DNA from: Verrucomicrobiota bacterium | GTDB lineage: Bacteria > Verrucomicrobiota > Kiritimatiellia > Kiritimatiellales > Tichowtungiaceae | Length of the DNA: 35,520 nucleotides | NCBI GenBank assembly: GCA_016342445.1 | Contig: JAEIOF010000008.1 | Coordinates: forward strand, 1-35,520 | Direction: 5' to 3' | Shown here: positions 1 through 35,520 of the stretch, in pieces | How positions within the stretch are numbered: the stretch's first letter is position 1 | Layout: every line of letters starts with the position of its first letter | The notes under the pieces: model-generated | The model's database searches: none | Seen by the model: the letters and a program-made list of their open reading frames with translations, nothing else | Told to the model about the DNA's origin: nothing | Made by a program: the position numbers and the translations under genes

Positions 1-40
1 TGAGCGACAGAAGAAAGTGCCGCTACCGACAAAATCAAAA

Positions 41-66
41 ATATGTTTTTCCAAGGGTTGGAAAAC
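41..66 (-). terminator. Palindrome hairpin downstream of kdsA, terminator candidate
   Basis: TTTTCCAA-GGG-TTGGAAAA (47-65) is a perfect hairpin. On the minus strand it is followed by CATATTTTTGATTTTG. It is 47 bases after the kdsA stop and includes the perfect palindrome copy at 49-63. Confidence 0.6.
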
Positions 67-69
67 AAC

Positions 70-105
70 AGGCCCGCCGGTGCTACCGGCTTCCAATGAT
101 TGGAA
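70..105. repeat. Composite repeat: AGGCCC + GCCGGT-NNN-ACCGGC + TTCCAA-NNN-TTGGAA
   Basis: AGGCCC (70-75), the palindrome GCCGGTGCTACCGGC (76-90) and TTCCAATGATTGGAA (91-105) abut without gaps, as at 8841-8876. It lies between the kdsA stop codon and the terminator-like hairpin. Confidence 0.88.
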
Positions 106-112
106 AAATCCA

Positions 113-928
113 TCATTTCACCTCATCAATTGCGTTCAGCTTTTTCCAAAGCTTGGAAAGTTCGCTCGTCGGAATCATATTCGGGCCATCGGAAAGCGCC
201 TTCGACGGATCGGGATGCGTTTCAATAAACATTCCGTCCACGCCGACCGCCGCGGCGGCCTTCGCGAGATAGGGAGCGAACCGTCCGTCGCCGCCGGATG
301 TATCGCCCTGCCCGCCCGGAGATTGTACGGAGTGAGTTGCATCGAAAATCACCGGATAGCCCAGCTCCCGCATAATAATCAGACTGCGCATATCGGCCAC
401 CAGCGTGTTGTAGCCGAAACTCGCGCCGCGCTCGGTCAGCATAATTTTCGTATTGCCGGTGGACTCGATTTTCTTCACGACATTGGCCATATCCCACGGG
501 GCGGCGAACTGCGCCTTCTTCACGTTCACCACGGCGCCGCTTTCGCCGGCGGCCACCACGAAATCGGTCTGTCGAATCATGAAGGCGGGCAGCTGGATAA
601 TATCCACCACCTTGGAGGCAATGTGGATTTCTTCAACGCTATGTACATCGGTTAGAACCGGCACGTTGTACTTCTCTTTGATCTCCGCGAGAATTTCGAG
701 CCCCTTGGCGATGCCCGGCCCTCGGTAGGAGTTGATCGACGTGCGGTTGGCTTTGTCGTAGGAGGCCTTAAACACCAGCGGGATATTCTGGCGTTTCGCC
801 ATTTTCACCAGCTTGTCGGCGATTTCCATGCACCCTTCGCGGCTTTCGATCACACACGGCCCCGCAATCAGCGCCAGCGGATTATTCCCCCCGAACTTCA
901 CACCCTTCACATTAATCGTCTTAGTCAT
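113..928 (-). CDS. kdsA: 3-deoxy-8-phosphooctulonate synthase (Kdo-8-phosphate synthase)
   Basis: This cytoplasmic enzyme condenses phosphoenolpyruvate with arabinose-5-phosphate to give Kdo-8-phosphate, the precursor of the lipid A-core linker. The 271-residue product is close to the usual length. It shows the family start GPCVIES (about residues 23-29), the FKASYDKANR segment, TDVHS, IQLPAFMIRQTD and the DATHSVQSPGG loop. The ATG overlaps the last codons of kdsB by 8 bases, and its ribosome-binding site AAGGAG (936-941) lies inside kdsB, so the two are probably translationally coupled. The C-terminal codons for SKLWKK are formed by a perfect copy of the dispersed palindrome (144-158). Function is near certain from family motifs and the neighbouring kdsB. 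Confidence 0.97.
   Translation of the reverse strand: MTKTINVKGVKFGGNNPLALIAGPCVIESREGCMEIADKLVKMAKRQNIPLVFKASYDKANRTSINSYRGPGIAKGLEILAEIKEKYNVPVLTDVHSVEEIHIASKVVDIIQLPAFMIRQTDFVVAAGESGAVVNVKKAQFAAPWDMANVVKKIESTGNTKIMLTERGASFGYNTLVADMRSLIIMRELGYPVIFDATHSVQSPGGQGDTSGGDGRFAPYLAKAAAAVGVDGMFIETHPDPSKALSDGPNMIPTSELSKLWKKLNAIDEVK
144..158. repeat. Perfect intragenic palindrome copy (TTCCAAAGCTTGGAA)
   Basis: Within the last codons of kdsA; the minus strand reads SKLWKK. Confidence 0.9.
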
Positions 929-1688
929 CGCCCTGCTCCTTTAAAATTCGTTCAACCTTTTCGATATCCTCCGGCGTATCGACGCCGATGCCGACATCGT
1001 CCACCTGCAAAACATTCATACGGCAACCGATATGCAACGCACGCAGCTGCTCGAGCTTTTCGAGGTTCTCCAGCTGACACGGCGGCTCCGCCACCAGCTT
1101 CAAGAGATAATCGCGGCGATAGGCATAGATGCCGATGTGCCGCCAGTGCGCACCCGTCGCGTCGGTGCCCGCGTCGCGAACAAACGGAATCGGCGCACGC
1201 GAAAAATAGAGCGCCTGCCCGTCGCGGCTGAAAACAGCTTTAACAACAGAAGGGTTATTTAAATCGGCCTCCGTTTGAATCGGCGCCGCGGCGGTGGCCA
1301 TATCCCAGTCGCCGGAAAGCATCACCTCGGCAAGCCGGTCGATCAGCTCCGGCTCCATCAGCGGCTCGTCGCCCTGTATGTTGATCAGCACATCGCAATC
1401 CCGACCCGCAACGGCTTCGGCAATGCGGTCGGTGCCCGACGGATGATCGGCCCGGGTCATCACCGCGTCGACTCCCGGGATACCAAACGAAGCCACCGCA
1501 TCGACAATGCGCTGGTCGTCGGTGGCGATCAGCACGGCGTCGAGCAACTTGGCTTTCACCACCTGCTCCGCCACACGCTGAATCATCGGTTTGCCCGCGA
1601 TCATCGCCAGCGGCTTGCCCGGCAGGCGGGTCGAAGCCCAGCGCGCCGGAATCACGCCGATCACACGGCTGGTTTTACTTTTCGTCAT
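921..1688 (-). CDS. kdsB: 3-deoxy-manno-octulosonate cytidylyltransferase (CMP-Kdo synthetase)
   Basis: Activates Kdo with CTP to CMP-Kdo, the donor for Kdo transfer to lipid A; cytoplasmic. The 255-residue reading from the ATG at 1688 begins with IPARWASTRLPGKPL, the nucleotide-binding signature of the family. It also carries NIQGDEPL and, near the end, the GVDTPEDIEKVE segment typical of KdsB. A longer in-frame reading to 1787 adds 33 residues that overlap the DUF3108 gene and have no family counterpart, so the start at 1688 is preferred. It overlaps the upstream DUF3108 gene by 14 bases and kdsA by 8 bases. The operon therefore places both Kdo-committing steps together. Confidence 0.96.
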   Translation of the reverse strand: MTKSKTSRVIGVIPARWASTRLPGKPLAMIAGKPMIQRVAEQVVKAKLLDAVLIATDDQRIVDAVASFGIPGVDAVMTRADHPSGTDRIAEAVAGRDCDVLINIQGDEPLMEPELIDRLAEVMLSGDWDMATAAAPIQTEADLNNPSVVKAVFSRDGQALYFSRAPIPFVRDAGTDATGAHWRHIGIYAYRRDYLLKLVAEPPCQLENLEKLEQLRALHIGCRMNVLQVDDVGIGVDTPEDIEKVERILKEQGDD

Positions 1689-2460
1689 CTCCGTCCTTCT
1701 TCTCGGTAATCCAGAAATCCTCTCCCGGCCCGCTGACGGACCGGAGCGTAACGCGTGCCCGACCAAACGGAACCTTGATTTTGGCAAAGGTCAACAGCCG
1801 GCGCGAGTCACGCGAGATCCAAACCGTAGCTTTTCCTTTGCGCACAAACAAGCCGTCAAACTTCGCTTCCGGCTCCATTTTCAAACTGGGCACATCGTGC
1901 TCATATCGCGGCAGGTCAACCCCCTCCACTCCCTCGGCGCTCAAAATCAGCTCGTAAATTTTCTCATCCGACATCACGCGATACGTTGCCTTCTGATTCT
2001 CCTCCAACAACTCCGAACGCAGGAAATACATAAAGCTGATCAAATCGCGGGTGTCGGGCCCGATCTCATAGCTTTTGGTCACCTTTTTACCGGTCTGCTG
2101 CTCGTAATGCGCCATGCCCTTCTCATAATCGAAGGTTGTGATCTCGTGACAGCGATAGCTCCCCTCCTGCAGATTTTTTGTATAGCGGATCGGCAGAAAG
2201 GTCACCGGATCAATCAGACTTTCATTCACATCGTCCACCTTGAAGATGTGATTAAAAAAAGAATAGGTCTGCGCGCGCACCCGAAGCGCCAGCACATCGC
2301 GCCCCTCGAAGGTTTCCATCTGCGCCGAGGACTCCGCCCACGCCACCGGAATCCCGTTCCAGCTGATGGTATACGTCAGCACCTCACCGATCGGAAACGG
2401 CAATTCGCCGAAGGCGCTGCAAAACGCCAGTGCCAGACAGATCAAAACAATGCGTCTCAC
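1675..2460 (-). CDS. DUF3108-type exported protein
   Basis: An exported protein of unknown function whose body resembles the DUF3108 family of periplasmic or outer-membrane-associated proteins. The start chosen is the GTG at 2460, because a strong ribosome-binding site (GGGAGGA) lies 9 bases upstream and the protein then begins directly with a signal peptide (RRIVLICLALAFCSAFG). A TTG 21 bases further upstream would place non-signal residues before it. The mature part has the family-like pattern of a beta-rich domain: GEVLTYTISWNGIPVA near the N-terminus, then FLPIRYTKNLQEG and the DTRDLISFMYFLR segment. It sits between dCMP deaminase and kdsB in a tight operon, which hints at an envelope role, but this is inference. 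Confidence 0.72.
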   Translation of the reverse strand: MRRIVLICLALAFCSAFGELPFPIGEVLTYTISWNGIPVAWAESSAQMETFEGRDVLALRVRAQTYSFFNHIFKVDDVNESLIDPVTFLPIRYTKNLQEGSYRCHEITTFDYEKGMAHYEQQTGKKVTKSYEIGPDTRDLISFMYFLRSELLEENQKATYRVMSDEKIYELILSAEGVEGVDLPRYEHDVPSLKMEPEAKFDGLFVRKGKATVWISRDSRRLLTFAKIKVPFGRARVTLRSVSGPGEDFWITEKKDGDDEK

Positions 2461-2464
2461 GGAA

Positions 2465-2938
2465 CTATTCCTCCCGCACAAACTGACGACAGATCACGCC
2501 CGCCTCTGCGAACAGCGCGCGCGCCTGATCATTAAAGTGGTACTCCTTCTCGTAGACCACTTCCGAAATTCCGGCGTTGATAATCATCTTCGTACACATC
2601 AGACAGGGGCTGATCGTGCAGTAGAGCATTCCGTCCTTCACCGCAATCCCATGATAGGCCGCCTGCACAATCGCGTTCTCCTCAGCATGGCAGCAGACGC
2701 AATCGCCCAGCGAATGGCCCGACGGCGCATCCGAATTACAGCGCGCGCACCCCCCCTCGTGGCAGTTGGCAATCCCGCGCGGCGTACCGTTATAGCCGGT
2801 CGAAATAATCCGCCGATCGCGCACAATCACCGCCGCCACCTGACGCCGGCAGCAGTTACCGCGCCGCGCCACCACATGGGCAATGTCCATAAAGTACTCA
2901 TCCCAGCCGGGACGTTTGATTTCATTCATGCCGCGCAT
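2465..2938 (-). CDS. dCMP deaminase (ComEB-type cytidine/deoxycytidylate deaminase)
   Basis: Zinc enzyme deaminating dCMP to dUMP for thymidylate synthesis; cytoplasmic. The 157-residue product has the zinc and catalytic HAE motif (residues 84-86, CHAEENAI), the PCLMC motif (111-115) and the extra Cys/His-rich insert (CHEGGCARC to GDCVCC) seen in the dCMP deaminase/ComE protein 2 group. Two ATGs are possible, at 2938 and 2929 (MNEIKRPGWDEYF). Neither has a clear ribosome-binding site, and the family usually starts close to the second. It is the first gene of the dCMP deaminase > DUF3108 > kdsB > kdsA run. The name ComEB is historical and is not evidence of competence here. Confidence 0.92.
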   Translation of the reverse strand: MRGMNEIKRPGWDEYFMDIAHVVARRGNCCRRQVAAVIVRDRRIISTGYNGTPRGIANCHEGGCARCNSDAPSGHSLGDCVCCHAEENAIVQAAYHGIAVKDGMLYCTISPCLMCTKMIINAGISEVVYEKEYHFNDQARALFAEAGVICRQFVREE

Positions 2939-2986
2939 GATACGGGATGCGGGATGCGGGATGCGAGATTTATCCGAATCCCGGGG
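2939..2986. repeat. Tandem heptamer repeat (GGGATGC)3 in a short intergenic gap
   Basis: The gap between the secreted 1133-residue protein gene and dCMP deaminase contains three head-to-tail GGGATGC units (2944-2964) and a degenerate fourth (GAGATTT). It has the look of short-period simple repeats found between genes in many environmental bacteria. It occupies the place where the promoter or ribosome-binding site of the dCMP deaminase operon would be expected. Confidence 0.75.
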
Positions 2987-5900
2987 TTATTCTTCCATCC
3001 GGATTTCAACTTTGTAGTAACCGCGCGGATCGGCAACTTGATTGGTGAAACTGCATTGCGACCACGGGATATTGCTTTCCAAACATTGGAAACCGCTCAG
3101 AAGATTAGTCGTCCAGTACACACTGCAAACGCGCCCGGAGACAGCGTTCCACTGCAAAATTCTGTCGGGAAGAATCGATGTCAGAAATTCACTTTGCGGA
3201 TCGTTTGGATCGATCCCGGCGATATAGGCTTCGAGCACTGTGTTCACTCCGTTGGAACAAAGGTTGGCTGGTGAAGCTCCAGCACTTCCGAAGTAGTCCT
3301 GTTCCCATGTGTCGGGCAGCTCATCGCCGTCGCTGTCTGCGGCCGGCGTGATGAACATGACGTAGGAGCCGTCGACTTCATCCACGCCATCATCCGACAT
3401 GATGACATCATCATTAATCAGCACGATGTATTTTCCGTTGGCAAATCCGACACCACCGATCTGGTTGTCGCCGCAGGCCATGAGCGGGAATCGGCTGCCA
3501 ACCAATGCGCCGGAGGCGCTGATGTGCTGTCCGTACATATCCCAGTCTCCGTCGGTCTGCATGTCGGACCAAACCGCCAGATAATTGAAGCCATCGAAGG
3601 CAAGACTGGTGACCATCTGAGCGCCCGGATCGTCCACAATGGTAATGACATCGCCGACCAAAAGGCCGTTGGTGCTGACCAATTGCCCGAAAGCACCCCA
3701 GATTTCCGATTCATAGCCGCCGGTTTCGTCGTTCCAAACGACCAGATAGTTTTGTCCATCAAAGACGACCGATTTCGGATTATCACTCGGCACGGCACTG
3801 GCATTCACGGAAATTTCTGTTCCGGGCACGCCGGATGGGCTGACGAAGCGGCCGCGAATCTCTTCGTCGTTAAAATCCTCACACCAAACGACGAAAAAGT
3901 TTCTTCCGTCAAAGGCGACATCGCTTTCCTGTCCATAACCAGTACTGATGCGAAACTCAGCACCAACACTCCCGGATGGATCGACGAGGCGCCCGGCAAT
4001 GTAACGATTGGTTGAGTCTTCACCTAACGCAGGATTAATGAGCCGGGTATAGGTGACAAGATATTTTCCTCCGCCGTAGGCCATGACCCGGATGCCGTCG
4101 TACCAAATGCCAGTGGAACTGATTGCAAACGGCTCGCCGTTCGTTGTTCCTGATGGACTGATGAACTGTCCGTAGATCTGATAGCTCCCGTTGGTCAGTG
4201 TGCCGAGCCCGTCGTCTTCCCAGACCATCAGATAGTTGGTGCCGTCGAAGGCGAGCGCGGTCGACATTCCCGTTCGACCGGTTAAGATGGGAGTATCGAT
4301 TTTCGTTCCATCCGCCGAAAGGAGTTGTGCTTCCAGCGTCGTCGGTTCCGCATTATGATTTTCAATACCAATAAGCCAGTTTGTTCCGTCGAAAGCGGCG
4401 CTCATCGCCAACCCCTGTTCCGCCACAGGATAAACTGTTTTTACTTCAGCTCCATCGAGGGTCTCGGCCCAACCGGACGTGCCAGCCAGATGATAAACGG
4501 ACACGCCGGAGGTCCCGGAAAAAATCGATGCGCCAAATACCGGCGAATCGCCATCAAAACAGACGGCCTTTAACGCCGTGCAATCGCTGAAAACAAGATT
4601 TCCGACGGAGGTTACATTGGTTGCGATTGCAACACTGGTCACATTGGAGCAGGAACTGAAAGCGCCGTCGCCGATGGCGACAACCGGAAGGCCATCCAGT
4701 GTGTCGGGCACATCAACGGCACCACCGGAACCGATGTATGCAGTGATAGTGATTTGACCCGCGTTGGTGGTGTAAAGAAATTCAGGAACTGACGGAAATG
4801 TGATTGAAAAGTTGTCGGCATATAGATCGCCAGAGGCAAGACCAACGGAGGCCCCGTGGACCGAACCCGCTATAGCAACAGCAAAGAGGGAGTTTGTTGT
4901 CATTTCCCAGTTGCTGGCGGGATCATCCACATCGATCCATCCCAGCACGTTGCCATTGAAAGAAGCGGTCAGGATTTTGCTATCGGCATCAAAAGCTATT
5001 TTTACCCGGCCATCGGTATCGCCAGTCGCGACATAGCCATAGTTCGGCACAGCGGCAAGGTCGCTTCCGTTAACTTTTGAATTCATTTCATAGCCGCGAT
5101 ACGTGTCATCATCGTCGTTATGTAGATCTAGCGCAATCGACAGTGTATCCCCAAACGTTGCATCATCCTGATTCGCCACAGCCAAGTTCACATTTACCGA
5201 CGTACCGGAATCCAGCGAAATACCACTCAAATGGACATCCGCTTCGGTTTCCCAGTCCTGCGTATAGCTGCCGGTACTTTCAACCCAGGGTCTAAATACG
5301 CCGGATGCGTCGAGCCCTGCGGATTTGAGAACCTCTAACCGTCCATTGATCTCGTTCAAGAAAATATTAGTGGTTGAAAAATGTATATCATCGCCCCACC
5401 TGGCCATGTCTTTTGAGTTGTCATCAAAATCATCGCCGGAAGCGGTTCCTCTAAGCGTATAGGTTGCGGTGAGCGTGATGGCCTGCGCAGGCATGGTAAC
5501 GGTCGTCGTTGCCGCCGTAACGCTCGCCAAATACTGTGTCGAGCCGACCCAATGGTCGAATATCTGGCCGGACGGGGCGGCGGAAGCCGCAATGATTACC
5601 TCGGCGTTATTTGTGTAATTTCCGCCGCCGGTTCCACTATTAATTGCGAGAACATATTCAAGATCATCACCGGATCTGAATTCAAAGTTGTCGGCAGAAA
5701 CCTCGCTACTGCTATTGGTATAATCGCCCCACATACTCCCGCCCAATGCAAAAGAAAAGCCAGAGCTCGCGTCCATTCCCCAGTCTGTTAAGGCATCATC
5801 GACATCCAGCAAACCCAGAGGGATGGCGTCATAGGAGGCGGTCAATATTTTGGTTGAAGCATCAAAAGCGACTCGCAAACGTCCATTCGTCTCTGCCGTC

Positions 5901-6388
5901 GAGTTGTAGCCATAGTTCGGCACGGCAAATAATTCCGTATTGTTGACAGCCGGTACTACCTCAAACCCGCGTTCCATTTCCTCCAAACAGAGCGTGATGA
6001 CCAAACGATCGCCCAGCGTTTCGTTGTCGGCACTGGCAACAACCAGAAACATTTCAATTCCCACATACTGCGGAAGATTGAGCGCACCCACATTGACATC
6101 CGTCGCGACCTCCCAATTCTGAGTGTAACTGCCCATCCCGGCAACCCACGGGCGGAGAATCACTATGTCTTCTATTTCAGAGGAACTCCCAGCAAACTCC
6201 AGATGCCCATTGGTTTCGCTCAGAACTGCATTGAGGCCGTCTCCGACGAGCATATCATCGCCCCACGCAGGACTTTTAACCCCGTCATCAAAATTGTCGC
6301 TGGTGGGGATATCTGCCCATGCAGAAGAGGCAACCGCCATCAAAAGAAAACCCGCGACCAACGCACCCGATACTTTTACTAATTTCAT
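2987..6388 (-). CDS. Large secreted multi-domain protein (LamG-like modules, bacterial repeat, BspA-type LRR, propeller-like repeats, TSP3-like tail)
   Basis: A 1133-residue exported protein of unknown function. The ATG at 6388 is preceded by AAAGGAG at good spacing and followed by a signal peptide (MKLVKVSGALVAGFLLMAVASSAWA). Visible modules are: two related domains (about 28-235 and 315-530) sharing DNFDDG/DDFDDN, GSYTQ(N/D)WE and (V/A)AVPNYGY, reminiscent of concanavalin-like carbohydrate-binding modules; between them a bacterial surface repeat ending PAQAITLTATYT; a BspA-like leucine-rich stretch (about 535-650, DGAFSSCSNVTSV); and several propeller-like repeats of the type AFDGTNYLMVWEDD (660-1010). 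A calcium-binding-type DSDGDELPDTWE and a C-terminal beta domain (LQWNAVSGRVCSVYWTTN) follow. That tail is common in large secreted proteins of Verrucomicrobia and Kiritimatiellota. A role in binding polysaccharide or surfaces is inference. Confidence 0.75.
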   Translation of the reverse strand: MKLVKVSGALVAGFLLMAVASSAWADIPTSDNFDDGVKSPAWGDDMLVGDGLNAVLSETNGHLEFAGSSSEIEDIVILRPWVAGMGSYTQNWEVATDVNVGALNLPQYVGIEMFLVVASADNETLGDRLVITLCLEEMERGFEVVPAVNNTELFAVPNYGYNSTAETNGRLRVAFDASTKILTASYDAIPLGLLDVDDALTDWGMDASSGFSFALGGSMWGDYTNSSSEVSADNFEFRSGDDLEYVLAINSGTGGGNYTNNAEVIIAASAAPSGQIFDHWVGSTQYLASVTAATTTVTMPAQAITLTATYTLRGTASGDDFDDNSKDMARWGDDIHFSTTNIFLNEINGRLEVLKSAGLDASGVFRPWVESTGSYTQDWETEADVHLSGISLDSGTSVNVNLAVANQDDATFGDTLSIALDLHNDDDDTYRGYEMNSKVNGSDLAAVPNYGYVATGDTDGRVKIAFDADSKILTASFNGNVLGWIDVDDPASNWEMTTNSLFAVAIAGSVHGASVGLASGDLYADNFSITFPSVPEFLYTTNAGQITITAYIGSGGAVDVPDTLDGLPVVAIGDGAFSSCSNVTSVAIATNVTSVGNLVFSDCTALKAVCFDGDSPVFGASIFSGTSGVSVYHLAGTSGWAETLDGAEVKTVYPVAEQGLAMSAAFDGTNWLIGIENHNAEPTTLEAQLLSADGTKIDTPILTGRTGMSTALAFDGTNYLMVWEDDGLGTLTNGSYQIYGQFISPSGTTNGEPFAISSTGIWYDGIRVMAYGGGKYLVTYTRLINPALGEDSTNRYIAGRLVDPSGSVGAEFRISTGYGQESDVAFDGRNFFVVWCEDFNDEEIRGRFVSPSGVPGTEISVNASAVPSDNPKSVVFDGQNYLVVWNDETGGYESEIWGAFGQLVSTNGLLVGDVITIVDDPGAQMVTSLAFDGFNYLAVWSDMQTDGDWDMYGQHISASGALVGSRFPLMACGDNQIGGVGFANGKYIVLINDDVIMSDDGVDEVDGSYVMFITPAADSDGDELPDTWEQDYFGSAGASPANLCSNGVNTVLEAYIAGIDPNDPQSEFLTSILPDRILQWNAVSGRVCSVYWTTNLLSGFQCLESNIPWSQCSFTNQVADPRGYYKVEIRMEE
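3077..3091. repeat. Perfect intragenic palindrome copy (TTCCAAACATTGGAA)
   Basis: In the C-terminal domain of the large secreted protein; the minus strand reads GFQCLES. Confidence 0.9.
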
Positions 6389-6504
6389 AACGCTCCTTTA
6401 TCGGAAACCACGAACCCTTGTTTTGTGACTCGCCAATTTCCCAATTAAGTCCAAATCAACGCCGTAAAATACTGCGAATGATCGTATTCCACAAATGAAA
6501 ACAC
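6389..6504. other. Intergenic region upstream of the secreted protein gene
   Basis: Contains the ribosome-binding site AAAGGAG for the gene starting at 6388 and an AT-rich stretch that should hold its promoter. No hexamer pair is convincing and no hairpin is evident here. The end of the upstream metalloenzyme gene lies at 6505. Confidence 0.4.
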
Positions 6505-7347
6505 CTACACCAGAACCTGTATTATAGCCGGGGCGAGCTGTGAAATATTTTCCAATGGTTGGAACTTTTCGGGTTGAGAGGCAAAAAGCGGGACCGGATT
6601 CATTGTGTGAGTGCGGACGGAAAGGTCTTCAATGTTGCCGTGATCACTCGTTACGATCAACAGCCCGTTGAAAAGCAACGCAGTTGCAAAGAAACGGTCG
6701 AGTTTTTCCAAGGTTTGGAAAACCTGCTCTTTATCGCCGCTGTGCCCGGCGTGGTCGGTTTCGAAAAACTCGAACAGCGTGAAGTCGTGATCGTCGGCGA
6801 TGGCGATCAGATGCTCCGCCGCCTCTTTGGGGGTGATCAGCGGGCCGGTGTAGCCGCGATCACGCAACTTCTCGCGAGTGAGGTCGTGGTAGACCGCGCG
6901 GTTGGCCGCCAGCTCGGCCTTGCCGCGCACGCCGCCAAATGCGGCGAGCGTCGCCACCGTGGTCACCGATTCGCGGCGGCGCGGAATATGCGCCACATCG
7001 TCGAGCCAGTAGTCGTTGGCAAAGGTGCAGGTTTTGCCGGTGGCCAACAATTTTGAAAAAATATTGTGCTCCTGCACCAGTGCTTTGAGACGCGGCGGCG
7101 GAAACCCTTCGATATGACGACCCATCAGCTTCGCGGCATTGAGTCCGGTCAGTAGCGCCGCCTGCCCCGTCGCGCTCTGCGGGAGGCCCGGAACGCCGAG
7201 CGCGGCGTCGAGCGGCACAGAATTTTCGAGCAGCTTTCCAATGTTCGGGAAGCGGTCGCGGTCGGCCAGCGGATTAACAGCCGGGTCATTCGATCCGAGA
7301 CCCAGCCCGTCCACAAAGACAAATAGTATTTTCAATCCATCCTGCAT
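6505..7347 (-). CDS. Compact alkaline-phosphatase-superfamily metalloenzyme, phosphoglycerate mutase/phosphopentomutase-like
   Basis: A 280-residue protein with the metal-binding set of the alkaline phosphatase superfamily: FVDGLGLG (Asp13), SATGQAALLTG (candidate catalytic Ser58 or Thr60), FFETDHAGH (Asp198, His202), TSDHGN (Asp235, His236) and RTHTMNPVP (His247). The last two motifs are those of cofactor-independent phosphoglycerate mutase. That enzyme is about 510 residues with an inserted transferase domain, which is absent here, and its GHxxIG serine motif is replaced. It is therefore a member of the short metalloenzyme group rather than a typical GpmI; the substrate is unknown. The start ATG has only a weak ribosome-binding site. 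The gene carries three copies of the dispersed palindrome, giving FQTLEKL, FQPLENI and FPNIGKL. It is divergent from the nitroreductase with only 35 bases between. Confidence 0.75.
   Translation of the reverse strand: MQDGLKILFVFVDGLGLGSNDPAVNPLADRDRFPNIGKLLENSVPLDAALGVPGLPQSATGQAALLTGLNAAKLMGRHIEGFPPPRLKALVQEHNIFSKLLATGKTCTFANDYWLDDVAHIPRRRESVTTVATLAAFGGVRGKAELAANRAVYHDLTREKLRDRGYTGPLITPKEAAEHLIAIADDHDFTLFEFFETDHAGHSGDKEQVFQTLEKLDRFFATALLFNGLLIVTSDHGNIEDLSVRTHTMNPVPLFASQPEKFQPLENISQLAPAIIQVLV
6550..6564. repeat. Perfect intragenic palindrome copy (TTCCAATGGTTGGAA)
   Basis: Near the 3' end of the metalloenzyme gene; the minus strand reads KFQPLEN. Confidence 0.9.
6706..6720. repeat. Perfect intragenic palindrome copy (TTCCAAGGTTTGGAA)
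   Basis: In the metalloenzyme gene; the minus strand reads VFQTLEK. Confidence 0.9.
7236..7250. repeat. Degenerate intragenic palindrome copy (TTCCAATGTTCGGGA)
   Basis: Two mismatches; in the metalloenzyme gene, where the minus strand reads FPNIGK. Confidence 0.5.
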
Positions 7348-7382
7348 GGCCTACATTCCCTCTGAACTTCGAGGAGCCTATC

Positions 7383-7910
7383 ATGAAATTTATTGAACTG
7401 GCAAAACAGCGCGTCAGCATTCGATCCTACACCTCACGACCGGTCAGCAAGAAAATGCTCGCCGAAGTGCTCGAAGCGGGCCGACTGGCCCCGACCGCCT
7501 GCAACCTCCAACCGTTCCAGTTCATTGTGGTGAAGGAAAAAGAGAATCTCGCCGCGCTGGCCGCGGGCTACCCCGCCCCGTGGTTCGCCGAGGCCCCGGT
7601 GGTGATCGCCATCTGTACCCAGTCGGCCAAGGCCTGGAAACGGAAACAGGACGACCGCTGCCTCGTCGATGTCGACGGGGCGATTGCGGCCGACCATATG
7701 ACGCTGGCCGCCGCCGAACTCGGACTCGGCACCTGCTGGATCGGCGCGTTCGATCCGAAAATTGTCCGAAAAGCGCTCGGGGTTCCGCGCAATGTGGAAC
7801 CGCTGATTCTGCTGACGCTCGGCCACCCGAACGAAAAAGGCCGCCCCAAAACCCGCCTGCCGATTGAAAACCTGGTTCGCTATGAAAATTGGAATAACAA
7901 CAAGGCGTGA
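7383..7910 (+). CDS. Nitroreductase-family FMN oxidoreductase
   Basis: A 175-residue nitroreductase-fold flavoprotein, expected to be a cytoplasmic FMN- and NAD(P)H-dependent homodimer. The N-terminal RVSIRSYTSRPVS and the LEAGRLAPTACNLQPFQFIVV segment are the FMN phosphate-binding signature. GLGTCWIGAFDPKIVRKALG and the final LTLGHPNEKGRPK match the C-terminal part of the family. The length is that of the short nitroreductases. GAGGAG (7371-7376) lies 6 bases before the ATG. The next gene (alpha/beta hydrolase) begins one base after the stop codon, suggesting an operon. The physiological substrate cannot be told from sequence. Confidence 0.92.
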   Translation: MKFIELAKQRVSIRSYTSRPVSKKMLAEVLEAGRLAPTACNLQPFQFIVVKEKENLAALAAGYPAPWFAEAPVVIAICTQSAKAWKRKQDDRCLVDVDGAIAADHMTLAAAELGLGTCWIGAFDPKIVRKALGVPRNVEPLILLTLGHPNEKGRPKTRLPIENLVRYENWNNNKA

Positions 7911-7911
7911 A

Positions 7912-8694
7912 ATGGGAATGATGCTTTTACGAATTGCCCTGCTGCTTCTCGTGGCGTACAGCGGAGCCACGCTCTGGATGTGGATCCGGCAGGAAGCCTA
8001 TCTCTTTGTTCCCAAACACTACGAAGTGCTCCCGGAGTTTGAGCGCTACCGCTGGGATCAAACCGTCAACGGCGTGCGGCTTCAGGGCTGGTTTCTCGAC
8101 AAAGGCGCTGAAAAAACCGTGATCTACCACGGCGGCAACGCCGAAGATCTCGCAGGCCACTGCGAGGTGCTCTTCGACGGACTCAACAACGCCAACGCCC
8201 TGCTCGTCAACTACCGCGGCTACGGCGAAAGTGAAGGAACCCCCGGCGAAAAAGAAATGGTCGCCGACTGCATCGCGATCCTTGACCTGTTCTGCCATGA
8301 GAAAAATGTGTCGCCGGCGAATATTTTCCTGATGGGGCGCAGCCTCGGAAGCGGCATCACGGTACAGGTGGCCGCCGCGCGCCCGCAAATCGCAGGAGTG
8401 ATCCTGGTGACGCCCTACGAGAGCATCGCCGCAATTGCCAAATTCCAATACCCGTGGCTTCCGCTCGACCGGATGCTCCGCCACCCGTTCCTCGCCATCG
8501 ACCACGCGCCGGATCTAAACATGCCCGCGCTGATCCTGCTCGCGGAATCCGACGAGGTGATCCCCGTTGAGAGCGGGCTGAAACTCGGCGAAGCGTGGGG
8601 CGGGCCAAAAGAAATGATCCTTTTGCCGACAGGCCACAACGACATCAACGAGCACCCCAACTACTTCCAAGCCATCAACCGCTTTGTGAAGTAG
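7912..8694 (+). CDS. Membrane-anchored alpha/beta hydrolase
   Basis: A 260-residue serine hydrolase with an N-terminal membrane anchor (MLLRIALLLLVAYSGATLWM), so probably on the periplasmic face of the inner membrane. It carries the oxyanion HGG region (VIYHGGNAED), NYRGYGES, the nucleophile elbow GRSLGSG (Ser144), the acid LAESDEVIP (Asp214) and the histidine TGHND (His242), the order typical of the BEM46/YfhR-like group. ATG 7912 is chosen because AAGG (7902-7905) lies upstream and a more upstream ATG (7864) would overlap the nitroreductase and precede the anchor with charged residues. ATGs at 7918 and 7921 are alternatives. It follows the nitroreductase directly. The substrate is unknown. 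Confidence 0.85.
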   Translation: MGMMLLRIALLLLVAYSGATLWMWIRQEAYLFVPKHYEVLPEFERYRWDQTVNGVRLQGWFLDKGAEKTVIYHGGNAEDLAGHCEVLFDGLNNANALLVNYRGYGESEGTPGEKEMVADCIAILDLFCHEKNVSPANIFLMGRSLGSGITVQVAAARPQIAGVILVTPYESIAAIAKFQYPWLPLDRMLRHPFLAIDHAPDLNMPALILLAESDEVIPVESGLKLGEAWGGPKEMILLPTGHNDINEHPNYFQAINRFVK

Positions 8695-8701
8695 AAGATT
8701 T

Positions 8702-8733
8702 TTATCCGCAGATTACACAGATAAGCGCAGATG
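8702..8733. repeat. Degenerate CGCAGATTACACAGAT-type simple repeat
   Basis: The stretch contains CCGCAGATTACACAGAT followed by AAGCGCAGAT, a decayed short-period repeat. Read in frame it gives YPQITQISA, a peptide pattern that turns up in spurious ORFs of many environmental bacterial genomes. The resemblance is from memory, not a search. Confidence 0.55.
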
Positions 8734-8735
8734 TT

Positions 8736-8781
8736 TTCCAGGGCTTGGAAAAAACGAGGTGGTTTTTTCCAATGTTCGGAC
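8736..8781. repeat. Two imperfect copies of the TTCCAANNNTTGGAA palindrome
   Basis: 8736-8750 reads TTCCAGGGCTTGGAA (one mismatch) and 8767-8781 reads TTCCAATGTTCGGAC (two mismatches). They follow the hydrolase stop codon. The first is followed by AAAAAA and the second is preceded by TTTTTT, so the pair may act as a weak terminator. Confidence 0.75.
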
Positions 8782-8840
8782 CTGAGGTATTCCGAAAATG
8801 CTTTTTGTATCCCCAAAAAGAAGCGTAGCGGCAAACTAAA

Positions 8841-8876
8841 AGGCCCGCCGGATCATCCGGCTTCCAATGCTTGGAA
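8841..8876. repeat. Composite repeat: AGGCCC + GCCGGA-NNN-TCCGGC + TTCCAA-NNN-TTGGAA
   Basis: AGGCCC (8841-8846) is followed immediately by the palindrome GCCGGATCATCCGGC (8847-8861) and then, with no gap, by TTCCAATGCTTGGAA (8862-8876). The same composite order and zero spacing occur at 70-105, so this is a defined two-palindrome unit. Confidence 0.88.
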
Positions 8877-8928
8877 ACGAGGAAACCCTGTCCGCCCCCG
8901 GCGGCGGAAAAAAAGGTCGAAATAGCGG

Positions 8929-8957
8929 TAGACGCTCCGGAGGCTTTTCCATATAGT
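8929..8957 (+). promoter_or_regulatory. Candidate sigma-70-type promoter for hisG
   Basis: TAGACG (8929-8934) and TATAGT (8952-8957) are separated by 17 bases. A start near 8964 would leave a leader of about 34 bases before the hisG ATG, containing GGAAGG. This is a by-eye match only. Confidence 0.4.
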
Positions 8958-8997
8958 CCACCCCTTCGATTTGAGAAACGGAAGGCTTTTTACGCAC

Positions 8998-9870
8998 ATG
9001 AATAAACTGATTATAGGATTACCGAAAGGGAGCCTGCAGGAGTCCACCTACTCCCTGTTCGCGAAGGCCGGCTTTAATATCTCCGGCAGCTCGCGTTCCT
9101 ATTTTCCCTCGATCGACGATGACGAAGTCGAACTTCGCCTCCTGCGCTCGCAGGAAATGAGCCGCTACGTTGAACTGGGCATGCTCGATGCCGGGATTTC
9201 CGGACTGGACTGGATTGCCGCCAACGACTCCGATGTACAGATTATCTGCGACATGGTCTACTCCAAGGTGAGCAAACGCCCGGTTCGCTGGGTGTTGGCC
9301 GTGCCGCAAGACTCGCCCATTCAGTCGGTCAAAGATCTCGAGGGCAAACGGATCGCCACCGAAGGCGTCGCTCTGGTCGAGCGCTGGCTGGCCAAAAACG
9401 GCGTTAAAGCCGAAGTCGAATTTTCATGGGGTGCCACCGAGGTGAAAGTCCCCGAGTTTGTCGACGCCATCGTCGATATCACCGAAACCGGCTCCTCGCT
9501 GCGTGCGCACAATCTGCGCATTGTCGAAACGCTGATGGAGTCCTACACACAATTTTTCTGCAGCAAAGAGGCGTGGGCCGACGACTGGAAACGGGCGAAG
9601 CTCGAGAAAATCTCCCTGCTGTTGAAGGCCGCCCTGAATGCGGCGGACAAGGTGCTGCTCAAGATGAATGTGAGCAAAAACGATCTTCCGCAGGTGAAAG
9701 AACTGCTCCCCTCGCTGCATGCGCCGACGGTGAGCAGTCTTTCCGATGACGGCTGGTATGCCGTCGAAACGGTCGTGAACGAATCGGTGGTGCGGGAGAT
9801 TATTCCCGAACTGAAAGCCGCCGGTGCTGAAGGAATTATTGAAATCGGCTTAAACAAAGTGGTAGCGTAA
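8998..9870 (+). CDS. hisG: ATP phosphoribosyltransferase, long form
   Basis: First enzyme of histidine synthesis: joins ATP and PRPP to phosphoribosyl-ATP. From the ATG at 8998 the product has 290 residues and begins [14 protein letters not shown], the usual HisG start. It contains DAGISGLDW, the PRPP-binding region [12 protein letters not shown] and [22 protein letters not shown]. The C-terminal third (about residues 215-290, ending [14 protein letters not shown]) is the regulatory domain of long-form, histidine-inhibited HisG, so no separate HisZ is needed. GGAAGG lies about 11 bases upstream; an earlier in-frame ATG at 8971 has no support. No other his gene is nearby, so the pathway is dispersed. 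Confidence 0.97.
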
Positions 9871-9891
9871 GCGCACAAAAGGAACAGAAAC

Positions 9892-9981
9892 ATGGGTACC
9901 ATTAAGAAGTGGCGTAAAACAAAGATGTCCAACCACAAGCGGCGCAAACGCCGTCGCGCGGTTCGCCATAAAAAGAAATAA
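9892..9981 (+). CDS. 29-residue basic protein, AURKAIP1/COX24 (mS38-like) type candidate ribosomal protein
   Basis: A 29-codon gene with ATG at 9892, TAA at 9979-9981 and a good ribosome-binding site (AAGGAA, 9879-9884, 7 bases upstream). The product begins MGTIKKWRKTKM and ends AVRHKKK; more than half its residues are Lys, Arg or His. The KKWRKxKMxxHKRRKR pattern resembles the AURKAIP1/COX24 domain of mitochondrial small-subunit protein mS38 and the very small bacterial proteins annotated with that domain, which are thought to be ribosomal. It lies 21 bases after hisG and 14 bases before the TPR lipoprotein start, so is probably cotranscribed. The coding call is fairly sure from the ribosome-binding site and composition. 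The family call is from memory of the pattern. Confidence 0.7.
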   Translation: MGTIKKWRKTKMSNHKRRKRRRAVRHKKK

Positions 9982-9988
9982 AAAGGAC

Positions 9989-10075
9989 TGGAGTCATGAG
10001 ACATTGGAGTGCTGGAGTATTGGGGCTTATTAAACTCCCCTCCATTACTCCAACTCTCCATCACTCCACTGCTCC
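9989..10075. repeat. Inverted 8-base-period array: TGGAGNNN units facing CTCCANNN units
   Basis: From 9989, five octamers (TGGAGTCA, TGAGACAT, TGGAGTGC, TGGAGTAT, TGGGGCTT) are followed after a short centre by CTCCATTA, CTCCAACT, CTCCATCA, CTCCACTG and CTCC (10040-10075). The two sides are reverse-complement-like and can pair as an imperfect hairpin. The array contains the start codon of the TPR lipoprotein. Confidence 0.75.
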
Positions 10076-12056
10076 TTTTCACTCCGCATCCCGCAACGCA
10101 TGGGTCTTTGGCGCCACTGGGCTCCTTGCCCTGTGTATCGGCGGATGTGCGGCCCCTTCCTCAAAGCCTCTGCTGAGCATCAGTGCTCAAGCGGGGGCTT
10201 TGTCTCATTTCAGTCTCGGGTTGCTGGCAGAAGCCAGCGGCGATTCTATCGCCGCGCTGCGGGAGTTGGAAGCCGCGATCCAGCTGGATCCCGGCGAGAA
10301 AACCCTGTATGCCCCCGCCGCCGCGGTCGCACTGAAAACGGGCCAGCCGGACAAGGCACTCCGAATCGCACGGCAGCTCAAAAAACAGCATCCGCAATCG
10401 ATCGATTCCATTTTGCTTCTCGCCCGGGTCGCGGCATTAAGCGTTCAGCCCGCTGAGGCTGAAGTTCTCTTTAAGCAGGCGGTCTTAAATTTTCCGGATG
10501 ATCCGGAAACCCATCTGGGTCTTGCCCAACTTTTCCTCTCGCAGAAGCGAATGCCGGAAGCCATCCAGACTCTCGAATCCGCTATGGAGCAGCTGAACGA
10601 ACCTGTCGATCTTCTTCATCTGCTCGGAACACTGATTATTGAAAGCGCCCGCGAACAAACCGATCCGCAACAGGCGCAGAAAACGATCCGGCAAGGGATG
10701 GTTCTTCTGGAAAAAGCGCTCGAGATCGACCCGTCTGATCCGAAACGGTGGCAACAACTAGGCTATGTTTACCTCTCGATCAAACAGATTGAACCGGCGC
10801 AGGAGGCTCTCGAAAAGGCGCGAAGCCTGATGCCGTCCGATCTGGAACTGGCTCGACAAATTCTGGATCTGGCACTCCAGACTGGAGACTATGACCGGGC
10901 GCTGGAACTCTGCGACACCCTGCCCGCGCAAACAGGAGCCGATCCCGATCTTTGGCTTCAATATCTCGCAGATCAAACGACCGACGAACACCTCGACGAG
11001 CTGATTGCCTATCTTGAAGAACAACTTCTGCAAAAAAATCCGCCTGTTTTTTATTACGCTCAACTCAGTTCGATCTATCTGGATCACGAACGCTACGCCG
11101 AAGCGGAGAGCACTCTGCTCAAGGCGCTGGACACCCGCCCGGAAGACAACCGTCTGCGCACGGTGCTGGGCTACCTCCGCCTCCGGCAGGAAAAATTCGA
11201 CGAAGCCTACGCGGATTTCAACCAAATCCGAACCGAAGCACCGGAGGATGAATGGGCGCAGAATCCCTTCTTCGCATACAACTTCATGGTGGCGGCGCAA
11301 AAAAGTGGGCATCTGGAAGAGGCCGCCACAACCCTGGCAGCCACCCACACCAACAACCCGGTGGTGCTGAACGAGTACATGCACTCTCTGCTCACCGGAG
11401 AGTCGCCGGTTTCTCATCAGGCGGCAATTGATCTGCTGAACGCCTTCCACCGCATGAGCCCGGAAGCGGTCGAAGCCGTCTATTATTTGACCCTTCTTCA
11501 GGCCGAAGAGGAAGACTACGAAACGGCGCTGGAAAATGCCCGGCGCTTCGAGGTGCTGGCGCGGGATCAGGGAACAACCAATCTGCTGAACGGATTTTTC
11601 TATTATCAATACGGCTCACTCTATGAACGGACAGGTCAGTTCGAAGAGGCTGAAAAACAGTTTTTTAAGGCCATCGAAACGGGCGACCCGGAGACCGTCG
11701 CCGCCGCGCAGAACTACATTGCCTATATGTGGGCCGAACGCGGCGAAAAGCTCGAGCGGAGTCTTGCTCTCATCGAAAAAGCGCTGGCCGGCGAGCCGGA
11801 CAACGCCGCATTCCTCGACACGCTTGGTTGGATCTACTACATGCAGGGCCGCTACGAGGAGGCGCTCGAACAGCTGAAAACGGCCAATGGACTGATGGAC
11901 GGTGACCCGACTATTTGGGAGCATCTGGGCGACACCTATCAAAAACTGGGCGACCGGAATGAAGCTTCCAAACATTGGAAAAAAGCACTCGATCTCGCGC
12001 CGGACAGGCAACTCCTAAAGCGGCTGGAAAACAAAATCAGCCCAGACAGTCCCTGA
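9996..12056 (+). CDS. Tetratricopeptide-repeat outer-membrane-type lipoprotein
   Basis: A 686-residue protein of many TPR units, a scaffold for protein-protein contacts in the periplasm. A signal segment (WVFGATGLLALCIGGC) with lipobox-like CIGGC puts the lipidated Cys near residue 51. TPR helices then run almost to the end (for example LDPGEKTLY, LEIDPSDPKRW, FLDTLGWIYYMQGRYEEAL, TIWEHLGDTYQKLGDRNEA). The start is odd: the only ATG upstream of the signal (9996, AAGGA at 9983-9987) lies inside an 8-base-period repeat array, so about 30 N-terminal residues (for example ITPTLHHSTAPFHS) are repeat-encoded. No other start codon is evident before the signal segment. The palindrome copy at 11966-11980 encodes ASKHWKK. 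A role in envelope or secretion assembly is possible but unproven. Confidence 0.87.
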   Translation: MRHWSAGVLGLIKLPSITPTLHHSTAPFHSASRNAWVFGATGLLALCIGGCAAPSSKPLLSISAQAGALSHFSLGLLAEASGDSIAALRELEAAIQLDPGEKTLYAPAAAVALKTGQPDKALRIARQLKKQHPQSIDSILLLARVAALSVQPAEAEVLFKQAVLNFPDDPETHLGLAQLFLSQKRMPEAIQTLESAMEQLNEPVDLLHLLGTLIIESAREQTDPQQAQKTIRQGMVLLEKALEIDPSDPKRWQQLGYVYLSIKQIEPAQEALEKARSLMPSDLELARQILDLALQTGDYDRALELCDTLPAQTGADPDLWLQYLADQTTDEHLDELIAYLEEQLLQKNPPVFYYAQLSSIYLDHERYAEAESTLLKALDTRPEDNRLRTVLGYLRLRQEKFDEAYADFNQIRTEAPEDEWAQNPFFAYNFMVAAQKSGHLEEAATTLAATHTNNPVVLNEYMHSLLTGESPVSHQAAIDLLNAFHRMSPEAVEAVYYLTLLQAEEEDYETALENARRFEVLARDQGTTNLLNGFFYYQYGSLYERTGQFEEAEKQFFKAIETGDPETVAAAQNYIAYMWAERGEKLERSLALIEKALAGEPDNAAFLDTLGWIYYMQGRYEEALEQLKTANGLMDGDPTIWEHLGDTYQKLGDRNEASKHWKKALDLAPDRQLLKRLENKISPDSP
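11966..11980. repeat. Perfect intragenic palindrome copy (TTCCAAACATTGGAA)
   Basis: Perfect half-sites, in frame to give SKHWK near the C-terminus of the TPR lipoprotein. Confidence 0.9.
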
Positions 12057-12105
12057 AAAGCCAAAAATAGACTCTTGCATTTCTTCTCACGAAATCCGTC
12101 CAGCT

Positions 12106-12594
12106 TCATGGGGTCAGGTTGCCACCTTTCCCGTCTTCTTTTTCCTGCCGTTCAAATAATTCCGGATTCAACCCATCTAAAACTCCATCAATCCCGCGAT
12201 TAAGCTCCAGAATAACGTCAAGTCCTTGCGACAGATCAGGATCCAATCGGACAAAATATCGGCTGGCAAGAAAAGGAAGGTGCCAAACCTTTGGTGCCGA
12301 GCCAACGATGGTCATGATCGTTCCTTTTGGTACTTCACATTGAAATGCCATCCAAGACCTCTGGGGGATCCTTTCTGATTCCAAATATGCACGCGCCGTC
12401 TCTCTGCTGACTCTCCTATCATTAAGATTATAATATGCAGCCTCCAAATACACGGGCTGGATTATTTTGTACCGATTCCCATATTGTAGCTCTTCTGGAC
12501 AACTTGAGTTAGAGGAGATGACGCTAAGCGCAATGAAAAGCGCAAGCATGATTCCAGTACAGACTATTGCATAATTAAACTTTTTCATTTGCAT
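12106..12594 (-). CDS. Small membrane-anchored protein overlapping the RHS gene; candidate partner or immunity protein
   Basis: A 162-residue protein I do not recognise. The N-terminus has one hydrophobic segment (about residues 8-27, IVCTGIMLALFIALSVI), followed by a soluble part probably in the periplasm. It starts inside the end of the RHS gene (ATG at 12594; RHS stop 12585-12587), with a strong GGAGGAGG ribosome-binding site, so its translation is tied to the RHS protein. Small genes directly after RHS toxins are often immunity genes, which makes this a candidate; no immunity family is recognised. The C-terminal GGNLTP is encoded by a TGGGGTCAGG-like motif (opposite strand) that resembles repeat ends seen in other genomes, so the natural end may have been altered. 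Confidence 0.65.
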   Translation of the reverse strand: MQMKKFNYAIVCTGIMLALFIALSVISSNSSCPEELQYGNRYKIIQPVYLEAAYYNLNDRRVSRETARAYLESERIPQRSWMAFQCEVPKGTIMTIVGSAPKVWHLPFLASRYFVRLDPDLSQGLDVILELNRGIDGVLDGLNPELFERQEKEDGKGGNLTP

Positions 12595-15500
12595 GGCGTT
12601 GCCTCCTCCGGAGGACTTGGCTGCGGAAGTTTTTCAAAAGCTCGCAACATTTCTACAGCTACCGCCGCCCAGTACATCGGATACATCGAAGGCTTATTAA
12701 CCCGCCAGTCTGGGAATCCGGCCATTGTTGCCCAACCCACAAAGCTGTCATGCATCTGGCCAAACGTATAACCTGCCGGCAGATACCGCTCAATGAACTC
12801 ACTGATTGGGCCGCGTGGCGGCACTATGGTATCTGGACGTCCGACAACGCCAGATTCTTGCCAAGGTTGCCGAAACCAATAAAGCCCCATAGGATCAACA
12901 AAGTTGACGGGGTTATTTCCACAGAACACATATTGATTCAAGCCGCCTGAAATCCCAATGGGGTCTTTAGAGAGCCAACGACCGGTGACGGGGTCATACC
13001 AACGGGCACGGAAGTAGTAGAGCCCAGTTGCGGAATCATGCTCGCGGCCTTGGAACATATAGCGATTGCCGATTGCGGATTCAGTCAGTTCGGTGCCTGT
13101 CGAATTGAGAATCGTCGGGCACCCCCATGCATCGTACGAATAGGATTCAACGATATTTCCAAAAGAGTCAATTAGGGCACAAACGGTATTTAGATGGTCT
13201 TTGAGAGCGTAGCAGGTGTTCGTTCCGGTCGCGTTATAAATCGTGATGGCGAGCAGATTATCGATACCCGGCCCCCAAATGTACGAGCGAAGAATAGTTC
13301 CGCTTTCGTCGAGATCGGCCACGATCTGATTGCCATCGTAGACGTATTGCTCAACATTCGTTCCTTCGGTGCGCGAAGCGCGACGCCCCAGCACGTCATA
13401 AGAATATTCAACCGCGGATGTCGCGGATGAAATGGATGTGAGCTGGTATTGGCTGTTCCAGTCAAGGGAGAGTGATTCAGCGTACTCGGTTCCGAAATAC
13501 GAAACATTCGTCAGACAACCTGCCGCGCTGTATCCGTACTGCGCATTGGTGACGACGGTCAGGAATATTTCATTCGTTGCATACCCCATGTTTCCGGCCT
13601 GATCGCGGATGGCGGCAACGACCCGCTGGGTTCCCATGCCGGTGACGAAGGCGTCGAGCCAGAAGTTCGTACTGTCAGTTTCAGGCGTGACCGCCACTGA
13701 ATTGCTGACGGTTAGCTGGCCCCAGCGGTTGTCGGTGCCGATGGTCTCAGAGGAGTACCCTTGAACTTCCAATGTTCGGAAACTTTCAAATCCGTTGGTC
13801 GAGGTTGCAGTCCATGAGGCAAGGCGATTTCCAGCGCCGAGACTGTAATTAACCGAGCTGCCGGGATTTTGTTTAGTCAGGCGGTTGCCAGCAAGGTCAT
13901 AGCTATACATTGCGAACTTGGCAGGCGAGACACCTGCAGTACGAACTTCGGAAGTCAGACGGTCGAGGTCGTCATATTGATAGGCGGTCGAGATAGAACT
14001 CGACCCTCCAACTAGACGATTTGTGATCATTCCGGCGGCATTGTACTGGTAATTAAAGGAAAGGATGCTTGCGCCTCCGCTATTTCTCCAGTCGATGGAG
14101 GTGATACGATCCATGATGTCGCACTGGTATTCCGCGCGGAGGCTGGCGTTGCTGACTGTGGAAATCAAACCGTTATCGGGATTGTAGAAATACTGAAACA
14201 TACAATTCGTTGGAGGCGTTGAAATCAAAGTCACCCGCTCTGCGGCATCATATTCATAAGCAGTCGTGATGGAGCGCGGCCCTCCGAAATCAACGGAAGA
14301 ATTCGTGACGTTGCCGACGGGATCATAGGAATAGTTCGCCACGGAAGACACCGAAAACACGGAACTAGAAGATGAAACCGAGGTGAGCCATGAAGCGGAA
14401 TTCCAATCATTGGAAACCATGACGGCGGAATTTTCCAGGGTTTGGACAAGTCCGTTTTTAAGGTAAGTGTAGCGGTTGGTTTCATCGGGATAATAGACAG
14501 CGGCAAGCCGCCCGTCGCCAGTGTATTCGTTGCTGACGATGGTTCCGTCAAAACGGGTGATGGAGTCCACAAAATCTCCGACGAGATAGCGGATGGACAT
14601 CGTCTGATTTTCAACGTTGGTTACGGTTGTCGGACGGGCGAGCGGATCGAGCACATAGCTTTCAACGGGGCGGCTCAGTTCGTCTCTAATGTTGAGCGTA
14701 TTGAACTGCTGGTCAAAGTCATACGACACCGTCACGTTGGTGTTGCCAAGCTGTCGGGAAATCGCTGTAAGCTTTCCGTTAGGGGCATAGGTGTAGCTAC
14801 TTATTCGTCCGGCGCGGTCAACGTGATTGGTCACTTTGCCCAGCGCATTGTAGTCAAAAGTTTCGTACAAGCTGTCGGCATAATCAACTCGCTCAATCCA
14901 GCCCAACGGGGTAACGGTATAATCCGTTTCGCGTCCGCCGGGCAGTGCGCTGTTGGTCAGATGGCCGAGGGTGTCATACCCGAGGGTTATCGTTGGCCCA
15001 GTCTGCGGAACCACCGTTTGCGGATAGCCAAGGGCATCGTAGGCAAAAATCGTTGAATGCCCGTTGGCATTAGTCACTGCGGCGAGCAACCCATTGGTTG
15101 TATAGCTGTATCTGGTCTCTGCCGTTTCGTTACCGGAAAGATAAAGCCGTTCTGCTGAAGGCATCCCGTTCGTATATTCATACTCGGTTTTAAACCCCTC
15201 TGGATCGACAACGGACGTCACCAGCTGCCAATCCGAATGCCAAGTGGTTTCAGTCACATGATCAGGTTCTGCTGAAAGACCAAAGGCCTCCTCGGTTACG
15301 TTGTGAAATTCATCATAAAATCGATAAATTTTTATCCAGTTGTTGGTATCCGCATCATACGTTGTTTTCTGCTGAACATTTTTTCCGCCATCGTACACAA
15401 AGGTTACCTTTCCAGTCACCGCGTCGAACCACTCTTCCTGTACGCGACTGCTGTTCGGATCAATGGTGTAAACGTGTGCAAAACTGTTGCTGCTGTTCTC

Positions 15501-16682
15501 ATAGGTAACCACACTTTGATTATTCGACGAATCATAGCTCACGGAGTGCCCGTACAAGTGATCATCCGTTAAATACATCCCAGAGGCCTTACCCCCGGAA
15601 TAGCTGTAATAATAGTCATTTCCAACCGCATCCACCCTCTGCGTCAAAAGAAGCGATGTGTCATAGGCATAGGCTTCCAAATACTGATCTGAATCCACTT
15701 GTCGAACGGCCTGTGTCAAAACCCCTTCCGGAGCGTACTTAAACGATATCGACAAATTCGTTGCCGCTATTACGGAAGTTAACATTCCGTTTGAGTAGGC
15801 AAAATTCAGCGTGCTTCCATTACTGTGTTCCGCACAACTCAGCAACTGGTTGCTGTAGATCAGAGAGACTCCGCTTCCCCATTCGTCTGATATGGACTGG
15901 AGTGTCCCGTTTGTATCGAATAAATAGCTGACACCAGCAGGGAAGGACAAAACATGCATCCCATTAGTTTCTTCGGTCAACTTCCAGTTATTGTCCAAAT
16001 TCGAAGAATATTCACCAGAATCATATTTTAGAAATGAAAACCGCCTTGCATCCCCTGAGACAACGGTTGCGTTGTGATCTTCCCCATGAAATTCCCAATC
16101 ATAAGAATGCCGCCAACCTTGGCCTAGCGGGGAATTGTTTGTTGAAACGCTGTTATAATATCGGATGAAATCCAATGATACGTTGGGGGTCGGGATAGCG
16201 ATATCTGCCACGGGAAAATGATTATTTGCTGTGATAAAATTGATGGGTTCTTCTGTGTTTGCCTCACCAGGTTGTGGGTCAATAGGATCTGGGCGCGGTG
16301 TATAATCCCTGATCGGAAGAGTCCCAAAAACAGGCCCAGTTTCGTAGTAGATAGAATCATTTGTAGAACTCCCATCAACTGGAACCCACTTTATCGACAA
16401 TGACACTGATGAAGAAAGAGTATCATGTCCTATGGGGATCGGAGTGTAGTCACCTGCGATGATATTATTGTGACTGATAATATACGGCGGATAGACATCT
16501 GTATGCCATTCCTCATTATGATAACTGGTGTATATCGCACCATAGGTGCAGTTTGCAGGTTCCGAAAGTGGGTTTTGTAAATACACGTACTGCATAAGAG
16601 CAAACGCATTAACCGAGCAGAAAAGGGCAGACAGAAAAAGAATTGTTTTTAAGACAAGCACTTTAAAAAAACAAGATCTCAC
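12585..16682 (-). CDS. RHS/YD-repeat secreted protein with DUF6531-like N-terminal region and a unique 96-residue tail
   Basis: A 1365-residue RHS-family protein; such proteins form a hollow beta-cocoon that encloses a C-terminal effector. The start is GTG at 16682, overlapping the TGA of the upstream gene, with AAGGTGG upstream, and is followed by a signal peptide (LKTILFLSALFCSVNAFA). A DUF6531-like segment (EEPINFITANNHFPVADIAI, then YYNS and LGQGWRHSYDW) precedes many YD repeats (for example YDALGYPQTV, YDPVGNVTN, YDDLDRLTSEV). The RHS core ends GREHDSATGLYYFRARWYDP, then DPMGLYW near residue 1269. The last 96 residues (from FRQPWQESGV, with FGQMHDSFVGWAT and PSMYPMYWAA) are unlike the repeat and are the candidate effector domain, fold unknown. 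Three palindrome copies lie in the gene. Confidence 0.9.
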   Translation of the reverse strand: MRSCFFKVLVLKTILFLSALFCSVNAFALMQYVYLQNPLSEPANCTYGAIYTSYHNEEWHTDVYPPYIISHNNIIAGDYTPIPIGHDTLSSSVSLSIKWVPVDGSSTNDSIYYETGPVFGTLPIRDYTPRPDPIDPQPGEANTEEPINFITANNHFPVADIAIPTPNVSLDFIRYYNSVSTNNSPLGQGWRHSYDWEFHGEDHNATVVSGDARRFSFLKYDSGEYSSNLDNNWKLTEETNGMHVLSFPAGVSYLFDTNGTLQSISDEWGSGVSLIYSNQLLSCAEHSNGSTLNFAYSNGMLTSVIAATNLSISFKYAPEGVLTQAVRQVDSDQYLEAYAYDTSLLLTQRVDAVGNDYYYSYSGGKASGMYLTDDHLYGHSVSYDSSNNQSVVTYENSSNSFAHVYTIDPNSSRVQEEWFDAVTGKVTFVYDGGKNVQQKTTYDADTNNWIKIYRFYDEFHNVTEEAFGLSAEPDHVTETTWHSDWQLVTSVVDPEGFKTEYEYTNGMPSAERLYLSGNETAETRYSYTTNGLLAAVTNANGHSTIFAYDALGYPQTVVPQTGPTITLGYDTLGHLTNSALPGGRETDYTVTPLGWIERVDYADSLYETFDYNALGKVTNHVDRAGRISSYTYAPNGKLTAISRQLGNTNVTVSYDFDQQFNTLNIRDELSRPVESYVLDPLARPTTVTNVENQTMSIRYLVGDFVDSITRFDGTIVSNEYTGDGRLAAVYYPDETNRYTYLKNGLVQTLENSAVMVSNDWNSASWLTSVSSSSSVFSVSSVANYSYDPVGNVTNSSVDFGGPRSITTAYEYDAAERVTLISTPPTNCMFQYFYNPDNGLISTVSNASLRAEYQCDIMDRITSIDWRNSGGASILSFNYQYNAAGMITNRLVGGSSSISTAYQYDDLDRLTSEVRTAGVSPAKFAMYSYDLAGNRLTKQNPGSSVNYSLGAGNRLASWTATSTNGFESFRTLEVQGYSSETIGTDNRWGQLTVSNSVAVTPETDSTNFWLDAFVTGMGTQRVVAAIRDQAGNMGYATNEIFLTVVTNAQYGYSAAGCLTNVSYFGTEYAESLSLDWNSQYQLTSISSATSAVEYSYDVLGRRASRTEGTNVEQYVYDGNQIVADLDESGTILRSYIWGPGIDNLLAITIYNATGTNTCYALKDHLNTVCALIDSFGNIVESYSYDAWGCPTILNSTGTELTESAIGNRYMFQGREHDSATGLYYFRARWYDPVTGRWLSKDPIGISGGLNQYVFCGNNPVNFVDPMGLYWFRQPWQESGVVGRPDTIVPPRGPISEFIERYLPAGYTFGQMHDSFVGWATMAGFPDWRVNKPSMYPMYWAAVAVEMLRAFEKLPQPSPPEEATPCK
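13767..13781. repeat. Intragenic palindrome copy, one mismatch (TTCCAATGTTCGGAA)
   Basis: Lies in the RHS gene, where the minus strand reads FRTLEV. Confidence 0.75.
14401..14447. repeat. Two intragenic palindrome copies 32 bases apart in the RHS gene
   Basis: 14401-14415 is perfect (TTCCAATCATTGGAA, encoding VSNDWNS on the minus strand). 14433-14447 reads TTCCAGGGTTTGGAC (two mismatches, encoding VQTLEN). Confidence 0.8.
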
Positions 16683-17767
16683 GGCAGCACCACCTTTTCT
16701 AGAAAAGTCACAGGCTTACATATCCAAATATCAGGAGGAAGAATATCGGCATTATTCGGATCCGTTGAATCAACATACAGTTCCTGATAATCAGAAAGCT
16801 GATCGTCATCACTATCTGAATCCTCTGGATCGGTTTTATGAACAAACTTTTCGCGAGCATCGCAAATAGTGTCAAAATCGCTATCCACATCCATATTCCC
16901 CGCCCGGAAAAACCCAGTGATTTCTTCTGCTTCGGTCAACCACGTCACAACATTGGTACCAGATGGAGAGAGATCGTCCACTGCCACCATCCAAACATTA
17001 GAAACCAAATCGTCAGAAACATAAATCTCAAGATTACTGACCCCGGACGGGCAATAAACTGTCACATTGAGTCCATTGTTCACCGCCTCACCGGAAATCC
17101 AAATGTCGTTGGTGTGTTCGGCGGGAACCGACATCATTGCCATAATTTCATCCTTTTCCAACAGGCTCATCGATGCAACCGCCGCATCGCGCCGGACAAC
17201 CAAATCTGTCCACGCATTTTCTTCCGCCTTCAATGTGACGTCCCAAACAATACGTCTCGGAGAGAGCTCCCAAAACAGATAGACCCTTTCCTCCTCCGCT
17301 TTTTCTTCGGCACTCAGTGTAGAAAGCAAGTCAAGTGGGAGAAACTCCGGCGCATCAAACAACGCCTCACCTTTATACCGTTCACCATCAGCAGAACTGA
17401 GAACGACAATCTCACCGCGTTGCAGGTCTTCATAAATCAAAATGTGGAGTGGCAACTTAAGAGTCTGTGCGAGCTTGGATGAATCAGCCACATAATAGGT
17501 TCCGCCGGAATGATGCCATTGCCAATTGTCTGCCAAAAAAGACCAGTCGTCCTTCTCCATCGACGCGGCCACTTCTTCTGCGCCCAGCGGAAGCGGAAGC
17601 GGTGGAACATCCTCACGTGCTGAATAATACGCATCAACCAATTCACCCCATGAAGAAATAATTCTGGGCTGAATCATTAACTGATCCACCGCTTCAATCG
17701 CCACCGCCCCCAAAAGAAAAACTGCAATCCCCGCAACAAAAACTCCAACAAGCAATTTTCTTTTCAT
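16679..17767 (-). CDS. Anchored protein with C-terminal thrombospondin-3-like calcium repeats, RHS operon
   Basis: A 362-residue protein of unknown function, first gene of the RHS operon. The ATG at 17767 is preferred over the in-frame GTG at 17773, because AAGGG lies 5 bases upstream and the product then begins MKRKLLVGVFVAGIAVFLLG, a signal or membrane-anchor segment. The middle part is unassigned. A beta-rich segment around 215-290 (DIWISGEAVNNGLNVTVYC) precedes acidic repeats typical of TSP3-type calcium binding (DVDSDFDTICDA, DPEDSDSDDDQLSDYQE) and a short tail. The stop codon overlaps the RHS start (GTGA), implying coupled translation. The presumed role is as a surface partner of the RHS protein; this is inference from context only. 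Confidence 0.7.
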   Translation of the reverse strand: MKRKLLVGVFVAGIAVFLLGAVAIEAVDQLMIQPRIISSWGELVDAYYSAREDVPPLPLPLGAEEVAASMEKDDWSFLADNWQWHHSGGTYYVADSSKLAQTLKLPLHILIYEDLQRGEIVVLSSADGERYKGEALFDAPEFLPLDLLSTLSAEEKAEEERVYLFWELSPRRIVWDVTLKAEENAWTDLVVRRDAAVASMSLLEKDEIMAMMSVPAEHTNDIWISGEAVNNGLNVTVYCPSGVSNLEIYVSDDLVSNVWMVAVDDLSPSGTNVVTWLTEAEEITGFFRAGNMDVDSDFDTICDAREKFVHKTDPEDSDSDDDQLSDYQELYVDSTDPNNADILPPDIWICKPVTFLEKVVLP

Positions 17768-17823
17768 AATCACCCTTCAATTTCACCGAAAGAACCTACC
17801 AAAACCCAGACCTCTTGGACAAG

Positions 17824-17848
17824 GGAGAATGTCTCCATTTTTGAGACA
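17824..17848. promoter_or_regulatory. Overlapping inverted repeats between the RHS operon and the XRE gene (operator candidate 1)
   Basis: GGAGA-ATG-TCTCC (17824-17836) overlaps TGTCTC-N7-GAGACA (17830-17848). The shared TCTC half-sites suggest a dimeric regulator. The second repeat covers the -35 hexamer proposed for the XRE gene. Confidence 0.55.
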
Positions 17849-17868
17849 AACGACTCCGTACCTATTAT
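17841..17868 (+). promoter_or_regulatory. Candidate promoter of the XRE gene giving a leaderless transcript
   Basis: TTGAGA (17841-17846), 16 bases, TATTAT (17863-17868). Transcription would start at about 17875-17878, that is at the ATG (17878), and no ribosome-binding site precedes this ATG. Confidence 0.5.
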
Positions 17869-17874
17869 CGGTAC
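17858..17874. promoter_or_regulatory. Inverted repeat GTACC-N7-GGTAC centred on the -10 hexamer (operator candidate 2)
   Basis: Perfect 5-base arms with a 7-base centre that contains TATTAT. It has the same N7 geometry as the repeat over the -35, so bound protein would block the promoter. Autoregulation by the XRE protein is inferred. Confidence 0.5.
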
Positions 17875-17877
17875 ACG

Positions 17878-18123
17878 ATGCTAAAAACAATTCATTCACC
17901 TGAGTATTCTGAGTTGCTCGATTGGTTGCGCACCCAACGCAAACAAAAGGGAATGACCATGCGTGATGTTGCTGAGAAACTAGATGTCCATCACTCTTGG
18001 ATCGGGAAAATCGAACAGAGTGAGCGGCGACTGGATATTGTCGAATACCTTCGGATCTGCAAAGCTCTGGAAATCGATCCGCACGAAGGGCTTAATCTTG
18101 TTATGAGCGCTATCAACCAGTAA
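17878..18123 (+). CDS. Small XRE-family helix-turn-helix regulator
   Basis: An 81-residue single-domain DNA-binding protein. Residues 13-66 form the Cro/CI-type HTH: LRTQRKQKGMTMRDVAEKL, then VHHSWIGKIEQSERRLDIVEYLRICKALEIDP, including the usual IGKIEQSERR recognition region. There is no ribosome-binding site, and promoter-like hexamers place the transcript start at the ATG. The upstream 104 bases, shared with the divergent RHS operon, contain two inverted repeats over the -35 and -10, fitting an autoregulator that could also affect the RHS operon. The 3' end overlaps the convergent fmt gene by 11 bases. No partner toxin gene (HipA- or HigB-like) is adjacent on the same strand. Confidence 0.88.
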   Translation: MLKTIHSPEYSELLDWLRTQRKQKGMTMRDVAEKLDVHHSWIGKIEQSERRLDIVEYLRICKALEIDPHEGLNLVMSAINQ

Positions 18124-19042
18124 GACGGTCCCCCGGCTGGAGCGGATGGCCTCGAAGGTACGCCGCCCCGTCCATAGCGCGTTTTCCCTCGGGCTGAACC
18201 TCCAGCAGGCGCAAGGCGTCTTCGCCCGTCGCCACCAGCGGACCCTCACCGGAGACATCCAGCAATTCTCCGGGACGCCCGGCACCCGATTCCACCCGCG
18301 CCCGAAAAACTTTTAACCGGCCGGAGCCCGCTTCACAAAAGCAGCCGGGCCACGAAATAAATCCGCGAATCCGGTTGTTCAGCATCCGGGCCGGCAGCGT
18401 CCAGTCCAGCCGTCCGTCCTCTTTCGTCAGCTTGCGCACTTCAACGGCGGCGGCATCATCCTGCGGCCGCGCGGCGACCGTACCGGAGCGGATCTGCTCG
18501 ACCGCCTCCATCAGAAGATCAGCGCCGGTCTGAGCCAGAACCGGGTCCATGGTCAGCGCGTTATCCTCCGGGCCGATGGGCACTTCGCGCTGACAAAGGA
18601 TGTCTCCGGAGTCCATTTTTTCGCTGACGTACAGGATGGTGACGCCCGTCATCGAATCGCCGTTGGCCAGCGCCCACTGGATGGGGGACGAGCCTCGGTA
18701 TTTCGGCAGGAGGGAGGGATGCAGGTTGATCGCGCCGCAGGGCGGAAGCGCCAGAACGGATTGCGGAATATACTGTCCGTAGGCAACCACAACGAACAAA
18801 TCGGCCCTCAGCTTGCGAAGAACCTCGAGGCTTTCAGCAGAGCCCACTTTTTCGGGAGAGAAAACGGGAACTCCCCTCTCCTCCGCGAAGGTTTTCACCG
18901 GACAGGGAACGGGGTTGAGCTTGCGCCCGGCGGGCCGGTCGGGCTGGGTGAGCACGCCAACGAGTTCATCCCGTGAACTGGCCAAAAGGTTTTCCAAGGT
19001 TTGGAAACCGATGGCGGCTGAACCGAAAAAAAGAACGCGCAT
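18113..19042 (-). CDS. fmt: Methionyl-tRNA formyltransferase
   Basis: Formylates initiator Met-tRNA using 10-formyl-tetrahydrofolate; cytoplasmic and essential or near-essential in most bacteria. The 309-residue product is of family length. The N-terminal domain starts MRVLFFGSAAIG and carries TQPDRPAGR and the formyl-donor site NLHPSLLPKYRGSSPIQWA. Then come VTILYVSEKMDSGDIL and a C-terminal OB-like domain from about residue 205 (RGFISWPGCFCE). The ribosome-binding site GGGAG lies 7 bases before the ATG, in the 14-base gap after the glycosyltransferase gene, so the two are probably cotranscribed. A perfect palindrome copy at 18992-19006 sits near the N-terminus and encodes FQTLENL. No def gene is adjacent. 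Confidence 0.96.
   Translation of the reverse strand: MRVLFFGSAAIGFQTLENLLASSRDELVGVLTQPDRPAGRKLNPVPCPVKTFAEERGVPVFSPEKVGSAESLEVLRKLRADLFVVVAYGQYIPQSVLALPPCGAINLHPSLLPKYRGSSPIQWALANGDSMTGVTILYVSEKMDSGDILCQREVPIGPEDNALTMDPVLAQTGADLLMEAVEQIRSGTVAARPQDDAAAVEVRKLTKEDGRLDWTLPARMLNNRIRGFISWPGCFCEAGSGRLKVFRARVESGAGRPGELLDVSGEGPLVATGEDALRLLEVQPEGKRAMDGAAYLRGHPLQPGDRLTG
18992..19006. repeat. Perfect intragenic palindrome copy (TTCCAAGGTTTGGAA)
   Basis: Lies in fmt near the N-terminal codons; the minus strand reads GFQTLEN. Confidence 0.9.
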
Positions 19043-19056
19043 GGGTTTGCTCCCGA

Positions 19057-20847
19057 TTACTGTTCGCCCTCTTCAGCCGATTTAACCGTATCGCTTCCCC
19101 ACCGAACACTGTCGGTGAGGAACAGCTGATCCTGCTTGTTGAGTCCGAAGCCGTGCTTCAAGGGGAAATCCGGCGTCAGACGCCCCATAATGATGGGCAG
19201 CCAGGTTTTCTCTTTCCCGTCCAGCAGGGAGCTGACGAAGGGTTTATCTTTCGTGAGCGTGGTGATGTAGAGCCCGCTGATGTATTTACGGTAGTCGTTG
19301 ATTTCGAAGTAATCTTCCAACGTCGCGGGGAGCAGAATAGAGGTTCGCTGTCCGTACCAGGCCGTCGCCCATGGCATGTCCGTACACATCACTTCCGCGG
19401 GTTTCAGCAGCTCACTCACGCGCATCACGAACGGCGCATAGTACGGCGGATACGGGAGCGCGGTCGGGGGCGCAATGAAAATGGTGACCAGCAAAGGAAG
19501 AGCCGTCATGCCGATAACCAGCCCCGTCATTCCCATTTTGTAGAGCTCAATATTCAAATCGAGCCGGTCGAGCAGGATGGAGAAAAAGGAGAGTCCGTAC
19601 AGAATCACAAACGGCCAGAAGAGGTGATAGAGCGGAAGCGCATCCTCGCCAAAGAATCCGACTCCGGCGAAGAAGAGCAAAATTGACAGGCCGATTCCCC
19701 AGCGCAGATTGTGCACATGAGCCCGCACAAAGCGGTAGAAATAGGTCACCATAAAGAACGCGATCAGCAGACCGCCGCCGAGCGAGGTGAACCCGTTTTG
19801 ATAAAGCTGATTGAAACTTTTCGCCCACTTGACCTTCGCGACCCTGAAATCAGAAAGCAGGCTGAATGTTGGATTCAGCGTTCGCATGAATGAATCGCCG
19901 GGGTACTTGCTCGACCCGATCAGCGCGGTATGCGGAGCCAGCCCGAGCGGTGAGCCCGCGACCTGAACGTTGCGCAAAAACCAGGGAGACAACAGGAGAA
20001 AAACCAAGGCGATATAGAAAAAAGCCAAGTGCCCTCCCCGTTGCGTTCGGGAGCCCATCATCCAAATAAACAAAGCCAGACCGGGAATAAATACCACCGC
20101 GCCGTAATTTGTCAGAAAGGCGGCGGCTGAAAAAACAATCGACAGGGCAAATAACAGCAACCAGTTCCAGGGCGGCTTGCGTTCCCGCCGGTTAATCATT
20201 GCCATCACCGCAAAATAAGTGGCTCCTAAAACAAAAAATGAAACCAGCGGCACCCCGGTTGCAGCGAGACTATCCTGCCAGACCATGAAGGTCAGGAAGT
20301 AGGTCGTGACGCCAAGCATCCCAATCCTGTGCGAGAAAAGCCGTCGCCCCAGCAAATACAACAAGAGACCGGAAAGCCCGGTGAAAAAGTGGTTCAACGG
20401 AACAATCACCCACTGCTCCGCCGGATAAATCCGCATTCCCTGAAAGGCTTCACTCGTCGGGAAAAGATCCACTCCGATCAAATCAAAAAACTTGAAACCG
20501 CCCGCCAAAACCGCCGGATAGAGCGGCGCACGAAACAGCTCCGGATGGAATCCGATCCGGGCGTCCCCGTCGAAGCTGTTTGCGGAAACCGTGGCGATGC
20601 TCACCGGACGGATGCACTGGGTGACATACCGGTTGGACTGCGCCATATTGCGCCCCAGCTGCGCGTAATCCATAGCGGCTTCAGTTTCAAATCCGCGGAA
20701 CTGACGCGCCGTAAAAATAACCACCAATCCGACAACAAACAGGCAAAACAGAGTGGTTCGAATGATCTTAAGACCGCCACCCGCGTCCAGACTGTAAACA
20801 AGATCCTGCAGGGTCGATTCAAAGGGTTGATGTTGTTGTTTTGCCAT
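19057..20847 (-). CDS. Multi-pass membrane glycosyltransferase, GT39/ArnT-like
   Basis: A 596-residue integral inner-membrane protein with roughly ten or more hydrophobic helices, a long first periplasmic loop and a soluble C-terminal part (about 470-596). The loop after the first helix contains FETEAAMDYAQLGRNMA, which resembles the conserved first loop of lipid-phosphosugar-dependent glycosyltransferases of the GT39/PMT and ArnT type. Such enzymes transfer sugars to lipid A, proteins or other envelope targets. The expected acidic pair in loop 1 is not clearly identifiable by eye, so the assignment is to superfamily only. AGGAGAG precedes the ATG. It follows the response regulator by 69 bases and leads into fmt. 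Confidence 0.75.
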   Translation of the reverse strand: MAKQQHQPFESTLQDLVYSLDAGGGLKIIRTTLFCLFVVGLVVIFTARQFRGFETEAAMDYAQLGRNMAQSNRYVTQCIRPVSIATVSANSFDGDARIGFHPELFRAPLYPAVLAGGFKFFDLIGVDLFPTSEAFQGMRIYPAEQWVIVPLNHFFTGLSGLLLYLLGRRLFSHRIGMLGVTTYFLTFMVWQDSLAATGVPLVSFFVLGATYFAVMAMINRRERKPPWNWLLLFALSIVFSAAAFLTNYGAVVFIPGLALFIWMMGSRTQRGGHLAFFYIALVFLLLSPWFLRNVQVAGSPLGLAPHTALIGSSKYPGDSFMRTLNPTFSLLSDFRVAKVKWAKSFNQLYQNGFTSLGGGLLIAFFMVTYFYRFVRAHVHNLRWGIGLSILLFFAGVGFFGEDALPLYHLFWPFVILYGLSFFSILLDRLDLNIELYKMGMTGLVIGMTALPLLVTIFIAPPTALPYPPYYAPFVMRVSELLKPAEVMCTDMPWATAWYGQRTSILLPATLEDYFEINDYRKYISGLYITTLTKDKPFVSSLLDGKEKTWLPIIMGRLTPDFPLKHGFGLNKQDQLFLTDSVRWGSDTVKSAEEGEQ

Positions 20848-20916
20848 ACGTCTCTCCTGCTCCGATAAAAAGCCTTCAAAGCATCCTTAAACACACCGGT
20901 TGGTTCAATCTTAAAC

Positions 20917-22278
20917 TCATTTTAGTTCGGCAAAGCCGTATTCAGCAATCTTCCGGTGAAGCGTCCGACGGCTGACACCCAGCTGTTCGGCCGCGCGGGT
21001 CCGGTTGCCGCCGGCGATTTTCAGCGCCTGAAGAATCGCCTGCTTTTCCATCTCATCGAGCGTTCCACCCTGAACGGAAATTCCATCACTGGCCTGAATG
21101 GCTCCCCCCGCGCCGCGAATATGCGCCGGCAGCTCCCGCACACCGATGCGCTGCCCGCGCGAAAGCACCACCATCTGTTCAACCACATTGCGCAACTCGC
21201 GCACATTGCCCGGCCACCCATAGGCCCGAAGCAAGTCTAGCGCGTCCGGAGAAAACCCTTCGATGCTCCGTTCGTTCTCCCGGTTAAATACATTTAGAAA
21301 ATGATTCAGCAGCAGCGGAATATCGCCCGTCCGCTCGCGGAGCGGCGGCAGCTGAATCACCACCACATACAAACGGTAGTAGAGATCCTCCCGGAACGTA
21401 CCGGCCGCCACCATCTGCTTCAAATCGCGATTGGTAGCGGTAATCAGCCGCGCATCCACCTCAATCGTCTCCTGCCCGCCGACCCGTTCGAAGCACCGCT
21501 CCTCCAGCGCGCGCAAAATCTTCACCTGCACCGTCGGATCCACCTCGCCGATTTCATCGAGGAAAAGCGACCCCCCGTCGGCCATCTCGAACCGGCCTTT
21601 ACGCCGCTCCGCCGCTCCGGTGAACGATCCCTTTTCGTGACCGAACAGCTCGCTCTCCAGAAGCGTCGAGGAAAGAGCCGCGCAGTGCACCGGAACAAAC
21701 GCGCCGTGCTTACGCGTACTCAGCTGATGAATCGCCTTCGCGATCAGCTCCTTACCCGTTCCGCTCTCGCCCTGAATCAGCACCGTCGCCCGCGACGCCG
21801 CCACCTGCCGGACCGTATCGAACACCTCCTGCATCGCCGGCGAATTGCCGATGATATTCTCCATGCCGAACTTGGAATCCAGTTGCTCCCGAAGCAACTG
21901 GTTTTCCGCCTCGGCCTGCCGCGAACGGAGCACCCGTTGCAACACCAGCTCCAACTCGCCCAGATTGACCGGTTTGGTCAAAAAATCGGCCGCGCCATGG
22001 CGCATCGCCTCCACCGCAGTCTCCACACTTCCGTAGGCTGTCAGTAGAATACAGGTCAGCTCCGGCGAACCGGCCAGAGCGCGTTGCATCAGCGTCATTC
22101 CGTCCATCACCGGCATCCGCAGATCGCTCAGCATCACATCCACCGACTCCTCGCTCAAAATCTTCAGTGCCGCCGCGCCGCTCTCGGCCACGCGCACCTC
22201 ATAGGTGCGCCGCAGCGCGCGGGCCAGCCCGTCGCGCGAGTTCTTTTCGTCATCCACGATGAGAATCGTCGGTTTCAT
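20917..22278 (-). CDS. Sigma-54-dependent response regulator, NtrC/ZraR type
   Basis: A 453-residue three-domain activator of sigma-54 promoters. The receiver (1-120) has VDDE and the phosphorylatable Asp52 in VMLSDLRMP. The AAA+ domain has Walker A GESGTGKE (170-177), the sigma-54 contact loop as GSFTGA (217-222, usually GAFTGA), Walker B GGSLFLDEIGE and the WPGNVRELRN segment. A Fis-type HTH (GGNRTRAAEQLGVSRRTLHRKI) ends the protein. The ATG at 22278 with GGAG 7 bases upstream gives the usual MKPTILIVDDE start; a longer in-frame reading to 22365 only translates intergenic palindromes. It lies downstream of the sensor kinase, its presumed partner. The Ala-to-Ser change in GAFTGA is found in some functional members. 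Confidence 0.95.
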   Translation of the reverse strand: MKPTILIVDDEKNSRDGLARALRRTYEVRVAESGAAALKILSEESVDVMLSDLRMPVMDGMTLMQRALAGSPELTCILLTAYGSVETAVEAMRHGAADFLTKPVNLGELELVLQRVLRSRQAEAENQLLREQLDSKFGMENIIGNSPAMQEVFDTVRQVAASRATVLIQGESGTGKELIAKAIHQLSTRKHGAFVPVHCAALSSTLLESELFGHEKGSFTGAAERRKGRFEMADGGSLFLDEIGEVDPTVQVKILRALEERCFERVGGQETIEVDARLITATNRDLKQMVAAGTFREDLYYRLYVVVIQLPPLRERTGDIPLLLNHFLNVFNRENERSIEGFSPDALDLLRAYGWPGNVRELRNVVEQMVVLSRGQRIGVRELPAHIRGAGGAIQASDGISVQGGTLDEMEKQAILQALKIAGGNRTRAAEQLGVSRRTLHRKIAEYGFAELK

Positions 22279-22296
22279 TTTTCGCACTCCGTGTTT

Positions 22297-22374
22297 TTCC
22301 AATCCTTTGAAGGTTTTTTTCCAACCTTCGGAACAAAGAGTCGGCTCCGATGTCGTTGGCTCCAAACATTGGAA
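22297..22374. repeat. Cluster of three imperfect palindrome copies between sensor kinase and response regulator
   Basis: TTCCAATCCTTTGAA (22297-22311), TTCCAACCTTCGGAA (22319-22333) and CTCCAAACATTGGAA (22360-22374), each with one mismatch. They fill most of the 111-base gap inside a presumed two-gene transcript, where the hairpins could weaken read-through into the regulator gene. Confidence 0.8.
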
Positions 22375-22389
22375 GATTTATTCCGCACC

Positions 22390-23577
22390 CTACAGCCCAC
22401 CGTCCACAGCCCTCTTCGGCGCTTCCAGAAGCGCCATCCGCACATCGTTGCGCGGGAAATGAAGCGTAAAGGCCGTCCCGCGCTCCGGCGTGCTGCAGAT
22501 TTCAATCTCGCCGCCGTGATCGCGCAAAATCCGCTGAACAATCATCAGCCCGAGCCCCGACCCCTCTTCTTTGGTTGTATGATACGCCTCATAAATCGCG
22601 CCCAGATTTTCGGGGGCAATCCCGGGCCCGTTATCCGCAAAGCAAACGCTCACAAACCGGGGCGAGACCTCTGTGCTGATTTTCAGAATCCCGCCGTCTT
22701 CCATCGCCTGCAGCGCGTTTTTAATGATGTTAAAAAACGCCTGCTTCACCTGCGTCTCATCGGCCGGAACCGTCGGCAGATCCTTCGCCCGCTCGCGCTC
22801 CACCAGAATCCGGCGGTTCAGCACCTCGTGTTGCATCAGCTCCAGCGTCTCATCGAGAATTCGCTCCATCTCCACCGGCTGGCGGTCGGGAATCGATGGG
22901 CGGATCGCCCGTAAAAACTGGGTAATAATTCGATCCAACCGCTGCACCTCGCGTCTGGAAACCTCCACCAGCTCCGTCAAATTTTCACGCATCGACGCAT
23001 CCGACAGCTCTTCGAGCTCGCGCTCCAGCAGTTGCAGATGAATTGTCACCGCATTGAGCGGATTGCCGATTTCATGGGCCACGCCCGCCGCCAACAGCGT
23101 TAGTGCTTTCAACCGCTCCGACTCAATCGACTCCGCCGTCGTTTCCCGCTCGCGGGTCACATCGCGGAAAATCACCACTGCGCCCTGTTCCTTCAACTCC
23201 ACCGCCGAAAGCGGCACCACATAAAACTCCACAAAGCGATGATCCGGATAGGTCACCTCAATTTCGCGGCGGATCAGCTTCTCCCACTCGTCCTCATCGA
23301 GGTTCAGAACCTTTTCCCAATCGATATCGCGGATATAGCGGGCAATCGGCTGATCCTCGGCATCATCGAGCTTAAACCCGAACAGCGACTCCGCCGTCCG
23401 GTTGGCATAGCGAATCCGCGCGCCGCGACCCACCACCACGATGCCCTCCTGAATCGCCTGAAAAATCGTCTCCAGCAGACCCTTCTCTCGCGCCAGATGC
23501 AAAAACTGCGTCTGAACGCTGTCCGAGTCCATCCGGTCCAGCCGGTCGATCAACTTATCTAAAAACTTTGATTTCAT
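22390..23577 (-). CDS. PAS-domain sensor histidine kinase
   Basis: A 395-residue kinase with no clear membrane segment, so probably cytoplasmic. A short coiled N-terminus precedes a PAS domain (about 35-150, IQEGIVVVGRGARIRYANRTAESLFGF). The HisKA box is GVAHEIGNPLNAV with phospho-acceptor His168, and the ATPase domain has KNALQAM (N box), DNGPGIA and GSGLGLMIV (G boxes). The EIGNPL form is typical of NtrB/ZraS-like partners of sigma-54 regulators, and the regulator lies directly downstream. ATG 23577 (MKSKFLDKLIDRL) is chosen; the longer in-frame reading to 23697 runs through palindromes and has no family match. The ribosome-binding site is weak. Confidence 0.93.
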   Translation of the reverse strand: MKSKFLDKLIDRLDRMDSDSVQTQFLHLAREKGLLETIFQAIQEGIVVVGRGARIRYANRTAESLFGFKLDDAEDQPIARYIRDIDWEKVLNLDEDEWEKLIRREIEVTYPDHRFVEFYVVPLSAVELKEQGAVVIFRDVTRERETTAESIESERLKALTLLAAGVAHEIGNPLNAVTIHLQLLERELEELSDASMRENLTELVEVSRREVQRLDRIITQFLRAIRPSIPDRQPVEMERILDETLELMQHEVLNRRILVERERAKDLPTVPADETQVKQAFFNIIKNALQAMEDGGILKISTEVSPRFVSVCFADNGPGIAPENLGAIYEAYHTTKEEGSGLGLMIVQRILRDHGGEIEICSTPERGTAFTLHFPRNDVRMALLEAPKRAVDGGL

Positions 23578-23605
23578 AGGGGTATCACCGGATTTACTGC
23601 GACAA

Positions 23606-23633
23606 TTTGTACCATATTGCCCTGAAACCTCAA
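23606..23633 (-). promoter_or_regulatory. Candidate promoter of the sensor kinase gene
   Basis: On the minus strand TTGAGG (23633-23628), 16 bases, TACAAA (23611-23606). Transcription would begin near 23599, leaving a leader of about 22 bases. By-eye match. Confidence 0.35.
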
Positions 23634-23660
23634 GTCGACACTGCGCCAAAAAATCCCGCT

Positions 23661-23675
23661 TTCCAATGTTTGGAA
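23661..23675. repeat. Perfect intergenic palindrome copy (TTCCAATGTTTGGAA)
   Basis: In the 182-base divergent gap between the sensor kinase and the DUF1643-like gene, 15 bases before the expanded copy. Confidence 0.9.
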
Positions 23676-23690
23676 TAATTGGGGTAAAAA

Positions 23691-23729
23691 GTTCCAATGC
23701 CTGTAAAAAAAATTTACGAGGTTTGGAAC
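23691..23729. repeat. Expanded palindrome: GTTCCAA and TTGGAAC half-sites around an inner GTAAA-N5-TTTAC
   Basis: GTTCCAA (23691-23697), 5 bases, GTAAA (23703-23707), AAAAA, TTTAC (23713-23717), 5 bases, TTGGAAC (23723-23729). The spacing is exactly symmetric, so the dispersed palindrome appears here with a 25-base centre that is itself an inverted repeat. TTGGAA also fits a -35 hexamer for the next gene. Confidence 0.7.
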
Positions 23730-23751
23730 TTTTTGGTCAGCGTGGTTAAAT
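23723..23751 (+). promoter_or_regulatory. Candidate promoter of the DUF1643-like gene, leaderless
   Basis: TTGGAA (23723-23728, the right half of the expanded palindrome), 17 bases, TTAAAT (23746-23751). The start would fall at about 23758-23760, on the ATG. No ribosome-binding site is present. Confidence 0.4.
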
Positions 23752-23759
23752 GCGCGCTT

Positions 23760-24533
23760 ATGAGTGAGTTCATCTACGCCGCTGAGTTGAAGAAGACGTT
23801 CCGGTGCTACGGACACTTCTACCGCCTGAACATCGCAGGACAGGAGCCCCTCCTCTGCCGCAGCGTGCTGGAGATCACCTCGCTTCCGCGCGAAGCGGTC
23901 GGTGCCGGAACCGACCCCGACGATCTGTTCAACCGCTCTAAAGTAAACCACACCTTGGAAGGTATGGTTAAACCGTCTGCTCCAGATTTGCCGGATGCCG
24001 TGGTGATTATGATGAACCCCGGCTCGTCGCGCCCGATTGAGGAAGGCGACACGGACAGTCTGCTCACCATGCCCCTGCCCGACGATTTCAAAAAACCGCT
24101 CGTGCTGACGCAGCCGGACAACACGCAGTATCAGCTGATGCGCATCATGGCCTCCAAACACTGGAAACATATCCGCATCCTGAACATTTCCGACATCCGC
24201 GACCCGAAAAGCCCGAGCTTTATCGCCCGCACCAAAGCGCTCGACGGCATTGCCGGCGGTGAGGCGCACAGCCTTTTTTCCAAGGTTCGGAAAAATGAGC
24301 GCGAGCAGATGCTCCAGCGGAAATCCGGAGCCCCCTTCATTCTCGGCTGGGGTCAGGACGCCGGACTCATCCCGCTCGCCAAGCAGTGCCTCAACTGCAT
24401 CGAAGGTGAAAAGGTCATCACTGTGCCCGCCGAGGACAACCCGGCCCTCACCGCCCACCCCAGCCCGATGATGCAGGCCAAAAAAGAGGAATGGCTTGAA
24501 AGAATCCTCTCGGCGCTCAAAGATACCGAATAG
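23760..24533 (+). CDS. DUF1643-like protein
   Basis: A 257-residue protein of unknown function. The central VVIMMNPGSSRP, QPDNTQYQLMRIM and HIRILNISDIRDPKSPSFI resemble the DUF1643 family, where an N-P-S/G-like motif, a conserved R-like segment and a VxNLxxxRxxxP strand follow in this order; the family has no settled biochemical role. ATG 23760 (MSEFIYAAELKKTFRCYGHFYRL) is preferred over 23697, since the earlier codon lies in a palindrome. Neither has a ribosome-binding site, and promoter-like hexamers suggest a leaderless message from 23760. Two palindrome copies give ASKHWKH and FSKVRKN. It heads a plus-strand run with the nucleotidyltransferase and exonuclease genes. Confidence 0.65.
   Translation: MSEFIYAAELKKTFRCYGHFYRLNIAGQEPLLCRSVLEITSLPREAVGAGTDPDDLFNRSKVNHTLEGMVKPSAPDLPDAVVIMMNPGSSRPIEEGDTDSLLTMPLPDDFKKPLVLTQPDNTQYQLMRIMASKHWKHIRILNISDIRDPKSPSFIARTKALDGIAGGEAHSLFSKVRKNEREQMLQRKSGAPFILGWGQDAGLIPLAKQCLNCIEGEKVITVPAEDNPALTAHPSPMMQAKKEEWLERILSALKDTE
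24152..24166. repeat. Intragenic palindrome copy, two mismatches (CTCCAAACACTGGAA)
   Basis: Symmetric change in both outer half-sites; encodes ASKHWKH in the DUF1643-like gene. Confidence 0.6.
24278..24292. repeat. Intragenic palindrome copy, one mismatch (TTCCAAGGTTCGGAA)
   Basis: Second copy in the DUF1643-like gene, encoding FSKVRKN. Confidence 0.75.
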
Positions 24534-24546
24534 AAAAATTGCCCCT

Positions 24547-26496
24547 ATGCTCACATCCACAAACTTCATTCTGGATCGGATTGTTTCTGCACTGAAACAG
24601 TTTCCTCCCTTTTCCATGTTTGAAGAGGATGATCTTCAGGAGCTGTCGCGCACGGCAAAAGTACAGGTATTGACCCAGGGCGATGCCGTCTGGAAACAGG
24701 GCGATCCGCCGGGGAATGAGGTGCTGTTTCTTGCCCGCGGGCGAGTCGAATACTTTCATCAGGTGGCGGAGCGAAGCGAACTGATTGATATCCGCGATGT
24801 CGGGGATACCCTCGGCCTTTCAGCGCTTCATGAAGGCGAACCCTACCGGGTAACCGCTCTCGCCGCCGAAGACTGTATCCTCTACGTTCTGACCTGGCCG
24901 ATGATTCGTGATTTGCTTCAGAAAAATGATGCAGCCCGTTATTATGTCCGCCGCCATCTCTTCTGGGGCATGCGAGTCGGGCGATCCCTGCCGGACACCG
25001 GGCTGGAGGCCACCGGCGCCGCACAAAACGTGCTTGAGGCGCACCTGAAAGGGGCGCACACCATCTCGCCGCGCCCGCCGGAACGCCTGCTCTGCTGCAC
25101 GCCACAGACTTCCATCCGCGAAGCGGCACAACAGATGAGCGCCAAACGGGTTCCCTCCATTCTGATCACCAATGCCGACCGGCACCCGATCGGGATCGTC
25201 ACCCGCAGCGATCTGGTGAAAAACGTGGTGGCTGGCGACACCAACCGGGCACTGCCGGTTTCCACGATCATGGCCGCGCCGGTTGTCACCGTAGAAGCGA
25301 ATTCAAGCAGTGCCGCCGCCACCCTGACCATGCTGCGCCGACGAATCGGACAGGTTTGCGTCACGGCCGACGGCACGGCCGGATCCCCGGCGATGGATGT
25401 CTGCACCCAGAAAGATCTGCTGGCGCAAAGCGGACGCCATCCTGCCGGATTTATTCACGACATCCGTCTGGCACAGTCGCCGGCGCGCTACCGGGAAATC
25501 TGCGACGACATCGAGCGGATGGCTCTCACCTATCTGGAGGCAGGCATGTCGGGCATGCTGCTGGGCGAAATCTGCGCCGAACTCTACGACGAACTGGTTC
25601 GGCATCTGATTTCAGCCGCCATGGCCGAACTGACCGATCAGGGGAATTTCCCGCCGGATATTCCCTGGGCCTGGATGGCGGTCGGCAGCGACGGCCGGCG
25701 CGAACAGGTCCTGCGAACCGATATGGACAACGCGTTTGTTTTCGCAGCCACCGGGGACGCCAAGCAGGACGAACAAAACCGAGCCTACTTTCTGGAGCTT
25801 GCAAAACGGGTCATTGACCAGATGGTCGCGGCGGGTTTTGCCCGTTGTCAGGGCGCGGTGATGGCGTCCAACCCCAACTGGTGCAAAACGGATGCGGAAT
25901 GGATCGGCGAACTGAAAAATACCGACCTGCTAATCAGCGGAACCCATATGCTGCGGGCGCTGATTCTTTACGACCTCCGGCTGGTCGACGGCGATGCCGC
26001 CCTGTGTGAGAGCATCCGTCAAACGGTGTTTGAAACCGCAAAAAACTCACTCTCAATCAAGCTGGCCATGGCGGAACGGATCGTCGCCACACCGCCACCG
26101 TTGAACTTCCGCGGAAAGTTTATCGTCGAGAAAAAAGGCGGTAATGAGGGAGAATTCGACATTAAAGCCCGGGGACTTACCCCGTTGCGCGACACCGCCC
26201 GGCTGTTCGCGCTGCACTTCGGCCTGCGTCAGCACTACTCCACCGGCGGCCGCTGGCTGGAGCTGGCTCACGCGCATCCTGAATTGAGCGAACTGGCTTT
26301 TCTTGCGCGCGAGGGGTACGACCTGCTGTTGCGCATCCGCACCCTGACCGGCCTGCAACGCGGCGACGATGGACGCTATGTCAACCCCGCCGCACTGACC
26401 AAACTCCAGCAAGGGCAGCTCGTCAATGTATTCGACGTTCAGCGCATGGCGCAGGCCTCCGTGCGCGCCCGCTTCGCCATCGACCCGCGATCATGA
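24547..26496 (+). CDS. cNMP-binding / CBS-pair / DUF294 nucleotidyltransferase protein
   Basis: A 649-residue cytoplasmic signalling-type protein. The N-terminal cyclic-nucleotide-binding-like domain (about 12-130) has FPPFSMFEEDDLQEL and GDTLGLSALHEGEPYRVTA. A CBS pair (about 185-295) follows, with PSILITNADRHPIGIVTRSDL. The DUF294 nucleotidyltransferase core has GSDGRREQVLRTDMDNA near residues 379-395, matching the GlnD-like G-S-x-G-R-x-E...D-x-D pattern, with Asp side chains for metal. A C-terminal DUF294 extension follows. Such proteins are thought to modify targets with nucleotides in response to ligands, but the targets are unknown. ATG 24547 has no ribosome-binding site and lies 13 bases after the previous stop; an earlier start at 24496 would overlap. 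It overlaps the exonuclease gene by ATGA. Confidence 0.9.
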   Translation: MLTSTNFILDRIVSALKQFPPFSMFEEDDLQELSRTAKVQVLTQGDAVWKQGDPPGNEVLFLARGRVEYFHQVAERSELIDIRDVGDTLGLSALHEGEPYRVTALAAEDCILYVLTWPMIRDLLQKNDAARYYVRRHLFWGMRVGRSLPDTGLEATGAAQNVLEAHLKGAHTISPRPPERLLCCTPQTSIREAAQQMSAKRVPSILITNADRHPIGIVTRSDLVKNVVAGDTNRALPVSTIMAAPVVTVEANSSSAAATLTMLRRRIGQVCVTADGTAGSPAMDVCTQKDLLAQSGRHPAGFIHDIRLAQSPARYREICDDIERMALTYLEAGMSGMLLGEICAELYDELVRHLISAAMAELTDQGNFPPDIPWAWMAVGSDGRREQVLRTDMDNAFVFAATGDAKQDEQNRAYFLELAKRVIDQMVAAGFARCQGAVMASNPNWCKTDAEWIGELKNTDLLISGTHMLRALILYDLRLVDGDAALCESIRQTVFETAKNSLSIKLAMAERIVATPPPLNFRGKFIVEKKGGNEGEFDIKARGLTPLRDTARLFALHFGLRQHYSTGGRWLELAHAHPELSELAFLAREGYDLLLRIRTLTGLQRGDDGRYVNPAALTKLQQGQLVNVFDVQRMAQASVRARFAIDPRS

Positions 26497-27176
26497 TAAA
26501 TCCTTTTTCAAAAAAAGAGCATCCGGAGTTTATCCGCGACTATCTCATCGCCGCGAAGCAGCGAAAGTCGGGGAAGAGACTGCTGAGTGACGAACGGATT
26601 GTCGTGCTCGATATAGAAACCAACGGCCGCCCGTTGGAATCCGATGAGATTCTTTCGCTGGCTCTTTTTGAAATTGTCAACGGACAGATTGAGTTAAGCC
26701 GGCAACGGAAATGGATTGTCTATCACCCCGACACCCGCCCCACCCGCGCCACGGCGATTCACGGGATTTTGCCCTGCGAAACGGAACAGGGAGTCCCGGA
26801 GCCGGAACTGCTCAAAGAATTGATTCCCATTCTCGCGGGAGCACTGGTGGTCTGCCACCATATCCGCTTTGACCTCTCCCGCATCAACAAAATTTTATAC
26901 CGTCATTTCAAAGTCCGGTTTAAAACGCAGGCCATCGATACCGCCATCCTGGCAATGCATGAGCTCTCCGCCTTTCACAAAACCGGATACCCGAACCAGC
27001 GAGCCCCCTCGCTCGACGAAATCTGCGCACAGTTCAACCTGCCGGCGACGGCCCGCCACACCGCGGAGGGAGACGCCTTCACAACAGCACAGGCATTCCT
27101 GTTCCTCTGCGGACGCCTGCAACGGCGCCTCGGCCGCCCTATACGAGTCCGTGATTTGCCCCTGTCAGAATTCTGA
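26493..27176 (+). CDS. DEDDh-family 3'-5' exonuclease, DnaQ-like
   Basis: A 227-residue nuclease of the DnaQ/RNase T fold, acting on DNA or RNA 3' ends with two metal ions. All acidic positions are visible: DIETNG (Asp40, Glu42), HHIRFD (Asp127, with His where Asn is usual in HNxxFD) and the HTAEGDA motif (His189, Asp194). IHGILP corresponds to the HGIT-like region of DnaQ relatives. The start overlaps the preceding stop as ATGA, a sign of translational coupling. In other bacteria DUF294-type nucleotidyltransferases are also found next to such exonucleases, so the pair is probably a functional unit. It is not a polymerase III epsilon subunit by context. Confidence 0.9.
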   Translation: MINPFSKKEHPEFIRDYLIAAKQRKSGKRLLSDERIVVLDIETNGRPLESDEILSLALFEIVNGQIELSRQRKWIVYHPDTRPTRATAIHGILPCETEQGVPEPELLKELIPILAGALVVCHHIRFDLSRINKILYRHFKVRFKTQAIDTAILAMHELSAFHKTGYPNQRAPSLDEICAQFNLPATARHTAEGDAFTTAQAFLFLCGRLQRRLGRPIRVRDLPLSEF

Positions 27177-27232
27177 ACCGGCTTTTCCAAGGTTTGGAAA
27201 AAATGGCCAGGAAAATTCCAAGGTTTGGAAAC
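27177..27232. terminator. Two perfect palindromes between convergent genes; bidirectional terminator candidate
   Basis: TTCCAAGGTTTGGAA occurs at 27185-27199 and again, identical including the spacer, at 27216-27230. The first is bounded by CTTTT and AAAAAA, so RNA from either strand would form a hairpin next to A/U-rich sequence. It separates the exonuclease and YccA genes. Confidence 0.65.
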
Positions 27233-27961
27233 TCATCTGCGGCTCTGAAGCTTGGAGAGCAGGCGTAAAATTTCGAGGTAGAGCCAGACGAGGGTGACAA
27301 TGAGTCCGAAGGCTGCGTACCACTCCATATACTTCGGCGCGCCCTGCTCGGCGCCCTGTTCGATGAAGTCGAAGTCGAGCACGAGGTTGAGCGCCGCAAT
27401 CACAACCACCACCGCGCTGAAGCCGATACCAATCGGGCCGCTTCCATAGATCATGGGAATCTGCACGCCGAAGAAACCGAGAATCATCGAAGCCAGATAA
27501 AACAGCGCGATGCCGCCGGTCGCGGCAACGATCCCGAGTTTGAAATTCTCCGTCACTTTGATGAGACGCGAGGTGTAGGCCAGAAGCAACGCGCCGAGCG
27601 TTCCGAAGGTGAGCAGAACAGCCTGCATGACGATCCCCGGAAAACGCGCCTCAAACAGACTGGAAATTCCGCCCAGCATAACGCCCTGACAAACCGCATA
27701 AAGCGGTGCCGTGAACGGAGCCGCCTTTTTGTTGAAAATGGTAATCAACGCCACAACAAAGCCGGCAATGCCGCCGATTACGGCCCAGCCAGAACCTGTT
27801 TCCGTCGCGGCCGGACTCCACGTGAGCAGAGTCGCGGCGAACAGCAGCGCGAGCAGCATGGCCGTACGGCTGACCGTTCCCTGTATAGTCATAACCTGCG
27901 CGCCCTCGCAGGCGACATCAAAGGTTTTAGCGTTCAAAGCGGGGTTGGCGGTACGCATCAT
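27233..27961 (-). CDS. Bax inhibitor-1/YccA-family membrane protein
   Basis: A 242-residue integral membrane protein with about seven hydrophobic segments. After a soluble N-terminus (MRTANPALNAKTFD, typical of this subgroup), helices begin near residue 31. Conserved features include VCQGVMLGGISSLFE, GTLGALLLAYTSRLIKVTENF and the acidic ALNLVLDFDFIEQGA segment, which holds the Asp residues implicated in pH-gated calcium leak in the BI-1 family. AAGGAG precedes the tandem ATGs at 27961 and 27958. Its physiological role in bacteria is unclear. The family call is firm from pattern; the pH/calcium role is family knowledge only. Confidence 0.92.
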   Translation of the reverse strand: MMRTANPALNAKTFDVACEGAQVMTIQGTVSRTAMLLALLFAATLLTWSPAATETGSGWAVIGGIAGFVVALITIFNKKAAPFTAPLYAVCQGVMLGGISSLFEARFPGIVMQAVLLTFGTLGALLLAYTSRLIKVTENFKLGIVAATGGIALFYLASMILGFFGVQIPMIYGSGPIGIGFSAVVVVIAALNLVLDFDFIEQGAEQGAPKYMEWYAAFGLIVTLVWLYLEILRLLSKLQSRR

Positions 27962-28033
27962 GGGGTTTCTCCTTTTTTATTTCCCGGGAATTAAAGCGAT
28001 TCGTTCACAAAATTGCAAAACTGTTCAATGAGC

Positions 28034-28062
28034 TTGAATCAACAGGTTTCAGGCCGCATTCT
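28034..28062 (+). promoter_or_regulatory. Weak candidate promoter of the sulfatase maturase gene
   Basis: TTGAAT (28034-28039), 17 bases, CATTCT (28057-28062), ending 9 bases before the ATG. The -10 is poor, but the spacing equals that of the two other genes lacking ribosome-binding sites. Confidence 0.25.
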
Positions 28063-28071
28063 CCCCGCACT

Positions 28072-29310
28072 ATGCTGAATAAAAAACGCCCCTTTCATCT
28101 GATGGCCAAGCCGGCGGGTCCTGATTGCAACCTCGCATGCAAATACTGCTTCTACCTCGAAAAAGAGGTTCTCTTTGGCGAACAGAAGGTGCACCGCATG
28201 AACGACGAGGTGCTTGATGCCTACATCAAGCAATACTGCGAGTCGCAGAACACCCCCGAAATCGTTTTCGCGTGGCAGGGCGGCGAGCCCACCCTGATGG
28301 GCATCGAGTTTTTTCAAAAGGCCGTTCTGCTTCAAAAAAAATATTCAGCGGGCCGGCCTGTGCAAAACGCCTTCCAGACCAACGGCACACTGATCAACAA
28401 CGACTGGTGCAAGTTTCTGGCAAAGGAGAATTTTCTGATCGGCCTGAGCCTCGACGGCCCGCGCCACATTCACGACAAGTTTCGCGTCGACCGCGGCGGC
28501 AAGCCGACCTTCGACCGGGTGATGAAAGCCCTCAAGCTGATGAAGGCTCACCGGGTGGAATTCAACACCCTCACCTGCGTCACCCGCCAGAACGCGCCCT
28601 TCGCGGTAGAGATTTATGAGTTCCTGAAAGGAACGGGCAGCACGTTCCTGCAGTTCATTCCGATCATCGAGCGCAAGCCGGACAACGAAGCCGCTCGCCT
28701 CGGCCTGAAGCTCGCCCTGCCGCCCGACCTCGCCGCCGACGATAACGACGACCGCGTGATGCCCTGGAGCGTTCAGCCGGAGCAGTACGGACAGTTCTTG
28801 ATCGATATTTTTGACGAATGGGTCCGGCACGATGTCGGCAACGTCTTCGTGCAAATGTTCGATGTGATGCTCAACGGATGGATGGACATGCCACCGCCGC
28901 TCTGCATTTTCGCTGAGCGCTGCGGCGACTCCCTGATTATTGAACACAACGGCGACATCTACGCCTGCGACCATTTCGTCTACCCCGACTTCCTGCGCGG
29001 CAATATCCTTGAAACACCCATGACCGATCTGACGGGTTCACCCGAGCAGAAAAAATTCGGCGACGACAAATTTGATTCGCTTCCCGACTACTGCAAAAAG
29101 TGCGACGTCATGTTTGTCTGCCACGGCGAGTGCCCCAAGCACCGCTTCATCTACACGCCCGATGGCAAACCCGGTCTCAACTGGCTCTGCGAAGGCTACA
29201 AAATGTTCATGCACCACATCGACCCGTATATGCGGACGATGGCCAAGCTGCTGCGCGAAAACCGCCCCTGCGCCGACATCATGCGGATGATTCCGCCGAA
29301 AGCCGGATGA
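28072..29310 (+). CDS. Anaerobic sulfatase-maturating enzyme (radical SAM/SPASM)
   Basis: A 412-residue radical SAM enzyme that converts an active-site Cys or Ser of sulfatases to formylglycine under anaerobic conditions. The radical SAM cluster motif is CNLACKYC (Cys19, Cys23, Cys26). FAWQGGEPTLMG is the following strand, and AFQTNGTLIN and GLSLDGPRHIHD match the anSME group. The C-terminal SPASM region has the cysteines for two auxiliary clusters (CGDSLIIEHNGDIYACDHFVYP, then YCKKCDVMFVCHGECPKHR). The ATG has no ribosome-binding site. No sulfatase gene is in the window, so it must serve sulfatases elsewhere. That suits a saccharolytic bacterium using sulfated polysaccharides, as known for Kiritimatiellota. 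Confidence 0.95.
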   Translation: MLNKKRPFHLMAKPAGPDCNLACKYCFYLEKEVLFGEQKVHRMNDEVLDAYIKQYCESQNTPEIVFAWQGGEPTLMGIEFFQKAVLLQKKYSAGRPVQNAFQTNGTLINNDWCKFLAKENFLIGLSLDGPRHIHDKFRVDRGGKPTFDRVMKALKLMKAHRVEFNTLTCVTRQNAPFAVEIYEFLKGTGSTFLQFIPIIERKPDNEAARLGLKLALPPDLAADDNDDRVMPWSVQPEQYGQFLIDIFDEWVRHDVGNVFVQMFDVMLNGWMDMPPPLCIFAERCGDSLIIEHNGDIYACDHFVYPDFLRGNILETPMTDLTGSPEQKKFGDDKFDSLPDYCKKCDVMFVCHGECPKHRFIYTPDGKPGLNWLCEGYKMFMHHIDPYMRTMAKLLRENRPCADIMRMIPPKAG

Positions 29311-29316
29311 TCCGGC
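29302..29316. repeat. GCCGGATGATCCGGC palindrome at the end of the maturase gene
   Basis: A 6-3-6 palindrome of the same form as those at 76-90 and 8847-8861, here overlapping the TGA stop codon and followed 11 bases later by a TTCCAA-type copy. Confidence 0.65.
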
Positions 29317-29327
29317 AGGTCTGTTTT

Positions 29328-29404
29328 TTCCAAGGTCTGGAAAAAAGAAACCCCGTTTTTCCAAAGGTTGGAAAAGCGGGGCCCAAACGTTCCAATGCCT
29401 GGAA
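29328..29404. repeat. Cluster of three palindrome copies between convergent maturase and ilvH genes
   Basis: TTCCAAGGTCTGGAA (29328-29342, one mismatch), TTCCAAAGGTTGGAA (29359-29373, perfect) and TTCCAATGCCTGGAA (29390-29404, one mismatch). The third is extended by AACG/CGTT flanks to a longer hairpin. Confidence 0.88.
29339..29381 (-). terminator. Intrinsic terminator candidate for ilvBH
   Basis: The middle palindrome copy is extended by a CCCC/GGGG clamp (arms 29351-29364 and 29368-29381, one mismatched pair, loop of 3). On the minus strand it is followed by a T-rich run (TTTCTTTTTT). It lies 30 bases after the ilvH stop codon. Confidence 0.7.
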
Positions 29405-29410
29405 ACGTTC

Positions 29411-29911
29411 CTAGGTGATTTCCACGCCGCGCGACATCAGCACTTTGCCGGTGCGAACAATTTCGATGATCTTGAATTTATGAATCATTTCCATCAGTGC
29501 ATCAATCTTGGCGGGGTCGCCAACCACCTGAAGTATGATCGACTCGTCGGTGAGATCGACGGTCTTGCACCCGAAGTGCTCGGCAATCTGCAACGCTTCG
29601 CCGCGGTCTTCCGCCGCGACCGCAATCTTGATCAACCCCATCTCTTTAACGACGGCGTCGTCAAACGTGTGATCCGTGCAATGCAGCACATCAACCAGCT
29701 TCCCGACCTGTTTGATGATCTGCCCGAGTCCGTCCTCCGCACCGCTGACGCCGATGGTCATGCGCGAAAAGTTCCCGTCGATGGCCGACGAAACCACGAG
29801 CGATTCGATGTTGTAGCCGCGCCGTGAAAAGGTCTGCGCGATGCGCGCCAGCACGCCGGGCTTGTTGGTGACATAAACGCTGAGAGTATGAATAGTTTTA
29901 TTATTGGTCAT
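29411..29911 (-). CDS. ilvH: Acetolactate synthase small (regulatory) subunit
   Basis: Regulatory subunit of acetohydroxyacid synthase; binds valine and activates the large subunit. The 166-residue product is of family length. An N-terminal ACT domain (HTLSVYVTNKPGVLARIAQTFSRRGYNIESL) is followed by a C-terminal domain with KIAVAAEDRGEALQIAEHFGCKTVDL. AGGAG precedes the ATG. It follows ilvB by 39 bases, the usual ilvBH order, and ends at a palindrome-based terminator. Confidence 0.96.
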   Translation of the reverse strand: MTNNKTIHTLSVYVTNKPGVLARIAQTFSRRGYNIESLVVSSAIDGNFSRMTIGVSGAEDGLGQIIKQVGKLVDVLHCTDHTFDDAVVKEMGLIKIAVAAEDRGEALQIAEHFGCKTVDLTDESIILQVVGDPAKIDALMEMIHKFKIIEIVRTGKVLMSRGVEIT

Positions 29912-29950
29912 AATATTCTCCTGAAAGTTTTTCCGATCCCTGTCTCCGGC

Positions 29951-31687
29951 CTACGTGGATCCCGTCGGTTTTTCCAGCTTCTTGCTGCCCGCTTTCGGCG
30001 CTTCGATAATCATCGCTTCAATCGGTTTGCCGGCCGGGATCATCGGGAACACATTGTCGGTTTTTTCAACCTCGCAGTTGATGAGGCACGGCCCGTCGTT
30101 ATATTCGAGCGCAGCCTTAATGATACGCTTGGCATCGCCGGGACGCCGCAGATTAAATCCTTTGATGCCGTAGGCTTCCGCCAACTTAACGAAGTCGGGG
30201 TTGCCCTCCAGATCCACCCCGCTGGTGCGGTCGTCATAGAATAGCTCCTGCCACTGGCGAACCATGCCGAGGTAGTGGTTGTTGAGAACCACAATCTTGA
30301 TCGGCAGTTTGTAGAGCGCGGCAGTGGCCAGCTCGAACAGGGTCATCTGGAAACCGCCGTCACCGCAGAAACAAACAACCAGCTCGTCGGGCTTACCGAA
30401 CTGCGCACCAATGGCCGCAGGCAGACCGAAACCCATGGTTCCCGCGCCGCCGGAGGTGAGGAAGCTGTTGGGATGGTCGGTTTTATAAAACTGTCCCGCC
30501 CACATCTGATGCTGCCCAACATCCGTCACAACAATAGCCTTGCCGTCGGAGAGTTTATAAAACTCGTCGATCACATGCTGCATTTTCAGGTTGCCCTGCC
30601 GTTTGAATTTGAACGGATATTGCTGCTTCCACCCGTCGAGCTTTTTGAGCCATGCGGAGGTGTTCAACTCGGCCACATGCGGCATCAGCGCCTCGATGAC
30701 TTTCAACGCGTCGCCGATGCAATGAATGTCGGGATCGATCATTTTTCCGATTTCGGACGGATCAATATCCACGTGAATGATTTTCGCCTGTTTGCAGAAC
30801 TGTGCAGGGTCGCCCAGAATCCGGTCATCGAAGCGCGAGCCGAAGTTCAAAAGCAGATCGCACTCGCAAACCGCTTTGTTGGCGTAGGCGCTGCCGTGCA
30901 TCCCGAGCCAGCCGAGCGACAGCTCATGCGTTTCGGGAATGGCTCCCTTGCCGAGCAAGGTGGTTGTGACCGGAGCCTTCAGCTTTTGAGCGAGTTCGAG
31001 CAACGCATCCTGCGCACCGGAAATAAGAACGCCGTGTCCGGCCAGAATCAGCGGCTTGTGCGATTTGCTGAGCGCTTCCGCGATATCCTGAATATGCTGC
31101 GGATTAACTTCGTCGTTTTCATGCGTCTTGTAGCCGGGAATATCCATTTCGGCAAACAGATCAACGCTCATCGGGCCGGCACTCATGTCCTTGGGAATAT
31201 CGATCAGAACCGGACCGGGGCGGCCCGTCGTGGCGATATGAAACGCCTCGCGAATGGTGCGCGGAATGTCGTCGGATGATTTCAGCAGATAGCTGTGCTT
31301 CACAACCGGCATGCTGATATCGAAAATGTCGGCCTCCTGGAAGGCGTCTTTACCGATCATCCACGAAACGGATTGTCCGGTCAGGCAGATCATCGGAACG
31401 GAGTCCATGTGGGCGGTCATAACGCCGGTGATAATATTGGTGGCGCCGGGGCCGCTGGTGACAAGAACGACAGCGGGCTTGCCGGTGGCGCGGGCATAGC
31501 CGTCGGCCATATGGGCCGCACCCTGCTCATGGCGAACCAGAACAAACTTGATTTTGGTCTTCGTGGTGATCAATGCATCAAAGATCGGAATAACCGAGCC
31601 GCCGGAATATCCGAAGATATACTCGACCCCTTCCGCTTCCAGACTTCGTATAATGGCCTGTCCGCCATCCATCATTATTTTTTCCAT
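29951..31687 (-). CDS. ilvB: Acetolactate synthase large (catalytic) subunit
   Basis: Thiamine-diphosphate enzyme forming 2-acetolactate or 2-aceto-2-hydroxybutyrate, the first shared step of branched-chain amino acid synthesis. The 578-residue product from ATG 31687 has the N-terminal GYSGGSVIPIFDAL, the catalytic Glu54 in VRHEQGAAHMADGYAR, SGPGATNIITG, the FAD-binding middle domain and the ThDP/Mg motif (GDGGFQMTLFELATA to VVLNNH). The start is set by GGGAGGG 8 bases upstream; a longer reading to 31708 runs through this ribosome-binding site. A long AT-rich leader precedes it. Confidence 0.96.
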   Translation of the reverse strand: MEKIMMDGGQAIIRSLEAEGVEYIFGYSGGSVIPIFDALITTKTKIKFVLVRHEQGAAHMADGYARATGKPAVVLVTSGPGATNIITGVMTAHMDSVPMICLTGQSVSWMIGKDAFQEADIFDISMPVVKHSYLLKSSDDIPRTIREAFHIATTGRPGPVLIDIPKDMSAGPMSVDLFAEMDIPGYKTHENDEVNPQHIQDIAEALSKSHKPLILAGHGVLISGAQDALLELAQKLKAPVTTTLLGKGAIPETHELSLGWLGMHGSAYANKAVCECDLLLNFGSRFDDRILGDPAQFCKQAKIIHVDIDPSEIGKMIDPDIHCIGDALKVIEALMPHVAELNTSAWLKKLDGWKQQYPFKFKRQGNLKMQHVIDEFYKLSDGKAIVVTDVGQHQMWAGQFYKTDHPNSFLTSGGAGTMGFGLPAAIGAQFGKPDELVVCFCGDGGFQMTLFELATAALYKLPIKIVVLNNHYLGMVRQWQELFYDDRTSGVDLEGNPDFVKLAEAYGIKGFNLRRPGDAKRIIKAALEYNDGPCLINCEVEKTDNVFPMIPAGKPIEAMIIEAPKAGSKKLEKPTGST

Positions 31688-31930
31688 TGTTTTAACCCTC
31701 CCGAACAACTTGACCTAAAAAACTATGTAAAAAATACACCAAAAACACATCACCGCAAGTAATTAGTTTGTTTTATTACCAAAACACAGCCTGTTTTCGC
31801 GCGCAAAAACCATCCAAGCCAAAAACATGACTTGTTTTTGACATAAACCGCAGGCGCAAAAACGATTTGCGGTTGAATCCACACGAAAAGAGAGCTGAAC
31901 GCCGCCGCCACAATGCCCGCTTACCATTTT
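31688..31930. promoter_or_regulatory. AT-rich leader region of ilvBH with two inverted repeats
   Basis: No gene is seen. The region is much more AT-rich than its surroundings. It contains CAAAAAC-ATGACTT-GTTTTTG (31820-31840) and AACCGCA-N15-TGCGGTT (31846-31874), both perfect in their arms. A weak minus-strand promoter pair (TTGCGG, 16 bases, TATTTT) is possible nearer the gene. No leader peptide rich in Ile, Leu or Val was recognised. These may be operator or leader-RNA elements for branched-chain control. Confidence 0.4.
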
Positions 31931-31945
31931 TTCCAAAGCTTGGAA
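31931..31945. repeat. Perfect intergenic palindrome copy (TTCCAAAGCTTGGAA)
   Basis: Stands between the glgE terminator hairpin and the ilvB leader, flanked by T- and A-runs. Identical in spacer to the copy in kdsA. Confidence 0.9.
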
Positions 31946-31986
31946 AAAATTAAGCCGGTGTTTTCCAATGATTGGAAAACACCGGC
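31942..31986 (-). terminator. Intrinsic terminator of glgE built on the palindrome
   Basis: GCCGGTG (31954-31960), TTTTCCAA, TGA loop, TTGGAAAA, CACCGGC (31980-31986): a perfect 15-base stem with a 3-base loop. On the minus strand it is followed by TTAATTTTTT. It lies 42 bases after the glgE stop codon. Confidence 0.85.
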
Positions 31987-32027
31987 CTTTACAGGGCGGA
32001 GCCCCGAAACCTCGCACAGCAGGCGGG

Positions 32028-33974
32028 TCAGGCTTCAATACGGAAAATGTGCACCGGATGCTCAGGGGTGAGCTCGACATAGTTGTCCGCGCCCGCCCAG
32101 CGGTAGCGCTTATCGCTCAGCAGGTCGTGCGCAGTAAACTCTTTTCCGATCGTCAGCCCGCACACCTCGAGCGGAACCGTCACGATGCCAACCTGTTGCT
32201 GATAGGCATCCAGATTGACCAGGATCAGCAGCGTGTTGCGTCCGTCGCAGGCCGACTTGGTGTAGGCGATAATCTTATCGTTGTTGCAGTCGCAAAAACG
32301 AAGATTGCCGTATTCCTGTAAAGCCGGATTGGCGTGGCGAATCCGATTGAGATCACGCACAAAGTCACGAATCCCTGTTTGTTCCCAGTCGCGCACCTTG
32401 AATTCGTATTTTTCGGAAAAGTTCAGCTCTTCTTTGCCGGGAAACGGTTCGCTTTCGCAAAACTCAAAACCGGAATACATCCCGTAGACCGACGAGAGCG
32501 TGGTGGCCAGCGCCAGCCGGATTTTGAAAGCCGAGTGCGGCGCATTGTGCAGGTAGGCCGGGTGAATGTCCGGCGTGGTCGGGAAGAGATTGCCGCGCAT
32601 GTAATCGGCCACCGGGCTCTGTGTCAGATAGCTGAAATACTCCGTCAGCTCCTTCTTTTCGCTGCGCCAGGTGAAATAAGTGTACGACTGCGTGAAGCCG
32701 ACTTTTCCGAGCATTTCCATCACGCGCGGACGAGTAAACGCCTCCGCCAGAAAAATAACGTCGGGATATTTTTTCTGCACTTCGCGAATGACCCACTCCC
32801 AGAAAATGATCGGCTTGGTGTGGGGGTTGTCGACGCGGAAAATACGGACGCCCTTTTCAGCCCAGAAGAGGAAGTAGCGCCTCATCTCGTTCCAGAGCGC
32901 GTCGCGGTCTTTGCAGTCAAAATTAAGCGGATAGATATCCTCGTATTTTTTCGGCGGGTTCTCTGCATATTTGATCGTGCCGTCGGGCCGGCGGAAAAAC
33001 CAGTCAGGATGCTCTTTAAGGTACGGGTGGTCGTAGGAGCAGTTGATGGCGAAGTCGATCGCAATGTCGATTTTCATCTCCGCCGCTTTTTTCACCACCT
33101 GCTCAAACTCTTCCATCGTCCCGAGCTGTTCGCAGACATCAAAGTGCCCGCCGTGCTCATTGCCGATGGCGTACGGGCAACCCGGATCGTCCGCGGTGGC
33201 GGTCAGCGAATTGTTGCGCCCTTTTTTAAAGCTCTTGCCGATCGGATGGATCGGCGGGAAGTAGAGCACGTCGAAACCGAGGTCGGCGACGTAGGGCAGA
33301 AAGTTTTCCACATCCTTCCAGGTGGCACTGCGTTTGGGATCGCTTCCGGTCGAGCGCGGAAACACCTCGTACCACGAGGCAAAGCGCGCCTTCAACTGGT
33401 CAATCATCAGCGGATGCGGATCGCTCGCGCCGGTCTCCACCCCCTTGCGCAGCGGCCAGGCGCAGACCGCCTTCACGATCGGATCGGAAAACATTACGGC
33501 GGCCTGTTCGCGGGCGTAGGTCAGCCCCTCAATCTCCCGAATCCAGTTGGCAATCTGTTTGGCCTCCTCTTTCGGAGCCCGTTTGGCGGCATCCTGCATC
33601 AGATGAAGACCTTCGATGGCTTCGCTCTCCAGCGTATCCGCGGCTTCATACTTCCGCTTCGTATCGTGAAGCCAGGAGGCAAAATGATCCGTGTACGCCT
33701 CAATCCGGTATTCGTGCCGCCCGATTTGCTTCGGTTCAAACGCCGCTTCCCACTGATCCAGCCCGGGATTCACATGCGTCATCGGAATCCGGTTCCAAGC
33801 CTTGGAACCTTCCTTGCGCCACAGCAGCTCGGCCCGAATCATTCCGTGCCCTTCCCGGAAAATTTCGGCCTTCACATGAATGGAGTCGCCGAGTTCGCGC
33901 TTCACGGCATAGCGCCCGAAATCCACCTGCGGCTCAACATTCTGAATCACGATATAACTGCCCTTTGGGATCAT
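32028..33974 (-). CDS. glgE: Alpha-1,4-glucan:maltose-1-phosphate maltosyltransferase
   Basis: GH13_3 enzyme that extends linear alpha-1,4-glucan with maltosyl units from alpha-maltose-1-phosphate. From ATG 33974 (AAGGAAAG upstream) the product has 648 residues. The N-terminal beta domain (QNVEPQVDFGRYAVKRELGD) and a helical insert precede the catalytic barrel. The barrel has VLYFPPIHPIGKSFKKGRNN, IDFAINCSYDHPYLKEHPDWF, the nucleophile Asp382 in FRVDNPHTKP and the acid/base Glu411 in FLAEAFTRP; the 29-residue spacing equals that of the Streptomyces enzyme. The maltosyltransferase call, rather than amylase, rests on these strings. It is downstream of glgM, its substrate supplier. The palindrome copy 33793-33807 encodes GSKAWN. 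Confidence 0.95.
   Translation of the reverse strand: MIPKGSYIVIQNVEPQVDFGRYAVKRELGDSIHVKAEIFREGHGMIRAELLWRKEGSKAWNRIPMTHVNPGLDQWEAAFEPKQIGRHEYRIEAYTDHFASWLHDTKRKYEAADTLESEAIEGLHLMQDAAKRAPKEEAKQIANWIREIEGLTYAREQAAVMFSDPIVKAVCAWPLRKGVETGASDPHPLMIDQLKARFASWYEVFPRSTGSDPKRSATWKDVENFLPYVADLGFDVLYFPPIHPIGKSFKKGRNNSLTATADDPGCPYAIGNEHGGHFDVCEQLGTMEEFEQVVKKAAEMKIDIAIDFAINCSYDHPYLKEHPDWFFRRPDGTIKYAENPPKKYEDIYPLNFDCKDRDALWNEMRRYFLFWAEKGVRIFRVDNPHTKPIIFWEWVIREVQKKYPDVIFLAEAFTRPRVMEMLGKVGFTQSYTYFTWRSEKKELTEYFSYLTQSPVADYMRGNLFPTTPDIHPAYLHNAPHSAFKIRLALATTLSSVYGMYSGFEFCESEPFPGKEELNFSEKYEFKVRDWEQTGIRDFVRDLNRIRHANPALQEYGNLRFCDCNNDKIIAYTKSACDGRNTLLILVNLDAYQQQVGIVTVPLEVCGLTIGKEFTAHDLLSDKRYRWAGADNYVELTPEHPVHIFRIEA
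33793..33807. repeat. Perfect intragenic palindrome copy (TTCCAAGCCTTGGAA)
   Basis: Lies in the N-terminal domain of glgE; the minus strand reads GSKAWNR. Confidence 0.9.
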
Positions 33975-34075
33975 ATTCTTTCCTTTATTTCGGCTCCGCC
34001 GGAGGCGTCGCCCCACCTCGCATTTTGAATCGACAGGCAGGGCGAACTCTTCGCGTGAGCCGTAATCCTGTTTGG

Positions 34076-35284
34076 TTAATCCTTTTTCAATCGTTTATAG
34101 AGCTCGGCGGTCTGCTCGGCAATCGCGGTCCAGCTGAAGGTTTCAACCGCGCGCGCGCGGCTGGCGGCCCCCATCCGTTTGCACAGTGCCGGATCGGCGA
34201 TCAAACTGTTCACGGCCTCGGCCAGATCGACCGAAAACTTTTCGGGATCGACCGGTTCGAACGGCGCAACCTGCAACTGCTCCACCGGAACCAGCAGGCC
34301 GGTCTCGCCGTGAACCACCACCTCCTTGATGCCGCCCACCGCCGAAGCGACCACCGGCGTTTCGCACGCCATTGCTTCGAGATTGATGATGCCGAACGGC
34401 TCATAAATGGAAGGACAGCAAAAGACCGTCGCGTGGGAATACAGCTCAATCGCCGTTTCCTTCGAAACCATCTCCTCAATCCAGACGATGCCGTCGCGCA
34501 CCTTGCGCGCTGCGGCAACCGCCGCCTGCATTTCCTCGGCGATCTCTTTGGTGTCCGGCGCGCCGGCGCACAGAACCACCTGACAGGCGGGATCCATGTA
34601 TTGGACAGCATTCACCAGATGAACGATCCCCTTCTGGCGGGTGATGCGTCCGACAAACAGCACAAAGGGTTTGTTCGGATCGATTCCGTATTTCCGGAAG
34701 CAGTCCTGCGTGGTGACCTTGTGATACTGTGTCGTATCGATCCCGTTATAAATCATCTCAATCTTTGCCGGATCCACGTTGAAATGGTTCAGAATGTCCG
34801 TGCGTGTCTCTTTCGACACCGCGATCACCGCATCGGCCATTTCCAACGCCGTCTTTTCGATCCAGCTCGAAAAATCGTAGCCGCCGCCGAGCTGTTCGCG
34901 CTTCCACGGACGGAGCGGTTCGAGCGAATGGGCGGTAATCACCAGCGGAATGCCGTAGGCCAGCTTCGCGGCGATGCCTCCGAAATGGGCGTACCACGTG
35001 TGGCAATGCACCACATCGGCGCCCGACGGTTTGATATTGAAGTCCACCCCGTGAGCCAATGCATTCAATACCGGCTTGATCCGCGGATCCGCGTTTTCAA
35101 AGCGGGCGGAATCCACGGTTGTTCCGTGAACCGTCAGCGAGGGATTATCGTCGTGCTGCTCTCCAAAGCACCGCACCTCCACATCAATCAGCTTGGCCAG
35201 CTCGCGGCTGAGATATTCCACATGCACCCCGGCGCCGCCGTAGACATTCGGCGGGTACTCATTGGTCAGCAGCAGAGCTTTCAT
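34076..35284 (-). CDS. glgM: GT4 glycogen synthase / alpha-maltose-1-phosphate synthase
   Basis: A 402-residue GT-B glycosyltransferase. From ATG 35284 (GGAG 9 bases upstream) it begins MKALLLTNEYPPNVYGGAGVHVEYLSREL, the start of the actinobacterial-type glycogen synthase group. This group includes GlgM, which makes maltose-1-phosphate from ADP-glucose and glucose-1-phosphate. Donor-site motifs are FVGRITRQKGIVHLV and PSIYEPFGIINLEAMACETPVVAS, with the E-x7-E pair. Adjacency to glgE, which uses maltose-1-phosphate, favours the GlgM role over plain glycogen synthase. A longer in-frame reading to 35452 has no family match. The promoter region carries a 17-base inverted repeat. Confidence 0.9.
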   Translation of the reverse strand: MKALLLTNEYPPNVYGGAGVHVEYLSRELAKLIDVEVRCFGEQHDDNPSLTVHGTTVDSARFENADPRIKPVLNALAHGVDFNIKPSGADVVHCHTWYAHFGGIAAKLAYGIPLVITAHSLEPLRPWKREQLGGGYDFSSWIEKTALEMADAVIAVSKETRTDILNHFNVDPAKIEMIYNGIDTTQYHKVTTQDCFRKYGIDPNKPFVLFVGRITRQKGIVHLVNAVQYMDPACQVVLCAGAPDTKEIAEEMQAAVAAARKVRDGIVWIEEMVSKETAIELYSHATVFCCPSIYEPFGIINLEAMACETPVVASAVGGIKEVVVHGETGLLVPVEQLQVAPFEPVDPEKFSVDLAEAVNSLIADPALCKRMGAASRARAVETFSWTAIAEQTAELYKRLKKD

Positions 35285-35305
35285 AGATCGTTCTCCAAGT
35301 GAATG

Positions 35306-35322
35306 TAAATGAGGCTCATTTA
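35306..35322. promoter_or_regulatory. Perfect 17-base inverted repeat TAAATGAG-G-CTCATTTA upstream of glgM (operator candidate)
   Basis: Eight-base arms with a single central base, 21 bases before the glgM ATG. It overlaps the -10 of the weak promoter pair described separately. The regulator is unknown. Confidence 0.55.
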
Positions 35323-35347
35323 TGCCGAACTCCCATCCCGCTTTCGA
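35319..35347 (-). promoter_or_regulatory. Weak candidate promoter of glgM
   Basis: On the minus strand TCGAAA (35347-35342), 17 bases, CATAAA (35324-35319). The -10 overlaps the inverted repeat, as expected for a repressed promoter. By-eye match. Confidence 0.28.
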
Positions 35348-35472
35348 GCCTTTATTATTGGTAAAACAGACACCCCCCCTTCCCGCCCCGCACGAAAGAT
35401 CTTCTCGCACCTGAAAGCGCAGGGATAAATAATTTACGAAAGAACCGCTCATACCGCCAAGCCACCAAGGTT

Positions 35473-35487
35473 TTCCAATGCCTGGAA
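35473..35487. repeat. Intergenic palindrome copy, one mismatch (TTCCAATGCCTGGAA)
   Basis: Identical, including the mismatch, to the copy at 29390-29404; flanked by TT and AAAA. Confidence 0.8.
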
Positions 35488-35520
35488 AAAATCAGAACAT
35501 CCAACGCTGTTGACTTCCAA

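Follow-up and report, generated by a model that had tools for sequence, protein, structure and literature searches.

A dispersed family of inverted octamer arrays and its probable capture as N-terminal codons of a Verrucomicrobiota lipoprotein gene

The window, the whole stretch of 35,520 nucleotides that was analysed, represents an entire contig (G000:C182) of a 2.1-Mb parent assembly. Along the forward strand, hisG is followed by a small ORF encoding a basic peptide of 29 residues and then by the gene of a 686-residue TPR lipoprotein (Table 1). The hisG product is 77-89% identical to those of the 20 best loci, all of which are Kiritimatiellales/Pontiellaceae or Verrucomicrobiota records. The stop codon of the small ORF precedes the lipoprotein ATG by 14 nt, and its product resembles COX24_C below threshold (E 0.0022, 18.3 bits against a cut-off of 23). 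This ORF could easily be overlooked in annotation and is conserved among relatives. Beyond the lipoprotein gene, the reverse strand encodes a 1365-aa RHS-repeat protein (RHS_repeat, DUF6531; 12585-16682), followed by a 162-aa ORF (12106-12594) with no Pfam or NCBIfam match; the two are possibly an RHS effector and its partner.

Table 1 Coordinates of the features surrounding and forming the octamer array in the window
Feature	Position	Strand	Evidence	Remark
hisG, ATP phosphoribosyltransferase	8998..9870	+	Pfam HisG and HisG_C	Upstream gene
29-aa basic ORF (MGTIKKWRKTKMSNHKRRKRRRAVRHKKK)	9892..9981	+	Direct reading	Also kept at relatives' loci
AGGA, likely Shine-Dalgarno sequence	9984..9987	+	Position and fold	Predicted partner is the array 3' end
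5' arm	9989..10028	+		Five octamer-phase units: three TGGAGNNN, one TGGGGNNN, one degenerate
TPR lipoprotein gene, 686 aa	9996..12056	+	ORF list, TPR families, orthologues	First ~30 residues read as repeat-encoded
Palindrome centre	about 10029..10039	+	Sequence and fold	
3' arm, read as translated through	10040..10076	+		CTCCA at 10040, 10048, 10056 and 10064; CTCCT at 10072
Signal-peptide hydrophobic core and lipobox (IGG/C)	10101..10148	+	Read directly; conserved in relatives	Cys51 codon 10146-10148

The array (9989-10076) is composed of TGGAGNNN units, a short centre and then CTCCANNN units. In its 5' arm the units start at 9989 (TGGAGTCA), 9997 (TGAGACAT, degenerate), 10005 (TGGAGTGC), 10013 (TGGAGTAT) and 10021 (TGGGGCTT), and four inverted repeats (I1-I4) cover positions 9984-10075. 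The RNA of 9976-10090 has a predicted folding energy of -39 kcal/mol; shuffled sequences average -23.2 (z -4.9), none of 200 folding as well, and the DNA fold of 9985-10080 gives z -3.2. No promoter-like site was found. Counted in the window by itself, the octamers are no more than moderately unusual: TGGAGNNNTGGAG matches six times with at most one mismatch, against 2.1 expected, and six matches were reached by 2 of 100 shuffles. The strong evidence for the array comes from genome-wide matches. Three TGGAG units with a period of 8 and at most two mismatches match 42 times in the 2.1-Mb assembly, against 0 matches for the reversed-pattern control, and the window element as a whole matches its own genome once, at itself.

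The octamers belong to a family that extends beyond this genome. Palindromes composed of two TGGAR units, 8-38 nt and two YTCCA units match 61 times, overlapping registers included, in 14 of 58 relatives, and the everted order was absent from all 58 genomes searched. At the level of the phylum the pattern is found in 27 of 387 genomes, 21 of which belong to the same class by hand count. The unit consensus, derived from 503 units of 11 genomes, is TGGA-R-T-R-N. Its fifth base is genome-specific, being mostly G in G048, G003 and G008 and always A in G009 (G fraction 0.89 in G048 and 0.00 in G009). In the folds of 62 of 83 elements (167 units), TGGA pairs in register with TCCA. Bases 5 and 6 match their partners above expectation, an excess that needs caution because the partners were picked by folding, which favours matches. 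Bases 7 and 8 of the paired units show no covariation, with 61 and 38 matches among 167 against 66 and 43 expected. Neither arm is thus a recent inverted copy of the other. What is constrained is the motif with its period, not complete pairing, and selection for pairing of the full arms is not supported.

Other forms of the repeat were observed as well. In G001 (G001:C85, L193:1501-1649) a one-armed TGGAG array is built from a 40-bp higher-order repeat of five octamers, indicating that units expand in tandem. A variant dialect from another family, TGGARGYT, is present in three genomes (G051, locus L197; G194; G343), with 84 four-unit matches in G051. Viral contigs, considered as pointers to a phage origin of the family, contain 21 stretches with four units; a second arm in the family order is found in two only (L310 and L324), the arms are reversed in an IMG/VR contig (L321), and the remaining stretches are one-armed. 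The searches run over the open-licence PMC literature, a scope outside which most subscription papers fall, gave no earlier description of a TGGARTRN octamer family. Judging by titles and the starts of abstracts, none of the six papers containing one of the exact octamer strings deals with bacterial repeats of this kind.

The genomic positions of the elements follow a clear pattern. According to a home-made codon-usage caller, which missed the 29-aa ORF and misplaced the start of the window gene, 73 of the 83 elements in the fetched loci of 11 genomes are intergenic and the other 10 lie inside called genes. Of the intergenic elements, 43 are in co-directional spacers, 27 in divergent and 3 in convergent ones, while the other adjacent gene pairs of the same loci number 197, 39 and 51 respectively; the elements are enriched in divergent spacers (p 1.5e-5) and depleted in convergent ones (p 0.0028), counts that describe well-formed arrays because the loci were picked by pattern matches. 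Arrays prefer gene 5' ends. Gene calls by longest ORF had placed 41 of the 83 elements inside ORFs, and were replaced by the codon-usage caller because those ORFs seemed mostly extended or antisense.

The spacer between comF and accD provides a second site that can be followed across genomes. It measures 74-145 nt across 11 genus-mates and contains both arm motifs in ten of them, the exception being G007. In the sister family it measures 14-17 nt, with an arm motif in none of five fetched genomes; the comparison leaves out two further sister-family matches, and G000 has no accD match. By these spacers, the comF-accD element is old and has been retained while its letters changed. Two candidate associations were rejected: an array is present in none of 30 fetched loci of four-helix-bundle PF05635 genes, and within about 1.5 kb in none of 12 fetched Y1_Tnp loci, which were inspected for a link to Y1/RAYT transposases. 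In the window's own genome, one of four PF05635 places (C47, L308) was looked at and the array is absent there. PF05635, the 23S rRNA IVP-type four-helix bundle, is itself unusually abundant in Kiritimatiellia, being found in 51 of 58 genomes with up to 18 copies each. A recognising factor for the octamer was not found in this analysis.

The orthologous spacer between the small ORF and the lipoprotein gene was read in 11 genus-mates with a readable start. In eight of them (G002, G003, G005, G006, G008, G009, G012 and G013) the array is absent at the lipoprotein start, and the 130 nt past the small-ORF stop contain neither TGGAR nor YTCCA. Here a conserved (M)xxSRK/N segment directly follows the start and leads into the hydrophobic core. 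The distance from the small-ORF stop to the lipobox Cys is 164 nt in the window, against 94-96 nt in seven array-less genus-mates (in G003, which was left out, the script located no lipobox). Spacing counts were used for this comparison; a MAFFT alignment of seven spacers aligned the array-less rows poorly. The window retains the SD-ATG block, in which GGACTG..TCATG resembles GGGACTGTCATG of G012 and G006, and ahead of the signal-peptide core the gene is longer by about 84 in-frame bases (28 codons).

The sister genome G011 contains a full array at the same place, with the start ATG inside the array. Its octamers at that site are different, so the window tail is not conserved as protein; the encoded tails are MMSFKILQSSNIPLFQNSIVPL in G011 and MRHWSAGVLGLIKLPSITPTLHHSTAPFHS in the window. 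G000 and G011, the only two genomes with full arrays, are sisters (support 100/99), and because they share the site the insertion is probably older than this species. In addition, G007 and G010 have partial arrays within the same spacer. These orthologues show that the array at the lipoprotein start is an insertion. They are most simply explained by a single event in the ancestor of G000 and G011 followed by fast unit change, with other array pieces in G007 and G010. By eye, in comparison with empty sites that are not near-identical, no clear target-site duplication was seen at the lipoprotein or the comF-accD site. These results bear on an earlier note on this DNA, which had described an inverted octamer array forming a hairpin and had proposed that it probably inserted at the gene start. 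The array and its hairpin are confirmed by the unit positions, the inverted repeats and the fold against shuffles, and the proposed insertion is supported by the array-less genus-mates and their shorter spacing. The note had also named a conserved N-terminal extension shared by orthologues as the result that would speak against insertion; the comparison of orthologous starts found none, the tail of G011 being different.

Both empty and occupied orthologous sites, and dispersed palindromic copies, would also be left by a selfish palindrome of MITE or RPE type, moving by transposition into gene ends, surviving where the reading frame is kept and having no role of its own; in-frame insertions of this kind are described for Rickettsia palindromic elements, as far as the review covers them (PMC10969869). 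However, the copies studied here have only the octamer in common, with centres and unit order that vary by locus, and bases 7 and 8 of facing units match no better than chance. Moreover, arrays are absent from the fetched Y1-transposase and PF05635 loci, the comF-accD site is occupied genus-wide with shifting sequence, and the arrays avoid convergent spacers, where landing is usually safest. We consider a purely selfish element unlikely, although it deserves to be kept in mind.

The position of the start codon determines whether the array is translated. Ahead of the signal core a single ATG is in frame, that at 9996-9998, where units 1 and 2 join; translation could alternatively begin at an in-frame TTG at 10020, also within the 5' arm. 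Because the array separates the start from the signal core, translation from either codon must cross the array. A complete signal peptide would require at least some 20 repeat-encoded residues, and the net extension of the window protein relative to its relatives is about 28 residues. The consensus of the 3' arm, NYAYTCCA, is stop-free in every frame by inspection. The open frame across this arm is expected from composition alone and is not itself evidence of translation, whereas the absence of a later start is.

That absence also weighs against the array being an untranslated 5' leader with the true start downstream, in which case no residues would be repeat-encoded. Most of the arrays found in relatives do sit just upstream of a start codon, and the sequence leaves room for non-standard start codons. 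However, from the end of the array to the lipobox Cys no ATG, GTG or TTG is in frame, the ATG at 10100 is out of frame, and a later start would lose the signal core; an untranslated leader is accordingly quite improbable.

Folding around the start was compared among 12 genomes. Across -15 to +6 the window has a mean predicted unpaired probability of 0.11, lower than in any of the other genomes (0.26-0.63). Total folding energy near the start is ordinary (-50.4 in the window, -39.6 to -54.2 in the others), and for this reason the accessibility result rests on a single prediction window. The earlier note had stated that the sole ATG upstream of the lipoprotein signal lies in the first half of the array, which holds true with the nuance of the in-frame TTG. 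Its figure of about 30 repeat-encoded residues is near the net extension, and the hairpin that it envisaged over the initiation site agrees with the low predicted accessibility of the start.

Arrays run in frame into the N-terminus of at least 14 other genes, comprising 13 further ORFs and the G011 orthologue. Twelve of the 13 were picked by eye among 87 candidate frames and the thirteenth is L007, which had been dropped by the 83-element filter; all were run against Pfam/NCBIfam, and the count is a floor, not a rate. Six ORFs (L007, L244, L257, L259 and two in L290) have a prepilin motif (PF07963) right after the array. In the distant genome G048, a GDSL-lipase protein with a lipobox-like TTSC is array-fused (L250). 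The RimO protein of G003 (G003:C32, L272:2937-3100) has a 46-residue repeat-encoded tail, with twelve CTCCANNN units, before its TIGR01125 match. Array fusion is also found in a PAD_porph/agmatine-deiminase-like protein (L269; under NCBIfam curated cut-offs), in LarC (L299) and in an RluA-type synthase (L265). The starts of a GT9 enzyme (L241) and a methyltransferase (L285) are less certain and may lie in or just before the domain, and L285 would use TTG. For the RimO and deiminase proteins, the best solved-structure matches start past the array-encoded part. Seven of the 13 fusion proteins are expected to lose their N-terminus on export, which fits tolerance of the array codons, while the array-fused enzymes indicate that N-terminal removal is not required for it.

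Tandem slippage together with a chance inverted copy, giving a functionless repeat, is very unlikely to explain the array. The 40-bp tandem copies in G001 show that units do expand and the octamer count of the window is equalled by some shuffles, but polarity is strict (61 against 0), the octamer is common to distant families and gene 5' ends are preferred. A strong hairpin in the interval from hisG to the lipoprotein gene might suggest a transcription terminator or some other structured RNA of a known kind, but this reading can be practically dismissed, since the hairpin overlaps the coding start, the forward (coding) strand has neither a stem followed by a T run nor any terminator-like site in 9700-10300, and Rfam returns no known RNA family but only sub-threshold plant microRNA precursors, as is possible for any long hairpin.

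Three known systems offer points of comparison, each as far as the cited source describes it. TAACTGA direct repeats of marine Beggiatoaceae, Cyanobacteria and Bacteroidetes are located mostly a few nucleotides upstream of starts, some overlap protein ends, and a post-transcriptional role has been proposed for them (PMC4679880). By analogy, the window family would work most like these start-proximal repeats, since both have a short tandem unit, are patchy across lineages and lie close upstream of start codons; TAACTGA, however, is a heptamer direct repeat without predicted structure, whereas the window family has an octamer with variable positions, two folding arms and genome-specific spelling. 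Rickettsia palindromic elements are about 150 bp long, with a conserved family sequence and a conserved peptide (review PMC10969869). They are likewise dispersed palindromes in frame within unrelated genes (here the window gene and the 13 further ORFs), but TGGARTRN copies share the octamer only, sit at gene starts and have no conserved peptide.

REPs, which go with RAYT transposases, are 20-40 bp long, are tagged GTAG/CGTC, lie mainly downstream of genes and in co-directional or convergent spacers, and are reported in Verrucomicrobia too (PMC3733652). They resemble the window family as short intergenic palindromes with many copies and a proposed RNA role, whereas the window family forms longer, modular octamer arrays at gene 5' ends. 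By eye, the unpaired GTAG/CGTC end tag is absent from the window element and its immediate flanks, and the REP-like spacer preference is not observed, only 3 of 73 intergenic elements being convergent and 27 of 73 divergent. With the opposite gene context, no tag and no adjoining transposase in the examined loci, the window element is not a REP as described in that paper.

We favour, with a probability of roughly 0.7, a family of sequence-recognised hairpins that lie on or next to translation starts and at times become N-terminal codons through capture, a member of which entered the lipoprotein start in frame. An array with the arms TGGARTRN (5') and NYAYTCCA (3') would have entered the start region, probably in the ancestor common to G000 and G011, and left the frame open. 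The added ~28 residues would lengthen the n-region of the signal peptide, and signal peptidase II, cleaving before Cys51, would leave the mature lipoprotein unchanged; the insertion would be tolerated because the extra residues are removed together with the signal peptide. In the transcript, the predicted hairpin may hide the Shine-Dalgarno sequence and the start codon and so lower or gate initiation. Initiation is plausibly coupled to translation of the 29-aa ORF, the ribosomes of which would open the outer stem. The most probable role of the family is that of a hairpin, in RNA (or DNA), which is recognised by its sequence at the 5' ends of genes, and because the consensus 3' arm is stop-free in all frames, downstream genes can capture it as N-terminal codons.

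A wider proposal is put forward tentatively, as one that may well prove wrong. TGGARTRN hairpins might constitute a distinct class of bacterial cis-elements in which a putative trans-acting factor fixes the octamer, its polarity and the genome dialect; placed over translation starts, their stop-free 3' arm would be a standing supply of leader codons, repeatedly made into signal-peptide n-regions, prepilin leaders and enzyme tails. The family is apparently undescribed and follows unusual rules, including a fixed octamer, fixed polarity, genome dialects and free bases 7 and 8; a factor that recognises it is to be expected. Annotation pipelines may misplace the starts of array-fused genes. The lipoprotein gene illustrates clearly, before and after, how a non-coding repeat turns into a protein-coding leader, with array-less orthologues as the control, and parallel captures in several other genes and genomes accompany it.

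Follow-up and report, generated by a model that had tools for sequence, protein, structure and literature searches.

The RHS operon described here raises the question of whether its C-terminal tail and the small gene behind it encode a toxin and the matching immunity protein, or whether its products serve another role at the cell surface. The window, i.e. the whole stretch of 35,520 nucleotides that was analysed, is the entire contig C182 of a 2.09 Mb draft genome (92% complete). Three overlapping genes follow one another on its minus strand in the order P0003, RHS (P0001) and P0002 (Table 1), and their coordinates, strands and overlaps had all been given correctly in the original prediction. 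The P0003 gene, which starts with the ATG at 17767 or with an upstream GTG at 17773, overlaps the GTG start of the RHS gene by 4 bases (GTGA). The P0002 gene overlaps the RHS gene by 10 bases, or by 4 (ATGA) if its second ATG is the start. Judging from their layout, these junctions are tightly coupled in translation. The best explanation of the locus is a polymorphic RHS toxin of a Kiritimatiellota bacterium, exported via Sec and accompanied by a divergent XRE regulator, a reading to which a probability of about 0.58 is assigned.

The operon is flanked by housekeeping genes resembling hisG (8971-9870) and fmt (18113-19042) and adjoins a gene for a TPR protein (9996-12056). As predicted, it is richer in AT than its surroundings, with a GC content of 48.6% in the three genes against 55.9% in the rest of the window and a GC3 of 0.43-0.53 against 0.56-0.77 in the other window genes. 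A divergently transcribed XRE gene, at a distance of 110 bases from the operon, has a GC3 of 0.49 and belongs to the same low-GC block. On the evidence of composition the operon may have been transferred as a unit, as had been suggested, but this unit should also take in the divergent XRE gene. Elsewhere in the window (2987-6388), a gene of somewhat low GC3 (0.56) encodes a further secreted surface protein of similar style, which is 1133 aa long and bears a DSDGDELPDTWE-type motif close to the C-terminus.

Table 1. Features of the RHS locus, with positions in the window.
Feature	Position	Strand	Remarks
P0002, 162-aa exported or N-anchored protein, putative immunity protein	12106..12594	(-)	overlaps RHS stop; GGAGGAGG just upstream
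RHS protein P0001, 1365 aa	12585..16682	(-)	signal peptide, DUF6531, YD repeats, Rhs-associated core; Pfam PF20148, PF05593; TIGR03696
Variable 98-residue C-terminal cassette, P0001 residues 1268-1365	12588..12881	(-)	putative toxin; homologues L006/L015, L007/L014, L051/L055
Predicted aspartyl autocleavage motif DPIGISGGLNQYVFCGNNPVNFVDPMGL	12882..12965	(-)	P0001 residues 1240-1267
P0003, 362-aa secreted companion, degenerate C-terminal TSP3 calcium repeats	16679..17767	(-)	homologues upstream of RHS in relatives; paralogue L097
XRE/Cro-C1 HTH protein, proposed operon regulator	17878..18123	(+)	HTH_31/HTH_3; low GC3; divergent homologues near TSP3/RHS

The RHS protein and its C-terminal cassette

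The N-terminus of P0001 is a signal peptide, seen in the sequence to end at NAFA. Pfam places DUF6531 at residues 145-217 and recognises the RHS/YD repeats (E 2.4e-24), and NCBIfam places the Rhs-associated core at residues 1183-1267 (E 9.8e-26). The core ends in DPIGI and, after 18 aa, DPMGL, the standard pair of autocleavage motifs. In Rhs1 of P. laumondii the equivalent pair directs aspartyl autocleavage right behind the second motif (PMC8636562), and by analogy cleavage behind DPMGL in P0001 would free the last 98 residues. In its sequence features (YD repeats with a core, paired DPxGL motifs and a swapped tail), P0001 fits the RHS polymorphic toxins, with a downstream immunity gene that is putative. 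Since Pfam detects no PAAR family in P0001 and no T6SS sheath family (PF05591, VipA/TssB) in its own 92% complete genome (G000), delivery by a T6SS appears unlikely. TcdB/SpvB partner domains were also sought with Pfam, which returned only RHS_repeat and DUF6531 in P0001 and nothing in P0003. A role as the TcC component of a Tc toxin is therefore not supported.

The tail had been judged not to be RHS repeat, which is supported. Its homologues take the corresponding position in other RHS loci and also occur in an array of orphan cassettes. A tail-swap comparison further showed that it is no fixed part of RHS proteins. Homology to the RHS proteins of relatives ends at the DPxG junction even at core identities of 59-72% (L077, L014, L020, L036, L027). 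L061, which is the nearest RHS protein of full length (41% over 1175 aa), carries an unrelated tail. Of the related RHS cores compared, which number more than 25, the window tail was found only in proteins of G022 and G085 and in contig-truncated proteins of G028, the others diverging at DPxG. Because related RHS proteins thus bear unrelated tails from the same junction, the tail is, by sequence comparison, a swapped cassette. Homologous tails in three other genomes could also be expected if the tail were the plain invariant C-terminus of an RHS family, but the divergence of most of the related cores at DPxG refutes that view and leaves it almost no probability.

The tail family comprises four intact members, all from Kiritimatiellota/Verrucomicrobia MAGs. 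The window tail is common only to G085 (L015), G022 (L014), G302 (L051/L055) and two G028 contigs. Except for a small G302 fragment, no further members were found in 146, 346 and 388 genomes representing relatives, class and phylum. A scan of genome contigs recovered already known loci only, tblastn against plasmids and phages gave no matches, and viral contigs held no relative. Weak matches in L003, L004 and L008-L011 were dismissed as chance after in-frame reading, and L081 is a further weak match (E 7.6e-4). As far as tested, the family looks rare and restricted to the Kiritimatiellota/Verrucomicrobia group. The two G028 contigs (L062 on C177, L078 on C115) both break off within a window-type tail, at almost identical positions, probably owing to repetition of the cassette in that genome. 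In G022, a stretch of contig C21 (L014, 6337-9916) forms an orphan cassette array of partial RHS tails that includes the window's tail family, with a different small gene bearing an N-terminal export or membrane segment behind each truncated tail.

In an alignment of the four intact tails, P33, H42, D43, G53, N60, P62 and M64 are invariant, which yields a signature of H-D followed by N-x-P-[ST]-M. An AlphaFold2 model built on this four-row alignment is moderately confident (mean pLDDT 73) and all-helical, with helices at residues 23-31, 35-51 (bearing the HD), 56-63 and 65-81. The original prediction recognised no toxin fold, and the searches agree. The tail had zero matches in Pfam, NCBIfam and PHROGs, as did the whole RHS protein in PADLOC; a PDB profile search gave chance matches only (best E 0.014, enoyl-CoA hydratase; designed repeats), and Foldseek with the tail model returned nothing below E=1 in PDB or BFVD. 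A possible likeness between the HD motif and phospholipase A2 found no supporting match and was set aside. Most likely, the tail represents an all-helical family of putative toxins that is as yet undescribed, and comparative anatomy gives good support to its reading as a toxin cassette.

The probably exported protein encoded behind the RHS gene

P0002 is soluble except for a single hydrophobic stretch (KD19 peak 2.51) that follows a KK pair at the N-terminus, and the GGAGGAGG element upstream of its gene is a strong ribosome-binding site. It had been described as a single-pass membrane protein overlapping the RHS stop; the overlap stands, but an exported protein fits better than the membrane label. 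A homologue in G009 (57% identical) bears a typical cleavable signal peptide (cut between SYA and DG), and positive-inside topology would place the body of P0002 outside the cytoplasm. These two features make export the best reading for the family. The pair has a dN/dS of about 0.33 by two methods, which indicates purifying selection. P0002 had no match in Pfam, NCBIfam or PADLOC, and its structure model was poor (pLDDT 44; a long N-terminal helix, then mostly strands), so that its outline was not used.

The position of P0002 recurs in related loci, where in 23 of 25 cases a gene for 74-229 aa starts -23 to +56 bases from the RHS stop. Export or membrane segments were found in 17 of these 23 small genes and in 19 of 76 controls, which were short genes behind other large genes of the same loci (Fisher p=3.4e-5, only indicative, since the controls share the loci and the genes were classified by a simple hydropathy threshold). 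Such a proportion fits a polymorphic toxin/immunity system at the cell envelope. Tails and downstream small genes vary from locus to locus, and the tails of L060, L061, L069 and L070 are strongly hydrophobic (KD19 up to 2.85). The simplest reading of these sister loci is that they encode toxin/immunity pairs which would act at the envelope.

The immunity role originally proposed for P0002 has been weakened, as a coupled, exported gene is indeed present but its homologue in G009 sits between birA and murC, with no RHS nearby on the contig. The window-type tail is absent from G009, and 146 and 334 genomes yielded no true P0002 homologue besides this one. With this sole homologue away from RHS, the case for immunity is built on position, coupling and export, and the role is plausible but not proven. 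Alternatively, the tail could be a toxin while P0002 is a periplasmic helper or a hitch-hiking gene, with protection encoded elsewhere. The solitary retention of the homologue in G009 would suit such a role, as would the lack of detectable relatedness between P0002 and the partners of two other tail-family members. However, the gene overlap, the strong ribosome-binding site and the positional pattern in 23 of 25 loci speak for immunity, and orphan immunity genes without their toxin are a known phenomenon (PMC10539506), so that a P0002 unconnected with immunity is considered unlikely. The G009 gene fits such an orphan, but it is equally a homologue outside RHS loci, which the original prediction had named as speaking against immunity. 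Homology of P0002 to the G022 and G302 partner proteins was dismissed after profile comparison (E 0.53 and 0.38), the likeness of the G022 partner having come from forced alignment alone.

If the tail were instead an enzyme entering the target cytoplasm, the membrane anchoring of P0002 would be incidental. The window tail is not strongly hydrophobic (KD19 0.65) and its His-Asp is invariant, both in keeping with such an enzyme. Yet the P0002 body is predicted to lie outside the cytoplasm, the signal peptide of its homologue is cleavable, and the next gene carries an N-terminal export signal at all four tail-family loci, which makes cytoplasmic action improbable.

Probable surface partner, with proposed regulator and mode of action

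P0003 itself has no Pfam match, TSP3_bac included, and its repeats are degenerate; the calcium repeats originally attributed to it are nevertheless in keeping with a paralogue in the same genome (L097, contig C108 of G000) that is 73% identical over 330 residues and shares its aligned DxDxD motifs. The paralogue (779-4165, 1128 aa) contains six TSP3_bac units (7e-26), Chlamydia PMP repeats and a NIDO-like match, and is adjoined by a divergent XRE gene, with no RHS on the contig piece. Because L097 carries the N-terminal module of P0003 without RHS, this module appears to head other surface proteins as well. Homologues of P0003 occur in 38 of the 58 relatives searched, several of them directly upstream of RHS. 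Of the 22 RHS loci inspected, 15 have a TSP3-type gene no farther than about 1.1 kb upstream of the RHS (e.g. L060-L062, L069-L073, L078). The earlier view of the calcium-repeat gene as a non-standard addition to RHS loci is therefore wrong for this phylum.

Homologues of the XRE protein were found in 16 of 58 genomes. They stand divergent beside a TSP3- or P0003-type gene in L062, L097, L103, L115, L116, L117, L124 and L126, and in L062, L117 and L124 an RHS gene follows. Since a genome has about 30 such HTH genes but few of the P0003 type, this adjacency is estimated, without a formal test, to be far above chance. The XRE gene is probably part of the RHS module, and its product is proposed as the regulator of the operon. 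The closest XRE homologue (71% identical) is divergent from a large gene with an N run (L119, 6376-10446 on contig C58 of G003).

Alternatively, the RHS protein and its TSP3 partner might combine into a surface or adhesive complex, in which the tail would serve recognition, anchoring or as cargo and P0002 would be an accessory or assembly factor. RHS shells occur in non-toxic proteins too. The lack of a recognised toxin fold in the tail, the resemblance of the TSP3 partner to a surface protein, its paralogue with PMP and NIDO-like repeats and the location of the P0002 homologue away from RHS also point in this direction. However, tails exchanged at the autocleavage site and arrays of cassettes that are paired with small genes are hallmarks of polymorphic toxins, and the cleavage motif is hard to square with an anchor, so that such a complex remains doubtful as the function of the locus.

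For a polymorphic toxin, the preferred explanation, the XRE protein would govern the divergent promoter, and signal peptides would export the TSP3-repeat and RHS proteins for joint action at the cell surface, where export is read from sequence and the pairing is shown by conserved synteny. The RHS beta-shell would enclose the tail and, at the motif found in P0001, cut itself by aspartyl autoproteolysis between DPMGL and YW. The freed all-helical tail may then damage a neighbour cell in its periplasm or membrane, and P0002, to judge by its position, coupling and export, would shield the producer's own envelope. Points against this explanation are the lack of a toxin-family or fold match for the tail, the location of the only P0002 homologue off an RHS locus, and the dissimilarity of P0002 to the partners of two tail-family members.

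The locus resembles RHS polymorphic toxins (Zhang et al. 2012, PMC3482391; P. laumondii Rhs1, PMC8636562) in its YD shell, DUF6531 and paired DPxG motifs, in its swapped C-terminal cassette and small gene directly downstream, and in the orphan cassettes of relatives. It differs from them by a Sec signal peptide without PAAR, the lack of a T6SS sheath gene, an upstream TSP3 partner, a divergent XRE gene and an undescribed tail family. Tse5 of P. aeruginosa (PMC9637101, PMC10684867) is alike as an RHS shell delivering an envelope-acting (pore-forming) toxin, putative in the window, and several sister loci have hydrophobic tails, whereas the window tail is not strongly hydrophobic and its genome has no T6SS sheath gene. 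WapA-type RHS toxins (PMC12704120) share an own signal peptide for export, a C-terminal toxin and an adjacent immunity gene (both putative here), but WapA is Gram-positive while the window organism is diderm, so that the outer membrane must be crossed too. Ntox/Tox families (PMC3482391) are likewise small C-terminal domains of RHS proteins, some of them all-alpha, but the listed all-alpha families show other motifs (HxxD in Ntox15, [DNE]xxH in Ntox16), which sets the tail apart. It matched none of the described RHS toxin-domain families in the toxin models of Pfam and NCBIfam. A limited literature search found no paper on TSP3-RHS loci or on RHS in Kiritimatiellota, and this is weak evidence that they are new. 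Most likely, the tail toxin family and the recurrent layout of XRE, TSP3, Sec-exported RHS and small envelope protein are new, while the type of weapon is already known.

In diderm bacteria, knowledge of RHS toxins comes mainly from the T6SS. A recurrent Sec-exported RHS module with a surface partner and a regulator in a little-studied phylum would, if true, represent another way of delivering them, and the tail and P0002 are an undescribed candidate toxin/immunity pair small enough for direct testing. Tentatively, the module could be a phylum-wide, T6SS-free RHS weapon made up of XRE, TSP3 surface protein, Sec-RHS and envelope immunity, whose tails mostly hit the envelope and in which the window tail would found a family of all-helical envelope toxins with the signature given above. 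This broader view is possible, with the balance of probability against it.

Two loci of the same genus (L100, 570-6831; L101, 5411-10257) encode large proteins that share the TSP3 region of P0003 and a common '...D(I/M)KDVAY...' C-terminus, with similar secreted proteins encoded behind them. They may represent another exported modular system, one that lacks RHS.
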